A stretch of DNA of 64,000 bases from Acholeplasmatales bacterium (GCA_017454375.1 JAFTDB010000031.1:62001-126000), one strand, 5' to 3'; positions 1-64,000 are shown, numbered from the stretch's first letter. Numbers and translations are program-made. Notes: generated by a model not told the origin, from the sequence alone.

Positions 1-675
1 GCTACTTTTTTTTATGGTGGATTAATTTGTTTGATTATAATGCTTGCTGGCAAAAAACCTTTTGAAGAAAAATATGCTGAACGTGGATATTTATTATATG
101 TAGGTATTGCTTTATTAGTTATTAGTGCTGCATTATATTTATATTCTTATCTAAAAGGAAAAAAGAATGATAATCAGCCTGATGTTTTAAAACTTTCTAA
201 GAATGTAGATGCGCTAATCAAAGAAGGACTATATGAACTTGATGTTCCAGAAAATTCTAAAAAAATAGATGTTTTAATGTTTGAAAAAAAGAATCTTTCA
301 AATGGGAAAACTAAAAATTATGATAGAATATATTTCAATCAAGAAAGATATTTTTTTATTGAAAATGATAATTTATGTTTAGCATTACCTTCTGAGGTTG
401 TAGCTATTCCCGTAAATTCATTTATTAAAATTGTTAAAATAAAAGGAACACATTTTCTTTTAAATTGGAATAAAGAAGAAGCGTTTAATAGTAAAGAGTA
501 TAAAGAATTTGTTAAAAATGGTAATTATGGATTAACAATTAAATATACATATTCCGTAGAATATAAAATTGGTGATAAGGAATATAATTTTTTAATTCCT
601 AATTATGATTTAGATGCATTCTTAAGCGTATTAAAATTAGATGTAATTGAAGGTGTAAAAGATGAAAACAAGTGA
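1..675 (+). CDS. Membrane protein, 5' end cut by window edge
   Basis: The frame is open from base 1, so the gene starts upstream; the TTG at 31 is only the first possible start inside the window. The visible part has two hydrophobic segments (roughly bases 10-45 and 85-140), a short basic linker, and a soluble C-terminal domain of about 170 residues rich in Lys, Asn and Tyr. I recognise no family motif. Its stop lies inside the start of queA (14-base overlap), so it is probably cotranscribed with the queuosine genes, but nothing ties it to tRNA modification. Real gene: likely. Function: unknown. Confidence 0.7.
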
Positions 676-1698
676 TTTTGATTATTATTTACCAGAAGAA
701 TTAATTGCTCAAACACCACTTAAGGATCGTACCTCATCTAGATTAATGGTTCTAGATAAGAATACTGGTGAGGTTTGGCATAAGCATTTTTCAGACATTT
801 TAGATTATTTAACACCTAATGATGTTTTAGTATTGAATGACACAAAGGTTATTCCTGCTAGACTAATTGGTGAAAAAATTGATACAGGTGCCGTTATTGA
901 GGTGCTACTTTTAAAGGACAAAGGTGACAATACATGGGAATGTCTATCTAAGCCACAAAAAAGAGTAAAGATTGGCTCTGTAATTAGCTTTGGTGATGGT
1001 AAGCTAAAGGCTGAATGTATCGGCCTTGAGGATGAAGGTATTACCACATTTAAGTTAATTTATGATGGTATCCTAGTAGAGATATTAGATGAACTTGGTT
1101 CAATGCCACTACCACCTTATATCCATGAAAAACTAGAAGATAAAAATAGATATCAAACAGTATATGCAAAGCATCCTGGTAGTGCAGCTGCCCCTACAGC
1201 AGGACTGCATTTTACTAAGGAACTTTTAGAGAAAATAAAAGAAAAGGGAATTGAGATAATTCCAGTTACATTACATGTTGGTCTTGGTACATTTAGACCT
1301 GTAAATGTAGAAGATACTGCAAATCATAAGATGCATAGTGAATATTATGAAATATCTACATCTTCAGCAGAACGTCTAAATGAGGCTAAGAAGGCTGGTA
1401 AGAGAATTGTCGCTGTAGGTACTACCTCAGTAAGAACACTAGAGTCCGCAATTCATGAGGATGGATTATTCTATCCTGAATGTAAGGATACTGATATTTT
1501 TATTTATCCAGGATTTAAGTTTAAAGCAATTGATGCTTTAATCACAAACTTCCATCTACCTAAGTCAACACTAATTATGTTAGTTTCAGCACTTGCTGGA
1601 AGAGATAATATCTTAAACGCCTATAAGAAAGCAGTAGAAGAGAAATATAGATTTTTCTCATTTGGCGATGCAATGTTTATAAGTGAGGTAAAGAAATA

Positions 1699-1699
<1 letters not shown>
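662..1699 (+). CDS. queA: S-adenosylmethionine:tRNA ribosyltransferase-isomerase QueA
   Basis: QueA transfers and isomerises the ribosyl moiety of SAM onto preQ1 at the wobble position of GUN-anticodon tRNAs, giving epoxyqueuosine. The 345-residue length is normal for the family. It begins with the typical [14 protein letters not shown] and carries the strongly conserved [13 protein letters not shown] and [10 protein letters not shown] blocks, and [12 protein letters not shown] near the C-terminus. It overlaps the preceding gene by 14 bases and the following cyclophilin gene by one base (TAATG). With tgt two genes downstream, this is a queuosine pair. The preQ1 synthesis genes are not in the window, so preQ1 may be made by genes elsewhere or imported. 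Confidence 0.97.
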
Positions 1700-3319
<1,620 letters not shown>

Positions 3320-3327
3320 GAGTAAAC

Positions 3328-4068
3328 ATGGAAAAGGAAATCAATGTTGAACTATTTGAAAAGAACGCTAGGCTTTATAATAAAAAGAATTTAAAGCGTC
3401 ACTATGCATCTATCTGGGAACACGCTAAGGAATATGGCTTTATCGTACCACCACTTGGATGTAGAGGTGATTTCGTAATTAAAGCATCTATTGATAAAGA
3501 ATTTGTTGAAGAATTTATTGGCTTTTTAGAGGAAAGAAAGCTAAATATAATCGGCGTTAACAATCATTATCAATTAAGATATGTTTTAGAAGATTACGAA
3601 ATCTATAAAAACGCAATGAATGATATTTCTGAAAATATTAAAAAGATTGAAGAGGAATATCAAAGACAATTAAATATTAAAGAAAAATATATGGTTAATG
3701 AGAATGATGATGCGGTATTTTATTTCTATCCATTTAATGAAGATGTTGATACATTATTTGAATTCTATCTTCGTTATAAGGATGAAATATTAGATTTTGC
3801 AAAACAAAGGGATATCACTATTATGTTTGACTTAGAATCTTTTTATAATTTTGCGACAGGCTTTATGGCCTTCAATTTCTTGGATTCTGATAATAATGAT
3901 GAGCCTATGGATTTTGCTAAAAGAATCATTATTCATTTTGATCTAGCAAAAGCTTATTCAATTTATGTTGTATCAAGAATATTGTCTAATATCGGTGATA
4001 CTTATGAAGAATTAGAATATATGGAGACACATATCTTTGGAGATAATTTAAAATACAAAGGAGAATAA
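3328..4068 (+). CDS. Hypothetical cytoplasmic protein (246 aa)
   Basis: I do not recognise this protein. It starts with ATG nine bases after the tgt stop, behind the ribosome binding site TAGGAG. It has no signal peptide or hydrophobic helix. Residues about 90-125 are Lys/Glu-rich and probably helical. Aromatic residues are frequent (FYFYPF near residue 130) and the C-terminal third is predicted helical. It sits in an operon with tgt and a second unrecognised gene starting five bases later. The two hypothetical proteins do not look similar to each other by eye. Confidence 0.8.
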   Translation: MEKEINVELFEKNARLYNKKNLKRHYASIWEHAKEYGFIVPPLGCRGDFVIKASIDKEFVEEFIGFLEERKLNIIGVNNHYQLRYVLEDYEIYKNAMNDISENIKKIEEEYQRQLNIKEKYMVNENDDAVFYFYPFNEDVDTLFEFYLRYKDEILDFAKQRDITIMFDLESFYNFATGFMAFNFLDSDNNDEPMDFAKRIIIHFDLAKAYSIYVVSRILSNIGDTYEELEYMETHIFGDNLKYKGE

Positions 4069-4072
4069 TAAA

Positions 4073-5032
4073 ATGGATAAGAAGGAAACAGTAAAATTAT
4101 TTGACAGTCTAGAAAAGAGTATTACTTATTTTCGTTTGATGAACGATCTACGCTTGATTGAAGGAGTTATCCAAAACAATCAAACTACAGAGGTTAAGTC
4201 GAAATGGAATATTATCGGTAAAGCTTCTAATAAGATGAAGGATAGTAAAGCTAACAAATTTACTGAAAAGAAGTTGGAGCTTGAAAAGGCAATTGCTAAA
4301 TTCGAACGCGAGAATGCTGATTATTATTACAAAGCATACGACGATAAGAAATTAGATAAGATCTTTAATCAACTATTCAAGGTTGATAAATATGATTTAA
4401 TCAAAACTTTATTTTCTGTTTATGTTCTTCTAGAAGATGATTATTCTTATGAATTTGATGATGAGGCAGTAGAAGAATTATCAAAAATGTTATATGGTAA
4501 TGAATCTACTATGAAAGAGAATCTAGATAGAATGAATAAATTCTATTCATCTGTGGCTTCTAGATGGCTAGGCAAGGTTAATCCTGAATGGAGAGCCGTA
4601 TATAAGGAAGTATGTAAGAATGCATTAGTATACTTCAACACAGATAATAAAAAGTATCTAGAATCTGATTTGGATGATTTCCAAACTAATAAGAAAGCTA
4701 ATATGATTGTCTATGGTCTATTATTTGGTCTTGGCTTAATTGATAGTGTTAAGCTAGTTCCAAAGGATAAGGATCATATTATGGATATTAGTTATGATGA
4801 TTTAACAAATGTACTTTCTGTTTATGCCTTATTAATAACTAAGGCTAGAACTAAAGCAGCTGAAAAAGCATTTAATGAAGATTTAAATATCTTCTTAGAT
4901 ATGATTAATTACTTAAGAACTGTAATTCTTAAGGAGCTATTAATCGGCAAGAAGGACGTTAAGCTAAACCAAGAAAAGCTTGCGTTATTTGATAATTTAG
5001 AAAATCAATTAGTTAAAGAATTTGATTTATAA
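4073..5032 (+). CDS. Hypothetical charged helical protein (319 aa)
   Basis: Unrecognised. It is soluble, Lys/Asp/Glu-rich and apparently all helical, with no signal peptide, metal motif or nucleotide-binding loop that I can see. The start ATG follows a GGAGAA ribosome binding site inside the end of the previous gene, and the stop lies 15 bases before the TTG start of the M16 protease. The contiguous same-strand arrangement from queA onward argues for cotranscription. Codon use matches its neighbours, so there is no sign of recent transfer. Confidence 0.8.
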   Translation: MDKKETVKLFDSLEKSITYFRLMNDLRLIEGVIQNNQTTEVKSKWNIIGKASNKMKDSKANKFTEKKLELEKAIAKFERENADYYYKAYDDKKLDKIFNQLFKVDKYDLIKTLFSVYVLLEDDYSYEFDDEAVEELSKMLYGNESTMKENLDRMNKFYSSVASRWLGKVNPEWRAVYKEVCKNALVYFNTDNKKYLESDLDDFQTNKKANMIVYGLLFGLGLIDSVKLVPKDKDHIMDISYDDLTNVLSVYALLITKARTKAAEKAFNEDLNIFLDMINYLRTVILKELLIGKKDVKLNQEKLALFDNLENQLVKEFDL

Positions 5033-5047
5033 TTTTGGGGGATTATT

Positions 5048-7906
5048 TTGAATTTTGTTCTAAAAAATAATAAATATATAGAAGAAATCGAATCTGATGT
5101 ATATATTTATGAGCACCAAAAAACAAAGGCACAGATCTGTTTTATAAAGAATAAAGATTACAACAGAGCCTTTAATATATCATTTAAAACATTACCATTT
5201 GATGATAGTGGTGTTTTCCATATTTTAGAACATTCCATTTTCTGTGGAAGTGAAAAATATCCAGTAAAAGACCCTTTTATCAAAATGAGTCAATCATCCT
5301 TGGCAAGCTATCTAAATGCGGCTACAACTAAAAGCTATACCTCATTTCCAGTTGCTTCCACTAATTTAGATGATTACCATAACCTAGTTGATGTTTATCT
5401 AGATTCAGTATTCCATCCTAACTTCTTTAAGAATAAAGAAATATTCCTACAAGAGGGTTGGCACTATGAGCTAGATAATCTAGATGGTGAACTAAAATAT
5501 AATGGTATTGTCTACAATGAGATGGTTGGTGCCTATAATGATTATGAGACATTACTTGGAAAAGAAATAAATAAGAATCTATTCCCAGATACTTATTATT
5601 CATATGATTCTGGTGGTAATCCAGAGAGTATTCCAAATCTAAGCTATGAAAAATTCTTAGATACATATAAAAGATGTTATCATCCATCTAATGCATGTAT
5701 CCTAATCTATGGTGATTTAGATATAGAAGATGAGCTTAATAGATTAGATAAATATTTATCTATGTTTGATTATAAAGAATATAAATATGATATTAAGCAT
5801 GTATCATTTGATAAAACTAAACATGTAACTACATATTATCAATCAAATGAACTTCGTGATTCTACATATCTAACCTATAGCTTCCTTTTTGATATGGAAT
5901 ATCAGCCATTATTATCAGGAGCTTTAAAGCTACTATTTAGATATTTATTTAATTCAAATGATTCTCATTTTAAAAATAAATTATTAGAATTAAATATCGG
6001 TAATGATATTTATTCTGATTTAGATTTAAATTATGATTATCCAAATGTATCAATAGTCTTACCAGGATCTAATCCTGAAAATGAAGAAGCATTTGTTAAT
6101 CTAATTGATTCAGAGCTTAAGCGTCTTGTTAAAGAAGGCGTTGATAAGGAAGTTTTGAAAAATTTAATTATTCCAATTGAGTTTTCAGAGCGTGAAGAAT
6201 ATTTTTCTAAAAGCTATCCTAAGGGATTAAAGATTGGTAATTCATTTATATCTAAGATGTTATGTGGAATAGATCCAATCGATAATTATTTTTATAACAT
6301 CTATTATGATGATATAAAGGTCTTAATTGATTCTAATTATTTTGAAGAAATAATAGAAGAATATCTTGTTAAGAATAAAAATAGATTAATCTTAAAATGT
6401 GTACCTAAGCTAGATTTCAAACATAAATCTGATGAAAGAGTAGCCTTAAGATTAAAAGAGATTAAGAAATCTAAATCTAAAGAAGAACTATTAGATATCA
6501 TTAAGATGAATCAAGCACTACTTGATTATCAAAATGAAGAAGATAAGCCAGAGGATTTGGCTAAGCTTCCTAAGCTTGATTTAAAACAAATACCACTAGA
6601 GCTAGTACCATTTGATTTTGGTGTAAGAAAAGAAAAATATGATGTCTTATATTCTAATACAGATGTTAATGGTATTGTTTATTTTGATTTGCATTTTGAT
6701 ATAACTAAAATAGGCTTTAAATATGTTAAAAACATATCTTTATTTACTGAATATGTATTTAGTTTAGCAACTAAATATAAAGATAGAAATGAAGTAAGTA
6801 GATTTATTAGAACTTATTTTGGACAGGTATATTTATCTTATGAAAAGGTTAAGACAAATGATAATGAAACTAAATCATATTTAGTTGTTAGTGCGTCTAC
6901 CCTAAGAGAAAATTTTGATACTGCCTTAGCATTTATCAAGGAAGCATTATTCGAAACTGATTTTTCTAAGAAGAATATAAAAGAATTTATCGCGTTATAT
7001 TATTCTGATTTAAATTCATTTATAGTTGGTAATGCTTATTCTCTAGCTAAGATAAGATGTGCATCTTATGTAGATGAGCTTGGTAAATATGATGAATTAT
7101 CATATGGCTTATCTATGGTTAATTATTTAAAGGATATCAGTAATAATCTTGATAAATATTATGATAAGATAATAAAAGATTTTGAATTTATTAAAAAATT
7201 ATTTTCAAAAAAGAATTTCTTTTTATCTCTTATGTGTTCTAATGATTATTATAGTGATATAATATCGAAGGTTGATTTATTTTACGACTCTTTAGAGGAT
7301 GAACTTAATTATCCTAAATCAAACTTTAAGCCTAATTTGAAGCAGGAAGCATTGATTATGGATTCTAATGTTAACTTCCTAGTTAAGATGAATAAATATA
7401 ATAAACCATTTGATGCTCATTATTATTTATTATCTTCATTTGCTGAAACAGCCTATTTATGGAATCAGGTAAGAGTCCAGGGTGGTGCTTATGGAGCATA
7501 TGCTGATATTAATAATGAATATGTAATATTATCTAGCTACCGTGATCCTAATTTAGGATTAACTAATAAAGTATTTAATGATATTTATAAAAACATTAAA
7601 TCTATTAAGCTAGATAAAGACGAATTAAATGATTTGAAATTTAGTGTATTCGCATCTACTGAAAAGCCAGTACATGCTAAAGATAGAATGGTATCAAATA
7701 TTATGTATTATCTAAAAGGTATAACACCAGAAGAGAGATTAAATAATCGCTACAAGCTTGTTAATGCCACTTTAGAAGACTTTAATAAGACAATTGATAT
7801 CTTGAAGGGCTTTGATAATAATAAGCCAATTTGCGCGGTTTGTAGTATGGATGCTTATATGAAAAATCAAAAATTATTTAAACATAAAACTAAATTATTA
7901 AGGTGA
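5048..7906 (+). CDS. M16C-type zinc metalloprotease, presequence-protease-like
   Basis: A 952-residue two-half insulinase-type peptidase that should degrade oligopeptides in the cytoplasm (no signal peptide). The inverted zinc motif HxxEH is at H58-H62 within HILEHSIFCGSEKYPVKDPF, and the third ligand Glu lies in YNEMVGAY near residue 157. The C-terminal half keeps the substrate-binding RVQGGAYGAYA block near residue 810. The length and the KDPF sequence after the zinc site fit the M16C (PreP/falcilysin-like) branch rather than two-subunit M16B enzymes. Translation appears to start at TTG 5048, behind a TTGGGGGAT ribosome binding site; no ATG exists close enough to replace it. Confidence 0.92.
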   Translation: MNFVLKNNKYIEEIESDVYIYEHQKTKAQICFIKNKDYNRAFNISFKTLPFDDSGVFHILEHSIFCGSEKYPVKDPFIKMSQSSLASYLNAATTKSYTSFPVASTNLDDYHNLVDVYLDSVFHPNFFKNKEIFLQEGWHYELDNLDGELKYNGIVYNEMVGAYNDYETLLGKEINKNLFPDTYYSYDSGGNPESIPNLSYEKFLDTYKRCYHPSNACILIYGDLDIEDELNRLDKYLSMFDYKEYKYDIKHVSFDKTKHVTTYYQSNELRDSTYLTYSFLFDMEYQPLLSGALKLLFRYLFNSNDSHFKNKLLELNIGNDIYSDLDLNYDYPNVSIVLPGSNPENEEAFVNLIDSELKRLVKEGVDKEVLKNLIIPIEFSEREEYFSKSYPKGLKIGNSFISKMLCGIDPIDNYFYNIYYDDIKVLIDSNYFEEIIEEYLVKNKNRLILKCVPKLDFKHKSDERVALRLKEIKKSKSKEELLDIIKMNQALLDYQNEEDKPEDLAKLPKLDLKQIPLELVPFDFGVRKEKYDVLYSNTDVNGIVYFDLHFDITKIGFKYVKNISLFTEYVFSLATKYKDRNEVSRFIRTYFGQVYLSYEKVKTNDNETKSYLVVSASTLRENFDTALAFIKEALFETDFSKKNIKEFIALYYSDLNSFIVGNAYSLAKIRCASYVDELGKYDELSYGLSMVNYLKDISNNLDKYYDKIIKDFEFIKKLFSKKNFFLSLMCSNDYYSDIISKVDLFYDSLEDELNYPKSNFKPNLKQEALIMDSNVNFLVKMNKYNKPFDAHYYLLSSFAETAYLWNQVRVQGGAYGAYADINNEYVILSSYRDPNLGLTNKVFNDIYKNIKSIKLDKDELNDLKFSVFASTEKPVHAKDRMVSNIMYYLKGITPEERLNNRYKLVNATLEDFNKTIDILKGFDNNKPICAVCSMDAYMKNQKLFKHKTKLLR

Positions 7907-7910
7907 TGAA

Positions 7911-8171
7911 ATGTTTTATTCTATAGTTAGCTTAATACTTGGTGCATTCCTACTAATCTTTGGTAGCTTTTGTATCACCAAGAAAAATAAAATAAGCTTT
8001 ATAATAATTACATATATTGTAGCTTTAGGCTATATTGGTGTAGGAATTTGGAGTTTCTTTTTATTAAATAAAGATTATGAATTTATACCTGTGCTTACAA
8101 TGCTAGGTATAACAATAATCTACGTTGTTGTATTCTTATTTTATGATAGAGGCATGAAGGGTAAAAAATAA
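7911..8171 (+). CDS. Small three-helix membrane protein (86 aa)
   Basis: An 86-residue protein that is almost entirely membrane-embedded: hydrophobic segments at about residues 3-22, 28-52 and 58-78, ending in a positive tail (RGMKGKK). No family recognised. The ATG follows the protease stop by four bases, using an AGGTGATGA ribosome binding site, and its stop overlaps the next start as TAATG, so it is translationally coupled to the PH-domain gene. A shared membrane role with that protein is plausible but unproven. Confidence 0.8.
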   Translation: MFYSIVSLILGAFLLIFGSFCITKKNKISFIIITYIVALGYIGVGIWSFFLLNKDYEFIPVLTMLGITIIYVVVFLFYDRGMKGKK

Positions 8172-8806
8172 TGAGAATTGAAGATTATAAAAATAATGAT
8201 GAAGTAATATTATGGAAGGGTAAACCTAATAAGGGAGTATATATTAAAGAAAGAATCTTTACTCCACTTGCCTTATTTGCCTTAATTTGGATGATTATTG
8301 ATTTAGGTATCATCTTTGGTGGCTTGTTTGGTACAGGTGCCTTCGAAGCTATGGGACCTATGCAATTTATGTTAGTTCCATTCTTTTTACTTCATATGAT
8401 GCCAGTATGGATTTATATTGGTAGAGTTATATTTAGTGTAGCTAGTTGGAATAACACAGAATATATGGTTACAGATAGAGCTGTATACTCAAAGACTGGA
8501 GTATTTCAAACTAAATGTGATCGTAAAACATTCCAAGAGATAACTAATGTATCTGTTCATCAAGGTATTATTGATAAGCATTATGATGTAGGTGATGTGT
8601 TCATTATCACAGGACATACTACAACATCTAATGGTGGAGTTAAAGAGCTTGGTATCAATATAATTGATATAGAAGATTATATGAAGGTATATAAGTTAAT
8701 AAATAGAACAGGTACTGATGTATATTCAGATACAATGTATCCTAATGATTTAAGACCAAAAGAAAATCATGGATATAAGACTGAATATAAAGGAAATGAA
8801 GAATAA
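8171..8806 (+). CDS. Membrane protein with bacterial PH domain
   Basis: A 211-residue protein with two hydrophobic helices near residues 30-55 and 70-95, followed by a PH-like domain of the DUF304/bPH2 type. The typical layout is visible: an N-terminal EVILWKGKPNKG, then the TEYMVTDRAVYSKTGVF strand pair and the ITNVSVHQGIIDKHYDVGDV segment. Such proteins resemble YdbS/YdbT but biochemical roles are poorly known. It ends the operon that begins upstream of queA; the hairpin just after it is oriented mainly for the opposite strand. Confidence 0.85.
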   Translation: MRIEDYKNNDEVILWKGKPNKGVYIKERIFTPLALFALIWMIIDLGIIFGGLFGTGAFEAMGPMQFMLVPFFLLHMMPVWIYIGRVIFSVASWNNTEYMVTDRAVYSKTGVFQTKCDRKTFQEITNVSVHQGIIDKHYDVGDVFIITGHTTTSNGGVKELGINIIDIEDYMKVYKLINRTGTDVYSDTMYPNDLRPKENHGYKTEYKGNEE

Positions 8807-8828
8807 AAAAAGCCTTTTTCAAGGCTTT
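8803..8828 (-). terminator. Intrinsic terminator of tRNA-Arg
   Basis: Inverted repeat AAAGCCTT-TTTC-AAGGCTTT at 8809-8828. On the minus strand it is followed by a run of Ts (TTTTTTATTC), which places it 22 bases after the tRNA-Arg 3' end. On the + strand the T-tail is only three bases, so it would end the PH-domain operon weakly at best. Confidence 0.85.
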
Positions 8829-8849
8829 GGAATTCAGGGTATAAAAAAA

Positions 8850-8926
<77 letters not shown>

Positions 8927-8940
8927 ATCCACGCCCGAAT

Positions 8941-8969
8941 ATTATATAACAAATGATTTTTATATGCAA
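8941..8969 (-). promoter_or_regulatory. Promoter of tRNA-Arg
   Basis: On the minus strand, TTGCAT (8964-8969), a 17-base spacer, and TATAAT (8941-8946). Transcription would start about 8-10 bases before the mature tRNA 5' end, the usual arrangement. Confidence 0.8.
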
Positions 8970-9016
8970 GTAAAAAATATTTAAATGTATGAAAAATTTT
9001 GAAAGGAGATGTCACA

Positions 9017-10408
9017 ATGGATAAAAAGTATTTTGATGAGATAATGGCGATACTTGATTCCAACCTATCTAGCGCTGAAAAACGTGAAAAGATTTTACAA
9101 TACCATGAAAATGATATTGCTGACGTTATGGATGAGCTTGATGCTGATAAAAGAAAAGAATTATTTGAAATTCTAGGTAATGAAGCACTAGGTGAAGTAT
9201 TGCTGTATGCTGATGACATTGGTGATGTAGTTGATGACTTACCTCCTGAGAAAGCAGCCGATATCATTGAAACAATGGATGCCGATGATGCGATCGACGT
9301 TCTACAAGAGCTAGATGAAGAATCTAGAGATGAGATTGTTTCCTTGATGGAAAAGGAAGCTAAGGAAGATATCCAAGCCATTACAAAATATGATGAGGAT
9401 ATGATTGGTAGTCGAATGACTAACAACTATATTACTATATTAAATACTGATACAGTTAAATCAGCAATGCGTAAGGTAGTAAAAGAAGCTGCTGAAAATG
9501 ATAATGTTACTAATATCTATGTACTAGATAAAGAAGATGTGCTTGTTGGTGTTTTAGAGCTTCGTGCATTAATTATAGCAAGAGATGGTGACGACCTATC
9601 GAAATTGTTCAAAACTAATTACCCATCTTTTGAGGCAACTGAATCAGTTGAGGATTGCTTGCCTAAATTAAAGGAATATGGTATGGATTCATACCCTATC
9701 TTAGATGAAAATAAAAAACTAGTTGGTGTTATCACATCTGATGATATCATCGAAGCTTTGGATTTGGAAAGTGGAGATGACTATGCTAAGTTAGCCGGTT
9801 TAACTGAGGAAGAGGATTTGGATGAATCAGTATTCCAATCTGTTAAAAAGAGAATTCCTTGGCTAATTATCTTATTAGTTCTTGGCTTAGTACAATCTAT
9901 TTCAATGAGTGGATTTGAGGCTGTAGTAGCAACCCTACCTATCATTGTATTCTTCCAAACATTAGTATTAGACATGGCTGGTAACACAGGTACACAGTCA
10001 CTAGCCGTAACAATTCGTATGATTTCTACAAACGAGGTTACGAAGAAGGAAGTATTAAAGACTATATTTAAGGAAGTTAGAGTAGGCTTCTTTAATGGTA
10101 TATTACTTGGAACAATTGCCTTTGGTGTAGTATTATTATATTTATTCTTAGCTAACAAGGGTGTTGGTGCTGGACTTAATAATTTTGAAATTGTAGATGC
10201 GGTAAAGGGTTCATCTATAGTAGCTGCAGCATTAATTACTGCCATGACAGTTTCATCATTTATTGGTACAGTTGTTCCAATGATATTCTTAAAGCTAAAA
10301 ATAGACCCAGCAGTTGCTTCAGGTCCATTTATCACAACAATCAACGATATTACAGCTATGCTAATATATTATGGCTTAGCAGCAATTTTATTTAATATTG
10401 TATTTTAG
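9017..10408 (+). CDS. mgtE: Magnesium transporter MgtE
   Basis: MgtE is a homodimeric Mg2+ channel gated by cytoplasmic Mg2+. The 463-residue protein shows the acidic N domain (to about residue 130, ending in TKYDEDMIGSRMT), two CBS domains (about 140-260, VLVGVLELRALI and KLVGVITSDDII), a plug helix and five membrane helices. The pore helix has the diagnostic LDMAGNTGTQSLAVTIR, and the end has PFITTINDITAMLIYYG. The frame could start upstream at TTG 8999, but AGGAGA at 9004-9009 is correctly spaced for ATG 9017. No M-box riboswitch fits in the 90 bases upstream, and I found no clear promoter there. Confidence 0.96.
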   Translation: MDKKYFDEIMAILDSNLSSAEKREKILQYHENDIADVMDELDADKRKELFEILGNEALGEVLLYADDIGDVVDDLPPEKAADIIETMDADDAIDVLQELDEESRDEIVSLMEKEAKEDIQAITKYDEDMIGSRMTNNYITILNTDTVKSAMRKVVKEAAENDNVTNIYVLDKEDVLVGVLELRALIIARDGDDLSKLFKTNYPSFEATESVEDCLPKLKEYGMDSYPILDENKKLVGVITSDDIIEALDLESGDDYAKLAGLTEEEDLDESVFQSVKKRIPWLIILLVLGLVQSISMSGFEAVVATLPIIVFFQTLVLDMAGNTGTQSLAVTIRMISTNEVTKKEVLKTIFKEVRVGFFNGILLGTIAFGVVLLYLFLANKGVGAGLNNFEIVDAVKGSSIVAAALITAMTVSSFIGTVVPMIFLKLKIDPAVASGPFITTINDITAMLIYYGLAAILFNIVF

Positions 10409-10417
10409 GAGAGAACT

Positions 10418-11173
10418 ATGAATAAAGAAGAATTTTTAGAATTACAAAGAGAATTTGCTCAAGATGTTTACAATTTTGAATTCTTTTTGAAAAGAGAATT
10501 ATATGCTGACTTCAGCTACAACAATGTTTTCTTTGATGAGCTAATGACTAATCGTAAGCTTGATTTAGAAAATAAAATGCTATTTGATGCAATCAAAATG
10601 CATAATGAATCTAATTTAGATGTAAGTAAATTCATCGATAAAACACGTCAAGATTATGCAAATGAATGTGATGTAAGCTTTAGAAAGCATGCAAATGTTA
10701 AAGCTTTACTTGAAAAGAATAAAGAATTAAAGGAAGAAGACTTAAAAGCATTTGAAGAATATTTCCATGAATTTGTTTTAGAAAACAATCCAATTGTTAG
10801 ACTAAATCAAAACAAAGAAACTCAATCTGTATATGAAATGCTAACTAGATTATATAGAGAAAATAATATTGAAAACTTCAAAGCTTTATATAATACAAAT
10901 AGTGAAGTATTCTTAATTGATAAGGAAGTAGATCCTTCTAGATATGTAGAATTCTCTCGTGTTTATTACAATACTAGAAAGAAATTCAATTCTGTAATTA
11001 ACCAAGCACCTACTCGTTATCCATTCAATAAGGAAGCAACACTTAAGGATGCTAATTCTATTGAAAAAGAAAGAAAACTTTTAAAAGAAAAAGAAAAATC
11101 TTTACTAGAAGCTAATGAAAGCCTTCATAAAGATTTCTACAAAGTATTCGGTAAAGATATTTTAATTGGTTAG
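10418..11173 (+). CDS. Hypothetical helical protein (251 aa)
   Basis: Unrecognised. The ATG follows mgtE by nine bases behind AGGAGAG, so it is likely cotranscribed with it. It is soluble, highly charged and predicted helical; the last 45 residues (KEATLKDANSIEKERKLLK onward) look like coiled coil. There is no signal peptide or catalytic motif. Its stop codon overlaps that of recU on the other strand by four bases, so the two transcripts converge with no terminator between them. Confidence 0.8.
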   Translation: MNKEEFLELQREFAQDVYNFEFFLKRELYADFSYNNVFFDELMTNRKLDLENKMLFDAIKMHNESNLDVSKFIDKTRQDYANECDVSFRKHANVKALLEKNKELKEEDLKAFEEYFHEFVLENNPIVRLNQNKETQSVYEMLTRLYRENNIENFKALYNTNSEVFLIDKEVDPSRYVEFSRVYYNTRKKFNSVINQAPTRYPFNKEATLKDANSIEKERKLLKEKEKSLLEANESLHKDFYKVFGKDILIG

Positions 11174-11739
11174 TCTTTAAAATATACTTCATCGACAACC
11201 TTAAGATAGCTTAACCTAGGTATATAACCTTCTTTAATTAAATAACATTTATCTTTAAAAGTAGAATAAGGGATTGACTTACGGTCAGTCTCTTTATTTT
11301 TCCAAAATTCATATACTACATCAAATGGTGCTAGGTAATATTCATTGAACTTAGACCAATATACGATTAAAAATCCAATTCCACCATGAGCAATTATCTT
11401 TTTAAGATGCTCTATCTGGTGAGGATGAATATTGGCTAAAGGAAATGAAGTAGTAGAATGAGATTCTTTAGCTTCAAAGTCAATATATTTACCTTTATAT
11501 ATACCATTATAGTCAGTAGTGGATGGGACCTTATAGTAGGCTTCAGTGATTACTGCCTTACTACGCATAGGATAATCTACCTTTACAATCTGAATAGGCG
11601 TAGGCTTTTTATGGATTACAGCGATATCATTATTCAAGTAATATTCATTACTTTGGTTAATGACTTCCTCTAAATCCATACCTAAATTAGCTTTATTTAT
11701 AACTTTGTTTGGCTTTGATCTTTTAATAGCAAAATTCAT
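11170..11739 (-). CDS. recU: Holliday junction resolvase RecU
   Basis: RecU cleaves four-way DNA junctions in Bacillota recombination and chromosome segregation. The 189-residue protein has the nuclease core STTDYNGIYKGKYIDFEAKES, which supplies the metal-binding acidic residues and Lys, followed by FPLANIHPHQIEHLKKI and GIGFLIVYW, all typical of RecU. It begins NFAIKRSKPNKVINKANLGM, close to the family N-terminus. In many Bacilli it sits beside a penicillin-binding protein gene; here its neighbours are a hypothetical gene and a CBM20 gene, so that linkage is lost. Confidence 0.95.
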   Translation of the reverse strand: MNFAIKRSKPNKVINKANLGMDLEEVINQSNEYYLNNDIAVIHKKPTPIQIVKVDYPMRSKAVITEAYYKVPSTTDYNGIYKGKYIDFEAKESHSTTSFPLANIHPHQIEHLKKIIAHGGIGFLIVYWSKFNEYYLAPFDVVYEFWKNKETDRKSIPYSTFKDKCYLIKEGYIPRLSYLKVVDEVYFKD

Positions 11740-11760
11740 ATTCTTACTCCATTTTCATAT

Positions 11761-11789
11761 ATTTTATAATAAAAAAGCCGTGTAGTAAA
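11761..11789 (-). promoter_or_regulatory. Promoter of recU
   Basis: Minus strand TTTACT (11784-11789), 17-base spacer, TAAAAT (11761-11766), about 20 bases before the recU ATG. Confidence 0.55.
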
Positions 11790-11866
11790 CGTATTCATAA
11801 AAATTTATAGTAGAATTATTGATAAGTTATATATATAATATAAAAGAAAAAGGGGAGGGTATAAAA

Positions 11867-12178
11867 ATGGCAAACGTAAAAGTTACAATTAAAGTTGCTG
11901 CTCAAGGAACTGATAAACTTTATTTAGTAGGCTCAACAGCAAATCTAGGTAACTGGGATCCAAAAGATGCAGTTAAACTAGAATTCTGTGAAGGATGTGG
12001 CATGTTCACAACTACTAAGCAATTTGCAGAAGGCACAACTGTTGAATTCAAAGTTTTAAAAGCTAAAACTTATGATTCAGTTGAAAAAGGCACTTGGGGT
12101 GAAGAATTAGAAAACCACACATTTGTTGCTGCAAAAGGTTTAGAAGTTAAGGTTGATGTATTCAACTTTGCAAATTAA
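11867..12178 (+). CDS. Free-standing CBM20 starch/glycogen-binding protein
   Basis: The 103-residue protein is essentially a single carbohydrate-binding module of family CBM20. The signature stretch LYLVGSTANLGNWDPKDAVKL carries the Trp expected at the sugar-binding site, and the later TTKQF, GTTVEFKVLKAK and TWGEELENHTF fit the CBM20 beta-sandwich. It has no signal peptide and no attached enzyme, so it should be cytoplasmic. The start is ATG 11867 behind AGGGGAGGG, not the more upstream in-frame ATG at 11819. A perfect TATAAT lies at 11834-11839 but I see no good -35. Followed by two terminators, it is transcribed alone. Glycogen is the obvious ligand given glgC and glgA at 56044-58702; that is inference. 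Confidence 0.88.
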   Translation: MANVKVTIKVAAQGTDKLYLVGSTANLGNWDPKDAVKLEFCEGCGMFTTTKQFAEGTTVEFKVLKAKTYDSVEKGTWGEELENHTFVAAKGLEVKVDVFNFAN

Positions 12179-12195
12179 TAAAGCAATGACAAATT

Positions 12196-12223
12196 AAGGA
12201 AGTTTTATTCACTTCCTTTTTTT
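12196..12223 (+). terminator. Terminator of the CBM20 gene
   Basis: Stem AAGGAAGT/ACTTCCTT with a seven-base loop, followed by TTTTT. It lies 18 bases after the stop codon. Confidence 0.9.
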
Positions 12224-12261
12224 GTAGGAAAAATTAACTTCTTGTTTTCATTAATTTTCAT

Positions 12262-12287
12262 AAAACGGCTAATTTTAGCCGTTTTTT
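12262..12287 (+). terminator. Second, tandem hairpin terminator
   Basis: Perfect stem AAAACGGCTAA/TTAGCCGTTTT with a tiny loop and T-run on both sides. It would back up the first terminator and insulate the RNase J promoter. Confidence 0.8.
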
Positions 12288-12329
12288 ATATTTTTTTGTA
12301 AAAAATCCAAAAAAATTTTTATGTATATC

Positions 12330-12358
12330 TTGAATATTTTTTCACACTATTATATAAT
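12330..12358 (+). promoter_or_regulatory. Promoter of the RNase J-like gene
   Basis: TTGAAT (12330-12335), 17-base spacer, TATAAT (12353-12358), 45 bases before the start codon. Confidence 0.75.
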
Positions 12359-12403
12359 TATAAAAAATTCGCGTTTCAAATAATTAAGGAAAGGAGAATT
12401 ACC

Positions 12404-14089
12404 ATGAGTAAGATTAAATTCTTTGCTTTAGGTGGTCTACAAGAGATTGGTAAAAACATGTATGTTGTAGATGTTGACGATAAGCTTTTTATTTTCGATT
12501 GTGGTCTTAAGTATCCAACATCTCAGCTATACGGTGTAGACTTAATTGTTAATGATATATCCTATATAGAAAAGAATTCATCTAGAGTCGCTGGTGTATT
12601 CCTGTCTAATGCCAATTCAAATTATATTGGTGGTATATCATATCTTTTAAAAAATCATAATTATAGAGTATTTGGTAGTAAGCTTACGCTTGCTGTATTA
12701 AAGGATACATTAAAAGAAAATGATATTCCTGCAGATAAGAATGAATTTGTTGAAATTAACTGTAAAACAGTAGTTAATTTCCCTAATGTAGTAGTTAGAT
12801 TCTTTGAGGTTCCAAGTGATATACCTGATAGCTATGGTATAGCATTAAAAACTAATGATGGCTATATCATCTATACAAGCTGTTATAACTTCGATCAAAA
12901 TTCAAAAATTAACTATGATTATTTATATCGTTCTTTAGCTGTATTCTCAAAGGAAGGTGTACTTGCCCTACTTACTGATTCACTTGGTGCTAATTCATAT
13001 GAATCTAGAGGTACAATTCAAGAATTGACTATTAGAATTCATAATATAATAACAAGTTCTAAGGGTAGAATCATATTCTCTGTATTCTCATCTGATATTT
13101 TGAGAATTCAGCATATATGTAATATTGCTTTAGAGCATAATAAGAAAATAGCCGTAATCGGTAGAAAAACTCAAAAGATTGTTAATGAGGCAATCAACCT
13201 TGGATACATTAATATCCCAGAGGAGAGCTTTGCCAACTTAAGGTTCATTGATGAAAAGAATAATAATTTCAACAATGATCCTAACCTAGTTGTCTTAGTT
13301 ACAGGTGAAAGACATGAACCATTCTATATGTTACAAAGAATGGCTAGAGATGCCGACAGATTGATTCATCTAGAAGAAGATGACACAATCATCATCCTAA
13401 CTAATCCAACATTAGGTACTGAAAAGATGGCATCTAAGACTTTGGATATTATTTATCATAAAACAAGTAATATTAAATTGTTTAATTCTTCATTACTTCC
13501 TACAAAGGATGCGAATAGAGAAGAAATTAAGCAAATGATTAATATACTTAAACCAAAATACATTATCCCAGTAATAGGAGAATATAGACATCAGTATGCC
13601 TTACGTATTGTCGCTAACTGCGTTGGATACACTGATGATAAGATCCTTATTTGTGATAATGGTGATGTAGTTACATTTGATGACGGTGTCTTAGGATATA
13701 AGGTAAGCGAAGTTGAATGTGGTGAAATGCTAATTGATGGTAAAGCATTTGATGAGGTAGGAGACGTTGTTATGAAGGACCGTGACCTACTAGCTGATGA
13801 TGGTTTAATCATTATTACAGCAAATATTAATCCTAGAACAAAGACAATTGTGGCTGGACCTGATGTTGTCATGAAAGGATTTATATTTATTAAAGATAAT
13901 TTAGGAGTAATCAATAAAATAAAAGAGTTATTTTATTTGGTCTCTAACGATTTCTTGGCTGCAAAGTTCGTAAATTGGAACGAATTTAAAACAGCTATCA
14001 GAAATGAGATTTCTCATTATATCTACAAAGAAATGAAAAGAAATCCGATTATAATACCAGTATTAATCTCTACAGAGGTGGTGAAATAA
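12404..14089 (+). CDS. RNase J-like protein lacking the metal-binding catalytic residues
   Basis: Length (561 aa) and architecture match RNase J: metallo-beta-lactamase fold, beta-CASP insert, C-terminal domain. It opens with the family sequence FFALGGLQEIGKNMY and keeps ALLTDSLGAN, VTGERHEPFYMLQRMA and the VVMKDRDLLADDGLIIITANIN region. The catalytic residues are gone. The HGHEDH motif reads NANSNY (residues 69-74), IPDS is preceded by D rather than H, TGDFKFD reads TSCYNFD, the SGH loop reads TKDAN, and PIHGEYR reads PVIGEYR. By analogy with RNase J2, which partners J1, it may be a structural or regulatory subunit; no active paralogue is in the window. Its stop overlaps the next start (TAATG). 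Family membership is firm, inactivity is inferred from residues. Confidence 0.9.
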   Translation: MSKIKFFALGGLQEIGKNMYVVDVDDKLFIFDCGLKYPTSQLYGVDLIVNDISYIEKNSSRVAGVFLSNANSNYIGGISYLLKNHNYRVFGSKLTLAVLKDTLKENDIPADKNEFVEINCKTVVNFPNVVVRFFEVPSDIPDSYGIALKTNDGYIIYTSCYNFDQNSKINYDYLYRSLAVFSKEGVLALLTDSLGANSYESRGTIQELTIRIHNIITSSKGRIIFSVFSSDILRIQHICNIALEHNKKIAVIGRKTQKIVNEAINLGYINIPEESFANLRFIDEKNNNFNNDPNLVVLVTGERHEPFYMLQRMARDADRLIHLEEDDTIIILTNPTLGTEKMASKTLDIIYHKTSNIKLFNSSLLPTKDANREEIKQMINILKPKYIIPVIGEYRHQYALRIVANCVGYTDDKILICDNGDVVTFDDGVLGYKVSEVECGEMLIDGKAFDEVGDVVMKDRDLLADDGLIIITANINPRTKTIVAGPDVVMKGFIFIKDNLGVINKIKELFYLVSNDFLAAKFVNWNEFKTAIRNEISHYIYKEMKRNPIIIPVLISTEVVK

Positions 14090-14313
14090 TGTACGTAAGA
14101 GTATGGAAAAAGAATGAAAAGAAGTATGCAGCAGTAGTTAGATGTGTAAGAGATGGCAAGAAAGTTAAACAAGAAGTTATTGCTTACATTGGTGAAGTTA
14201 GTGATAATCAAATTCCATATTTAAAAGCAGCTTATCAAAAAGATAAACCAAAGTTAGTTTATAAAGATGGTACAGAATTTGACGGCAGCTTAACTACTGA
14301 TGAAGAAGAATAA
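14089..14313 (+). CDS. Small basic protein coupled to the RNase J-like gene
   Basis: A 74-residue protein with a basic beta-rich N-terminal half (YVRVWKKNEKKYAAVVR, then KKVKQEVIAYIGEV) and an acidic tail ending in DEEE. The first 45 residues resemble the N-terminal domain that precedes the catalytic core in IS1634/IS4-type transposases, but no transposase follows and the gene is cleanly bounded by a terminator. Start and RNase J stop overlap as TAATG, so the two are translationally coupled. A nucleic-acid-binding partner of the RNase J-like protein is a reasonable guess, no more. Confidence 0.75.
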   Translation: MYVRVWKKNEKKYAAVVRCVRDGKKVKQEVIAYIGEVSDNQIPYLKAAYQKDKPKLVYKDGTEFDGSLTTDEEE

Positions 14314-14347
14314 AAAAATGCGAGTTCGATAGGAACTCGCTTTTTTA
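14312..14347. terminator. Bidirectional terminator between convergent genes
   Basis: Stem GCGAGTTC/GAACTCGC (14320-14340) with a five-base loop, flanked by A7 and T6 runs. It serves the 74-aa gene on + and rarA on -. Confidence 0.93.
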
Positions 14348-14352
14348 TTTCA

Positions 14353-15570
14353 CTACTTATTTTGACTTTTTAAGAATTCTAAATATTTTTTTATTGCTCT
14401 TTCATAATTGCCTGTATCCTTAGGCTCATAATATACTTTACCTAGTAATTCATCAGGCATATATTGTTGTTCTACATAATCATTTGGATAATCATGCGGA
14501 TATTTATATTCATATTTACCACTCTTTAGTTCTTTATTAACTATATGAGGTGGAATCTTCATACTCTTCAAATTCTCTAAATCAGCTAAAGCCTTATCGA
14601 TAGCCAAATATGCTGAATTAGATTTAGGAGAAGTAGCAAGATCAATTACCGCATATGATAGTGGTAATCTAGCTTCTGGAAGCCCTAACTCTAGTGCAGA
14701 ATGAACTGCTGCATAAACTCTTGGGCCGATGCTTGGATTGCCAAGACCGATGTCTTCATATGCAAGGCACATAAGACGTCTACCGATGAATAATAAATCC
14801 TCGGTTTTTAAAAGCCTTGCTAGATAATGAAGTGCGGCATCTGGGTCACTACCTCTAATTGATTTAATCATAGCACTTGTTGTGTCGTAGAAGTTCTCAC
14901 CTTTTTCATCAATTAGGATAGATTTTTTACCTACTAGCTCAACTACATTTTCCATCTTAATATCTTCTTGATCAAGCATGTTAACAATCTCTAGGATGTT
15001 AAGTGCACTTCTGATTTCACAAGAAGAAACGTTGGCAATGTATTTTAATATTTCATCATCTATTTGTTTTAATCCTTCATTTTGGATTGTATTCCTTAAT
15101 AGCTTAATTACATCAGCTTCACTAATTTCATTCATTCTGTAGATATGACATCTAGAACGAATAGCTGGATTGATTGCCCTATATGGGTTTTCTGTTGTAA
15201 GTCCAATTAAGATTAATGAGCCATTTTCAAGATATGGAAGAAGAAAATCTTGAATATCTTTTTTCATTCTATGTATTTCATCGATGATTACTACTGTGTT
15301 TTCATGATATTTAGTGCTTTCTGATATTTCAATAAGCTTGGCTTTATTATCAACAGAAGCATTGAATGAAAAGCTTGATAGAGGAAAATGTGACGCGATT
15401 ATTTCAGCAATAGATGTCTTTCCACATCCTGCCTGACCATATAAAATCATTGAGAATAAGGTGTTGTTATTAAGCATTTTAGTAATGACACCTTTTTCAC
15501 CAACTAGGTGGTCTTGACCTACGATATCTTTGAAATCCTTTGGTCTTACTCTATAAGCTAATGGTTTCAC
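14353..15570 (-). CDS. rarA: Replication-associated recombination protein RarA (MgsA)
   Basis: RarA is a clamp-loader-like AAA+ ATPase acting at stalled replication forks. The 405-residue protein begins KPLAYRVRPKDFKDIVGQDHL, has Walker A YGQAGCGKTS near residue 45, Walker B VVIIDEIHRM, sensor/arginine region LTTENPYRAINPAIRSRCHIY, and the family-specific tail SALELGLPEARLPLSYAVI and HDYPNDYVEQQYMP. The start is a GTG at 15570 behind GGAGGAG; no upstream ATG fits. An extended -10 (TGTGCTAAAAT) precedes it but the -35 is poor. Confidence 0.95.
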   Translation of the reverse strand: MKPLAYRVRPKDFKDIVGQDHLVGEKGVITKMLNNNTLFSMILYGQAGCGKTSIAEIIASHFPLSSFSFNASVDNKAKLIEISESTKYHENTVVIIDEIHRMKKDIQDFLLPYLENGSLILIGLTTENPYRAINPAIRSRCHIYRMNEISEADVIKLLRNTIQNEGLKQIDDEILKYIANVSSCEIRSALNILEIVNMLDQEDIKMENVVELVGKKSILIDEKGENFYDTTSAMIKSIRGSDPDAALHYLARLLKTEDLLFIGRRLMCLAYEDIGLGNPSIGPRVYAAVHSALELGLPEARLPLSYAVIDLATSPKSNSAYLAIDKALADLENLKSMKIPPHIVNKELKSGKYEYKYPHDYPNDYVEQQYMPDELLGKVYYEPKDTGNYERAIKKYLEFLKSQNK

Positions 15571-15681
15571 AATATCTCCTCCTTCTTGAAGTATTTTAGC
15601 ACAAATTTATCTAAAAAACGATAAATATGTAGTCATATTTATGAAAAAAATTGAGAAAATGCTTATATAAGGGCTTTTTTA

Positions 15682-15711
15682 CTTTTACAAAGTAAAAGGA
15701 TGTGCTATAAT
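15682..15711 (+). promoter_or_regulatory. apt-rsh operon promoter with inverted repeat over the -35
   Basis: TTTACA (15684-15689), 16-base spacer, extended -10 TGCTATAAT (15703-15711). The -35 lies inside the perfect inverted repeat CTTTTAC-AAA-GTAAAAG (15682-15698). That repeat could be an operator; it could also be chance in AT-rich DNA. Confidence 0.6.
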
Positions 15712-15742
15712 AATTCTATATTTTAATTCGGGGTGATTAACT

Positions 15743-16264
15743 ATGAATTTAAAAGATTATGTAACTACAATACCTGATTTTCCTAAGAAAGGTATAATGT
15801 TTAGAGATGTAACACCTGTTATTGAAAATGGTGAATCTTTACAATATGCAATAGATCAATTAGCTGATTTTGCTAAAAAGGTTGGAGCAACTAAGATTGC
15901 TGGTCCAGAAGCACGTGGCTTTGTTTTAGGTGCTGCCATTGCTTATAAGCTAGGCTTAGGCTTCGTATTAATTCGTAAGCCAGGTAAGCTACCTAGAAAG
16001 ACAATCAGTGAGGATTACGCACTTGAATATGGTACAAATACACTTTGTGTACATGAAGATTCATTTAAAAAAGGTGACAAGGTTTTAATTGTCGATGACC
16101 TACTTGCTACAGGGGGCACTGCTGTTGCTTCAGCTAGATTAGTTGAAAGAAGTGGTGCAGAGGTTGCAGGCTTTGGTTTCTTAATCGACTTAGTTGATTT
16201 AAAAGGAAAAGAAGTTTTAAACAAATATAACGTCTTTGCTTTAATGGAGTACGAAGGAGAGTAA
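15743..16264 (+). CDS. apt: Adenine phosphoribosyltransferase
   Basis: Apt salvages adenine with PRPP to AMP. The 173-residue protein has the PRPP-binding motif VLIVDDLLATGGTA, the family-typical IPDFPKKGIMFRDVTP near the N-terminus, and PEARGFVLGAAIA. It starts with ATG behind GGGGTGA and leads a run of seven same-strand genes. The next gene is the (p)ppGpp enzyme six bases away, the apt-rel pairing often seen in Bacillota. Confidence 0.97.
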   Translation: MNLKDYVTTIPDFPKKGIMFRDVTPVIENGESLQYAIDQLADFAKKVGATKIAGPEARGFVLGAAIAYKLGLGFVLIRKPGKLPRKTISEDYALEYGTNTLCVHEDSFKKGDKVLIVDDLLATGGTAVASARLVERSGAEVAGFGFLIDLVDLKGKEVLNKYNVFALMEYEGE

Positions 16265-16270
16265 TTTTTT

Positions 16271-18469
16271 ATGGGATTTACAAAGTATGAAGAATTACTA
16301 GAGATAGTCTCTAAGTATATTCACAATGAAAAATCCTTAAAATTAATAAAAGACGCCTACGATTATGCAAATTCTATGCACGAAGGCCAATTCCGTAAAA
16401 GTGGTGAGCCATATATGATTCACCCTTTAAATGTTGCCTGTATTTTGGCTCAGCTTAATACTGGCCCTGCCACTGTTTGTGCTGGTTTACTTCATGATGT
16501 TATAGAAGATACATCAACTACAAAAGAAGAATTAGCCGAAAAGTTTGGTGAGGATGTTGCTGAACTTGTTGATGGTGCCACTAAGGTTAATCAGCTTAAG
16601 TTCATTTCCGCAACTGATAAAATGGATAAGCAAAACCAAAATAACCAACATTTATTACTGGCAATGGCCAAGGATATTAGAGTTATTATTGTTAAGCTTG
16701 CTGATAGATTACACAATATAAGAACTCTATCCTCATTAAATTCTGAACAACAAGAACGTATCGCTAGAGAGACACTTGATATTTATGCCCCTCTTGCTCA
16801 CAAACTCGGTATGTTCAAAATCAAAGCCGAGCTTGAAGATACTGCTTTAAAGTATGTTGATAAGGAATCTTACAATAAGATTGCATCTTTAATTAAGAAT
16901 GATAATGCTGTTCGTATGAACAATGTTGAGCATACAATTGAAGAAATTAAAGCTAAACTAGATAAAGAAAATATCACTAATTATGAGATAAAGGGTAGAA
17001 TCAAAAATATCTACAGTATCTATAAGAAGATGCAAACACAAAACAAGGATTTCAAAGATATCTATGATATCCTTGCTATCAGAATTATTGTTAATACTGT
17101 CAGTGAATGTTACCAGATCTTAGGTATAATCCATGCTGCTTATACACCAGTACCAAAGAGATTTAAAGACTACATTGCGGTTCCAAAGCCAAACATGTAT
17201 CAATCTTTGCATACTACTGTAATCAGTGAGGATGGATTTACATTCGAAGCCCAAATCCGTACATACGAGATGGATAAGGTAGCCGAACTCGGTGTCGCTG
17301 CTCACTGGGCATATAAGGAAAACAAAGAATATTCTAAGGAAAAAGAACAATTTGAAATTGCTTCTAAGCTTAAATGGTATGGCGAGCTTTTAAAGTTTTC
17401 TGAGGATGAAAAGGATGAATCTGCAAAGGAATATGTTGATGCTGTTAAGGATGATATCCTAGGCTCTAACGTATATGTTTATACACCTACAGGTGAGGTA
17501 GTAGATCTACCTAAGGGTGCAACTCCAATTGACTTTGCGTATAAGATTCATACAAATATCGGTAATAAGACAGTTGGTGCTATTGTTAATAACCACATTG
17601 TTCCACTTGATTATGAGCTTCAAAATGGTGACTTAATCTCTATTAAGACAAACAAAAACTCATTTGGTCCAAGTGAAAACTGGTTAAAGATAGCTAAAAC
17701 TACGCATGCTAAGCATAAGATTAAGAATTTCTTAAATAAACAAAACCGTGATGTATTAATTCAACATGGTAAGCAAATGATAGATGATGAATTTAAGCTT
17801 AACAAGGTTGTAACTTATGAATTAACAGATGACTTTGTTAAGACTAATTTCTCAAAAAACAACATCTATTCACTTGAAGATATGTACTTAGATGTAGGTA
17901 AAGCTAACCTATCTCCTAAGACTGTATTACAAAAATATATTGGTAATGTTCAACCTAACGAGGAAAAAACTGAAGAAGCTATTAACCGTCAGATTGAAAG
18001 AAACCAAAAGATATTAACTAGTCACAGTGAGACTGGCGTAGTAATTGATGGATTACCTAATCCACAAATTAAGCTAAGCTCATGCTGTAACCCAATTCCT
18101 GGTGATGAGATTGTTGGTTATGTAACTAAGGGTAATGGTATTGCTGTACACCATAAGCTATGCAAAAACCTAAAGACATTCCAACAAGAAAGATTATTAC
18201 CACTTTCTTGGGCTACTGATATTGATAGAAAATATCAAGTTAGTATTAAAATTGATGCTCAAAGTAATGTTGAATTACTTGTTGATATTATGAATACCGT
18301 AAATGCATCTGGTATGTCTATTTCAGCTATTAATGCCTCAAGTAATCAAGACTTTGAGACTGTAATCAAGCTAAAGGTTATGACTAGTAACCTTTTAGAA
18401 CTTGAAAAGATGATTATTAACCTAAAGAAGATTAAATATATTTACAATATTGAAAGAGACAATCTATGA
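16271..18469 (+). CDS. Bifunctional (p)ppGpp synthetase/hydrolase Rsh (Rel)
   Basis: Rsh makes (p)ppGpp from ATP and GDP/GTP on starved ribosomes and hydrolyses it otherwise. All domains are present in 732 residues. The HD hydrolase region has HPLNVACILA, LHDVIEDT and LADRLHNIRTL, with metal and catalytic residues kept. The synthetase region has YDILAIRII and RFKDYIAVPKPNMYQSLHTT. Then come TGS (VYTPTGEVVDLPKGATPIDF, about residue 400), a Cys/His zinc element (SSCCNPIPGD), and a C-terminal ACT domain. Both activities should be functional. It overlaps dtd by four bases (ATGA). Confidence 0.97.
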   Translation: MGFTKYEELLEIVSKYIHNEKSLKLIKDAYDYANSMHEGQFRKSGEPYMIHPLNVACILAQLNTGPATVCAGLLHDVIEDTSTTKEELAEKFGEDVAELVDGATKVNQLKFISATDKMDKQNQNNQHLLLAMAKDIRVIIVKLADRLHNIRTLSSLNSEQQERIARETLDIYAPLAHKLGMFKIKAELEDTALKYVDKESYNKIASLIKNDNAVRMNNVEHTIEEIKAKLDKENITNYEIKGRIKNIYSIYKKMQTQNKDFKDIYDILAIRIIVNTVSECYQILGIIHAAYTPVPKRFKDYIAVPKPNMYQSLHTTVISEDGFTFEAQIRTYEMDKVAELGVAAHWAYKENKEYSKEKEQFEIASKLKWYGELLKFSEDEKDESAKEYVDAVKDDILGSNVYVYTPTGEVVDLPKGATPIDFAYKIHTNIGNKTVGAIVNNHIVPLDYELQNGDLISIKTNKNSFGPSENWLKIAKTTHAKHKIKNFLNKQNRDVLIQHGKQMIDDEFKLNKVVTYELTDDFVKTNFSKNNIYSLEDMYLDVGKANLSPKTVLQKYIGNVQPNEEKTEEAINRQIERNQKILTSHSETGVVIDGLPNPQIKLSSCCNPIPGDEIVGYVTKGNGIAVHHKLCKNLKTFQQERLLPLSWATDIDRKYQVSIKIDAQSNVELLVDIMNTVNASGMSISAINASSNQDFETVIKLKVMTSNLLELEKMIINLKKIKYIYNIERDNL

Positions 18470-18912
18470 GAGCACTAATTCAAAGAGTTAAAAACGCTAG
18501 CTGTGTTGTAGATGGAAAAGAAGTATCAAAAATTGATAAAGGATTATTAGTTTTTGTAGGCTTTAAAAATAATGAAGATCCAAAGAAGATTGATAAATTA
18601 TATAAAAAGCTTATCGGTGTAAGAATATTTGAAGATTCTAACGGAAAGATGAATCTAAGTATTAAAGATGTTGGTGGTAGCTTTTTAGTAATATCACAAT
18701 TCACACTTTATGGTGATATGAGAGAAGGCTTAAGACCATCATTTACTGAAGCTATGGATTATAATCTAGCAAATGATTATTATTTGGATTTTACAAATCG
18801 TCTATCTAAAGATGGATATGATGTTAAGCTAGGCGTATTTGGTGCAGATATGAAAATTAATTTAATTAATGATGGTCCTGTTACCATTTGGTTAGATTCT
18901 GAAACATTGTAG
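18466..18912 (+). CDS. dtd: D-aminoacyl-tRNA deacylase Dtd
   Basis: Dtd removes D-amino acids (and misacylated glycine) from tRNA. The 148-residue protein has the two active-site signatures SQFTLYGD and GPVTIWLDS (the cross-subunit Gly-Pro motif), and starts MRALIQRV as usual. It overlaps the rsh gene by four bases, a classic rel-dtd arrangement in Bacillota. Confidence 0.97.
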   Translation: MRALIQRVKNASCVVDGKEVSKIDKGLLVFVGFKNNEDPKKIDKLYKKLIGVRIFEDSNGKMNLSIKDVGGSFLVISQFTLYGDMREGLRPSFTEAMDYNLANDYYLDFTNRLSKDGYDVKLGVFGADMKINLINDGPVTIWLDSETL

Positions 18913-18923
18913 GAGGTGTTTTT

Positions 18924-21098
18924 ATGAAGTCATATGTTTTTAATAATGAGAAGTATGGGGATTTAAATAGCCTCGCACAAGCTTATGCAGCTAATTTTAA
19001 ATTAGGTGTAGAGGATGTCTTCACAAATTATAAGAAATTTGTTAAGTTTGTTAAATCTCTAGCAAAGGATAAGGTAAGCTTAGTCGTAGATTACTTATCT
19101 AAATCTAAATATAAAAATGATGCTTTAACATTTATTATTTTTGAACTACTTGATGAGAAAAAGGTTTATTTCAATGGCGTTGAATTATCTTTTGATGAGT
19201 TCTTAGCTAAACTAAAAGATAATCCAGATCCAAACAATAACCTTCTTTATGTCTTCCTAGAAGATGGTGGTTTATCTAAAACATATGCTAGATTTGATAT
19301 CGTTAATCTTGAACGTGATGCTAAATTTATCGAAAGAAATATCGATGATCCTTTCGTATTTGAGTATTTAACAAATTACAATAATTACGAAAAGAGAGAT
19401 CCATTCGTTCAAATTAATTCTGAAATCCTAGATAGCCCAAGAGTTCATGATAAATTTTTAAAGAAAATCAAAGAATATGACTTTATGATGAATTTAGCTC
19501 ATTATGAATTTACATCTGTATATGAAGCACTTCATGACCAATCTCCTACATTTGAAGTACTTACTATACTTTATAGAATTGATAATACTAAGGCTGATGA
19601 ATTATTAAAGGTATTAACTAACACACCTGAAATGTGGTTAGTAGATCATTTAAAATCTTATAAGCCTAAAACATCTCAAGCTAAAGAATTATTTAAAAAG
19701 ATTAATAATACTGTTTTAAACAGTCAAAAGAAAGTTAAACCAAATAAGAAAAACCCTGTAGTTGTAGATGAATTCACTAAGAAGGCAATGCTTCATAATG
19801 AATTATTTGATGAATATTCATTATTCGCTACATACTTTTCAGATGGTGCTATTGTTGTAAAGAAAAAACAAGAAGATTTAATGCTTAAGATTGAATATGC
19901 TGGAACATTAGTATCTTCAAATTATATGCTTGAAATTCCTGATGAGGAAGTTGAAGAATCAAGAGCTACTAATATTATGCCTGTGATTGCTCCTGTTGTT
20001 GCTGCTGAGGCTACTTTAGAGGCTGAACAACAAGCTCCAGTTACTGAAGCACCTGCTGAAGGCGAGGTAGTAGCTGAAGGCGAAGCTCCAGTAGAAGTTG
20101 CAGAACCTACTGAACAAACACAAGAAGGTGAACAAGCCGAGGTTACTCCAGAGGGTGAAACTGCTCCTGAAAATCCAGAAGAAGCTGCACCTATTGATGG
20201 AGAAGCCCAAGATGGTCAAGAGGCTGTACCAGCTGAAGCTACTGATGAACCTACAGAACCAGTTGAAGAGAAGTCTGAAGAAACTCAAGAAGAGCCTAAG
20301 GAAGAAACTCCTGCTCTGGAAACACCAGCTGATGAAGTAAAGCTTGTAGAAACTAAGCCTGAAAATAAGTCACAAAAGAACCTAGACTTAAAGGCTATTA
20401 ATAAGACTAAGAAGATTAATCATAAGAACCGTTCATTTGGTGGTTATGTAATCTTTATTTCTGTATTTAATACAATTATTATTTCTTTAGTTGCATTCCT
20501 ACCTAAGGCATTCGTTAATAACACAGGCCTTCCACAACAAATTAGAGATATAATTACTAAATTAGTTTATAACGGAGATGCTACTCAAATCCCAACTAAT
20601 TTCTTATATTATGCAATTATTTCAGGTGGATTATTCGTTCTTAACCTTGTTTTAGCAATTATCTTAAAGTCTTTATCTAAGAAGAATGAAAAGAAATTAA
20701 TGGAATTACAAATCTATATGAACTCTAACCCTGAAACAGAGCTTGGTAAGAGACAACAAGAAGCAAAGGATAGAGTTGCTGAGCATCTTGATGAATACAA
20801 GAAATGTGTTCGTAAGAAATATCATTTATTAGGTATTATCTTAGGATTCTTCCACGCAGTATCTGTTTCTATTTTAGGATTAATGATTTGTTTATTACTT
20901 CCTAATTTCGTTCAATTACCTATTAATTTAAACACAAATCCAAGCATGATTTTATTCTTGATTGGATTATTCTCTGGTTCTGTTTTAACAGTTTTATTGT
21001 TGTTATTCAAACGTAAGAAGAGTAGATGGTATATCTTATTATTAGATTTACTAGTTTTGGCTTCTACATTCGTTTGTCTTGCTTATATACCACTATAA
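18924..21098 (+). CDS. Large membrane protein with acidic Pro/Glu/Ala-rich linker
   Basis: Unrecognised 724-residue protein in three parts. Residues 1 to about 340 are soluble, charged and mostly helical. About 342-477 is a low-complexity stretch built from Glu, Ala, Pro, Thr and Gln. About 505-724 contains five hydrophobic helices ending just before the stop (FVCLAYIPL). There is no signal peptide, so the N-terminal region should face the cytoplasm. The gene starts with ATG behind AGGAGGTG, 11 bases after dtd, and rimO follows within two bases. The linker is GC-richer and repetitive, typical of a flexible spacer and prone to length change. Confidence 0.82.
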   Translation: MKSYVFNNEKYGDLNSLAQAYAANFKLGVEDVFTNYKKFVKFVKSLAKDKVSLVVDYLSKSKYKNDALTFIIFELLDEKKVYFNGVELSFDEFLAKLKDNPDPNNNLLYVFLEDGGLSKTYARFDIVNLERDAKFIERNIDDPFVFEYLTNYNNYEKRDPFVQINSEILDSPRVHDKFLKKIKEYDFMMNLAHYEFTSVYEALHDQSPTFEVLTILYRIDNTKADELLKVLTNTPEMWLVDHLKSYKPKTSQAKELFKKINNTVLNSQKKVKPNKKNPVVVDEFTKKAMLHNELFDEYSLFATYFSDGAIVVKKKQEDLMLKIEYAGTLVSSNYMLEIPDEEVEESRATNIMPVIAPVVAAEATLEAEQQAPVTEAPAEGEVVAEGEAPVEVAEPTEQTQEGEQAEVTPEGETAPENPEEAAPIDGEAQDGQEAVPAEATDEPTEPVEEKSEETQEEPKEETPALETPADEVKLVETKPENKSQKNLDLKAINKTKKINHKNRSFGGYVIFISVFNTIIISLVAFLPKAFVNNTGLPQQIRDIITKLVYNGDATQIPTNFLYYAIISGGLFVLNLVLAIILKSLSKKNEKKLMELQIYMNSNPETELGKRQQEAKDRVAEHLDEYKKCVRKKYHLLGIILGFFHAVSVSILGLMICLLLPNFVQLPINLNTNPSMILFLIGLFSGSVLTVLLLLFKRKKSRWYILLLDLLVLASTFVCLAYIPL

Positions 21099-21099
21099 T

Positions 21100-22401
21100 A
21101 TGAAAATGTATGTTGAATCTCTAGGCTGTGCTAAGAATCAAGTCGACACAGAAATGATTGTTGGTGCCTTAAGAGATAGTATTGATCTTACAAACAAGCC
21201 AGATGATGCTGACTTAATATTAGTAAACACATGTGCGTTTATCGATTCTGCTAAGAAGGAAGCTATAGACACTATTTTGATGCTGGCTGATTATAAAAAG
21301 CCAAACTCAAAACTAGTAGTATGTGGCTGTCTTCCTAAAAGATATAAACCAGAACTAATTGGCTTACTTCCAGAAGTTGATAGATTTATAACAATAGAAG
21401 AATATAATGAATTTTCTAAGATAATTAAAGATGTTATGAAATCATCTTATATTAAAGAAAATGATTTATCTTTTATGAATCGTTATATCACAACTCCTGA
21501 TTATATGCGCTATATTAGAATATCTGATGGTTGTCTAAACCATTGTGCTTTTTGTGCGATTCCACTTATTAGAGGTAAGTTAAAAAGCCGTACTATTGAA
21601 GATATTTATGAAGAAGTTAAACAGGCAGTTAGTGAAGGCGTATATGAAATTAATTTAATTTCTCAAGATACTACTAGATATGGATTTGATATCTATAAGA
21701 AGAATTCACTTGTAGAGCTTTTGGATAAGTTATGTCAAATTGAAGGCGACTTCAAGATTAGGCTTTTATATCTATATCCAGATATCGTAACTGATGAATT
21801 AATTGATTTTATTAAAAATAACCCTAAGGTTATGCCTTATTTTGATATTCCTATTCAACATTCAGAGGATGTTGTTTTAAAAGCCATGTATAGACGTGGA
21901 AATAGAGAATATCTTGTTAACCTATTTAAAAAGATTAGACGTGAAATTCCAGGCTCTATAATTAGAACTACTTTCATTGTTGGCTTCCCATTTGAACGTG
22001 AGGCTGAATTTGAAAATCTACTTAAATTTGTAGATGAAATCAAATTTGATCGTTTAGGTGCTTTCACATTCTCACTTGAGGAAGGTACTAAGGCATGTGA
22101 GTACCCTAATGTAATTTCAGAGGATGAAAAGCAACGCCGTTATGAGAAATTAATGGCTTTACAAGAAGGTATTTCACTTAAACTTAATCAAGAATTATTA
22201 GGCAAGACTATCGACGGATTTATCACAGGTTATGATGAAGAATCATATCTATTCATAGCCAGAAGTGCGGGCTATGCACCTGATGATATTGATGGCTGTA
22301 TCTATGTAGCAGCAAAGGATGAACACCAAATTGGTGATAGAATTAAAATTAAAGTATTAGATTGTGATGCCTACACCCTAACAGGTGAGGAATCAAAGTA
22401 A
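21100..22401 (+). CDS. rimO: Ribosomal protein S12 methylthiotransferase RimO
   Basis: RimO is a radical-SAM enzyme that methylthiolates an Asp of ribosomal protein S12. It has the N-terminal UPF0004 domain with cluster cysteines in ESLGCAKNQVDTEM, VNTCAFIDSAKKEA and VCGCLPKRY. The radical-SAM CxxxCxxC reads CLNHCAFCAIP near residue 145. A C-terminal TRAM domain follows. The NTCAFIDSAKKEA sequence favours RimO over MiaB. The frame is open to 21079, but ATG 21100 lies two bases after the previous stop and directly precedes the conserved N-terminus (433 aa). Confidence 0.93.
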   Translation: MKMYVESLGCAKNQVDTEMIVGALRDSIDLTNKPDDADLILVNTCAFIDSAKKEAIDTILMLADYKKPNSKLVVCGCLPKRYKPELIGLLPEVDRFITIEEYNEFSKIIKDVMKSSYIKENDLSFMNRYITTPDYMRYIRISDGCLNHCAFCAIPLIRGKLKSRTIEDIYEEVKQAVSEGVYEINLISQDTTRYGFDIYKKNSLVELLDKLCQIEGDFKIRLLYLYPDIVTDELIDFIKNNPKVMPYFDIPIQHSEDVVLKAMYRRGNREYLVNLFKKIRREIPGSIIRTTFIVGFPFEREAEFENLLKFVDEIKFDRLGAFTFSLEEGTKACEYPNVISEDEKQRRYEKLMALQEGISLKLNQELLGKTIDGFITGYDEESYLFIARSAGYAPDDIDGCIYVAAKDEHQIGDRIKIKVLDCDAYTLTGEESK

Positions 22402-22415
22402 ATAGAAGGATTATA

Positions 22416-22982
22416 ATGAAGAGAATTAATGTTGTATTATACCATCCAGAAATACCCCAAAACACTGGTAATATTATGCGTAGCTGTGTAGGCTTTAATG
22501 CTAAGCTACACCTAATCAGACCACTAGGCTTTGTTTTGGATGAAAAAAGCTTAAGAAGAAGTGCCCTAGATTATTTTGATTATCTAGAATATGAGGTCTA
22601 TGATGACTGGGCTGACTTCTTATCTAAAAATGAAGGCGAATTTATGTATTTCACTAGATATGGTCATAAGACTCCTAGTGATTATCCATATAAGGATTTA
22701 CCAAAGGATAAAAAATTATATCTAGTATTTGGTAGTGAATCTAAGGGTATCGCTTATGATATCTTAAAGGACAATCTAGAGGATTGTTATAGAGTTCCAA
22801 TTACTGATAAAATTAGAAGCCTAAACCTATCAAATACCGCAGCGATTGCCTTGTATCTAGCTTCAAATGGAATAGAAGATGAAGAATTATTCCATGATGA
22901 GCCAGAATCATTTAAGGGCAGTCGTTTTATTGAGGACATAGATTTATCTACATTGGACTATAGACATAAGGAGAATAATTAG
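22416..22982 (+). CDS. trmL: tRNA (cytidine/uridine-34 2'-O)-methyltransferase, TrmL-type
   Basis: A SPOUT methyltransferase that would 2'-O-methylate the wobble base of tRNA-Leu isoacceptors. The 188 residues include the family start NVVLYHPEIPQNTGNIMRSC, the knot segments LVFGSESKGI and YRVPITDKIRSLNLSNTAAI. Length is about 30 residues more than E. coli TrmL; the extra acidic tail (DEPESFKGSRFIED) has no obvious motif. It lies between rimO and the LTA-synthase-like gene in the same run. Confidence 0.93.
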   Translation: MKRINVVLYHPEIPQNTGNIMRSCVGFNAKLHLIRPLGFVLDEKSLRRSALDYFDYLEYEVYDDWADFLSKNEGEFMYFTRYGHKTPSDYPYKDLPKDKKLYLVFGSESKGIAYDILKDNLEDCYRVPITDKIRSLNLSNTAAIALYLASNGIEDEELFHDEPESFKGSRFIEDIDLSTLDYRHKENN

Positions 22983-22986
22983 TTAA

Positions 22987-24972
22987 ATGGGAACGCTCTT
23001 TAAGGAAAAGATATTCTTATTTTTACATTTAGCTCTGATAATATTTTTTATGAGTATGTCTTTATCAAATATCGTATTTCATAAAGTATTTTCAGATTAT
23101 GTAGTACTAGAGATTGTAACTATCTGTCTAATTGCATCTCCAGTCTTTTTATTTAAAAAGAATCTCTTTTCAATAATTTATTCATTAATTATATTTACAT
23201 ATTTTTGTATAGCTTATGTAATATCAATGATGCTAGATTATAATACTGGTGATATATTCTCACTTAAATATATCAATCTAGCCAAAGAATTATTACAGGT
23301 ATCGACTCCATCATTTTTTAATATATTTTATATATTATTCTTGATATTCTTTATCATAAGCTATCTTATTTCACTTATTTATTTCATATTATTATCTAGA
23401 AAAAATAGATATAAAAGAAAGCCAACATGTTATTCATTTGTGCTTGCGATGTTTATATTTATAATCTCAATTGGTATGCCACTTAAATATGCAGTATACC
23501 ATGATATTGAGCGTGATAATCAAGGTAATGAATTATATCAAGATATGAAGGCACCTGAAATTATTAATTTCGCTGCCAACAGATATAAGAAGAGTGCCTT
23601 TGAGAAATATGGCTTAGTAAGCTATTATTTCAATGAATTAACAGATATGCTAAGCTGGAATACTGATACTAAGCGTAAGATGATTGATGATTATCTAAAT
23701 ACTAATCCTACAGCTGAAAAGAATGATTATACAGGTATTTTAAAGGATTATAATGTCTTAACAATTATGGTTGAATCAGCTCAATCATATGCGATAAATG
23801 AGACATTGACTCCAAACATGTATAAGCTTCAATCTGAAGGGTTAAAGTTTAATAATAACCTAAGTAAAAATAAAACTAATATATCTGAAATTATCGGTAT
23901 GTTAGGATCTACATATGAACATACTATTTCATCAGGATATAAGGTTGATTTCTCACTTCCAGCTGTGCTATCAAAGGAAGGTTATCAAACAGCTTATTTC
24001 CATGATAATGTTGGTGGATTTTATGATAGAGATAACGTTATGAAGGAAATTGGATTTAAAGATATTTATTTCCATGATTCATATTCAAATTCTAAAATAG
24101 AATTTAAAGGTAATATGTCATACGACACTACATTTGTAGAGGCAGTTGGCGATAAGATGGTTCCTAAGGATAAAAAATTCTACACTTACTGGACTACCAT
24201 CGCTTCTCATGGTCCATATTACTCTAATGCCGATTCTGTTAAAAAATATGAAGAGGCAGGCTATTATGAGAGATTAAATGCGGCAAAACAAGCTGGACTT
24301 TGGACTAACCCATTTGATAGAGACTTCCCTAGATATGAATGGATAAACATCAAAGAAGAGGAAATGACAAGCCTCAAAAAGCAGCTTGAGCATTACCAGG
24401 TTGAAATGATGAATTTCGATGAAGCACTTGGAATGCTAATTGATAAATTAAAGTCTAATGGTCAATATGATAATACAATTATCGTACTATATGGTGATCA
24501 TGATTCATATTATGCATCATGTGGTTTAAGACCACTTAAATATTATCTATATAGCTGTATGGATAAAGAAGAATTCCCACTTCAATATGAGACATTCTTA
24601 ACTATCTCTAACCCTACACTTAATGCCCTATATAAAACTAAAAATGGAAACAGTAATGTTGATATCCTTACTTCACCATATATTATTGTCCCAACTATTA
24701 TAGATTTACTTGGAATTGATCATAATCAAAATTATTATGTATCTAAATCTTTATTTAATTCTAAGGACTTAGATAATGTATTCTATTCATGTGAATTAAA
24801 ATCAGTTATTTCTGATAAGGTATTTGATATTGATTATAAAAATACTAAATATAAATCAGATTCAGCTGATGAAGCATATATGACTGATTTTTATTTAAAT
24901 GAGCTTGAATTAATTAAAAAAATTAACATCTTTAATATGATGTATAAATATCAATATTTCGGTTCGAAATAA
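22987..24972 (+). CDS. LTA-synthase-type membrane sulfatase
   Basis: A 661-residue protein with five hydrophobic helices in the first 190 residues and an extracellular alkaline-phosphatase/sulfatase fold. This is the layout of LtaS-like enzymes that polymerise or transfer glycerol phosphate. The catalytic Thr candidate is T297 in SKNKTNISE. Further markers are TAYFHDNVGGFYDRDNVM, YWTTIASHGPY and the metal-binding LYGDHDSYY near residue 505. It could make lipoteichoic acid or modify another envelope polymer; substrate cannot be told from sequence. It is the last gene of the apt operon and is followed by a terminator. Confidence 0.88.
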   Translation: MGTLFKEKIFLFLHLALIIFFMSMSLSNIVFHKVFSDYVVLEIVTICLIASPVFLFKKNLFSIIYSLIIFTYFCIAYVISMMLDYNTGDIFSLKYINLAKELLQVSTPSFFNIFYILFLIFFIISYLISLIYFILLSRKNRYKRKPTCYSFVLAMFIFIISIGMPLKYAVYHDIERDNQGNELYQDMKAPEIINFAANRYKKSAFEKYGLVSYYFNELTDMLSWNTDTKRKMIDDYLNTNPTAEKNDYTGILKDYNVLTIMVESAQSYAINETLTPNMYKLQSEGLKFNNNLSKNKTNISEIIGMLGSTYEHTISSGYKVDFSLPAVLSKEGYQTAYFHDNVGGFYDRDNVMKEIGFKDIYFHDSYSNSKIEFKGNMSYDTTFVEAVGDKMVPKDKKFYTYWTTIASHGPYYSNADSVKKYEEAGYYERLNAAKQAGLWTNPFDRDFPRYEWINIKEEEMTSLKKQLEHYQVEMMNFDEALGMLIDKLKSNGQYDNTIIVLYGDHDSYYASCGLRPLKYYLYSCMDKEEFPLQYETFLTISNPTLNALYKTKNGNSNVDILTSPYIIVPTIIDLLGIDHNQNYYVSKSLFNSKDLDNVFYSCELKSVISDKVFDIDYKNTKYKSDSADEAYMTDFYLNELELIKKINIFNMMYKYQYFGSK

Positions 24973-24995
24973 AAACGCCAATCACTGGCGTTTTT
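24971..24995. terminator. Bidirectional terminator
   Basis: Stem AAAAACGCCA/TGGCGTTTTT with loop ATCAC, immediately after the LTA-synthase-like stop codon and four bases before the end of the convergent regulator gene. Confidence 0.93.
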
Positions 24996-24998
24996 GTT

Positions 24999-25745
24999 TT
25001 AGTTATTATTGATTTCAAATAAATAATCCTGATATGTATTTTTAACAGATGAGAAGTTCTTTTTAGGAACCTTAATCTCCTCTGCGTTTTTTAAGACAAT
25101 CATATTGTCCTTAAATGATTGAATCTGTTTCATATTAACAAGATTATTATTTCCCGCTACAACAAATTTATGAATTGTGTAGTCAAATGGGATTGAATCC
25201 AAAAACTTAATTCTTAGGGCTACTGTTGTATAGGTTGTACCATCAATCATGTGGTATACCATACGTCTATCCTTATTCTCGATATAGTTGATATCAGAAA
25301 TAGTGATTGATACTTGTTCGTAGTCCTTTAATCTAATTAACAATGTAATATTATCTTTTATGTTAAGCTTATTGTAGGCTCTTTCCAAAGATTGGAAAAC
25401 AGTGTTTTTATCTGTTGGAAGAAGAATAAAGTCTAATGGTTCAACTTTGAATGAATTGATTACATTGTCTAGATTATCAGATAAGAAGATAATCATTGAA
25501 TGATATCCATCCTCACGGATTCTCTTAACAAAGTTAATTCCATTGATTTTATTGTCCATTCCTAATATAATTAAATCATAATTTGTTGATTCAATTTTAA
25601 AAATCAACATACGATTTAATAAGGTATCAGATTCTTGAAATATATCTAGCTTTGCATCGACACCTTTTTCATCAATAAACTCTTTAACATATGAAGATAA
25701 TTTGTCCAAATAATCTTTGTTTTCTTCGCAAATTGCGATCTTCAT
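24999..25745 (-). CDS. LytTR-family regulator with atypical receiver domain
   Basis: A 248-residue AgrA/LytR-like regulator: an N-terminal receiver domain (about 1-118) and a C-terminal LytTR DNA-binding domain (about 140-245) with the conserved block IHKFVVAGNNNLVNMKQIQ. The N-terminal acidic pair (CEEN) is present. The phosphoacceptor position looks lost: DLIILGMD has Gly62 where DLIFLD-type receivers have Asp, with the nearest Asp two residues on. No histidine kinase is adjacent. It may be phosphorylation-independent. An extended -10 (TGATACAAT, minus strand) lies at 25774-25782. Confidence 0.88.
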   Translation of the reverse strand: MKIAICEENKDYLDKLSSYVKEFIDEKGVDAKLDIFQESDTLLNRMLIFKIESTNYDLIILGMDNKINGINFVKRIREDGYHSMIIFLSDNLDNVINSFKVEPLDFILLPTDKNTVFQSLERAYNKLNIKDNITLLIRLKDYEQVSITISDINYIENKDRRMVYHMIDGTTYTTVALRIKFLDSIPFDYTIHKFVVAGNNNLVNMKQIQSFKDNMIVLKNAEEIKVPKKNFSSVKNTYQDYLFEINNN

Positions 25746-25862
25746 ACTACCACTTCCTTAAACTACATCTCTAATTGTATCAAAAAAAATAAAAAAAAGT
25801 AAGTAGTTGGACTAATTTCACAAAAAATAATTTCAAAATCACATTTTTATACCATAATCTTA

Positions 25863-25878
25863 GAGTAATATATTACTC
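25863..25878. promoter_or_regulatory. 16-bp perfect palindrome, candidate operator
   Basis: GAGTAATATATTACTC is fully self-complementary. It lies between a possible promoter (TTTCAA-N17-CATAAT, -10 near 25852) and the AGGAGG of the next gene, where a bound repressor would block early elongation. It has no T-tail, so it is not a terminator. Confidence 0.5.
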
Positions 25879-25895
25879 AAAAGGAGGAAACTAAT

Positions 25896-26420
25896 ATGAC
25901 TTCTGAAGAAAAAAGAGTACTTGAAGCCCTAAATTATTTTGGCTTTGAGGTAAAAGAATTAAGTAGTAGAGAATTAGAATATACTTATCTATCTTTCAAG
26001 TCTGAGCTTGAAGAAAAGGATGAGGCTGAATATAAAATTATGGAAAGCCACTATGCTGAGCTTAAGGATATTAGAAGAACTAATGAAATCATTCATAATG
26101 TTTTAGATCCTGAGCATAAGGAGCATTGGTATACTGAGACTGAGCATGTAGAAGAGGTAAAGCCTGAAATCATTGATGGACCTATTCCAAATGAGAATCC
26201 TGAACAAATTTTAAGGACTAACTTTGGTGATGTTAAGATTGTTGATAAGCCATCAATCTTCAATATCATTATTTCCCTTTTAATTCCACTTTATGGATTC
26301 TTAACATCAATGGTAATTAGAAGCTTTATGCCTAAGGCATCTAGATGGTATTTAATATTCGCCATTATTGGCTTTGTTATAAATTTCGCGATACTTATTG
26401 TATTCAACTATGTTATCTAA
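25896..26420 (+). CDS. Hypothetical two-TM membrane protein (174 aa)
   Basis: Unrecognised. The first 75 residues are charged and helical, with an EEKRVLEALNYFGF start that could suggest a short J-domain-like helical bundle, but the HPD motif is absent. Residues 76-115 form an acidic linker, then two hydrophobic helices at about 120-142 and 150-173. The ATG has a strong AAGGAGG. It is a single-gene unit with its own palindrome upstream and terminator downstream. Confidence 0.82.
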   Translation: MTSEEKRVLEALNYFGFEVKELSSRELEYTYLSFKSELEEKDEAEYKIMESHYAELKDIRRTNEIIHNVLDPEHKEHWYTETEHVEEVKPEIIDGPIPNENPEQILRTNFGDVKIVDKPSIFNIIISLLIPLYGFLTSMVIRSFMPKASRWYLIFAIIGFVINFAILIVFNYVI

Positions 26421-26421
26421 G

Positions 26422-26448
26422 AGACTAAGAATAATCTTAGTCTTTTTT
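26422..26448 (+). terminator. Intrinsic terminator
   Basis: Stem GACTAAGA/TCTTAGTC with loop ATAA and a T6 tail, directly after the stop of the two-TM protein. Confidence 0.93.
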
Positions 26449-26459
26449 GTTTATCTTAA

Positions 26460-26488
26460 TTGTAAAAAACTAAAAAATTATGTATAAT
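26460..26488 (+). promoter_or_regulatory. Promoter of the GGDEF-EAL-like gene
   Basis: TTGTAA (26460-26465), 17-base spacer, TATAAT (26483-26488), 38 bases before the ATG. Confidence 0.65.
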
Positions 26489-26525
26489 AATTTTTAAGTA
26501 AAAATATTTATTTTGGTAGGTAAAA

Positions 26526-29500
26526 ATGGCTAAATTATCTTTAAATGAGGTCTTAAATTTAGATAATTCTAAACAATCTATTAAGAAAATAGATATTTTT
26601 TTGTCTGGTGAAAGTAAATATAGTGATAATTTTATGGAAGTAATAGCTTTTAAAGGTAAGATGTTACATATCTTAGATGATACAACAGAAGCCTTAAAGC
26701 TATTATTTTCTTATATTGCAGAACTAAAAAAGCTTAGACCTAAGGGTATTATAGCTATTTGCGATTCAATAATTTATATCACAGAAGATATTAGTAAATT
26801 TGATCAGTCCTTAAAATATATAAATCTTAAGAAAAATTTCTTACCAATTTCTTCACATACCTTATACATAAAAGATATGATTCATTTGTATCTTTTAGAA
26901 AATAAGAAGTCTGAGGCAATTAAGCTAATCTTAGATTATCTAAAGGATGATTTATCTAAAGATGAAATATTCTTCGCTAAAGAGACTTTGGCTAATCTAT
27001 ATTATGAAACTAAGGAATATGATAAATATATTGAATTATCTAGCTTATTAATTTCTAATTATCAAAACAATCTAGAACTATCTAAAATTGAGGATGTAGA
27101 AATTAATTTATTAAAGATAAATTTATTAAAAGAAGAATATGATGAAATTATTAAAAATGCGAATAGAATACTAGAAAATCTTACAGATCCCGATAAGATT
27201 ATCATTACCGCATCTATGTTAATGAAATCATATATCGTTAAAGAAGATTTCAAATATGCATCCGTTGTAGAATCTTGTTATGAAGATAAACTGGATTCTG
27301 CTAGTGTTGATAATCAAAAATCATTTATTAATAACGCGATAGATTTATATACTAAATTGCATTCTTTGGTCTCTGTTAGAGGATATCAAGCAAGACTTGA
27401 TGCCCTAAAGGAGGATGAGCCTGAGGTTAAGCCTAAGAAGAAAAGAAAAAAGACTAGTGATGACATTTATGATATCCCAGTTATAGAAGATGAATTAATT
27501 GAAGAGGAGATAGAGGTTAATAATCAATTATTAACTGAGACTGAACCTAAATTATCACTAGAATATGATAATGTATATAAGACAGTTAAATATAATGATG
27601 TTGAAGTATCTGAATATTATTTAAAGCTTAATGATTTATTAGGACTATTAAATCAAATACCATACGACTTAAAATTTAGAGAATTTTATCGTCAAATGAT
27701 GATGATATTAGCTAAAAGCTTTAAATTTGAGGAAGCTTATTTCTTATCTTATGATAATGATAAATTTGTAGGTTATCATTATAAGATGGAAAGAGTATAT
27801 GATAAGACTCCAGCTGAGGAGGTACTAGCTGATAGTGCTATGTATATGTCATATACATTAGGATCTGAAATAATCATCAATGATGATAGTAGAGAATATT
27901 TAAAAAATATTATTGATGATACATATTATGAAGATAATATTTATGTATTATCACTTCCTATCATAACTGAAATAGAGACTAGAGGCTCTATATCTTATAT
28001 TAGTCATGAGCCATTTTTAAATGTAGATATGGCTTATGAAGGATTAAAGATTGCCTCATCAATCCTAAATTCTAGATTTGTATATGGATTATATAAAAAG
28101 ATAGATGATAATAAAAAAGAAAAGCTTCTATATTTAGCTGAGCATATAGATGCTGGCTATAAGGAAGAAGCTTTAGGTAATATTACATTATCTGATTATG
28201 GTATGAATATGCTTCATACATTTAAGAATTTATCACTTGAAGATTATTTTATTCATATGAATAACCAAGATATCACTAGATATAAAAATGCTAGAGAAAG
28301 ATTACTTGATTTAAGAACTACATTTGAAGAAATAACATATGATTATAAATTACCTGATAAAATATTAAAGATTAAAGAAAAAATGTATTCTTTATTAATT
28401 GATGGTATTGTAAATATTATATCTATATTTACTGATATCACAGATTTAGAAGAAGAAAAGAAATCTTTAATATCACTAGCTTATCGTAATCCTAATTCTA
28501 AAATAGATAGTGAAGTTAAGCTAATGGTAGATTTAAAGGATGCCTTATATGATCATAGATTTGCCTTATGTATATTAAAGGTTGTTGATTTTGATATATA
28601 TAAAGAACTATATGGATATAATTTTGAGCGTCAATTAATTTATGCCCTAGGCGATAAATTAAAAGAGTGTATCGATGATTTTTCAACTAATGTATATCAT
28701 TTCTCTGGAAGTGAATATGCCTTACTTTTAAGTAATGTAAATGATAAGAGAACCATTGAGGGTAAGGTTAGAAAGTGGCTTACAAAAGTAGCAAAGGCGC
28801 TTCATGAGCTTAATACTAGAATCAATATCACATTCGCCTGTGGATGCTTCAAGCCAGCTACAGTATCTAATTTAGATCCTAATAGGGTAATCAACAATGC
28901 TCTAGATGGACTTCAATCAGCCTACTCTTTAGATGGTAGCATTAGATTTGCCCATTATGATTCTTTAGAATCTGAAGCTAGATTTAAAGAAAATAGCTTA
29001 ATTACTCATATCAGTGAATCTATTGATATGAATAATATTGGCCTAACCTATAAACAGATAGTTAATATTAAGAAAAAAGAAGTACTTGGCTATAAGGTAG
29101 ATATTAATTTAGATAATTATGAGGTTGACTTAAGCTACTTTAAGGAAGTAATTGAAAGAAGAAATCTAAAAGAAAAGATTACTAAATATTTAATATATAC
29201 ATTATTTAAGGAAATGAAGATGTTATATGATTCAACTCATTATAAGCTAAATGTCTTTATTGATTTAGATGTTAATATGCTAAATGATGATATGATGAGC
29301 TTTATAACTGATAAGCTTAATTTCTATAAAATAGATACTAAAAACATTATATTAAATGTAAATGATACTAATAATAAATATGTTGGATATCTATATTCAT
29401 TAGGCTTTAATCTAGCAAGTGATAATCTGCTTGAAATATATAGAGATAAGATAAGCTATTTATTCTTTGATTATCATTTAATAAATAAAGATAATTCAGA

Positions 29501-29669
29501 ATATTTATCATTAATTACTAGTGATAAAAAGATTAAGATGATCATGAGTGAAATAAACACAGAAGATGATCTTAAGGTAGTAACTAATGAAGGATATGAA
29601 TATGTATTTGGTAATTATTATAGGAAGTTAACTAGAATTAAAAATATTATCGATAAATTGGAGAACTAA
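26526..29669 (+). CDS. Degenerate GGDEF-EAL tandem protein with N-terminal repeat and GAF-like regions
   Basis: A 1047-residue soluble protein. Residues about 1-290 are helical and resemble tetratricopeptide repeats. A Lys/Glu-rich linker (KPKKKRKKTSDD) follows, then a GAF-like region (about 360-540). A GGDEF-like domain (about 650-790) reads SGSEY at 727-731 in place of GGDEF. An EAL-like domain (about 840-1040) opens YKQIVNIKKKEVLGYKVDI where the EAL triad is gone, and lacks the DDFGTG and EGVE motifs. Cyclic-di-GMP synthesis and hydrolysis are therefore both unlikely. It could be a ligand-binding or scaffold protein. It is probably cotranscribed with proC, which starts two bases after its stop. 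Confidence 0.8.
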   Translation: MAKLSLNEVLNLDNSKQSIKKIDIFLSGESKYSDNFMEVIAFKGKMLHILDDTTEALKLLFSYIAELKKLRPKGIIAICDSIIYITEDISKFDQSLKYINLKKNFLPISSHTLYIKDMIHLYLLENKKSEAIKLILDYLKDDLSKDEIFFAKETLANLYYETKEYDKYIELSSLLISNYQNNLELSKIEDVEINLLKINLLKEEYDEIIKNANRILENLTDPDKIIITASMLMKSYIVKEDFKYASVVESCYEDKLDSASVDNQKSFINNAIDLYTKLHSLVSVRGYQARLDALKEDEPEVKPKKKRKKTSDDIYDIPVIEDELIEEEIEVNNQLLTETEPKLSLEYDNVYKTVKYNDVEVSEYYLKLNDLLGLLNQIPYDLKFREFYRQMMMILAKSFKFEEAYFLSYDNDKFVGYHYKMERVYDKTPAEEVLADSAMYMSYTLGSEIIINDDSREYLKNIIDDTYYEDNIYVLSLPIITEIETRGSISYISHEPFLNVDMAYEGLKIASSILNSRFVYGLYKKIDDNKKEKLLYLAEHIDAGYKEEALGNITLSDYGMNMLHTFKNLSLEDYFIHMNNQDITRYKNARERLLDLRTTFEEITYDYKLPDKILKIKEKMYSLLIDGIVNIISIFTDITDLEEEKKSLISLAYRNPNSKIDSEVKLMVDLKDALYDHRFALCILKVVDFDIYKELYGYNFERQLIYALGDKLKECIDDFSTNVYHFSGSEYALLLSNVNDKRTIEGKVRKWLTKVAKALHELNTRINITFACGCFKPATVSNLDPNRVINNALDGLQSAYSLDGSIRFAHYDSLESEARFKENSLITHISESIDMNNIGLTYKQIVNIKKKEVLGYKVDINLDNYEVDLSYFKEVIERRNLKEKITKYLIYTLFKEMKMLYDSTHYKLNVFIDLDVNMLNDDMMSFITDKLNFYKIDTKNIILNVNDTNNKYVGYLYSLGFNLASDNLLEIYRDKISYLFFDYHLINKDNSEYLSLITSDKKIKMIMSEINTEDDLKVVTNEGYEYVFGNYYRKLTRIKNIIDKLEN

Positions 29670-29671
29670 AA

Positions 29672-30463
29672 ATGATTGGTATAGTTGGTTTAGGTAAAAT
29701 TGGTAATTATGTACTTAGTGGAATAATAGATAAGAATCTTTATTCAAAAGATGATGTTTTATTAGGACTTAGAAGAATAGAAGCTAAAAAAGAATATGAA
29801 GAAAAAGGGTATCTAACTACCCTAGATTTAAATACATTATTTTTAAAATGTAATGTAATTGTATTATCAGTTAAGCCTCAAAATTATGATACAATTATTT
29901 CTTATTCTAGAAATATTGATTTTAAAAATAAATGTATAATATCTACAATTGCAGGAATTGATTTAGAAACAATTCAAGGTGATTTCAAAAATGGATCAAT
30001 CTATCGTGTAATGCCTAATATTGGGGCCGCCCTAGGTAAGAGTGTTACAACCTTATGTTATACAGAAAAAGATGAATTATTTGAAACTGCCAAGAAGGTA
30101 TTTGAAACTATCGGTAGTGTAGTAGAGGTAAATGAATACACACTTGATAAATCAGTTCCACTTAATGGCTCTATGCCTGCCTTCATCTATATGTTTATAA
30201 AAGATTTTATAGATGTATCTGTAAAGAATGGCTTAGATTATGAAACTAGTAAGAATCTTATTTTAGATACTATAGTATCATCAGTTGAATATTATAAAGA
30301 AAGTGATAAGAAGATTAATGATCTTATCATAGACGTATGTTCAAAGGGTGGTATTACAATAGCTGGCTTAAATGAGATGTATAAGAATGGCTTTGATGAT
30401 TCTATTAGAGCATGTTACCAAGCATGCCTAAAAAGAAGTGACGAATTAAAATATAAAAAATAA
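29672..30463 (+). CDS. proC: Pyrroline-5-carboxylate reductase
   Basis: ProC reduces pyrroline-5-carboxylate to proline with NAD(P)H. The 263-residue protein has the Rossmann motif GIVGLGKIG at its start, VIVLSVKPQNYD, the conserved RVMPNIGAALGKSVT, and the C-terminal dimer region with SKGGITIAGLNEM. The usual P(G)GTT loop is represented by KGGITIAG. It follows the GGDEF-EAL-like gene by two bases. No other proline genes are nearby. Confidence 0.93.
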   Translation: MIGIVGLGKIGNYVLSGIIDKNLYSKDDVLLGLRRIEAKKEYEEKGYLTTLDLNTLFLKCNVIVLSVKPQNYDTIISYSRNIDFKNKCIISTIAGIDLETIQGDFKNGSIYRVMPNIGAALGKSVTTLCYTEKDELFETAKKVFETIGSVVEVNEYTLDKSVPLNGSMPAFIYMFIKDFIDVSVKNGLDYETSKNLILDTIVSSVEYYKESDKKINDLIIDVCSKGGITIAGLNEMYKNGFDDSIRACYQACLKRSDELKYKK

Positions 30464-30485
30464 AAGGTGCCACTTGGCACCTTTT
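30462..30485. terminator. Bidirectional terminator
   Basis: Stem AAAAGGTGCCA/TGGCACCTTTT between convergent proC and the YneF-like gene; A-rich on the left and T-rich on the right. Confidence 0.88.
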
Positions 30486-30487
30486 GA

Positions 30488-30718
30488 TTATTTATTTTGT
30501 TTCATTGAATTCATTACAGCTCTAACTTGCTTTTCAGATGGTGTTCTACCCATTTGAGCAAACATCGCACGAATCATTTGTTCATTGATTGGTGGATTCT
30601 TTTCTAATTGTTTTTGGAATAGCTTTCTAGTTACAAAGAAAGTAGCGATAGCTGAAATGATAATAACTCCTACTATAATTAAGATAAATTGCCAAATTTC
30701 GATTTGCATATTATTCAC
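30488..30718 (-). CDS. YneF-like small membrane protein (UPF0154)
   Basis: A 76-residue protein with one N-terminal hydrophobic helix (about 9-32) and the UPF0154 core FVTRKLFQKQLEKNPPINEQ, then IRAMFAQMGRTPSEKQVRAV. The family is widespread in Bacilli and Mollicutes, membrane-anchored, and of unknown function. ATG start with AAGGAGTG upstream. Confidence 0.92.
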   Translation of the reverse strand: MNNMQIEIWQFILIIVGVIIISAIATFFVTRKLFQKQLEKNPPINEQMIRAMFAQMGRTPSEKQVRAVMNSMKQNK

Positions 30719-30733
30719 TCCTTACTAGTAGGT

Positions 30734-30762
30734 ATTTTATACTTTTTTTCCTTATTTATCAA
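30734..30762 (-). promoter_or_regulatory. Promoter of the YneF-like gene
   Basis: Minus strand TTGATA (30757-30762), 17-base spacer, TAAAAT (30734-30739). Confidence 0.65.
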
Positions 30763-30789
30763 TATAAAATATAAAAATTAAAGTTACAA

Positions 30790-30819
30790 TAGACTAACCA
30801 TATTTTTTAATGATATAAT
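30790..30819 (+). promoter_or_regulatory. Promoter of the ferredoxin gene
   Basis: Extended -10 TGATATAAT (30811-30819) with a weak -35 TAGACT (30790-30795) at 18 bases. Confidence 0.6.
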
Positions 30820-30849
30820 AAGGCCATAAAGGTGAAGGAGGAAATGACT

Positions 30850-31017
30850 ATGCCTAGAAAAGTAACTGATGCTTGTATTGGTTGTGGCGCATGCGCTGGT
30901 GAATGTCCAGTTAACGCAATCACTGTTGAAGATGTTTCTGTAATCGATGCTAACGCTTGCATTGATTGTGGTGCTTGTCAAGGTGTTTGCCCAGTAGACG
31001 CAATCGTTGAAGAATAA
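30850..31017 (+). CDS. 2[4Fe-4S] ferredoxin
   Basis: A 55-residue clostridial-type ferredoxin with both cluster motifs, CIGCGACAGECP and CIDCGACQGVCP, each CxxCxxCxxxCP. It would shuttle electrons at low potential in an anaerobe. The frame is open from 30832, but AGGAGG (30836-30841) is eight bases before ATG 30850 and only two before ATG 30844, so MPRKVTDAC is the likely N-terminus. Single-gene unit with its own promoter and terminator. Confidence 0.96.
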   Translation: MPRKVTDACIGCGACAGECPVNAITVEDVSVIDANACIDCGACQGVCPVDAIVEE

Positions 31018-31025
31018 TAATAGAT

Positions 31026-31050
31026 GCCCTCGCTAGAGGGCTTTTATTTT
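31026..31050 (+). terminator. Terminator of the ferredoxin gene
   Basis: Stem GCCCTC/GAGGGC with loop GCTA, then TTTTATTTT. Confidence 0.93.
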
Positions 31051-31052
31051 GC

Positions 31053-31081
31053 TTTACAAAATTGCAATTTTTGATTATAAT
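31053..31081 (+). promoter_or_regulatory. Promoter of the trpS T-box leader
   Basis: TTTACA (31053-31058), 17-base spacer, TATAAT (31076-31081). Confidence 0.8.
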
Positions 31082-31087
31082 ATCTTC

Positions 31088-31290
31088 AAACGAAAGAAAG
31101 AATAGTAAATATACTGAAGTATTTAAGCGAGTAGATGAAGGTGAGAGATCTATATAATAAGTATATTGAATGGACTTTCTAGTGATGCCAATAACATCCG
31201 TAGCTCGCGTTAAGAGTATAAAGTGCTAGTGTTGTCTAGAATTAAGGTGGTACCGCGGTAATTCGTCCTTAAATTCCAGGCATTTTTTTA
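31088..31290 (+). promoter_or_regulatory. T-box riboswitch, tryptophan specific
   Basis: The T-box sequence AGGTGGTACCGCGGT is at 31245-31259. Stem I closes between GAAAG near 31092 and CTTTC near 31175, with the AGTA S-turn on the 5' side and the distal GTGAGAGATC motif. The specifier codon is TGG at 31171-31173, followed by the expected purine. The terminator pairs GAATTAAGG with CCTTAAATTC and ends in a T-run (31282-31288). Uncharged tRNA-Trp would stabilise the antiterminator and switch on trpS. This leader accounts for the gap between the ferredoxin gene and trpS. Confidence 0.95.
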
Positions 31291-31308
31291 TTTTTAGGAG
31301 GTTTTATT

Positions 31309-32313
31309 ATGGAAGAAACTAAAAAGAGAATGATAAGTGGTATCAAGCCAACTGGTCATTTGACACTTGGTAATTATATTGGTGCCATTAAACAATTTAT
31401 AAAATATCAAGATGATTATGAGCTATTAGTATTTATTGCTGATTTACATGCCTTGACATTACCTATTGATCCAAAGGAATTAAGACAAAACACAAAGGAT
31501 TTAATTTCTGTTTATCTTGCGTGTGGCTTAGATCCTGAGAAGGTAGTATTATTTAAGCAAAGTGATGTTCATGAGCATGCAGAGCTTGGCTATATTATGG
31601 CATGTAACTCTAATATGGGTGAATTATCTAGAATGACACAATATAAGGATAAGACACAAAAAATCAGTAATAAAGAATCTATTCCTACAGGAATATTTAT
31701 TTATCCTGCCCTAATGGCTGCCGACATCCTACTATATGATGCTGATTATGTTCCAGTTGGAATTGACCAAAAACAACATGTTGAATTAACTCGTGATTTA
31801 GCAATTAGATTTAATTCTCATTATTCAGATACATTTAAAGTACCTGAACCAGTAATTAATAAGCAAGGTGCTAAGATTGCATCCCTTTCAGCTCCTGAGA
31901 AGAAGATGAGTAAATCTGAATCTGATAAGGGTACTATTTATCTACTTGAGGATTTAAATGTAATTAGAAAGAAGATTATGTCAGCTGTAACTGACTTAGG
32001 ACATGAAATCATTTATGATCCAGAAAATAAACCAGGTGTATCAAACCTACTTGTTATAAAATCAAGCTTATCAGGTATCGCTATTTCTGATCTAGAGAAG
32101 AAATATGAAGGAATGGGATACGGAGAATTCAAGCGTGATGTAGCTGATACAGTATGTGAACATCTAAAGGGATTACAAGATAAGGTACGTGAAATCCAAT
32201 CTTCAGGTGCTATCGATAAGATTCTAGCTGATGGTGCAGCTAAGGCAAGTTATCTAGCTTCTAAGAAATTAAACAAGGTATATAGAAAGGTTGGCTTAAG
32301 AGCTAATAAGTAA
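31309..32313 (+). CDS. trpS: Tryptophanyl-tRNA synthetase
   Basis: Class I synthetase charging tRNA-Trp. The 334 residues include the HIGH-equivalent PTGHLTLGNYIGA near the N-terminus, PVGIDQKQHVELTRDLA, and the KMSKS loop EKKMSKSES near residue 203. AGGAGG precedes the ATG. Expression is under the Trp T-box directly upstream, and the gene stands alone before a terminator. Confidence 0.98.
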   Translation: MEETKKRMISGIKPTGHLTLGNYIGAIKQFIKYQDDYELLVFIADLHALTLPIDPKELRQNTKDLISVYLACGLDPEKVVLFKQSDVHEHAELGYIMACNSNMGELSRMTQYKDKTQKISNKESIPTGIFIYPALMAADILLYDADYVPVGIDQKQHVELTRDLAIRFNSHYSDTFKVPEPVINKQGAKIASLSAPEKKMSKSESDKGTIYLLEDLNVIRKKIMSAVTDLGHEIIYDPENKPGVSNLLVIKSSLSGIAISDLEKKYEGMGYGEFKRDVADTVCEHLKGLQDKVREIQSSGAIDKILADGAAKASYLASKKLNKVYRKVGLRANK

Positions 32314-32346
32314 CAAAAAAAATCAGCAATCGCTGATTTTTTTTAT
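32314..32346. terminator. Bidirectional terminator after trpS
   Basis: Stem AATCAGC/GCTGATT with loop AATC, A8 to the left and T8 to the right; the convergent TetR-type gene ends inside the T-run. Confidence 0.93.
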
Positions 32347-32897
32347 AGAAGTGATATAAACATATCTGTTAGCTTTTCTGGGGTTTCTTGGAACCCATCA
32401 CTAATCCAATATTTAATGATTGTTATAAATGATTCAATCATTGTAGATTTTTTTAGTCCAAGTGGCATTACATTTTCTTTATTATAAGGATAATTATTAT
32501 AATAAGAATCTGCAAACTTTTGTAGGTGTGATCTAAATTCATCTAAGAAGATGTCATTTCCTTTAGAAGATAAGACACCACTAATTAACTCTTTTTCATC
32601 TCTTATATGATAAAGAATGTGAGTAACTAGATGCTTGTAATCATAAAAATTATCTTTTGAGAAGTCATGTGATTTTTCTTCCTGTAGGGAATGAGAAAAT
32701 ACATGATCGAAGATAGTTTTACTGATACGTAGAAGTAGCTCATCTTTTGTCTTAAAGTGAGTGTAGAATGTAGATCTACCAACACCTGATTCATCTAAGA
32801 TATCTTGAATAGTTATATCATCATAATCTTTAGTATTAACAAGCTTAGAAAAAGCTTCATAAATGTTATCTAATGTCTTTTGAGTTCTCTTGTCCAT
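32343..32897 (-). CDS. TetR-family transcriptional regulator
   Basis: A 184-residue regulator with an N-terminal helix-turn-helix of TetR type (DDITIQDILDESGVGRSTFYTHFKTKDELL) and a helical ligand/dimer domain. The open frame extends to 32948, but ATG 32897 with AAGGTG six bases before it, and MDKRTQKTLDNIYEAF after it, is the natural start. It is divergent from the FecCD-type ABC operon, and the intergenic region carries palindromes and a repeated TTATTGAACA motif, so it probably controls that operon and itself. Confidence 0.9.
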   Translation of the reverse strand: MDKRTQKTLDNIYEAFSKLVNTKDYDDITIQDILDESGVGRSTFYTHFKTKDELLLRISKTIFDHVFSHSLQEEKSHDFSKDNFYDYKHLVTHILYHIRDEKELISGVLSSKGNDIFLDEFRSHLQKFADSYYNNYPYNKENVMPLGLKKSTMIESFITIIKYWISDGFQETPEKLTDMFISLL

Positions 32898-32922
32898 ATA
32901 AAACACCTTGTTTCGTAAATGC

Positions 32923-33012
32923 TTCAATATAATAAAGTTATTGAACACCTTGTATTATATCGTATAAATTGTACTATTTATTGAACAAATATGCAATATT
33001 TATCCGATAAAT
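32923..33012. promoter_or_regulatory. Candidate TetR operators between regulator and ABC operon
   Basis: Several symmetric elements lie here: TTCAATA-N9-TATTGAA (32923-32945), TTATTGAACA repeated at 32938-32947 and 32978-32987 (exactly 40 bp apart), and the perfect 7-1-7 palindrome ATTTATCCGATAAAT (32998-33012). The last abuts the -35 of the ABC operon promoter. Which one the regulator binds cannot be decided from sequence. Confidence 0.45.
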
Positions 33013-33015
33013 TAT

Positions 33016-33044
33016 TTGAAAAGTTGGACACATAATGATAAAAT
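33016..33044 (+). promoter_or_regulatory. Promoter of the metal-chelate ABC operon
   Basis: TTGAAA (33016-33021), 17-base spacer, extended -10 TGATAAAAT (33036-33044). Because it covers the in-frame ATG at 33035, it supports translation starting at 33065. Confidence 0.75.
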
Positions 33045-33064
33045 ATCCACATCTTGGTGAAACT

Positions 33065-34114
33065 ATGAAACAAAAGAAAAGAAATGTTATTATCTTAATA
33101 TCACTTTCTATAGCCCTCATTTTATTATTTGGAATATCCCTATTTGTTGGTGTTTCAAATATTGGATTTAGTGAGGCTTTTTTAGCGTTATTTGGCCAAG
33201 GTAAAAATAGTCATATTTTAATTATGCAAAATATTAGAGTTCCTAGGGCAATTGCGGCAGTAGTAGTAGGCTGTGGTCTAGCAGTAGCTGGCTTGATTAT
33301 GCAGACTACACTTGGTAATGAAATGGCATCACCTTCAACTTTGGGTGTATCTAATGCGGCAACACTTGGCGCGAACATCTCTATCATAGTCTTAGCTGGT
33401 GGATTTTTAAATACAGGAAATAACATTCAAAACTTCTTTAATGATTCAAATGTATTTTCAACATCACTTGTAGCCTTTTTATTTGCTTTGGCATCTATGT
33501 TAATAACATTAGGCTTATGTAAAATTAAATCTTTTTCTAAGGAAACTGTAATCTTATGTGGTGTAGCAATGGCGGCTATTTGGACTGCCTTAACATCATT
33601 AATCCAGTTTTACGCAACTGATGTATCACTTTCAGCAGCCATAATCTGGAGCTTTGGTGATCTATCACGTGCTACATATCAAATAGATTTAATTATTTTA
33701 GTAGTTGTTTTACTTTCTGTATCATTCTTTACTATCTTATCTAATAGATATAATGCGATGCTTGCAGGAGATGATATGGCTAAAAGTATGGGTGTTAATG
33801 TAGAAAGATTTAGATTTATATCCCTACTTATCGCATCCCTAATCACTGCGGTATGTATTGCTAATATCGGTATTATCGGATTTGTTGGCATAATTTGTCC
33901 TCATATAGCTAAGCGTATATTTGGACATAATCATAAATATACAATAATCGGATCAGTATTACTTGGGGCAATTCTTTTATTAATATCTGATACATTAGCT
34001 AGAACAGTCGGTAATGGTTCAGCAATACCAGTAGGTATTATTACTTCACTTGTTGGTGCGCCATTCTTCTTATATATAATATTTAGAAGAAAAAGGGGTG
34101 GTAATAATGCTTAA
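33065..34114 (+). CDS. FecCD-type ABC transporter permease
   Basis: A 349-residue polytopic permease of the FecCD/BtuC family, importing iron-siderophore, haem or cobalamin-type chelates. Family markers include [64 protein letters not shown] and the C-terminal [12 protein letters not shown]. The ATG at 33065 follows GGTGAAACT; an earlier in-frame ATG (33035) lies within the promoter. Only one permease gene is present, so the transporter is presumably a homodimer. Confidence 0.94.
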
Positions 34115-34862
34115 GGTAAGTAATTTATCATCTGGATATTCTAAAAATGAAATAATCATTAATGATATTAATTTCACATTAGATAATGGAAACATCTGCG
34201 TACTTATAGGTGAAAATGGTAGCGGAAAGACCACAATATTTAAAACAATCTTAGGATTTTTAAAACCTAAAAGTGGATCTATTGAAATTGATGGACTTGA
34301 TTTAACTAACATTTCGCTAAATGAAAGAGCCAAAAATATAGCATATGTATCTCAAAATGTTGAGATGCCACCACTTACTGTTTATGAGACAGTATTAATG
34401 GGTAGACTTCCTTATTTCATCATATCACCAACTAAGCATGATAAAGATGTAGTGGATGAGGTAATTAAGGATTTAAACCTAGAAGAAGTGAAATATAAAA
34501 ATGTTTTAGAGCTATCTGGTGGTGAACGTCAAAGAGTGGCCATAGCTAGGGCAATAGCTCAAGAGCCTAAGATGCTAATCTTTGATGAGCCAACATCTAA
34601 TTTAGATATTGTAAATGAGATGTTACTTCAAGATGTAATCTCAAAGATTGCTAAAGAGAAGAATTTAATGGTTTTAATATCACTTCATGAATTAAATTTA
34701 GCATATGATCTTGCAGATAAATTCGTCTTTATTAAAGAAGGTAGAATAGTTGCTGAAGGTAATAAGGATATATTTAATGAAGAAAATGTTTATAAAACAT
34801 TTAATAAAGAATGTTCAATAATAGATATTGATGGAACAAAGTACATTAAATTTAGGAGGTAA
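34107..34862 (+). CDS. FecE-type ABC transporter ATP-binding protein
   Basis: A 251-residue ATPase for the upstream permease. Walker A is GENGSGKTT, the signature is [17 protein letters not shown], Walker B is [12 protein letters not shown], and the switch His lies in [10 protein letters not shown]. The frame could begin at GTG 34098, but ATG 34107 behind GGGGTGG is preferred; it overlaps the permease gene by eight bases. A complete FecE-like subunit. Confidence 0.95.
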
Positions 34863-34867
34863 AAAAA

Positions 34868-36055
34868 ATGAAAAAGAAAATCAGTTTATTTTTAATGGTA
34901 TTTATGTTTATGTTTGTATGTGTTTCATGTAGTAAAGGTGAAACTCCAACTACTACGACTACTACAACAGTAGCACCTACAACTACAGTAGCTGAAGTGG
35001 AAGTAACAGATATGGTTGGTAGAACTGTAACAGTTAAGCCAGGTAGCTATACATCTGTTGTATGTATTGGTGCAGGTGCATTAAGATTATATACTTATAT
35101 TGGTGATTTAGGTAATCTTGGTGGAGTTGAAGATATCGATAATGAAACAGCTACAGGTAGACCTGTAATGTTCGATTCTGTTGCTAGACCTTACTTTATT
35201 GTAGGTAAGAATGTATTTAAGACATTATCATCAGCAGGTAAGGGTGGCCCACAAGCCCAAGCTGCAGAGCCTGAAAAGATTTTATCATGTAATCCTGATA
35301 TCGTTATATCTGAATATGAAGATGTTGAAAAAGCAAATGCACTTCAAACTCAAATTCAAGTACCAGTTATCGTTGTAAAATATGGTTATTCAGGTGTTTT
35401 TGATACAAATGTTAAAAATTCAATTAAATTACTTGGAAAAATATTTGCTGAAGATGCTAAAGCAGAATCATTATGCTCATTTATTGATTCAGAAAAGGCT
35501 GAAATTGAAAGAAGAGTAGCTAATATTAACGTAGCTGAACAAGCAAAGGCTTATATTTGTGGTTTAGGTAACTGGGGTACAACAAACCACCTACAAACAG
35601 CTCAAAATTATGCACCATTCAATGTTGCTAAAATCAATAACGTAGTTAATGATTTAGCTACTAATGGTATTCAAGGAATTGAAAAAGAAAAATTCATTTC
35701 TTTATCACCTGATATGGATATTATGATTATTGATGCTGCCGCTATTAAAAATATTAAGAAACTAGATGAAGCTGATTTAAATCTAATTAAATCAACTAAG
35801 GCATGGCAAAATGATCAAGTATATCTACAAATGGCTTATAATGCATATTTCACAAATCTAGAAATTGCCCTAGCTAATACATGGTTTAATGCTAAGGTTG
35901 TATATCCAAGCCTATTTACTGATATCGATATGAATACTAAACTAAATCAAATTACAAAAGCATTCTTAGGTGTAGAATTAGCTACACAAATCAACGCATA
36001 TCCAATGAGCTTTGGTGGATATGGAAAAGTTAATAGGGAAACAATTTTTGCCTAA
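34868..36055 (+). CDS. Metal-chelate substrate-binding lipoprotein
   Basis: The 395-residue binding protein has a lipoprotein signal with lipobox VCVSC (acylated Cys21), then a Thr-rich tether and a FecB-like helical-backbone fold starting VTDMVGRTVTVKPGSY. The GLGNWGTTNHLQTAQNYAPF segment near residue 230 resembles binding proteins for small metal complexes rather than the classic siderophore binders. The ligand (iron chelate, cobalamin, or other metal) is not determined. Strong TAGGAGG before the ATG; it ends as TAATG into the methyltransferase gene. Confidence 0.9.
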   Translation: MKKKISLFLMVFMFMFVCVSCSKGETPTTTTTTTVAPTTTVAEVEVTDMVGRTVTVKPGSYTSVVCIGAGALRLYTYIGDLGNLGGVEDIDNETATGRPVMFDSVARPYFIVGKNVFKTLSSAGKGGPQAQAAEPEKILSCNPDIVISEYEDVEKANALQTQIQVPVIVVKYGYSGVFDTNVKNSIKLLGKIFAEDAKAESLCSFIDSEKAEIERRVANINVAEQAKAYICGLGNWGTTNHLQTAQNYAPFNVAKINNVVNDLATNGIQGIEKEKFISLSPDMDIMIIDAAAIKNIKKLDEADLNLIKSTKAWQNDQVYLQMAYNAYFTNLEIALANTWFNAKVVYPSLFTDIDMNTKLNQITKAFLGVELATQINAYPMSFGGYGKVNRETIFA

Positions 36056-36636
36056 TGACTAGTGTTAAAGAATTTTTTAATACTATAGCTCAAAACTGGG
36101 ATAATTCAGATAACAATTACGATGTAATTGATAAATTAATTAAATTAGTTAATATAAAAAAAGATGCTGATGTCCTAGACTTAGGCTGTGGTAAAGGTGT
36201 TGTAACTAATAGATTATATGAATACTCAAATAAACAGGTTTACGCGATAGATGTATCAGAAAAGATGATAGAAGGAGCACTTGAAAATTATCAAGATTTC
36301 AATAAATATAAATTCATCTGTGGTGATTTTTATAATTATGATTTTGATAAATCATTTGACTATATAATTATCTTTAATGCCTACCCACATTTTATGGATG
36401 TAGAAGGACTTGCTAAAAGAGCGTATGATCTATTAAATAAGAATGGTCATCTTGTTATTATGCATGATTGCCCTAAAGAATTATTAAATTCTCATCATAA
36501 GGCCAAAGCTATGGGTGTATCAAGATATTTAACTGATGTAAAAGATGAAGCTTCGTTATTTAATAAATATTTTGATACAGTAAAGACAATCGATAATAAT
36601 GAATGCTTTTATATGAATTTAATTAAAAAGAACTAA
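36055..36636 (+). CDS. Class I SAM-dependent methyltransferase
   Basis: A 193-residue methyltransferase with the SAM-binding motif VLDLGCGKGVVT near residue 40, the acidic YAIDVSEKMI, and IIIFNAYPHFMD. Its start overlaps the stop of the binding protein (TAATG), so it is translated with the ABC transporter. That suggests its substrate is the imported chelate or a product of it, but this is inference; the sequence alone fits many small-molecule methyltransferases. Confidence 0.88.
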   Translation: MTSVKEFFNTIAQNWDNSDNNYDVIDKLIKLVNIKKDADVLDLGCGKGVVTNRLYEYSNKQVYAIDVSEKMIEGALENYQDFNKYKFICGDFYNYDFDKSFDYIIIFNAYPHFMDVEGLAKRAYDLLNKNGHLVIMHDCPKELLNSHHKAKAMGVSRYLTDVKDEASLFNKYFDTVKTIDNNECFYMNLIKKN

Positions 36637-36657
36637 CGAAAAAGTTAGTTCTTTTTT
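36630..36657 (+). terminator. Terminator of the ABC operon
   Basis: Stem GAACTAAC/GTTAGTTC with loop GAAAAA, then T6. The stop codon of the methyltransferase lies inside the stem. Confidence 0.92.
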
Positions 36658-36693
36658 CATGAAAAATAATTATAATATATATAAGGTATAATT

Positions 36694-37728
36694 ATGAAAA
36701 AGATATTTTATAGAATTAGTAAAATCTTAATATATATAGTTTTATCTTTAATTGTAGTTTTGATTTTAAATACTGTAATTGGTTCAGTAGTTTATGAGAA
36801 ATTATTTTATAGATATGAATATCCTGATTATGAGGTTACTCCAGGATTAGTATCATATGATAAGGTAAAAGATAATTATCCAAGAGAAAAGGTATCTTAT
36901 ATCTCTAATGGTGTTAAGCTACAAGGATATTATTACAATCAAAATGAGACTAATATGCTAGTGGTATTTTCTCATGGTATTAATGATGTATCAGATTCAT
37001 TATTGCCACTTCATATGTATTTTGTTGATAAGGGCTATAATGTATTTGCCTTCAACAATTCAGGCTGTGGAGAATCAGAAGGAAGAGCCCAAGGCTTCAC
37101 TGAGGCCTTTGTTGATTTAGACCATACCTTAACCTTTATGGAATCTGATAATAGATTTAAAGATTATAAAAAATTATTAGTAGGATTTTCTTGTGGAGCA
37201 TTTGCGGTAGGGGCTATAGGTAACTTAGATCATAAGAATATCTGTGGTTGTATCACAATATGTGGATTTAATAATTCTAAAACTGTACTCCAAGAAAAAG
37301 GTAAATTTTATACAGGACCGATTGCTTATTTTGGTATACCTGCCTTAAATGAGATAGAAAGATATAAGTTTGGTAATTACCTAGAATATACGGCTGTAGG
37401 TGGTATCAACCATTCTAACTTACCTACACTGGTGGTACATTCAAATGATGATCCAACTGTATCACCTGATGTAGAATCTATTATGAAAAGAAAAGATGAT
37501 ATTACTAATCCTAATGTATCATACTTGTCTATAGATAATCGTGGACATAGTGATGTATTTTATACAGATGAAGCTATAAAATACCAAAAAGAAGTATTAA
37601 ATGATTTATCTAAATTATCTTATGAAGATAAGAAAAATTATTGTAAAAATGTAGATGATTACAGGTTTAGTAAACTAGATTTTAATTTAACAAAAGCTTT
37701 TGATGAATTATGCCAGAAAATGGCATAA
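36694..37728 (+). CDS. Membrane-anchored alpha/beta hydrolase
   Basis: A 344-residue hydrolase with one N-terminal hydrophobic helix (about 8-32). The fold motifs are VVFSHGINDVSDSLLPL (oxyanion strand), FNNSGCGESEG, the nucleophile elbow GFSCG with Ser166, and DNRGHSDVFY for the His. It closely resembles the hydrolase at 43510 in order of motifs, including the PDYEVTPGL / PNYDLKPGI segment, so the two are paralogues. Substrate unknown; serine hydrolase activity is likely. Confidence 0.88.
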   Translation: MKKIFYRISKILIYIVLSLIVVLILNTVIGSVVYEKLFYRYEYPDYEVTPGLVSYDKVKDNYPREKVSYISNGVKLQGYYYNQNETNMLVVFSHGINDVSDSLLPLHMYFVDKGYNVFAFNNSGCGESEGRAQGFTEAFVDLDHTLTFMESDNRFKDYKKLLVGFSCGAFAVGAIGNLDHKNICGCITICGFNNSKTVLQEKGKFYTGPIAYFGIPALNEIERYKFGNYLEYTAVGGINHSNLPTLVVHSNDDPTVSPDVESIMKRKDDITNPNVSYLSIDNRGHSDVFYTDEAIKYQKEVLNDLSKLSYEDKKNYCKNVDDYRFSKLDFNLTKAFDELCQKMA

Positions 37729-37733
37729 TTTTT
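37706..37733 (+). terminator. Terminator overlapping the hydrolase 3' end
   Basis: Stem AATTATGCCA/TGGCATAATT with loop GAAAA, followed by Ts. The last codons of the hydrolase form the stem. Confidence 0.85.
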
Positions 37734-37735
37734 CC

Positions 37736-37764
37736 TTGTATAAAGGGATTTTTTAATATATAAT
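37736..37764 (+). promoter_or_regulatory. Promoter of the M13 peptidase gene
   Basis: TTGTAT (37736-37741), 17-base spacer, TATAAT (37759-37764). Confidence 0.7.
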
Positions 37765-37797
37765 TATTCAAAATGTAAATAAGAGAGGGTAGAAAAA

Positions 37798-39690
37798 ATG
37801 GAAAATGTAAGAATTCAAGATGACTTATTTTTATATGTAAATCAAGAAAAATTAGAACAATTAGTTATTCCTGAAGATAGACCAACTGCTGGTGGTTTTG
37901 CTGAACTTCATGAGAATGTAGAAAAACTAATGATGAATGAATTTAAGACATTAGAAAAAGAAGAGGATATCAAGGATGAAAATCTAAGAAAAGCAGTTGA
38001 CCTATATTCTATTGCTAGAAACGTAAAGAAGAGAAATAGCCAAGGTATTAAGCCAATTATGAAGGATTTAACTGTAATTAGATCTACAGCTGATATGACT
38101 TTATTAAATAGAAGATTATATACATTCGTATTAAATTCATATCCACTACCATTTAATTTTGGTGTAGATGTAGATATGAAGGATTCTAATAAGCATTGTA
38201 TTATGTTATCAGGTCCTAGAACAATCTTACCTGATACAACAATGTATAAGGATGAAAACCAAAAGAAGAAGCTTCTAGATATCTGGAGTGGCATAGCTTC
38301 TCAAGTATTAAGCCACACTGACTTAACTGAAGAAGAAAGACAACAATATCTAAATGATACTTTAGAATTTGATGCTATCATTGCTACACTTGTTAAATCA
38401 AGTGAGGAATGGAGTGAATACACTAAGTGCTATAATCCATATACTACTAATAAAGTAAATAGATTATTAAAGCCATTCAAATTCAAAAATTGCTTAAAGA
38501 AGATTTTTGGCTATGTACCAGAAGAAATCATTGTTGCAGACCCAAGATTCTTAAAAGGATTTAATACATTATTCAATGAAGAAACTTATGAAAAATATAT
38601 TCACTGGTCATATATGTGGTTCTTATTCTCTAATGGTGCATATCTATCAGAAGAATTAAGAGATTTATGTGGTGCATTCAGAAGAACATTATCTGGTATT
38701 GCTAAGCCAACTGAACCAGTTAAATTTGCATATCAATTAGCATCATCTGTATTTGATAAGCCAATAGGCCTATATTATGGAAAGAAATATTTTGGTGAAG
38801 AAGCTAAAAAAGATGTTGTTGATATGGTTAAGCAAATTATAGCTGCATATAAGGAAAGAATAGCTAATAGTGATATCTTATGTGATGCCACTAAGGCTAA
38901 GGCTATCTTAAAGCTTGATACAATGAAGATTAAGATGGGCTATCCTGATAAGGCAGAAGAAATATTTGATAAGTTTGAAGTAAATAAGAAAGATTCTTTA
39001 TTCAAAACTTTATCTAATATTCGTAAGGTTAAATTCTTTGATGAGGTTGATAGATTAAACAAGCCTGTTGATAAGACTAAATGGCAAATGCCAGGTCATA
39101 TGGTAAATGCTTGTTATGACCCATCATGCAATGACATTACATTCCCTGCCGCAATCTTACAACCACCATTCTATTCAATCAATCAAACTAGATCACAAAA
39201 TCTAGGTGGTATTGGTGCTGTAATTGGTCACGAGATTTCTCATGCCTTCGATAATAACGGTGCTCAAATGGATGAGAATGGCAACATCAATAACTGGTGG
39301 ACAAAAGAAGACTATAAGAAGTTTGAAAAGAAAACTAAAGAAATGATTAGAGAATTTGATGGAATTACATTACCTTGGGGTGAAGTTAATTCTAAACTAA
39401 TCGTTAGTGAAAATATTGCTGATAACGGTGGTATGGCAGTTACTCTTCATATTATGAAGGATATGAAGGATGCTAATTATGAAGAATACTTCATCAATTG
39501 GGCTAAGGTATGGTGCCAAAAGGCAAAACCAGAATATCAAGCATTACTATTAAAGGTAGATGTACACGGACCAGTTCTATTAAGAACTAATATGCCTCCT
39601 CGTAACTTCGATGAATGGTATGAAACATTTAATGTTAAAAAGACTGATAAGATGTACATAGAACCTAAAAAGAGAGTCGTAATATGGTAA
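37798..39690 (+). CDS. pepO: M13-family zinc endopeptidase, PepO-like
   Basis: A 630-residue neprilysin-type oligopeptidase. The zinc motif HEISH is in GAVIGHEISHAFDNNGAQMDENG, the third ligand Glu in SENIADNGG, and substrate-binding NACYDP plus the C-terminal VHGPVLLRTNMPPRNFDEWY are all present. There is no signal peptide or TM helix, so it is the cytoplasmic PepO form. It has its own promoter and ends at a long hairpin. Confidence 0.95.
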   Translation: MENVRIQDDLFLYVNQEKLEQLVIPEDRPTAGGFAELHENVEKLMMNEFKTLEKEEDIKDENLRKAVDLYSIARNVKKRNSQGIKPIMKDLTVIRSTADMTLLNRRLYTFVLNSYPLPFNFGVDVDMKDSNKHCIMLSGPRTILPDTTMYKDENQKKKLLDIWSGIASQVLSHTDLTEEERQQYLNDTLEFDAIIATLVKSSEEWSEYTKCYNPYTTNKVNRLLKPFKFKNCLKKIFGYVPEEIIVADPRFLKGFNTLFNEETYEKYIHWSYMWFLFSNGAYLSEELRDLCGAFRRTLSGIAKPTEPVKFAYQLASSVFDKPIGLYYGKKYFGEEAKKDVVDMVKQIIAAYKERIANSDILCDATKAKAILKLDTMKIKMGYPDKAEEIFDKFEVNKKDSLFKTLSNIRKVKFFDEVDRLNKPVDKTKWQMPGHMVNACYDPSCNDITFPAAILQPPFYSINQTRSQNLGGIGAVIGHEISHAFDNNGAQMDENGNINNWWTKEDYKKFEKKTKEMIREFDGITLPWGEVNSKLIVSENIADNGGMAVTLHIMKDMKDANYEEYFINWAKVWCQKAKPEYQALLLKVDVHGPVLLRTNMPPRNFDEWYETFNVKKTDKMYIEPKKRVVIW

Positions 39691-39699
39691 TTAAAAAAG

Positions 39700-39750
39700 G
39701 GGCTGTGAAAAAAACTAACTTTTAAAAATTAGGGTTTCACAGCCCTTTTT
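39700..39750 (+). terminator. Long hairpin terminator after pepO
   Basis: GGGCTGTGAAA (39700-39710) pairs with TTTCACAGCCC (39735-39745), with a second inner pairing CTAA/TTAG, then T5. The sequence GGGGCTGTGAAA also resembles terminal repeats of some transposons, but no transposase is nearby. Confidence 0.85.
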
Positions 39751-39793
39751 ATTATTACTTAAGCAATCGTTTTTTAAATTAACATAACATTTA

Positions 39794-39822
39794 TTGAAAA
39801 CGCTATCTAAAAGTGTTAGAAT
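39794..39822 (+). promoter_or_regulatory. Promoter of the secreted peptidase-like gene
   Basis: TTGAAA (39794-39799), 17-base spacer, extended -10 TGTTAGAAT (39814-39822). Confidence 0.75.
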
Positions 39823-39860
39823 AGCAATTGGTGGGAATTTAATAAAAAAAAGAGTGTAAA

Positions 39861-41133
39861 ATGAAGATAATTAGTGCAATTATATTAGGAATAATTGGTA
39901 TACTTTCGCCTTATTTGGAAGAAGGAGACAAATTGATTAACGAATCACTTGATAACATTTGTGAATATATTGATAATCATATTGATGATTTTAATTCAAT
40001 TTTAAAATTAAATGGATATGATTTAGTCGTTAATAATATCGAAAATTACGATATTACAATTGATTCTGTCGATGGAAATTTCGATGGAAAAATATTGTTT
40101 ATCAATAGCAAAGAATTTTATTTTACAATTGGTGAAGGCTTAATTCTGTATGATTATGGATTTTATGCCTCAGATTTGATGTACAAATATGCCAAAAATG
40201 GACAATTAATTTTTAATGTAATCACAGGCTATTTTTATAGAGACGGAGATAGTATTGTATCATTAAATGGATATGATTCTAATTGTGAATATTTATGTGG
40301 CAATGATCATTATGAGGGACAGGCTACTAATATGTCAGGAGCAGGAGGAATAGAAAATCCGGATTTATATATAAAAACTAGATATGGTGATGGGTGGATT
40401 TTGGATTCAGAAAACACACTAACATATAGAACAAATTCTTATGAACCATATAAGAGAATGGAAGGATTTGAACAAAATAATTATAATTGTTATTATTGGG
40501 ATGACAGAGCTGGAAATCAAGTTTTCGAAGGAAACTGTTGTGTTGTTGCACCTTTTACAGTTGCAAGATATATTTTAAGGAAATTATATTCTTATACAAA
40601 TTATGCTTATGCTAATGTGGAGCTTTATGATCCAAGATCAGAAGAAAGGGATTATTTTTTATCTAAAAATATAGTCGATGAAGGTGCTGGAAATTATCTA
40701 GAACCTGAGAGTAATAGACGATGGTGTGAATTATATAGAAGAATAAGGCGTACTGCTTATCAAGAATTTGGCAAAACTGAATATTTAACTATATTTCAAT
40801 CTTCTGCTGTCTTAGAAAAAGTAATGAATCATTACTATATAACTGTTGATGCTAATGAAAATGTTGATTGGGGGTGTATATGTAAATGTGTATAAAAATG
40901 AAATAGACAACGGTTGGCCATTAATGTGGAGTACATCAACTAACACATATGGGGCCCATACAATGGCTGTTGCAGGATATAGAATTTACTCCAAAGAAGA
41001 GGGTTGGTGGATTTTTAAAGAAAAAAAATACAAGAACCTTGCTGAAATAAGGGATGGATGGGTTGAAAATCCTCGCTATTTTGATTTTAGTGCTTATACA
41101 GGCTTTGCTGCACTAGTAAATATTAGTCATTAG
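39861..41133 (+). pseudogene. Secreted cysteine-peptidase-like protein, frameshifted
   Basis: Two overlapping frames form one gene. The first (39861-40895) has a signal-like hydrophobic N-terminus (MKIISAIILGIIGIL) and a candidate nucleophile Cys in EGNCCVVAPF (C226/C227). The second (to 41133) carries GWPLMW and GAHTMAVAGYR, the His-containing part of a papain-, C39- or C10-like peptidase. The break is at the G5 run 40870-40874: removing one G joins W337 to GVYVNVY and gives 423 residues. A real frameshift, a sequencing error or programmed shifting are all possible. The N-terminal 220 residues are unrecognised. Promoter and ribosome binding site upstream look intact. Confidence 0.7.
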
Positions 41134-41143
41134 GAGGCAACAT

Positions 41144-41605
41144 ATGAGAAGAAAACATTTATTCTTATTCATTTTTGTTTTTTTGTGTAATCTATTTGCA
41201 CTATCATCTTGCCATTATGTCCATCAAGTTTTTTATGTTGAAGGCGCCAAAATTGAAAGAAATAATTATACAATAGAATATAATTCAATTGATTATCAGG
41301 AAGATACTATAGTTGAACTAAAGATAACAAAGAAAAATGATAATGATTTATTTATTAAAAGTGCAATAGCACATAGTCCTCTTGGAAGTTATAGAGAAGA
41401 ACCAAAAGAAGTATATTTTAATGATATATTACAAGAAAATAAAGAAAAAATATCATTAACAAGCAAAATTACAAATGTTAGGCTTATATATCCAATTGAA
41501 GTAAAGTATGGTAAACTTTATTTGTCATTATCAGATGAATTATACAATTTGAGATTAGAAACTAGAGAATATCTTTATGGTACAACTACTACACAAGCAA
41601 GTTGA
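41144..41605 (+). CDS. Small lipoprotein (153 aa)
   Basis: Unrecognised lipoprotein with a basic start (MRRKH), hydrophobic stretch and lipobox ALSSC (acylated Cys23). The mature part is about 130 residues, beta-rich by eye, ending in a Thr-rich tail. TAGGAGG overlapping the stop of the preceding gene serves as ribosome binding site, so it is cotranscribed with the peptidase-like gene. It might inhibit, anchor or assist that protein, by analogy with other secreted protease pairs; nothing in the sequence proves it. Confidence 0.78.
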   Translation: MRRKHLFLFIFVFLCNLFALSSCHYVHQVFYVEGAKIERNNYTIEYNSIDYQEDTIVELKITKKNDNDLFIKSAIAHSPLGSYREEPKEVYFNDILQENKEKISLTSKITNVRLIYPIEVKYGKLYLSLSDELYNLRLETREYLYGTTTTQAS

Positions 41606-41612
41606 TATAATT

Positions 41613-41644
41613 AAAAAGCTACAGTTTTATGCTGTAGCTTTTTT
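41613..41644. terminator. Bidirectional terminator
   Basis: Stem AAAAAGCTACAG/CTGTAGCTTTTT with a seven-base loop. The stop codon of the deacetylase on the minus strand lies in the loop. Confidence 0.92.
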
Positions 41645-42457
41645 GATGTAATCTTCAATTGTGATAAATTCAAATCTATTATCTTTTAGATAATTTATTA
41701 GCCATTCAATCTTCTTAGGATATGATTTAAAATTAGCTTTTAAATAGATTATATCTAAAGGATTGAATATCTTAATATTAGGCTTTTTAGATTTAGATAA
41801 TTCAAATGGATGAATATAGAATACATAGCTATTATGATTCTTAAGATATTTCATTATCTTATGCTTCATAATTACCCATGGTGTAAGACGCATAAAAGCG
41901 CCACCACCTATGTTACTGCCTTTAAAAGAAGTAGGTGGTATTTCATAAAATAAATTATCTGTATAAATGTTATCATTTAATTCTTTATATGATTTTAATT
42001 CATCTAATTTATTAGTATTATACAAGGCAGAAGAATCATATTTAAAATGTTTTTTAATTATATTTAATTTATAATTATTTATTTTAAACATTGGGGCTCT
42101 AAAGCCTTCTACATCAATATTAAGTATATCTTTAAATCTATTTTTAGCTTTAACTAATTTATCTTCAAATTCTTCATTATCAATATTTAATATTGAATCA
42201 TGAAGATAGCCATGAAGAGATACCTTATGGCCATTTTCTATGGCATTTTTTAATGTATCAACATTATCATCTAGTGATGAATCAACTGTAAATAATGTTG
42301 ATTTAATATTGTATTTATCTAAAATATTTAAATAATTTTCTACTCCGTCATAACAATTATTGCCTATCCTTTTTGGATTTCTTTTTCTTACACAGCTTGT
42401 GTCATAAAAAGATTCTATATCCATGGTGAAGAAGGCATATTTAGTTAAGGTGTTCAT
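41627..42457 (-). CDS. Polysaccharide deacetylase (NodB-type)
   Basis: A 276-residue CE4-like protein that would remove acyl groups from a glycan. Motif 1 is FFTMDIESF, motif 2 GHKVSLHGYLHD supplies metal-binding His residues, motif 3 is EGFRAPMFKIN, and a late VFYIHPFEL provides the C-terminal His. There is no signal peptide or TM helix, which is unusual for peptidoglycan deacetylases and closer to the cytoplasmic or DUF3473-like branch that works on polysaccharide precursors. It overlaps the upstream hydrolase gene by 17 bases and shares its transcript. Confidence 0.85.
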   Translation of the reverse strand: MNTLTKYAFFTMDIESFYDTSCVRKRNPKRIGNNCYDGVENYLNILDKYNIKSTLFTVDSSLDDNVDTLKNAIENGHKVSLHGYLHDSILNIDNEEFEDKLVKAKNRFKDILNIDVEGFRAPMFKINNYKLNIIKKHFKYDSSALYNTNKLDELKSYKELNDNIYTDNLFYEIPPTSFKGSNIGGGAFMRLTPWVIMKHKIMKYLKNHNSYVFYIHPFELSKSKKPNIKIFNPLDIIYLKANFKSYPKKIEWLINYLKDNRFEFITIEDYIKKATA

Positions 42458-43400
42458 TACAAAAATCCTTTACTGCCTTATCATATTTTTCTAGGTTGTT
42501 GATTCTAATGTGGGAATGAGCTCCATGATCGAACCATACGATTTGTTTTTCACCGGGAGTAATGTTATATAAATATTCAGATTTATGAGGTAAAGAGAAT
42601 TTATCTTCTTTACTATATAAGAATAAGATAGGTTTATCTAGCTTTAATAATGCTTTTTCTGGACCATATGATTTCATATCAACACCAGTTTTAATCTTCA
42701 TTATTAATCTAACAAATTCAATGAATGGATGAACTGGTCTTTTTTCATAAATCATATGAGTTTTGAATGTCTCATAAAATGTTGTGTACATTCCATCTGT
42801 GATAATAGCCTTGAAGTAGTCCTTATCAGTAGAAGTAATAGCGTATAGTGCTGTTGCGGAACCTATACAAATACCATGTAGAACGAATTTATTAATATTA
42901 TATTTTGTATGAATTAATTTAGCCCAGGCTTGGATATCCTTATATTCCTTTAAGCCTACTGTATTATATTTGCCTTCAGATAATCCATGTGCACGTGAAT
43001 CAACTACTAAGATGTTGTAGCCCATATCTGAATATGGTTTAGCATAATAATATGAATACCATAAAGATTCGGTTCTACCTTGTAAGATGATTACACATTT
43101 ATCAGAACCGAAATTGAAATATTCACCTACTAAATGTAGTCCATCATTTTCAATTTCAACTTCCTCAATTTTGTCTTTAAAGCCTGCTGCCCATTCAAGA
43201 CCAATATTGTACATTGCCATCTGTTCAACATTATCAGGGGCGCTGCATTCTCTTAGCCATTTATTTTTATCATTTCTTACTAGCTGGGCATTAAATACCT
43301 TATTTGCGATAATGAATGGAGGAAGAATTCCAAATAAAATTATCACAAGAAGTACAATTCCTATTATTAAAAATGTAATGCCAACTGCGGACATTAACAT
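42441..43400 (-). CDS. Membrane-anchored alpha/beta hydrolase with Cys at the nucleophile
   Basis: A 319-residue hydrolase with an N-terminal hydrophobic helix (about 6-30). The fold is clear: VIILQGRTESLW, VVDSRAHGLSEGKYNTVG, PILFLYSKEDKFSLPHKSEYLY and DHGAHSHIR with the His. At the nucleophile elbow the usual GxSxG reads GICIG, with Cys178 encoded by TGT. The same position is Ser in the three other hydrolases of this region. A Cys nucleophile occurs in dienelactone-hydrolase-like enzymes. It resembles the protein at 44565 most. ATG 43400 follows GGTGGTGAT. Confidence 0.87.
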   Translation of the reverse strand: MLMSAVGITFLIIGIVLLVIILFGILPPFIIANKVFNAQLVRNDKNKWLRECSAPDNVEQMAMYNIGLEWAAGFKDKIEEVEIENDGLHLVGEYFNFGSDKCVIILQGRTESLWYSYYYAKPYSDMGYNILVVDSRAHGLSEGKYNTVGLKEYKDIQAWAKLIHTKYNINKFVLHGICIGSATALYAITSTDKDYFKAIITDGMYTTFYETFKTHMIYEKRPVHPFIEFVRLIMKIKTGVDMKSYGPEKALLKLDKPILFLYSKEDKFSLPHKSEYLYNITPGEKQIVWFDHGAHSHIRINNLEKYDKAVKDFCNEHLN

Positions 43401-43423
43401 AATATCACCACCAATTTCATATA

Positions 43424-43432
43424 ATTATATCA
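43424..43432 (-). promoter_or_regulatory. Extended -10 of the deacetylase operon
   Basis: TGATATAAT on the minus strand, 24 bases before the ATG. No good -35 is seen at the expected distance. Confidence 0.5.
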
Positions 43433-43509
43433 AAAATAGTGGTGATATTCTATAAGAATTACTAGAAATATCGGCTTATGTGAATTATAATTAATTAATA
43501 GGTGTTATT

Positions 43510-44562
43510 ATGAAAAGAAATGTTAGAGACAATATAATGTTATTACTAGCTCCAGCCTTAGGTTTAAGTGGTACAGTTGTTGCAGGATATGTAAAAACCT
43601 ATGATTCATTCTTTAAAAGATATGAAAGACCTAATTATGATTTAAAGCCTGGTATTAATAACATTAAAAGAATTGATTCTAAAATTAAATATGATGATGT
43701 TGAATTCTATTCTGGTGGAGTTAAATTAAGAGGAAGATATTTTAAATCATCATTCTCTAAGGGGGTAGTAATATGCGCTCATGGTATCCACGCTGGTGGA
43801 GATGATTTATTACCTTTTGCCTTATATTTTTTTAAGCACCATTTTTCAGTACTTTTATTCAATTATAAAGGTACTTACGATAGTGAAGGTGATTCAACTG
43901 TTGGTATGTGTGAATCAATTGTCGATTTGGATGCAGCAATCAACTATGTAAAGACTGATCCACTATTTGATCATCAGCCTATCTATTTATTTGGCCATTC
44001 TTGGGGTGGATATGCTGTATGTTCTGCGTTATGCTTACATAAGGATATTAAGGCAGTAGCTGAGGTATCAGGACTAAATGATGGATATACAATGATACTT
44101 GAAAAGGGAGAAGAATATGCAGGTAAGCTTGCAGATTTACCAAAGCCTTTTTTAAATTATTATCAAAAATATTTATTTAAGGATTACGTAAACTGTAATG
44201 CTACACTTGGTATTAATTCAAGTAATACAAAGGTATTAATAGCCCATGGTGTAGAAGACAAGGTAATAAGCTATAATTACCAAGCCATCATAGCTCATAA
44301 GGATGAATTTACTAATCCTAATGTTAGATATTATTATGGTCTTGGTGTAAATGGATATCATACTGATATCTTATATTCTAAAGAATCATTTTTGTATAGA
44401 AAAGAAGTAGATAGTGGATTGAAACTTTTAGGCTTTAATAAGAAAAGAAAGCTAATGGATGATGAAATTAAAGAATATGTAGATAAGGTTGACCACAACG
44501 AATATAGTGAAGTTAATAAAGAATTAATGGATGAAATTATAAAAATGTTTAATGAGAGATAG
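43510..44562 (+). CDS. Alpha/beta hydrolase, paralogue of the 36694 gene
   Basis: A 350-residue hydrolase with an N-terminal hydrophobic stretch. Motifs: VVICAHGIHAGGDDLLPFALYF, FNYKGTYDSEGDS, nucleophile elbow FGHSWGG with Ser164, and GYHTDILYS for the His. The pattern DSLLPLHMYF / DDLLPFALYF and the N-terminal RYERPNYDLKPG show it is a duplicate of the hydrolase at 36694. ATG follows AGGTG. It is followed after two bases by a third hydrolase gene on the same strand. Confidence 0.88.
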   Translation: MKRNVRDNIMLLLAPALGLSGTVVAGYVKTYDSFFKRYERPNYDLKPGINNIKRIDSKIKYDDVEFYSGGVKLRGRYFKSSFSKGVVICAHGIHAGGDDLLPFALYFFKHHFSVLLFNYKGTYDSEGDSTVGMCESIVDLDAAINYVKTDPLFDHQPIYLFGHSWGGYAVCSALCLHKDIKAVAEVSGLNDGYTMILEKGEEYAGKLADLPKPFLNYYQKYLFKDYVNCNATLGINSSNTKVLIAHGVEDKVISYNYQAIIAHKDEFTNPNVRYYYGLGVNGYHTDILYSKESFLYRKEVDSGLKLLGFNKKRKLMDDEIKEYVDKVDHNEYSEVNKELMDEIIKMFNER

Positions 44563-44564
44563 GT

Positions 44565-45485
44565 ATGGCTTGGTATTATATTTTATTAATTATTTTAGGA
44601 ATAATTTTAATAATTTATTTAGTGACTTTGTGGTTCTCTTTTCGCACTGTTTTTAAGCGTGGAAGTAATAAGCCTTTAACTGAGGTTGATTTAACAAAAA
44701 CACATTATGCTCCATATATAGATGTTTTATATAAAAACATGAATGAGATGTTTTCAAGACAATATGAAGAAGTATATATAAATAATGGTAAAATAAGGTT
44801 ATATGGTAGATATTTTAATAACAATTCTAAAACAACAATTATAATGGTTCATGGATATCGTGCAGTGCCTTATAGTAATTTTTCATATCAAGCTAATTAT
44901 TTTTTAAATCATGGCTATAATATATTTTTTCCATATCAAAGAGCACATGACAAGTGTGATGGTAGGTTTATTACATTTGGCTATAAGGAGATGCATGATA
45001 TTAATAAATGGGTAGAATTTATCCATGAAAAATATCAGGTAAATATTATCCTATATGGTACATCTATGGGGGCAGCTACAGTAGTTAATACGGCTGGTAA
45101 TTATCACCATGATTATTTAAAGGGAGTAATAGAGGATTGTGGATTTTTAAGGGCTTATGATGCTATAAAAGAAGCATTTAAAAATAATGGGTATCATCCA
45201 AATTTTGTAATGCAGCCATTAAGATTATGCACAAGACTTGCAGGGTTTAGTATTATTAGGAATCAGCCTTATGATAATGTAGGTAAAATAAATGTTCCAA
45301 TAATTTTTATTCATTCAAAATTAGATAAGGAAATACCTTATCAATCTGCAGAAATATTATACGAAAAAGCAAATAATCCTAAGCTTCTAATATTAAATGA
45401 AATAGGAGGCCATACAACAGGGTTTATGACCTCAAAAGAAGAAACTAAAGAAGAAATATTAGAGTTTATGAAAAAAATGATTTAG
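44565..45485 (+). CDS. Membrane-anchored alpha/beta hydrolase
   Basis: A 306-residue hydrolase with a strong N-terminal hydrophobic helix (about 3-28). Motifs: TIIMVHGYRAVPYS, PYQRAHDKCDGRFITFGYKE, nucleophile elbow YGTSMGAATV with Ser167, PIIFIHSKLDKEIPYQSAEILY and GGHTTGF for the His. It is most similar to the gene at 42441, which has Cys at the nucleophile position. It is probably cotranscribed with the hydrolase at 43510. Substrate unknown. Confidence 0.88.
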   Translation: MAWYYILLIILGIILIIYLVTLWFSFRTVFKRGSNKPLTEVDLTKTHYAPYIDVLYKNMNEMFSRQYEEVYINNGKIRLYGRYFNNNSKTTIIMVHGYRAVPYSNFSYQANYFLNHGYNIFFPYQRAHDKCDGRFITFGYKEMHDINKWVEFIHEKYQVNIILYGTSMGAATVVNTAGNYHHDYLKGVIEDCGFLRAYDAIKEAFKNNGYHPNFVMQPLRLCTRLAGFSIIRNQPYDNVGKINVPIIFIHSKLDKEIPYQSAEILYEKANNPKLLILNEIGGHTTGFMTSKEETKEEILEFMKKMI

Positions 45486-45490
45486 GATTA

Positions 45491-45518
45491 TTGACAATTA
45501 AAAATGTTGATTTATAAT
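45491..45518 (+). promoter_or_regulatory. Strong promoter of the Asn T-box leader
   Basis: Consensus TTGACA (45491-45496), 16-base spacer, consensus TATAAT (45513-45518). Confidence 0.88.
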
Positions 45519-45524
45519 AAAAAG

Positions 45525-45787
45525 AAATAAAAACGAAGACGAAGAAAAGTAATTTGATGTAAAATCAATAAGCGAGCTATAGATGATGAAAGGTAGCGAT
45601 ATATAAGTCAAATGAAGAACACTTCTGAGTTGCATCCTGAAATTATATAAAGTAGGGAGAGCCGGGCAGCCCGTTATAGCTTATATCTTTGATGGAAGAT
45701 GAAAAGAGACTGGGATAACCAGTAAATTAGGTGGCACCGCGGATTACAGCTATTCGTCCTAAAATATTAGGAGAATAGCTGTTTTTT
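45525..45787 (+). promoter_or_regulatory. T-box riboswitch, asparagine specific
   Basis: The T-box AGGTGGCACCGCGG is at 45729-45742. In Stem I, GAAG (near 45536) pairs with CTTC (45622-45625); AGTA is on the 5' side and ATTTGA/TCAAAT above it. The specifier codon is AAC at 45618-45620, followed by A. The terminator pairs ACAGCTATTC (45746-45755) with GAATAGCTGT (45773-45782) and runs into T6. It fills the 314-base gap before asparagine synthetase. Confidence 0.94.
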
Positions 45788-45799
45788 ATTGGAGGAAAA

Positions 45800-47380
45800 A
45801 TGTGTTCAATTATTGGTTTTGAAAAGAAAGAAACAAACCTAAACAAGGTTGCCGCTGAATTTGCCAAAAGTGATTCCAGGGGTCCAGATGGGACAAGATT
45901 TTATGAAGGTGATGAAGTACTACTTGGCTTCAAAAGATTAGCTATTATGGGGCTAACTATTGAAGGTATGCAGCCATTTTATCATGATGGTAATGTGGTA
46001 GTATGTAATGGAGAAATCTATGCATTCCGTAAGTTGAAAGCTGAATTAATTTCTAAAGGCTATAAATTTAAAAGCGAATCTGATTGTGAAATATTGTTAC
46101 CACTTTACAAGGAATATGGACTTGAAATGTTTGATTTGCTAGATGCTGAATTTGCATTAATTATTTATGATAAGAAAAATGATGAAATTATTGCAGCAAG
46201 AGATCCGATTGGTATTAGACCTTTATATTATGGAATATCAAAAGAAACTGGTAAATATGTATTTGGTTCTGAGCCAAAAATAATTTTAGAGTTCGTTCAT
46301 CATGTTTATCCATTTCCACCAGGCCATTATTTTAAAAATGGTAAATTTATAAGATATGCTAATTTAACAGATGTCTTGCCAATCCACAAAGATATGGATG
46401 AAGTATTAGTTAACATCCATGATAAGCTAGAAAAAGGTGTTTTAAAGAGATTAGATGCAGATGCTAAAGTTGGTTTTTTATTATCTGGCGGTCTTGATTC
46501 AAGCTTGGTTTGTTCAATTGCTCAAAAACATCTAGATAAGCCAATTGAGACTTTCGCAATTGGAATGAAAAAGGATGCGATAGACTTAAAATATGCAAAA
46601 GAAGTTGCAAATTATCTGCATACAAATCATCATGAAATAATTATAACTAAAGATGATGTTTTATCATCACTTGAAGAAGTAATTAAGATACTTGGAACTT
46701 ATGATATTACAACTATTCGTGCATCTATGGGAATGTATTTGATTTGCAAGGCAATACATAGGCAAACCGATATTAGAGTCTTATTAACTGGTGAAATATC
46801 TGATGAATTGTTTGGATATAAATATACAGATTTCGCCCCAACAAAGGAAGAATTTCAAAAGGAAGCTAAGAAAAGAATTGATGAAATTCATATGTATGAT
46901 GTTTTAAGAGCGGATAGATGTATCTCATCAAATTCTTTAGAAGCAAGAGTTCCATTTGGAGATTTGGATTTTGTTAAATATGTAATGGAAATAGATCCAG
47001 CATTAAAAATGAATACCTATGGTAAAGGCAAATTTTTACTTCGCAAAGCCTTTGAAGGTGATTATTTACCTCATGATATATTATACCGTGAGAAGGCAGC
47101 ATTTTCAGATGCTGTAGGCCACTCTATGGTTGATGATTTAAAGGAATATGCTGAAGATTTTTATACAGATAAGGAATATGAAGAATTGATTAAAAAATAT
47201 GATTTTGCTAAACCATTTACCAAAGAATCACTACTTTATAGAGAAATATTTGAAAAATATTATCCAGGTCAAGCTGATATGGTAAAGGATTTTTGGATGC
47301 CTAATAAAGAGTGGGATGGATGTAATGTTAATGATCCATCAGCTAGAGTTTTATCAAATTATGGATTAAGTGGTAAATAA
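45800..47380 (+). CDS. asnB: Asparagine synthetase (glutamine-hydrolysing)
   Basis: AsnB makes asparagine from aspartate, glutamine and ATP. The 526 residues start MCSIIGFEKK, with Cys2 as the glutaminase nucleophile after Met removal. The Ntn domain has RGPDG and VVCNGEIYAFRKLK, and the synthetase domain has the pyrophosphate loop LLSGGLDSSL near residue 230 and LTGEISDELFGYKY. The size matches short AsnB forms of Bacteria rather than 600-residue versions. AAC-specific T-box control upstream confirms the assignment. TGGAGGAAAA precedes the ATG. Confidence 0.97.
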   Translation: MCSIIGFEKKETNLNKVAAEFAKSDSRGPDGTRFYEGDEVLLGFKRLAIMGLTIEGMQPFYHDGNVVVCNGEIYAFRKLKAELISKGYKFKSESDCEILLPLYKEYGLEMFDLLDAEFALIIYDKKNDEIIAARDPIGIRPLYYGISKETGKYVFGSEPKIILEFVHHVYPFPPGHYFKNGKFIRYANLTDVLPIHKDMDEVLVNIHDKLEKGVLKRLDADAKVGFLLSGGLDSSLVCSIAQKHLDKPIETFAIGMKKDAIDLKYAKEVANYLHTNHHEIIITKDDVLSSLEEVIKILGTYDITTIRASMGMYLICKAIHRQTDIRVLLTGEISDELFGYKYTDFAPTKEEFQKEAKKRIDEIHMYDVLRADRCISSNSLEARVPFGDLDFVKYVMEIDPALKMNTYGKGKFLLRKAFEGDYLPHDILYREKAAFSDAVGHSMVDDLKEYAEDFYTDKEYEELIKKYDFAKPFTKESLLYREIFEKYYPGQADMVKDFWMPNKEWDGCNVNDPSARVLSNYGLSGK

Positions 47381-47406
47381 AAAAATCGGCTAGCTAGCCG
47401 ATTTTT
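47381..47406. terminator. Bidirectional terminator after asnB
   Basis: Near-perfect palindrome AAAAATCGGCTAGC-TAGCCGATTTTT, ending six bases before the 3' end of the convergent degV-like gene. Confidence 0.9.
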
Positions 47407-47411
47407 ATTTA

Positions 47412-48341
47412 TTATTTTTCAAGTAATGAAGTTAACAATTTAGTTTCTTCAACCAAATCATCAGATGTGTATTTGCCTAAGAAGTAAGCTGCATTAAGAC
47501 CAGGTCCTACGTTGATAGCACTTGAAGGGAATACTTCAGTTAATACAACTTCCTTAGGTTTGATTTCTGTTTCAATTAATTCTTTAAGCTTTAATGCTTT
47601 TTCATATCTATTAGTTTCAGCAATTAAGATGATTTGATCTTGTGGGTTTTCAATTTCAGCCTTGATGTAATCAATGATTACCTTGTAAGCTTGTTTTTCA
47701 CCCTTTGCCTTACCAATTACTGTAACAAGTCCATCTGGGTTGAAATCAGCAAGTGGCTTAATACCGATTAGTTGGCCGAAGAAGGCAGCTGGATGAGAAA
47801 TTCTACCCTTTGAAGCAACGAATGATAAGTCATCTAACCAACCAGTTTGGTGAATGTTACGAGAATGATCCTCTAACCATTTTGCAACCTCATCAATTGA
47901 TTTTCCTTCACTTCTTAGAATGGATGCATTGATTGCCATTAAGGCGATACCATTTGAATATTTCTTACTATCGATACAAATGATTTTACTATCTTTTGCT
48001 TCAGCTAGAGCTAGGTCTCTACCTTGGCATGCGAAATCATATGAACCAGATAATTTAGATGAAATAGAAATTGATAATACATCAAATCCTTGCTTAGTAT
48101 ATTCTAAGAATTTTTCTTTATATTCTTCAGGAGATGCTGGAGAAGTAGTATAAGTATTTGACTTATTTTTTAAGCCTGAGAAGAATTCCTTTTTTTCGAA
48201 TCCATCCCATTCAAGAAGGCCTTCATGTTCCTTACCATCTGGTGTAGTAAGATGGCCCTTAATGTATTCGATATCAAATCTTTCTCTTAAATCTTTTGAT
48301 AAATCTGATTGAACATCAGTAATAATAATAAATTTTTTCAT
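47412..48341 (-). CDS. DegV-family fatty-acid-binding protein (FakB-like)
   Basis: DegV proteins bind one fatty acid and, as FakB, present it to the kinase FakA to make acyl phosphate. The 309-residue protein has the family N-terminus IIITDVQSDLSKDL, TSPASPEEYKEKF with the conserved Ser/Thr near the carboxylate site, ISISSKLSGSYDFA, and KGRISHPAAFFGQLIGIKPL. A FakA-like gene lies at 49602 on the other side of a divergent promoter region, which supports the FakB reading. Confidence 0.92.
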   Translation of the reverse strand: MKKFIIITDVQSDLSKDLRERFDIEYIKGHLTTPDGKEHEGLLEWDGFEKKEFFSGLKNKSNTYTTSPASPEEYKEKFLEYTKQGFDVLSISISSKLSGSYDFACQGRDLALAEAKDSKIICIDSKKYSNGIALMAINASILRSEGKSIDEVAKWLEDHSRNIHQTGWLDDLSFVASKGRISHPAAFFGQLIGIKPLADFNPDGLVTVIGKAKGEKQAYKVIIDYIKAEIENPQDQIILIAETNRYEKALKLKELIETEIKPKEVVLTEVFPSSAINVGPGLNAAYFLGKYTSDDLVEETKLLTSLLEK

Positions 48342-48366
48342 AATTCCTCCAAAAACGCGTTAATTT

Positions 48367-48395
48367 ATTATAATTTATTGGTCGTAAAAAGTAAA
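48367..48395 (-). promoter_or_regulatory. Promoter of the degV-like gene
   Basis: Minus strand TTTACT (48390-48395), 17-base spacer, TATAAT (48367-48372). Confidence 0.65.
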
Positions 48396-48447
48396 TGATT
48401 TCAAGGATTTTTATTATTAAAAATAATAAGATTTTTCGCCCATATAA

Positions 48448-48476
48448 TTGAATATACATAATCTTTATGGTAAAAT
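48448..48476 (+). promoter_or_regulatory. Promoter of the lipid operon
   Basis: TTGAAT (48448-48453), 17-base spacer, extended -10 TGGTAAAAT (48468-48476). It precedes seven closely packed genes ending at 55999. Confidence 0.75.
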
Positions 48477-48525
48477 AAAATAGTTTTATTTACTTATAAA
48501 TAAAAATTGATAAATAGGTAGTATT

Positions 48526-49578
48526 ATGGATAAAAAATTGACTATTGTAATTCCTGCATATGAGCCTGATTCTCATCTGCCAGAATTGATTGACAATTTA
48601 AATAATTTTTTTAATGATTTCAACATTATAGTTGTTAATGATGGATCTAAAAACTGTGATGAAATATTTAATGATGTAAAGCAAAAAAAGAATGTCTTAG
48701 TTTTAAATCATGAAGTAAACAAAGGCAAAGGTGAAGCACTTAAGACAGCATTTAGATACATTAAAGACAACAAGATGGAATCTGTTATAGTTACAGCTGA
48801 TAGTGATGGGCAACATAAGCCACTTGATATAAAAAGAATTTATGAATTTTATTTAGCTCATAATGGTGGTCTAGTATTAGGAAGTAGAAAGTTTGAAAAC
48901 GAAGTTCCTGCTAGATCTAGATTTGGTAATGATGTATCAAGAGGGCTTATGAGAATGTGTCTTCATAAGCATCTTAATGATACACAAACAGGTTTAAGAG
49001 CTTTCGATTCAAATTTATTAGATTTCATGCTAAACGTAAAAGGCTCTAAATTTGAATATGAGATGAATATGCTATCAGAAGCAGTAAGAAATAATATTCG
49101 TATTAGAGAGCTTAAGATAGAAACAATTTATATTGATGAAAATAAAGGATCTCACTTTAGACCAGTAAGAGACTTCTTAAAGATATCAAATTCAATTTGT
49201 AAATATAAAATAACATTCTTACTAACATTAGTGCTTGACTTTGTATTATTCTTTGTATTTTCAAAGGCATTAGCTAATTTGGGAGAATATGCTTATATTC
49301 ATGCTTCATATATATCAGCTGTATTATCAGTTGGTGCTTATTTAGTAATGAATATAGCTTCAATACTTTATGGTGATGGTAATATATTAAGCCATAAGAA
49401 GCTACCACTAATATCTGGTTTGGTATTATATGTAGGCTTAAATGTTTTAATTGTATATTTATTTAAATTATTCTTAGGCAACCTACTTGTTGATAAGGTA
49501 ATTAGTTTATTTATTATTTTAGTATTAGATTTAATTTTGAACTTCTTTGTGTTAAGAAAATCAAAATTATATGAATAG
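48526..49578 (+). CDS. GT2 glycosyltransferase fused to a GtrA-like membrane domain
   Basis: Residues 1 to about 225 form a dolichol-phosphate-mannose-synthase-like GT2 enzyme: LTIVIPAYEPDSHLPELI, VVNDGSKNCDEI, the DxD-like TADSDGQHKP, and DTQTGLRAF near residue 160. Residues about 230-345 form four hydrophobic helices of GtrA type, a family linked to flipping polyprenyl-linked sugars. The fusion would make and possibly translocate a lipid-linked sugar. It heads the lipid operon; the FakA-like gene follows after about 20 bases. Confidence 0.87.
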   Translation: MDKKLTIVIPAYEPDSHLPELIDNLNNFFNDFNIIVVNDGSKNCDEIFNDVKQKKNVLVLNHEVNKGKGEALKTAFRYIKDNKMESVIVTADSDGQHKPLDIKRIYEFYLAHNGGLVLGSRKFENEVPARSRFGNDVSRGLMRMCLHKHLNDTQTGLRAFDSNLLDFMLNVKGSKFEYEMNMLSEAVRNNIRIRELKIETIYIDENKGSHFRPVRDFLKISNSICKYKITFLLTLVLDFVLFFVFSKALANLGEYAYIHASYISAVLSVGAYLVMNIASILYGDGNILSHKKLPLISGLVLYVGLNVLIVYLFKLFLGNLLVDKVISLFIILVLDLILNFFVLRKSKLYE

Positions 49579-49601
49579 TTTTTTAATGGAGAATGAGACT
49601 T

Positions 49602-50927
49602 ATGGAGAGCATTAATGGCTTAAAATTAAAATCTCTTCTTTTATTTTCGCTAAAAAATTTAAAGAAGAATGAAAAGATTTTAAATGATTTAAATGTATTT
49701 CCAGTACCTGATGGAGATACAGGAACTAATATGAGATTAACATTAGAATATGGATTACTTCACGCTAATGATGAAGAATTTGTAGGAGATTATGCTAAAA
49801 ACTTATCCTTACAAATGTTAATAGGTGCTAGAGGTAATAGTGGTGTAATTCTATCACAAATATTTAGAGGAATCTCTAAAGGATTAAAGAATTTACCAGA
49901 AGCTAGTGTTTATGATTTTATTAATTCTTTAATACTAGGTTATCAAACAGCTTATAAGGCTGTCAAGAACCCAGTAGAAGGATCTATTCTAACTGTATGT
50001 AGAGTAGGAATAGAAAATGTAAAAAATCAAAAATTTGATACATTAGAAGACTTCTTTAAAACACTTTGTAAATCTATGAAGGAAGTATTAGATGATACTC
50101 CTAATATGCTACCTATTTTAAAGGAAGCAAATGTTATAGATTCAGGTGGTGCTGGCTTATATTCCATCTTTGAAGGAATGCTAGCATACTTTGGTGAAGA
50201 TAACTTCATTACTCTAGATAGTAAGAATAAAAAGAAATTAAAATATAAGAAAGCTACAGAACATAAATTAATTTCATATATCGTAGTCTCAAATGGAGAT
50301 GGCATTAAAAGCTTATTTGAGGAGCTAGGTGCTGACTTTATAATTGAGGCTGATAGAAGTATGAATGTAGCAACTAATGATTTTATTGAAACAATTAATT
50401 CAACTAATAGTGACTACATTATTATGCTTCCAAATAATAAAAATAATTTCTTAGCTTGTAGACAAGCAGTAGAAATTACTAAGGCAAAGAATGTATACAT
50501 TCTAGATAGTGAATCATTGATATCTGGTTATTTCGCCTTATCAATGATTGATTTAACTAGTGATAATTTTGAACTTCAATTATCAAATGCTAAAAAAGGA
50601 ATTTCAAATGTAGATAGTATTGAAATAACTAAAGCTATCAAAAATAACCAAATCAATGGTATTGATTTTAAAAAGGGTGAATATATCGCATTTTGTAATA
50701 ATAACCCATTATCTTCTGAAGAATCTATTTTAGATGCCTTAAAGGAAGGTATAGATAGAATTGATTTAGAAGATAAAGAAATAATGGCTGTATTTTATGG
50801 ATCAGAGCTATCTGATGAATTAAAAGAAGAAATCAATAGCTTTATTTATGATAATTATGGAGATTTAGAAATTGGTGAAGTAGAAGGTAACCAAGATAAT
50901 TTTGAACTTATTATAGGAATTAGTTAG
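49602..50927 (+). CDS. FakA-like fatty acid kinase (DhaL domain protein)
   Basis: Residues 1 to about 190 are a DhaL-type kinase domain with NVFPVPDGDTGTNMRLTLE (Asp metal ligands) and GARGNSGVILSQIFRG, as in FakA/YloV. The middle and C-terminal parts fit the FakA extension but the total, 441 residues, is about 100 shorter than typical FakA. FakA phosphorylates fatty acids bound to FakB/DegV. GGAGA (49588-49592) abuts ATG 49593 but lies nine bases before ATG 49602, which I therefore take as the start. The next gene begins eight bases after its stop. Confidence 0.87.
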   Translation: MESINGLKLKSLLLFSLKNLKKNEKILNDLNVFPVPDGDTGTNMRLTLEYGLLHANDEEFVGDYAKNLSLQMLIGARGNSGVILSQIFRGISKGLKNLPEASVYDFINSLILGYQTAYKAVKNPVEGSILTVCRVGIENVKNQKFDTLEDFFKTLCKSMKEVLDDTPNMLPILKEANVIDSGGAGLYSIFEGMLAYFGEDNFITLDSKNKKKLKYKKATEHKLISYIVVSNGDGIKSLFEELGADFIIEADRSMNVATNDFIETINSTNSDYIIMLPNNKNNFLACRQAVEITKAKNVYILDSESLISGYFALSMIDLTSDNFELQLSNAKKGISNVDSIEITKAIKNNQINGIDFKKGEYIAFCNNNPLSSEESILDALKEGIDRIDLEDKEIMAVFYGSELSDELKEEINSFIYDNYGDLEIGEVEGNQDNFELIIGIS

Positions 50928-50935
50928 GAGTATTT

Positions 50936-52834
50936 ATGGTAAACGCTAATAAAATTGTCAGAGATAGATGTAATAGACTAACAAATAGTGATAAACAATT
51001 TAAAGATATTTTTGAAATAATGTTTATTGATAAAGATAATATATTAGCTGAAAGAAACGATGGATATCGTATTTTTAAGACTACCTATAATGAGGCTTAC
51101 CATAGGATATATGATGTAGCATATTCAATTAATAAATCATATCCTGATTTAAAAAATGAATATGTAGGTATATCTTGTGAATCATCAGTTGAATGGATAA
51201 TTATATTCTGGGGTATACTTGCTAGTGGAAATAAGCCATATTTAATCAATATGAGACATCCTAAGCCTTTATCTAATAACATCTTAAAAAGCTTAAATGT
51301 TAGATATGTTTTAGGCTTTGATTTTGGATATGAGGCAAAGTTAATTAAATATGACGAGCTATATTATGATGCCCCTAGTGGATATGAACCTCATTTTGAA
51401 AATGAGATAGCTTTATCAACTTCCGCAACTACTATGAAGGAAAAGATAATATTTTATAGTGGTGAAGAGATATCTGCCCAAATATTTAATTGTAAGGCCA
51501 TCCTAAAACAAAATAAGCAAATTAAGAAATTCTATCATGGCTATTTAAAACAATTAGTATTCCTACCTTTATACCATATCTTTGGTTTAATGGCTGTTTA
51601 TTTATGGTTCTCATTCTTTGGTAGAACATTTGTATTTTTAAATGATTATTCACCAGATACAATTCTAAAGACTATCCGTAAGCATGAGGTTACTCATATC
51701 TTCGCTGTACCTATTTTCTGGTCATCTATTGAGCGTGAAATCAATAAAGGTGTAGAAGAGAAGGGAGAGAAGACTAAAGCTAAATTTAATAGAGGTATTA
51801 ATTTAGCTTTGAAACTTCAAACTATAATGCCACATCTAGGCTTAAAGATATCTAATAGATTATTACGTGAGGTTACAAATAACTTATTTGGTAAATCAGT
51901 TAGATTTTGTATTTCTGGTGGTGGTGCCGTTAAGGATTCTACAATGCGTATAATTAACGCATTAGGCTATCCACTATATAATGGATACGGAATGACTGAA
52001 ATTGGTATTACATCAGTTGAATTATCAAAAAATGTTAATGATAGATTAAAGAATTCAATTGGTTATCCATTCTCTTCAGTTGAATATAAGATTGAAAATA
52101 ATGAATTATATGTAAAAGGAGAATCAATTTCTCATAAAGCATTAATAGATAATAAGCTTACAGTAGTTGAAGATTATTTCAAAACTAATGATATTATGCA
52201 TCAAGATAATGATGGAAGATATTATATAGATGGTAGAGTAGATGATATCTATATTAATGAAACAGGAGAAAACATCAATCCTGATTTAGTTGAAAAACTA
52301 TTAAATTTAGATTTCTTAGTTAACTCAACAGTAACTACTTACGAAGGTAAGCTTGTTTTAATTGCCCAAATTAAAGAATATAATTCTAAAGCTACACTTG
52401 ATAATATCAATAAGCGTATTAGTGATGAGCTAGCTAAGCTACCACTAAATTATACTATTTCAAAATATTATTTCACTTATGATGATTTAATGGCATCAAC
52501 TGCCATCAAGGTATCTAGAAAATATGTAGAATATCATATTTCAAATGGTGATATTAAATTATTAAGCTTTGATAATTTAAAGGTAGACACAGAAGAAATT
52601 AATTCTAAATTAGTAAATGAAATAAAAGAAATTATGGCTGAAATTCTAGGTAAGAATGTTAGTGATATTAATGATAATGATAATTTCTTTTATGATCTAG
52701 GTGCATCATCACTTGATTATTTTACATTAATTAATGAATTAAATAATAAATATGATATTAGCTTAGAATTTGATGATAATGCGAATATGGTTAATCCAGT
52801 TAAAATAAGTTCTATAATTGAGGAAAGAATATGA
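50936..52834 (+). CDS. Adenylate-forming acyl ligase fused to a carrier-protein domain
   Basis: Residues 1 to about 545 are an ANL-family (acyl-CoA-synthetase-like) domain: NGYGMTEIGI, FKTNDI, GRVDDIYINETGENINP, and the late Lys in STAIKVSRK. Residues about 555-632 are an acyl/peptidyl carrier domain with the phosphopantetheine site GASSL (Ser592). Such a fusion could load an acid onto its own carrier. The ATP-binding P-loop is unusual: LSTSATTMKEK (160-170) lacks the glycines of the TSGTTGxPK consensus. It overlaps the acyltransferase gene by four bases, suggesting acyl hand-over between the two. Substrate unknown. Confidence 0.87.
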   Translation: MVNANKIVRDRCNRLTNSDKQFKDIFEIMFIDKDNILAERNDGYRIFKTTYNEAYHRIYDVAYSINKSYPDLKNEYVGISCESSVEWIIIFWGILASGNKPYLINMRHPKPLSNNILKSLNVRYVLGFDFGYEAKLIKYDELYYDAPSGYEPHFENEIALSTSATTMKEKIIFYSGEEISAQIFNCKAILKQNKQIKKFYHGYLKQLVFLPLYHIFGLMAVYLWFSFFGRTFVFLNDYSPDTILKTIRKHEVTHIFAVPIFWSSIEREINKGVEEKGEKTKAKFNRGINLALKLQTIMPHLGLKISNRLLREVTNNLFGKSVRFCISGGGAVKDSTMRIINALGYPLYNGYGMTEIGITSVELSKNVNDRLKNSIGYPFSSVEYKIENNELYVKGESISHKALIDNKLTVVEDYFKTNDIMHQDNDGRYYIDGRVDDIYINETGENINPDLVEKLLNLDFLVNSTVTTYEGKLVLIAQIKEYNSKATLDNINKRISDELAKLPLNYTISKYYFTYDDLMASTAIKVSRKYVEYHISNGDIKLLSFDNLKVDTEEINSKLVNEIKEIMAEILGKNVSDINDNDNFFYDLGASSLDYFTLINELNNKYDISLEFDDNANMVNPVKISSIIEERI

Positions 52835-54123
52835 TTGTTTGGTTACTTTATGTTATAGGCATTATTTTAGCATGGCCTATTCAGCTTATTTTCTTTAAAA
52901 GAAAAACATATTATGTAAATAAAAAAGCCCAATCTAGATGGATTAAGGGTGGAGCAATCTTGATATCTAACCATAAATCATTTAAGGATTTTATGGTTTA
53001 TATCTTTGCCTTCCCATTTAGAAAGATATATTGTCTTATGAGTGAAAAGGTATTTGGCATTAATAAGATGGTATCTTTCTTATCTATGGTTATGGGTGGA
53101 ATCTTAGTAGATAGAAGAGATTATAACTTTGGCTTTATTGAGAAATCTGTAGAGCTTTTAAATAAAAATAAATTATTAATGGTATTCCCAGAAGGAAAGC
53201 TTCCTACATCTACTCAGATGGGGGCATTCTATCCAAGCTATATTATGATAGCTTTAAAATCTGGTAAGCCTATTATCCCTTTATATACTCCAGGTAGATA
53301 CGGAATATTTAAAAGGGCTAGAATGGTAGTTGGAGAGCCAATCTATATAAAAGATTATATAAAGACTGATAATCCAACTAAGGAAGAATTAAATGAAGCT
53401 AATATTAAAATTAGAAAGAAAGTATTAGAGCTTGAAGCATTCTGTAAGAAAAAAATGTTAGAAGAGAAATATCACAGATTCTTTTCTTTTAGACATTTCT
53501 TACAGGATTTTGGAAGACTTCATGTATTCTTTATTGATTTAATTGTCTTAAGATTTAAAAGAGCTAATTTAGGAGAAAAGAAATATAAACAAAAGATTAA
53601 TGACAATTTAATTATTGTTTCTAATCACGTCTCATTTTCTGATCCTTTAATCATTATGGGTACTTATTTAAGAAGACGTCAGCACATGCTTGTTAGTGAG
53701 GTTGTCTATGATGGCCATAAGATAAGAAGTAGAGCTTTAAATGATTTAGGATGTATCAGAATTGATAGATATAATTTTGATGCCAAAGCGATGGAAAAAT
53801 GCGAAGATATATTAAATGGTAAGGGAGTTGTATCATTATTTCCTGAGGGTCATATATCTCGTGAGGGATTATCTGAATTCAAAATGGGGGCAGCCTACCT
53901 ATCATTAAAGACTAATACTAGGGTGCTACCTTTATATATTGAATATAGATCTCGTGGATATTTCCGTTTTATAGTTCATTATGGTGACTTGGTTGATCCA
54001 AATGATCTAGATGAGAATTTAAATAGAAATGAAAAAATAAAATTATTAAATGAAAAGATTTATAATAATATAAAGGGAATGGAAGCAAAGTTCGGTGGAA
54101 AAATGGAGTCTAAGAACGCCTAA
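52831..54123 (+). CDS. Tandem PlsC-type acyltransferase (two LPLAT domains)
   Basis: A 430-residue protein holding two complete 1-acylglycerol-phosphate-acyltransferase domains. Domain 1 has NHKSFKD (H48, D53), VDRRDY and FPEGKLPTS; domain 2 has NHVSFSD (H266, D271), IRIDRYNF and FPEGHISREG. Both HX4D active sites and both FPEG loops are intact. An N-terminal hydrophobic helix (about 2-20) would hold it at the membrane. The start overlaps the ligase-carrier gene by four bases (ATGA). Two successive acylations of a glycerol or sugar lipid is a plausible role. Confidence 0.9.
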   Translation: MIVWLLYVIGIILAWPIQLIFFKRKTYYVNKKAQSRWIKGGAILISNHKSFKDFMVYIFAFPFRKIYCLMSEKVFGINKMVSFLSMVMGGILVDRRDYNFGFIEKSVELLNKNKLLMVFPEGKLPTSTQMGAFYPSYIMIALKSGKPIIPLYTPGRYGIFKRARMVVGEPIYIKDYIKTDNPTKEELNEANIKIRKKVLELEAFCKKKMLEEKYHRFFSFRHFLQDFGRLHVFFIDLIVLRFKRANLGEKKYKQKINDNLIIVSNHVSFSDPLIIMGTYLRRRQHMLVSEVVYDGHKIRSRALNDLGCIRIDRYNFDAKAMEKCEDILNGKGVVSLFPEGHISREGLSEFKMGAAYLSLKTNTRVLPLYIEYRSRGYFRFIVHYGDLVDPNDLDENLNRNEKIKLLNEKIYNNIKGMEAKFGGKMESKNA

Positions 54124-54463
54124 AAAGGGCGATATAATTAGAATAAGCCTAACTAAGAAATATTACCATTATGGAATATACGCAGATGATAATACTGTAA
54201 TCCAATATGGTAAATATGATGATATGCTAAAGAAGGATGCGAAGGATGTAGAGGTACTGATTACTTCTATAGAGGATTTCGCGGGTGGTAAGTTTATCGA
54301 GGTAAGGAATTATTCTTTAGTTGAAAGATTAACTAAAAGAAGTCCTGATAAAATTATTAGCTTAGCTATGTCAAGATTAGGCGAAAAGAAGTATAATATA
54401 AATAATAACAATTGTGAGCACTTTGTATATGAGTGCACATTTAAAAATAAAAAGAAGATTTAG
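54095..54463 (+). CDS. LRAT-like (NlpC/P60-superfamily) protein
   Basis: A 122-residue single domain of the lecithin:retinol-acyltransferase/H-rev107 type. The catalytic His is in YYHYGIYADD (H25) and the Cys in the hallmark NCEHFVYE (C107). These enzymes form acyl-Cys intermediates and act as phospholipases or acyltransferases, in line with the surrounding lipid genes. No signal peptide. The only sensible start is GTG 54095, which overlaps the acyltransferase gene by 29 bases; the ribosome binding site is weak. The C-terminus is basic (KNKKKI). Confidence 0.85.
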   Translation: MEKWSLRTPKKGDIIRISLTKKYYHYGIYADDNTVIQYGKYDDMLKKDAKDVEVLITSIEDFAGGKFIEVRNYSLVERLTKRSPDKIISLAMSRLGEKKYNINNNNCEHFVYECTFKNKKKI

Positions 54464-54473
54464 AGGTATTAAA

Positions 54474-54881
54474 ATGTTTTGTCCAAAATGTGGTAAAGAA
54501 AATCCAAATGATGCATTATTTTGCTTAAATTGTGGAGAAAGATTAGAAAAAGTTGAAGTGGTTGATGCTGAGGTAGTAGATGATATTCCAGCAGATAAAC
54601 CACAAGAGGAAGCTAAATGCTGGAAGATGTTTGCTAAAGCAGGTAGAATCGTAGGTATTGTTGCAATAGCAACTTGCTGGATTCCATATTGCTTTACATT
54701 ATCATTTAGTATTCATGGTATTGTAGCATCTGCACTTGGTAAGAAATCAGTAGATAAGACAGCTGATCAAGAAGCTACTACTGGTTTAACACTAAATATT
54801 TTAGCTTCAGTATTATCAATCACAAGCTGTATTATTTGGACTATTATTTTCGCAATCATTGCCGCAGCATCAAATAGATAA
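54474..54881 (+). CDS. Zinc-ribbon membrane protein (135 aa)
   Basis: Begins with a zinc ribbon, MFCPKCGKENPNDALFCLNC (two CxxC pairs), followed by an acidic linker and two hydrophobic segments at about 60-88 and 105-132 (CWIPYCFTLSFSIHGIVASAL and the C-terminal helix). The frame is open from 54414, but ATG 54474 directly precedes the zinc ribbon and follows TTAGAGG. Zinc-ribbon/TM proteins are common in Bacillota and rarely characterised. Its place in the lipid operon is the only clue to its role. Confidence 0.82.
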   Translation: MFCPKCGKENPNDALFCLNCGERLEKVEVVDAEVVDDIPADKPQEEAKCWKMFAKAGRIVGIVAIATCWIPYCFTLSFSIHGIVASALGKKSVDKTADQEATTGLTLNILASVLSITSCIIWTIIFAIIAAASNR

Positions 54882-54895
54882 GAGGGGTGATTTCA

Positions 54896-55999
54896 TTGTT
54901 TAATAAACATGATTTAACCAGAGACACATTTATGCTAGATGGTAAATTTGCTAAATGTGGATATGACTGGTGGTGGCACAATTTTACAGGCTATAACGCG
55001 AAAACAGGTGAAGCAAAGACATTCTTCATCGAGTTTTTTATCTGTAATCCTGACTATGCAGATGAAAAGCCAACATTTGGTCAGCTAGGTGAAACTCCAT
55101 CATATTTAATGATTAAGGCTGGTGCTTGGGGTAATGAGCCTAGACAGCTACATCGTTTCTTTGGCTTAAGAAAGGTCGCAGTAAGTAAACTAATCCCATT
55201 TAGTGTAGCTGCCGATGAATGTTATCTAAGTGAAAAGAAGATAAGTGGAAGTGTCAACATCAGTAAGGAAGTAAGCCAACAACACCCTGAATACATGTGT
55301 GACTTTGGTACTATGAGATTCGATTTAAAAATCGAAAAGGATATAGCCTTCAATGTAGGATATGGTGCATCAAAGTTATTTAGAAAGATGAAAGCTTTTG
55401 AAATGTTTTGGCATGCTGAGGGCATGAAGACATATTATCAAGGTGAAGTAATCTTTAACGGTGAAAAATATATCGTAAGTAAGGATAACTGTTATGGATA
55501 TGCTGATAAGAACTGGGGCAAGGATTTTACATCTCCTTGGTTATGGCTATCATCTAATAATCTAGTTAGTAAAAAGACTGGTCAAAGACTAGAAAATAGT
55601 GTATTTGATATTGGCGGTGGAAAACCAAAAATTGGCTTCTTGAAGCTAAGAGGAAAGCTTTTATCAGCATTTTATTATGAAGGTAAATGTTATGAATTCA
55701 ATTTCTCTAAGTTCTGGACATTTACACGTACTAGATTTAAATCAACTGAAACAGAAGATGAGGTTATTTGGCATGTTGTTCAAAGAACATGGACAAATAA
55801 AATGGTTACTGATATAAAATGCAAGAAGAAGGAAATGCTTCTTGTAAATTATGAAGCACCAAATGGAAAGAAACTTCACAACCATCTATGGAATGGTGGT
55901 ACAGGTGAAGGAACTGTTAAGCTATATCATCACGGCAAGTTAATCGATGAAATCGAATGTAAAAATGTTGGCTGTGAATATGGTGAATATGATAAATAA
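54896..55999 (+). CDS. Tocopherol-cyclase-like lipocalin-fold protein
   Basis: A 367-residue protein with the pattern of the tocopherol-cyclase/carotenoid-hydratase-like family: Trp-rich GYDWWWHNFTGYNAKTGE at the start, MFWHAEGMKTYYQGEV in the middle, and the signature YGYADKNWGKDFTSPWLWL near residue 205. No tocopherol pathway is expected in such a bacterium, so the ligand is probably another isoprenoid, lipid or hydrophobic molecule. TTG 54896, eight bases after AGGGG, is the likely start; GTG 54887 is too close to the ribosome binding site. It is the last gene of the operon. Confidence 0.82.
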   Translation: MFNKHDLTRDTFMLDGKFAKCGYDWWWHNFTGYNAKTGEAKTFFIEFFICNPDYADEKPTFGQLGETPSYLMIKAGAWGNEPRQLHRFFGLRKVAVSKLIPFSVAADECYLSEKKISGSVNISKEVSQQHPEYMCDFGTMRFDLKIEKDIAFNVGYGASKLFRKMKAFEMFWHAEGMKTYYQGEVIFNGEKYIVSKDNCYGYADKNWGKDFTSPWLWLSSNNLVSKKTGQRLENSVFDIGGGKPKIGFLKLRGKLLSAFYYEGKCYEFNFSKFWTFTRTRFKSTETEDEVIWHVVQRTWTNKMVTDIKCKKKEMLLVNYEAPNGKKLHNHLWNGGTGEGTVKLYHHGKLIDEIECKNVGCEYGEYDK

Positions 56000-56006
56000 G
56001 CATAAG

Positions 56007-56033
56007 AAAAAGCCCTTTGTGAAGGGCTTTTAG
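56007..56033. terminator. Bidirectional terminator
   Basis: Stem AAAGCCCTT/AAGGGCTTT with loop TGTG, between the end of the lipid operon and convergent glgC. Confidence 0.93.
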
Positions 56034-56043
56034 TTTGTCTTGA

Positions 56044-57279
56044 TTATTTTATTGTTTCGCCAGCTTTAACTACCTTATCAGCGATATCTACATCTCTTTG
56101 GATAGCAGAAGAAAGGATTCTAACATTTCTTTCAACTACTAAGCCCTTAGGTAAGTTAAGCTTTTTACCGATAACGTTAAGACCAGAAGATAATACTTTT
56201 GGTTTTTCTTTATTAGGTGTCTTTTTGCTACCGATACCGATAACTGAGTTATCACCAACGATTGTGTTCTTATCGATGATTGTATCTTCAATCTTACAAT
56301 CCTTACCGATTACTACATCGTTTAGGATTACAGAGTTTCTAACGATAGCACCTTTACCAATTTGAACACCAGGAGATAATACTGAGTTTTCTACATAACC
56401 ATCAATGATACAACCATTTGAAATAAGAGAAGTACGAATAGTTGCGTCATTACCTACCTTAACTGGTGGAAGATCCTCACTCTTTGTATAGATTTTCCAA
56501 TCAGGGTCGTATAGGTTTAAAGAAGTATCATGACATAATTCTAGGTTGGCTTCTAGATAAGAATCATAAGTTCCTACATCCTTCCAGTAATCGTAGAATT
56601 CATAAGCATAAACATTCTTATTTTTAATCATATCAGGAATGATATGCATACCGAAGTCTAGATCATCAATTTCTGGATGAGCTTCAATCATTTCGATTAA
56701 TGCTTCAGTATTGAATACATAAATACCCATAGAAGCCTTATTTGATTTTGGTTCCTTTGGCTTTTCTACGAATTTTTCAATTTTTAGATTTTCATCAGTT
56801 TCCAAAATACCAAATCTAGATGCTTCCTCCATAGGAACGATCTTGGCAGCGATTGTTAAATCAGCACCAGTACGTTTATGTTGTTCAATCATCTTAGAGT
56901 AATCCATTTTATAAATATGGTCACCAGATAGGATTAGAACATATTTTGATGCATAACGCTTAACGAATTCTAAATTCTTTCTAACCGCGTCTGCAGTACC
57001 ATTGTACCAAGAGTTGTTTGGTTGAAGAAGAGTAACGAAAGAGTCACGTCTATCTAAGTCCCAAGGTTTACCAACACCGATGTGTTCGTTAAGTGATAAT
57101 GGTAGATATTGAGTTAAGATACCAATTTGAAAGATTCCTGAGTTTGTACAATTTGATAAGGCAAAGTCAATAATTCTGAACTTTCCTGCAAAAGGTACTG
57201 CTGGTTTAGAACGTCTTTCTGATAAAATATCAAGTCTTGAACCTCTACCGCCTGCTAAAATTAAAGCTAAAGTTTCCAT
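56044..57279 (-). CDS. glgC: Glucose-1-phosphate adenylyltransferase GlgC
   Basis: GlgC makes ADP-glucose, the committed step of bacterial glycogen synthesis. The 411-residue protein has LALILAGGRGSRLDILSERRSKPAVPFAG with the nucleotide-binding motif, GTADAVRKNL, VLILSGDHIYKMDY and FVEKPKEP, and a C-terminal left-handed beta-helix of hexapeptide repeats. A full-length catalytic subunit rather than the shorter GlgD. It follows glgA by ten bases on the same strand. No branching enzyme or phosphorylase gene is in the window. Confidence 0.95.
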   Translation of the reverse strand: METLALILAGGRGSRLDILSERRSKPAVPFAGKFRIIDFALSNCTNSGIFQIGILTQYLPLSLNEHIGVGKPWDLDRRDSFVTLLQPNNSWYNGTADAVRKNLEFVKRYASKYVLILSGDHIYKMDYSKMIEQHKRTGADLTIAAKIVPMEEASRFGILETDENLKIEKFVEKPKEPKSNKASMGIYVFNTEALIEMIEAHPEIDDLDFGMHIIPDMIKNKNVYAYEFYDYWKDVGTYDSYLEANLELCHDTSLNLYDPDWKIYTKSEDLPPVKVGNDATIRTSLISNGCIIDGYVENSVLSPGVQIGKGAIVRNSVILNDVVIGKDCKIEDTIIDKNTIVGDNSVIGIGSKKTPNKEKPKVLSSGLNVIGKKLNLPKGLVVERNVRILSSAIQRDVDIADKVVKAGETIK

Positions 57280-57289
57280 ATAATTCCTC

Positions 57290-58702
57290 CTATACTAGCC
57301 TTTTATATAAATTGATGTAGGCTAAAGCTGATTGTTTCCAACTGTAGTCCTTTTCCATTGCTTGTTTAATTAATTTCTTGAATGCTGGTTTATGATTATT
57401 GTAAATATCAATTGCTAAGAACATTACTTCCTTTAAATCAAAAGCATTGAAATTAGTGAATGTGAAGCCTGTACCTTCACCTGTATATTGGTTGTATGCA
57501 AATACTGTATCTTTCAAACCACCAGTTTCTCTTACAAGTGGAAGTGTACCATATCGCATGGCAATCATTTGACCAAGTCCACATGGCTCGAATTTAGATG
57601 GCATTAAGAAGATGTCACATCCTGCATAAATCTTTTGAGCTACTGGATCAGAATATCCGATATAAGCTTTAAATCTATTTGGATAGCGAGCCTCTACGCT
57701 ACGGAAGAAGTCTTCATAATAAGCATCTCCACTACCCATTAAAATAAATTTAGCATTACTATGATTGATTACATCATCGATAATTGGCATTAATAAGTCG
57801 ATACCCTTTTGATCTACAAGTCTTGATACTAAACCAAATAGTGGTGCATCGTCATCATCTAGACCAAATTCCTTAAGTAGGGCTTCCTTATTAGCTTTTT
57901 TGCCAGAAGTAACTGTCTTTATATCATAATTCTTATAAATTAATTTATCTGTCTTAGGATTATATTTATCTACATCAATACCATTTAGGATACCTTCAAA
58001 GTCGAAATATCTTAAGCCTAAGATATTATTTAGGTAATATCCATATTGATCTGTTAGAACCTCATCCTTATAAGATGGAGAAACAGTAGTAATGATGTTT
58101 GATTCCATAATTGCTGTCTTCATAAAGTCGATGCAGCCACCAAATTCAAGTGAAGAAGAATAAGGCATGTATAGAATACCCATCATATCCATAGGGAAGT
58201 TTCCTTGATATTGGATATTGTGAATACTGAATACTGTACGAATCTTACTGTATTCATAATGTTCTGAATAATTTGTTTTCAATATATAAGGGATTAAGCC
58301 TGTTTGCCAGTCGTTATTATGGATGATATCTGGGTAGAAGTTGACTACTCTGATTGCCTCTAATACTGCAAAGCAGAAGAAAGCAAATCTTTCACCATCA
58401 TCTCTATAACCATAGAAACCATCACGATTGAAATATCTTTCACTATCTATGAAATAGTAATCTACATCATCAGCTATAGCGTGGAATACACCAACATACT
58501 CCATTCTGTTAGCAATTCTTACGTAAGAATAACCTTGATAATAAGCCACATTTTTTTCTTTTATTTTTTTATAATATGGCATAATTACTCTTACATCATG
58601 GCCTTCTTTTTTTAATGCCTTAGGTAAAGCACCGATAACATCTGCTAAACCACCTGTTTTAGCAAATGGTGCACCTTCACTGGCACAAAGTAGTATTTTC
58701 AT
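57290..58702 (-). CDS. glgA: Glycogen synthase GlgA (GT5)
   Basis: GlgA adds glucose from ADP-glucose to alpha-1,4-glucan. The 470-residue protein has the ADP-glucose site KTGGLADVIGALPK near residue 15, the middle block NDWQTGLIPY and FSIHNIQYQGNF, VSRLVDQKGIDLL, and PSKFEPCGLGQMIAMRYGTLPLVRETGGL at the C-terminal active site. The open frame extends to 58720, but ATG 58702 gives the family-standard start and is preceded by GGAGGT. Confidence 0.96.
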   Translation of the reverse strand: MKILLCASEGAPFAKTGGLADVIGALPKALKKEGHDVRVIMPYYKKIKEKNVAYYQGYSYVRIANRMEYVGVFHAIADDVDYYFIDSERYFNRDGFYGYRDDGERFAFFCFAVLEAIRVVNFYPDIIHNNDWQTGLIPYILKTNYSEHYEYSKIRTVFSIHNIQYQGNFPMDMMGILYMPYSSSLEFGGCIDFMKTAIMESNIITTVSPSYKDEVLTDQYGYYLNNILGLRYFDFEGILNGIDVDKYNPKTDKLIYKNYDIKTVTSGKKANKEALLKEFGLDDDDAPLFGLVSRLVDQKGIDLLMPIIDDVINHSNAKFILMGSGDAYYEDFFRSVEARYPNRFKAYIGYSDPVAQKIYAGCDIFLMPSKFEPCGLGQMIAMRYGTLPLVRETGGLKDTVFAYNQYTGEGTGFTFTNFNAFDLKEVMFLAIDIYNNHKPAFKKLIKQAMEKDYSWKQSALAYINLYKRLV

Positions 58703-58741
58703 GCTAAATGAGACCTCCAAATGTTATAATTATCTAAAAAT

Positions 58742-58770
58742 AATTATACAATGGAAATTAAATATCTTCA
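58742..58770 (-). promoter_or_regulatory. Promoter of the glgA-glgC operon
   Basis: Minus strand TTGAAG (58765-58770), 17-base spacer, TATAAT (58742-58747), 40 bases before the ATG. Confidence 0.65.
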
Positions 58771-58861
58771 AGTATTATAAGGATTTTTCGCACTTTTTGA
58801 GGCTCCAAAAATAAATAAATTTTAACATTGACTTTTAATTACAAAAATATAAAAATATATA

Positions 58862-58890
58862 TTGATTCAATAGATGTTTTTTGATATAAT
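58862..58890 (+). promoter_or_regulatory. Promoter of the thioredoxin-fold candidate
   Basis: TTGATT (58862-58867), 17-base spacer, extended -10 TGATATAAT (58882-58890). Confidence 0.75.
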
Positions 58891-58939
58891 TATAAGGCTT
58901 AAAGACGTAAGTTAATATTAATATTAAGGAGTTTAAATT

Positions 58940-59572
58940 ATGGCTTCAAAAAATAGAAAAAGAAAAAACAAGTTCGTATGGACTAAGGAGTTAATATTCT
59001 TAATCGCAGGATTGCTAATATTAATCGCAATTGCAGTTGTTATTAATCTACCTACATCTGCTGAAAAATCATTAAGCAGATACAACACAGCAATTACAAC
59101 ATATAACACAGATAATAGTACATCATATACTACATTACCTAAAGATCATGTCTTCAAGGAAATTGATTATAATGGACTATTAAATGAAAAAACAAAGAAT
59201 GAATACGTTTATGTATTTTATGGCTCATTAACAAGTGGTACATACTTAGAACAATTAAGCAATATCAATACTAAAGCAAAAGATTGTGAAGTAAAGACAG
59301 TTTATTTAATGTTTGCAGACTGGTATGAAAATGCTACTGATAAAGAATCTTTATCATTCATCACTGAACTTGAAGATAGAGAAGAAAAATTAAGTAGCGG
59401 TAGAACAGAGCATGACAAAGTTAGCTTAGCAGCTCATCCAGCATTACTAGTTTTCAAAGACAATAAATTAGTGTACAATACTCAAACATATCAAAATGCC
59501 ACATCAGGTGATGATTATAATTGGAATATGTACATTAACAAAGCATTAACATTAAGTGTTGAATCAAAATAA
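58940..59572 (+). CDS. Membrane-anchored protein, possible thioredoxin fold without CxxC
   Basis: A 210-residue protein with a very basic N-terminus (KNRKRKNKF) and one hydrophobic helix (about 19-39), the rest outside the membrane. The outer domain has the strand pattern of thioredoxins: YVYVFYGSLTSGTYLEQL, then VYLMFADWYEN, then HPALLVFKDNKLVYN with the cis-Pro-like HPAL. The active-site CxxC is missing; the corresponding segment is GSLTSG. It would thus not be a disulfide oxidoreductase. AAGGAG precedes the ATG. Confidence 0.78.
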   Translation: MASKNRKRKNKFVWTKELIFLIAGLLILIAIAVVINLPTSAEKSLSRYNTAITTYNTDNSTSYTTLPKDHVFKEIDYNGLLNEKTKNEYVYVFYGSLTSGTYLEQLSNINTKAKDCEVKTVYLMFADWYENATDKESLSFITELEDREEKLSSGRTEHDKVSLAAHPALLVFKDNKLVYNTQTYQNATSGDDYNWNMYINKALTLSVESK

Positions 59573-59574
59573 TG

Positions 59575-59601
59575 AACTGGGACTCATGGTCTCAGTTTTT
59601 G
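59575..59601 (+). terminator. Intrinsic terminator
   Basis: Stem AACTGGGAC/GTCTCAGTT (one G-T pair) with loop TCATG, then T5. Confidence 0.85.
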
Positions 59602-59623
59602 TCTATTATAAGGTGTAAATATT

Positions 59624-61324
59624 ATGATTAAAGAAATAAAAAATAACTTAAAAGAACAATTAGAAAAATATTATAAGGACAACTTCAATCTAGCAGTTGA
59701 ATTTGTTGTAGAAGAGCCCAAAAAGGCAGAGCTTGGTGATATTTCAATCCCTGTATTTGCTTTAATTAAGCCACTAGGAAAGAAATTACCTGAAATTACT
59801 GCTGAGGTATGTGAAGTAATTAAAGGATTTGACCTACCAGTTGAGAATATCAGCGCTGTAGGTGGATTTGTTAATATGTTCATTAGCCGTGAAAAGATTG
59901 CCAAGATAGTACTTGCTAAATGTATCGAGGATGGCCTTGATTATGGTAAGAGCAATGTAGGTGAAGGTAAAAACATCACACTAGACTACTCAAGCCCTAA
60001 TATCGCAAAGAGCTTCTCAATTGGACATTTACGTTCAACTATGATTGGTAACTCACTAAAGAAGATTTATGATAAGTGTGGTTATTCTACGTATGGTATC
60101 AACTATCTAGGTGACTGGGGTACTCAATTTGGTAAGATGATTGTAGCTTATAAGACTTGGGGAGATAAAGAAAAAATCTTAGCTGACCCAATTAATGAGC
60201 TTACAGCTTTATATGTTAAATTCCATAAGGAAGCTGTAGATCATCCAGAGCTTGAAGATAAAGCTAGAGAAGCATTTAGAAAGATGGAACTTCGTGATCC
60301 TGAATATCTAGAGCTTTGGGAAAAAATTAGAGAATTATCTTTAAAGGAATCTGAACAAATCTATAAAATACTAGAAGTAAAATTTGATTCATATCGTGGT
60401 GAAGCATTCTATAACGATAAGATGGATTCAGTTGTAGAAGAGCTTGAATCAAAAGGATTACTTGTTGAAGATAACGGTGCACAAATAGTTAAGCTTGGTG
60501 ATGATATGCCACCTGCCTTAATTAAACGTAGTGATGGTGGTTCACTTTATATCACTCGTGATATAGCTGCCGTATTATATCGTAAGAAGATGTTAAACTT
60601 CTCAAAAATCTTATATGTTGTAGGTAATGAACAAAAGCTACATTTCGAACAATTAAAGAGTGTTGTTAAGAAAATGGGCTATGATTTTGCTGATGATATT
60701 ATCCATGTAAACTTCGGTTTATATCTTACAAATGGTAAGAAGGCTTCAACTCGTGAAGGAAATGTGGTAAAATTATATGATGTAATAAAGTATGCAAATT
60801 CTTTAGCTTTAAATCAGATTAATGAAAAGAACCCTAATTTAAAGAATAAAGAAGAAATTGCTGAAAAGGTTGCAGTAGGTGCAATCATATTCAACGACCT
60901 TAAGAATTTCCGTGGATTAGACGTTGAATTCGATTTAGAGAAGTCAATTAAGTTTGAAGGACAAACAGGTCCTTACTTACAATATACAGGAGTTAGAATT
61001 AACTCAATTTTAAAGGATAAGACATTTGATAATAAGAATATTGATCTATCTTTATTTACTAAAAATCATTATTTTGAATTAGTAAGATTGATTGATGACT
61101 TCGAAAATGTTATCATTGAAGCTGCAGAGGAATATTCTCCAAGTGTAATTGCTAGATATTTATTAAATTTAGCTACAGCTTTCAATAAGCTATATTCACT
61201 TGAAAAGATGAATATCGATGATGAAGTAATTAGAAATACTAATTTCACATTACTTGCAGCAACTAAAAATGTATTAGAAGAAGGATTAAGACTTTTAGGT
61301 ATAAAATATTTAGAAGAGATGTAG
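59624..61324 (+). CDS. argS: Arginyl-tRNA synthetase
   Basis: Class I synthetase charging tRNA-Arg. The 566 residues contain the HIGH-like SPNIAKSFSIGHLRSTMIGN near residue 125, NYLGDWGTQFGKMI, YITRDIAAVLYRK, VNFGLYLTNGKKASTREGN and the C-terminal anticodon-binding region with EYSPSVIARYLLNLATAFNK. It has the usual N-terminal Add-1 domain. AAGGTG precedes the ATG. The UPF0104 gene follows after 12 bases. Confidence 0.97.
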   Translation: MIKEIKNNLKEQLEKYYKDNFNLAVEFVVEEPKKAELGDISIPVFALIKPLGKKLPEITAEVCEVIKGFDLPVENISAVGGFVNMFISREKIAKIVLAKCIEDGLDYGKSNVGEGKNITLDYSSPNIAKSFSIGHLRSTMIGNSLKKIYDKCGYSTYGINYLGDWGTQFGKMIVAYKTWGDKEKILADPINELTALYVKFHKEAVDHPELEDKAREAFRKMELRDPEYLELWEKIRELSLKESEQIYKILEVKFDSYRGEAFYNDKMDSVVEELESKGLLVEDNGAQIVKLGDDMPPALIKRSDGGSLYITRDIAAVLYRKKMLNFSKILYVVGNEQKLHFEQLKSVVKKMGYDFADDIIHVNFGLYLTNGKKASTREGNVVKLYDVIKYANSLALNQINEKNPNLKNKEEIAEKVAVGAIIFNDLKNFRGLDVEFDLEKSIKFEGQTGPYLQYTGVRINSILKDKTFDNKNIDLSLFTKNHYFELVRLIDDFENVIIEAAEEYSPSVIARYLLNLATAFNKLYSLEKMNIDDEVIRNTNFTLLAATKNVLEEGLRLLGIKYLEEM

Positions 61325-61336
61325 TAGGAATCGTCT

Positions 61337-62518
61337 ATGTATTCAAAGAAGAAAATTATTCAAAACTTAATACTAGTTGGTGGTATCATTGTTATCCTAG
61401 TAATTTTGATTGTATCTCTAGGAGATATTAAATCAATTTGGCATACAATTACCACACAAGCTAACTTCCTATGGATGCTAGCTACTTTAGGCTTGGTTTT
61501 AGCTTATTGTTTCTTTAATTCATTATCAATTGTTTTCTTAACAAGAAGAAAATATAAAGATATAAGTAGAACTACCTTATTTTATGTTGCCGGTTCTGAA
61601 TTCTTCTTTAATGCGATTACTCCATTCTCATCTGGTGGACAGCCATTCCAGGCATATGCTTTAAAACAAAAGGGTGTAAAATTTTCTGATTCTACATCTA
61701 TATTACTTTTAAACTTCTTAGCATACCAAATCGTAATGAATATCATATCTGTTGCTGCAGTTATATGGTATTATGGTAAGCTTTCAAATGATGTACCTAA
61801 TCTAAGCTGGCTAGTATTCATTGGCTTTACAATTAACTTACTAGTTATGATAGTACTTGTACTACTTGGTACAACTAAATTCATGGGTAAGGGTATTTTA
61901 AAGCTTATCGATTTATTTGCTAAAATTAAATTCTTAAAGAAATTCTTAGAAAGTAGAAGAGAAGGATTCCAAGTATATGTTTCTGAAATGCAATCTGCAT
62001 TCAAGGAAATGGGCTCTTCAAAAAGAGTATGGTGCTTTGCAGCTATCTCTAAAGCTATTGCTTTAATGATTTTCTACTGTATCCCATTCTTCTCATTCTT
62101 ATCAATTGGAATTAACTTAGGAATGGATAACTTTATTTATGTTGCCGCAATGACATCATTTGCGTTAACTATCGCTATTTGGATTCCAACTCCAGGTTCA
62201 TCAGGTGGTGCAGAATTTGCCTTCACTACGCTATTTGTTGGGCTTTCTGTATTAAATGGTGCACCTCTAAATCCAGAAGCTAGCAAGGATGTTGCTAAGA
62301 ACTTAGCTATGAGTGGTATGCTTATTTGGCGTCTATTCACATATTATCTATTAATGCTATATGGCTTATTAATGTATGTCTTATTTACAAGAACAAATAA
62401 GGATTCTCAAACATTAGAGCCAACTACCGAAGAAGAAAAACAAGAATTAGCAGAAAATACTGCTGATTTAGAAGAAAATAAAGAAGAAATAATTAACACA
62501 TCAAGTGAGGAAAACTAA
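61337..62518 (+). CDS. MprF/UPF0104-type integral membrane protein
   Basis: A 393-residue membrane protein with about eight hydrophobic helices and the UPF0104 (lysylphosphatidylglycerol synthase TM region) motifs NAITPFSSGGQPFQAYALKQ and IPTPGSSGGAEFAFTTLF. Proteins of this flippase-like family move or bind lipids. The aminoacyl-transferase domain of MprF is absent. A long acidic cytoplasmic tail (about 355-393, Glu/Asn-rich) follows the last helix. The glycosyltransferase gene starts two bases after its stop, suggesting a glycolipid-making and lipid-moving pair. Confidence 0.9.
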   Translation: MYSKKKIIQNLILVGGIIVILVILIVSLGDIKSIWHTITTQANFLWMLATLGLVLAYCFFNSLSIVFLTRRKYKDISRTTLFYVAGSEFFFNAITPFSSGGQPFQAYALKQKGVKFSDSTSILLLNFLAYQIVMNIISVAAVIWYYGKLSNDVPNLSWLVFIGFTINLLVMIVLVLLGTTKFMGKGILKLIDLFAKIKFLKKFLESRREGFQVYVSEMQSAFKEMGSSKRVWCFAAISKAIALMIFYCIPFFSFLSIGINLGMDNFIYVAAMTSFALTIAIWIPTPGSSGGAEFAFTTLFVGLSVLNGAPLNPEASKDVAKNLAMSGMLIWRLFTYYLLMLYGLLMYVLFTRTNKDSQTLEPTTEEEKQELAENTADLEENKEEIINTSSEEN

Positions 62519-62520
62519 TT

Positions 62521-63744
62521 ATGAGAATAGGTTTATTTACAGATCAATTCTATCCACAAATTAGTGGTGTCGTTACTTCAGTTAAGATGTTATATGAAGC
62601 ATTAGAGGCTATGGGCCATGAATGCTTTATATTTACCGCAACCGATCAAGAAGGTCATGAAGATGATCCTGAAATAAAATATAAGAAGGTAATTAACTTT
62701 AAAGGAATTCATTATCCTTTTAAGGCATGTAAAGAGTATTATTTTTACATGAGACCTAAGAAATTTATCAAGATTATTGAATCATATAATCTAGATATAA
62801 TTCATTTAAATACTGAATTCGCAATTTCTAAGGTAGCAAGACTTGCCTCTAAGAAATTACATATACCGCTAGTTCATACCCTACATACAGCATGGATTAA
62901 CTATATTGGAACATTGTTCCCTAAGACAGACCCAATCCTACATCCATTTTGGATTAAAGTTATGCAAGTGTTATTTACAAAGCCATCTTATAAGGCAGCA
63001 ACACTAGAAATATTACCTACTAAGAAAATGATTCCTGATTTAAAGGATTATGGTATTAATGGTAATGATTTTGAAATCATGCCTACAGGTATTGAGCTTC
63101 GTAGATTCTTTAAAGAAAACTTCACTGATGAAGAAATTGGTGAATTAAAGGATAAGCTTAATTTAAAGAACAAATTCATTTTTGAATATGTTGGTAGAAC
63201 ATCAAGAGAAAAGAGCTGTGATGTCCTATTAAGTGCTTATGCTAAAGCATTTAAGAATAATGATGATGTCAGATTCTTACTTGTTGGTGGTGGCCCAGTT
63301 CTAGATGATTTAAAGGCTCAAGTAAAAGAGCTTGGCATTGAAGATAAGGTAGTATTCACAGGCTTAGTAGCTTGGAATGTAGTACCAATTTATTATCACC
63401 TAGGTAATGTCTTCTTAAACGCATCAAAAACTGAAACTCAAGGCTTAACTTATGTAGAAGCTTTAGCTGCAGAATTACCTAACCTAGTACAAAATGATTT
63501 ATGTATTGATGGTGTAATTGTTGAAGGCTTTAACGGTTATTTATTCGATGATGAATCAGAACTTGTAGAAAAACTAAAATACATCTATGGACATCAAGAT
63601 GAATTAAAGGAAGTAAAGGAAAATACCCTTCCATCAAGCCTTAAATACTCAAAAGAAGAATTCGCTAAGCATGCCTTAGCAATATATAAAAAAGCCATTG
63701 AAATGTACTTCAATGAACCTAAGAATAAAAAGTATAAAAAATAA
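62521..63744 (+). CDS. GT4 glycosyltransferase, diacylglycerol-glucosyltransferase-like
   Basis: A 407-residue GT-B enzyme. The N-terminus GLFTDQFYPQISGVVTSVKML, HTLHTAWINYIG, the central PTGIELRRF, FEYVGRTSREKSCDVLLSAY and the C-terminal NASKTETQGLTYVEALAAELP match the branch of 1,2-diacylglycerol 3-glucosyltransferases found in Bacilli and Mollicutes. It should use a nucleotide sugar to build the membrane glycolipid that can anchor lipoteichoic acid. Coupled to the UPF0104 gene and preceding tRNA-Leu. Confidence 0.9.
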   Translation: MRIGLFTDQFYPQISGVVTSVKMLYEALEAMGHECFIFTATDQEGHEDDPEIKYKKVINFKGIHYPFKACKEYYFYMRPKKFIKIIESYNLDIIHLNTEFAISKVARLASKKLHIPLVHTLHTAWINYIGTLFPKTDPILHPFWIKVMQVLFTKPSYKAATLEILPTKKMIPDLKDYGINGNDFEIMPTGIELRRFFKENFTDEEIGELKDKLNLKNKFIFEYVGRTSREKSCDVLLSAYAKAFKNNDDVRFLLVGGGPVLDDLKAQVKELGIEDKVVFTGLVAWNVVPIYYHLGNVFLNASKTETQGLTYVEALAAELPNLVQNDLCIDGVIVEGFNGYLFDDESELVEKLKYIYGHQDELKEVKENTLPSSLKYSKEEFAKHALAIYKKAIEMYFNEPKNKKYKK

Positions 63745-63772
63745 TTGATAAATATAATTAAAATGCTATAAT
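63745..63772 (+). promoter_or_regulatory. Promoter of tRNA-Leu
   Basis: TTGATA (63745-63750), 16-base spacer, extended -10 TGCTATAAT (63764-63772), about 20 bases before the tRNA. Confidence 0.8.
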
Positions 63773-63791
63773 TGATTATGGCATTTTATTT

Positions 63792-63876
63792 GCCCGCGTG
63801 GCGAAATTGGCAAACGCATACGACTCAAAATCGTACGGAGTAATCCTTGTCGGTTCAAGTCCGACCGTGGGCACCA
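63792..63876 (+). tRNA. tRNA-Leu (anticodon CAA)
   Basis: An 85-nt class II tRNA with acceptor GCCCGCG/CGTGGGC (one G-T pair), discriminator A and encoded CCA. The anticodon stem TACGA/TCGTA carries loop CTCAAAA (anticodon CAA, reading TTG). A long variable arm (CGGAGTAATCCTTG) and T-loop GGTTCAAGTCC are present. Confidence 0.98.
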
Positions 63877-63888
63877 GATAGACAATTA

Positions 63889-63915
63889 GCATCGTTTCAA
63901 TAAACGGTGTTTTTA
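63889..63915 (+). terminator. Terminator of tRNA-Leu
   Basis: Stem CATCGTTT/AAACGGTG (one T-G pair) with loop CAAT, then a T-run. Confidence 0.88.
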
Positions 63916-63936
63916 TTATCCAAATTAATAAAAACA

Positions 63937-63965
63937 TTGAAAAACATACATTTTTAATGTATTAT
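63937..63965 (+). promoter_or_regulatory. Promoter of a gene beyond the window
   Basis: TTGAAA (63937-63942), 17-base spacer, TATTAT (63960-63965). It is followed by a hairpin (AATAGTC/GACTATT, 63974-63992) and AGGAGG at 63993-63998, so a coding region must start just past base 64000. Confidence 0.6.
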
Positions 63966-64000
63966 AAAAAAAGAATAGTCTTATAGACTATTAGGAGGAA

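Follow-up and report, generated by a model that had tools for sequence, protein, structure and literature searches.

What pathway, if any, is served by seven closely packed genes with apparent roles in lipid metabolism in a gut bacterium that lacks a cell wall and is related to Anaeroplasma? The genes lie at positions 48526-55999 of the window (the whole stretch of 64,000 nucleotides that was analysed), and a first-pass annotation had read them as a seven-gene operon, transcribed from one promoter, for an uncharacterised acyl-lipid pathway. Our analysis shows seven ORFs on the same strand with intervals of +14, +8, -4, -29, +10 and about +14 bp, which lie between a divergent fakB gene and a terminator-like hairpin (Table 1); the last ORF most likely starts at the TTG at position 54896. 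The tight spacing and most of the family assignments are real, but the seven genes are not a single conserved set; the conserved core consists of the divergent fakB followed by the fakA, ligase-carrier, tandem PlsC and PLAAT-type LRAT genes. The proposed promoter does have a consensus match upstream, but such matches occur in the window at the chance rate (72 found versus 71.2 expected). Comparison of inverted repeats across species gave no evident conserved operator between fakB and fakA; these repeats are mostly AT-rich and species-variable, except that two close relatives, L023 and L026, both carry GTCCTTTGT..ACAAAGGAC.

Table 1. Features of the locus and its surroundings, in window coordinates (E values are against Pfam)
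Feature	Position	Strand	Basis and remarks
Polysaccharide-deacetylase-like protein	41627..42457	-	PF01522, E 1.3e-16; associated
Alpha/beta hydrolase, same family as 44565..45485	42441..43400	-	Hydrolase_4, E 2.8e-10; beside deacetylase
Alpha/beta hydrolase, lysophospholipase/esterase-like	44565..45485	+	Hydrolase_4, E 4.8e-10; module-associated family
FakB-like (DegV family) fatty-acid binding protein	47412..48341	-	DegV, E 5.5e-53; divergent to operon
Putative operon promoter	48448..48476	+	TTGAAT-17-TAAAAT, TG extended -10; consensus scan only
GT2 glycosyltransferase with C-terminal membrane region, polyprenyl-phosphate sugar transferase-like	48526..49578	+	PF00535, E 9.4e-20; associated, not core
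FakA-like kinase, short form	49593..50927	+	Dak2, E 2.4e-32; FakA-like_C, E 2.7e-50; no FakA-like_M
Fatty-acyl ligase (ANL) fused to C-terminal acyl carrier domain	50936..52834	+	AMP-binding, E 3e-30; PP-binding, E 2.9e-10
Tandem PlsC acyltransferase	52831..54123	+	PF01553, E 1e-37; two Acyltransferase stretches, each with NHxxxxD and FPEG
LRAT/PLAAT-like permuted NlpC/P60 enzyme	54095..54463	+	PF04970, E 1.1e-21; His25/Cys107 dyad
Zinc-ribbon small membrane protein	54474..54881	+	Zn_Ribbon_1, E 1.1e-8; associated, not core
Tocopherol-cyclase-like protein	54896..55999	+	PF14249, E 3.1e-6; local addition to operon
Terminator-like hairpin, bidirectional	56008..56031	.	Between operon and convergent glgC

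We compared the locus with those of 10 relatives in the genus and with 45 further loci from other gut Bacillota and Mycoplasmatota. Within the genus the gene order fakB/fakA-(PPTase)-ligase-PlsC2-LRAT is conserved (PPTase, phosphopantetheinyl transferase), and fakB adjoins the module wherever an Anaeroplasma locus extends far enough, with the exception of L022. Among the 45 other loci PlsC is present in 44, the alpha/beta hydrolase family in 30, FakB and a free ACP in 29 each, FakA and an MFS_2 transporter in 28 each, LRAT and PlsX in 14 each, and PPTase in 12, counts which take in closely related loci; about ten loci have the minimal arrangement fakB-fakA-MFS-ligase-PlsC-hydrolase. The condition set to refute the first reading, that the genes lie scattered in every relative, therefore does not hold, since the fakA-ligase-PlsC(-LRAT) order runs through the genus and parts of it recur in all of these other loci. 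The core is found in Bacilli, Clostridia and Mycoplasmatota, code-4 Mycoplasmataceae included, and the only named isolate among the matches, Anaeroplasma bactoclasticum ATCC 27112, carries it as fakB/fakA-PPTase-ligase-PlsC2-LRAT, which makes the module testable. Loci L088-L111 from the genome scan look like false leads; in L088 the ligase and carrier are fused to an aminotransferase, and the two proteobacterial loci inspected turn out to be pairs of ligase-like ORFs.

The ligase gene product is indeed an ANL ligase fused to a carrier domain, as had been proposed, and is 50-58% identical to its homologues in nine relatives in the genus. Glu355 of its YGMTE motif is kept in 54 of 54 homologues and the A10 lysine in 49 of 54, and the phosphopantetheine-attachment residue Ser592 is kept in all 52 carriers; these intact motifs back the earlier suggestion that a fatty acid is activated and held on the carrier. 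The structure model (pLDDT 86) matches the folds of MenE, A-PCP didomains and AasS; AasS is also among the matches of the ligase, and the carrier region matches fatty-acid ACPs. Relatives have a dedicated PPTase gene within the operon, fused to an LRAT domain in six loci, and the window operon has none. In most loci a second acyl-donor route (FakAB-PlsX-ACP, or a second ligase with ACP) accompanies the ligase-carrier.

The divergent gene belongs to the DegV/FakB-like family, in agreement with the first reading (it also matches NCBIfam FakB1 at E 1.9e-27, below cut-off). The FakA-like kinase retains the motifs PDGDTGTN, GARGNSG and IDSGGAG, but is a short protein of 444 amino acids without the middle (zinc-finger) domain, for which no match was found in the window or in genome G019, and which is present in the other relatives tested. 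A module-type PlsX, PlsX2, occurs in 10 of 11 module-positive and none of 16 module-negative genomes of the genus, a co-occurrence that comes down to about two events when placed on the species tree, and it falls in a well-supported group with the operon PlsX of other Bacillota. A second fakA-recG-plsX copy in genome G002 was rejected as a module PlsX and may be contamination. FASII genes, PlsX1 and PlsY are likewise encoded in the window genome, so ordinary phospholipid synthesis does not need the module.

Both stretches of the double PlsC protein have their catalytic motifs, and both match the NCBIfam acyl-ACP--phospholipid O-acyltransferase model NF006386 (E 1.7e-28, far under the equivalog cut-off). 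Acyl transfer by two PlsC domains, part of the original proposal, is backed by these motifs, but the twofold acylation of one acceptor is only possible, since 27 of the 45 other loci have either a pair of complete PlsC domains or a pair of PlsC ORFs and 18 do not show two. The LRAT-like enzyme was also correctly recognised; its profile matches the solved structures of PLAAT3 and HRASLS2 (E 3.5e-13), and His25 and the NCEHF motif are invariant in the LRAT proteins. LRAT and the hydrolases largely alternate, with 25 loci having the hydrolase only, nine LRAT only, and five both. The plus-strand hydrolase of the window has an orthologue beside or near fakB in four relatives (L023, L025, L026 and L028), and in Anaeroplasma the minus-strand hydrolase keeps its place close to GT2 and the module.

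The MFS_2 transporter of the relatives has a predicted fold (pLDDT 72, medium confidence) whose four best PDB matches are MFSD2A, the lysophosphatidylcholine carrier, followed by MelB at a small margin; a sequence-profile search of the PDB did not find MFSD2A, so the placement comes from the fold search alone. No homologue of this gene is present in the window genome, and G019 alone in the genus has a close one; transport is therefore not essential to the core.

The remaining operon genes fare differently. The GT2 domain of the first gene is clear (NCBIfam PpgS/AglJ/ArnC matches are below cut-off), but its supposed fusion to GtrA was not confirmed; PF04138 does not match the C-terminal membrane region in the window, and one orthologue reaches E 0.1 over nearly the full profile. 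GT2 is a recurrent neighbour, not a core member of the pathway, and the same is true of the zinc-ribbon membrane protein, whose homologues lie directly 3' of LRAT in L062, L083 and L087. The match of the tocopherol-cyclase-like protein is borderline and partial (26.9 bits against a cut-off of 26.6, profile positions 152-248 of 335), and we have dropped it as a pathway member; its orthologues, 53-69% identical, are found genus-wide at unrelated sites independent of the module, and the gene is outside the operon in nine of the nine relatives whose loci were examined and inside it only in the window.

From the families and motifs we strongly infer the predicted acyl activation and PlsC transfer, and only weakly the acceptor, the product and the order of steps. 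We give about an even chance to the explanation that the module serves salvage of exogenous fatty acid or lysolipid and its (re)acylation, in an LplT-Aas-like manner combined with FakAB/PlsX; it is the PPTase, free ACP, PlsX, MFS_2 and lipases of the relatives that change the reading from an uncharacterised pathway to this one. As the first-pass annotation supposed, no description of a pathway with this gene set was found in the literature searched, which offered nothing useful on Anaeroplasma lipids. FakB would draw free fatty acid from the membrane, FakA would phosphorylate it, and module-type PlsX would pass the acyl group to ACP. Alongside this route, the ligase would adenylate fatty acid and load its own PPTase-primed carrier domain, and the PlsC domains would move acyl groups onto an acceptor, either a lysolipid or a compound of glycerophosphate type. 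Acyl chains may be supplied or trimmed by the LRAT enzyme of PLAAT type and by the nearby alpha/beta hydrolases, and in relatives (the window species has no copy) the MFS_2 transporter may bring lysolipid in. More tentatively, we suggest that gut Bacillota and Mycoplasmatota could share a widespread and undescribed assembly line for lipids, with MFSD2A-like import of lysolipid from digested host or diet lipid, two acyl donors supplied separately (the carrier-bearing ligase on the one hand, ACP charged through FakAB-PlsX or another ligase on the other), two PlsC sites rebuilding membrane lipid, and PLAAT-type editing.

A somewhat doubtful alternative is an accessory de novo glycerolipid route, in which salvaged fatty acids, activated by FakAB/PlsX2 and the ligase-carrier, would be placed on both positions of glycerol-3-phosphate by the two PlsC domains; the product would be phosphatidic acid carrying chains from the diet, and no lysolipid would be imported. 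The 27 loci with two PlsC domains or ORFs, the two separate acyl-donor routes in most loci and the lack of an MFS gene in the window genome agree with such a route, but the genome already has PlsY and PlsX1, 18 loci do not show the second PlsC domain, the profiles that PlsC matches are those of phospholipid acyltransferases, and the MFS_2 and lipase genes are left unexplained.

It is less likely that the product is a specialised envelope lipid, with the LRAT protein acting as an N- or O-acyltransferase, PlsC2 making the diacyl part, and GT2 and the deacetylase adding an amino sugar. GT2 homologues do lie at most 10 kb away in 13 of the 45 other loci and in six Anaeroplasma loci, five of which (L023, L024, L025, L029 and L030) also have the deacetylase, but most loci outside Anaeroplasma have no GT2, and LRAT is missing from 31 of the 45. 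The model here would be LnsA of S. aureus, a permuted NlpC/P60 protein required for lipoprotein N-acylation (PMC7387801) and, like the window enzyme, bacillote; LnsA, however, has a predicted signal peptide, needs its partner LnsB and has YiiX as top match, whereas no signal peptide is obvious at the start of the window LRAT and no LnsB-like gene was seen beside it. The combination of glycosyltransferase and polysaccharide deacetylase likewise recalls the HexSDF proteins of C. difficile, which act on a membrane lipid and among which HexD deacetylates glycolipid (PMC10128005), but HexS is annotated as MGDG-synthase-like and the GT2 here is of the polyprenyl-phosphate type, and a HexF-like flippase was not found near the module.

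The A-carrier didomain layout, the presence of NRPS A-PCP structures in the top fold matches and the other source of acyl-ACP in many loci would also fit a ligase that loads an amino acid on its carrier in the manner of DltA or NRPS A-domains, with PlsC making a lipoamino acid from acyl groups supplied by FakAB-PlsX or a second ligase. We consider this very unlikely because of the A4 region, in which LPLYHIFG is conserved and aligns to LPLFHISG of MenE; this motif is of the acyl/aryl-acid type, and recognition of an alpha-amino group needs an Asp which is absent here. The match of the carrier region to fatty-acid ACPs points the same way. Chance clustering of ordinary lipid genes, of which the tocopherol-cyclase-like gene is a case, is the least probable explanation and for the core is refuted by its presence in the genus and in dozens of loci of Bacilli, Clostridia and Mycoplasmatota.

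The salvage and re-acylation reading can be set beside three known systems. The first is LplT-Aas, the form in which lysophospholipid re-acylation is known from Gram-negative bacteria; LplT flips lysolipid, after which Aas makes acyl-ACP and acylates the lysolipid (PMC11416262). The module is similar in having a PlsC-type acyltransferase with an acyl-ACP-synthesising ligase, joined in relatives by an MFS transporter in the same operon, and the window PlsC, which matches a model of acyl-ACP--phospholipid O-acyltransferases, is predicted to perform a like acylation. It differs in that the window ligase is separate from the acyltransferase, has its own fused carrier and by profile and fold comparison is nearest to MenE, not Aas; the transporter of the relatives is MFSD2A/MelB-like and at most a candidate LplT; FakAB, PlsX, PPTase and a PLAAT-like enzyme are in the operon; and the hosts are Bacillota and Mycoplasmatota, not Gram-negative. 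S. aureus, for its part, recycles lysolipid by other means, and no orphan acyltransferase was found there (PMC10404611). The FakA- and FakB-like proteins and the linked PlsX family parallel the FakAB-PlsX system of Bacillota, giving acyl phosphate and acyl-ACP, but they are a dedicated set of paralogues, additional to the housekeeping fakA-recG-plsX locus, they are combined with an acyl ligase, and the window FakA is the form without its zinc finger. The LRAT enzyme shares the permuted NlpC/P60 fold, the His/Cys dyad and the NCEHF motif with the PLAAT/HRASLS phospholipase A/acyltransferases, its best solved relatives, and a similar activity is predicted; unlike them it is bacterial, about 120 amino acids long, and encoded with a ligase, carrier and PlsC, some relatives having a PPTase-fused version. 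If our reading is true, it would place bacterial relatives of the PLAAT enzymes, and perhaps those of MFSD2A, in a physiological setting, and would show how the gut and rumen Bacillota and Mycoplasmatota in which the module was mainly found make membranes from diet and host lipids, with the usual Gram-positive fatty-acid route (FakAB) and the acyl-ligase route of Gram-negative type, a contrast drawn in PMC10146087, joined in one module.

Between the fakB-like gene and the hairpin (table) lie seven same-strand genes separated by gaps of +14, +8, -4, -29, +10 and about +14 bp, a spacing that supports a single operon. The one promoter proposed for it in the first-pass annotation does correspond to a consensus match, but such matches occur here at the chance rate for AT-rich DNA. 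Domain searches agree with that annotation on a GT2 protein, a FakA-like kinase, a ligase (AMP-binding plus PP-binding carrier domain), a protein with two PlsC domains (PlsC2), an LRAT protein, a zinc ribbon and a tocopherol cyclase (the last match barely over the cut-off); they did not confirm the GtrA domain assigned to the window GT2 protein.

Features of the operon and its surroundings (window positions)
Feature	Position	Remark
Deacetylase	41627-42457	
Alpha/beta hydrolase	42441-43400	
Alpha/beta hydrolase	44565-45485	
fakB-like gene	47412-48341	divergent from the seven genes; left boundary
FakA-like kinase	49593-50927	without middle zinc-finger domain
Tocopherol-cyclase-like protein	54896-55999	at operon end
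Terminator-like hairpin	56008-56031	bidirectional; right boundary of the seven genes

Relatives of the ligase (50-58% identity) are present in 10 of the 26 other genomes of the genus (one is interrupted by a contig end), usually in the order divergent fakB, fakA, a 186-195 aa protein, ligase, PlsC2 and LRAT. The only named relative found for the group is Anaeroplasma bactoclasticum ATCC 27112 (locus L077). PF01648 (E 4e-11 at its clearest, weaker in others) identifies the 186-195 aa protein as a phosphopantetheinyl transferase (PPTase), the enzyme needed by the carrier domain. Neither the window operon nor that of the sister genome G019 includes it; the window genome (1.8 Mb) has a PPTase elsewhere, at C12. 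The window FakA is short, with its kinase motifs retained and its middle domain, which contains a zinc finger according to a review (PMC10146087), missing. This domain is also absent in G019 and was found in the other relatives tested; the second such kinase is at L022:2953-4269, and the two genomes are the same two that lack the operon PPTase. GT2, deacetylase, two alpha/beta hydrolases and zinc-ribbon proteins lie about 10 kb or less from the module in several relatives, in differing orders. On a tree of RecG, PlsX1 (the housekeeping type) and FakA1 the module occupies two clades, which is compatible either with an ancient module that some of the genus has lost or with its having been gained twice. 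Of the 27 genus genomes, 13 have the tocopherol-cyclase-like gene, in varying locations; its orthologues in 12 other genomes occur in module-positive and module-negative ones alike, at unrelated sites in all nine relatives whose surroundings were examined.

The genus also carries a housekeeping fakA-recG-plsX locus (a second, divergent copy in one genome, G002:C168, is possibly contamination). A second PlsX type, PlsX2, is found in 10 of 11 module-positive and 0 of 16 module-negative genomes (Fisher p 1.3e-6, although this co-occurrence amounts to only about two events on the species tree), and the PlsX tree places it with operon PlsX proteins of other Bacillota and Acholeplasmatales (100/96; long branches). 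Given this co-occurrence and grouping, the FakAB-PlsX route, which converts fatty acid to acyl phosphate and then to acyl-ACP (PMC10146087), is most likely part of the system.

The adenylation motifs of the ligase are kept, including Glu355 in 54/54 sequences, as is the carrier serine (52/52). Its acyl-type motif LPLYHIFG, aligned to LPLFHISG of MenE, is without the Asp that binds amino-acid substrates; the ligase model (pLDDT 86) resembles MenE, A-PCP didomains and AasS, an acyl-ACP synthetase, and fatty-acid ACPs are what its carrier region matches. PlsC2 has two stretches matching the acyl-ACP--phospholipid O-acyltransferase model NF006386, with NHxxxxD and FPEG motifs visible in both domains. 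The LRAT protein is nearest to PLAAT3 and HRASLS2, which are phospholipase A/acyltransferases, and its His/Cys dyad is invariant.

When 84,980 species were scanned, each represented by one genome, relatives of the ligase appeared mostly in gut and rumen genomes assigned to Lachnospiraceae, other Clostridia, Oscillospiraceae, Bacilli, Erysipelotrichaceae and Mycoplasmataceae. In 45 loci outside the genus, counts from which include related loci and several cut contigs and so are neither independent nor complete, the neighbours are PlsC (44; two PlsC domains in 27), alpha/beta hydrolase (30), FakB and free ACP (29 each), FakA and an MFS_2 transporter (28 each), PlsX and LRAT (14 each), GT2 (13), PPTase (12), a second FadD-like ligase (10), a hormone-sensitive-lipase-like protein (5) and zinc ribbon (4). 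Three forms stand out: fakB-fakA-MFS-ligase-PlsC-hydrolase; fakA-PlsX-ligase-PlsC2-ACP-LRAT; and a Fak-less ligase-MFS-PlsC-PlsC-ligase2-ACP-LRAT or PPTase. The last is also present in three Mycoplasmataceae genomes read with code 4; these metagenome-assembled genomes (L084, L085, L086) have a compact ligase-MFS-PlsC-PlsC-ligase2-ACP(-PPTase) set that is intact only with TGA as Trp. Hydrolase alone occurs in 25 loci, LRAT alone in 9, both in 5 and neither in 6, so the two largely substitute for one another. LRAT and PPTase are apparently one protein in L064, L066, L067, L070, L071 and L072 (by Pfam for L066, by profile match and length for the other five). The four best fold matches of the relatives' MFS_2 protein (model pLDDT 72) are to MFSD2A, a lysophosphatidylcholine carrier, slightly ahead of MelB; sequence profiles did not decide between them, and the window genome has no homologue of this transporter. 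Two other fusions were seen: an 842 aa AMP-binding ligase with a xylose-isomerase-like TIM barrel (AP_endonuc_2) adjoining fakA-PlsX (L080:19055-21583), and a 1086 aa planctomycetotal chain of AMP-binding, carrier and class I/II aminotransferase domains (L088:9547-12807).

Since the window genome has ACP, KAS, FabG, FabZ and AccC-like genes (L119; KAS family matches and ORF reading) together with PlsX1 and PlsY, the module is additional to ordinary phospholipid synthesis. An unusual fusion of two ketoacyl-synthase domains in one protein of about 800 aa lies in the FASII-like cluster (L119:9993-12368, on contig C32 of the window genome) and recurs in most other genus genomes.

What the sequence itself establishes is which genes are present, how they are arranged, how far they are conserved and that their motifs are intact. 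The proposed biochemistry goes further: the ligase would load a fatty acyl group on its own carrier, the acyl group would be transferred to an acceptor of lysolipid or glycerophosphate type, and LRAT and hydrolases would edit acyl chains. A serious rival is that the two PlsC domains act directly on glycerol-3-phosphate. A second rival is synthesis of a specialised envelope lipid: the GT2 and deacetylase are reminiscent of HexS/HexD of C. difficile (PMC10128005), and the LRAT protein of LnsA, a permuted NlpC/P60 protein required for lipoprotein N-acylation (PMC7387801).

No description of this gene combination was found among 5.4 million open-access papers, a collection with few subscription journals. 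A close comparison is LplT-Aas, in which a transporter flips lysophospholipid and Aas produces acyl-ACP and acylates the lysophospholipid (PMC11416262). That system has an Aas-type ligase fused to an acyltransferase, unlike the window, and a transporter, of which the window genome has none; because these defining features are absent, we do not file the module as a member. Taken together, the evidence is most simply read as a module that would do the LplT-Aas job with a built-in carrier and a Gram-positive FakAB-PlsX feed, working like LplT-Aas without belonging to it.
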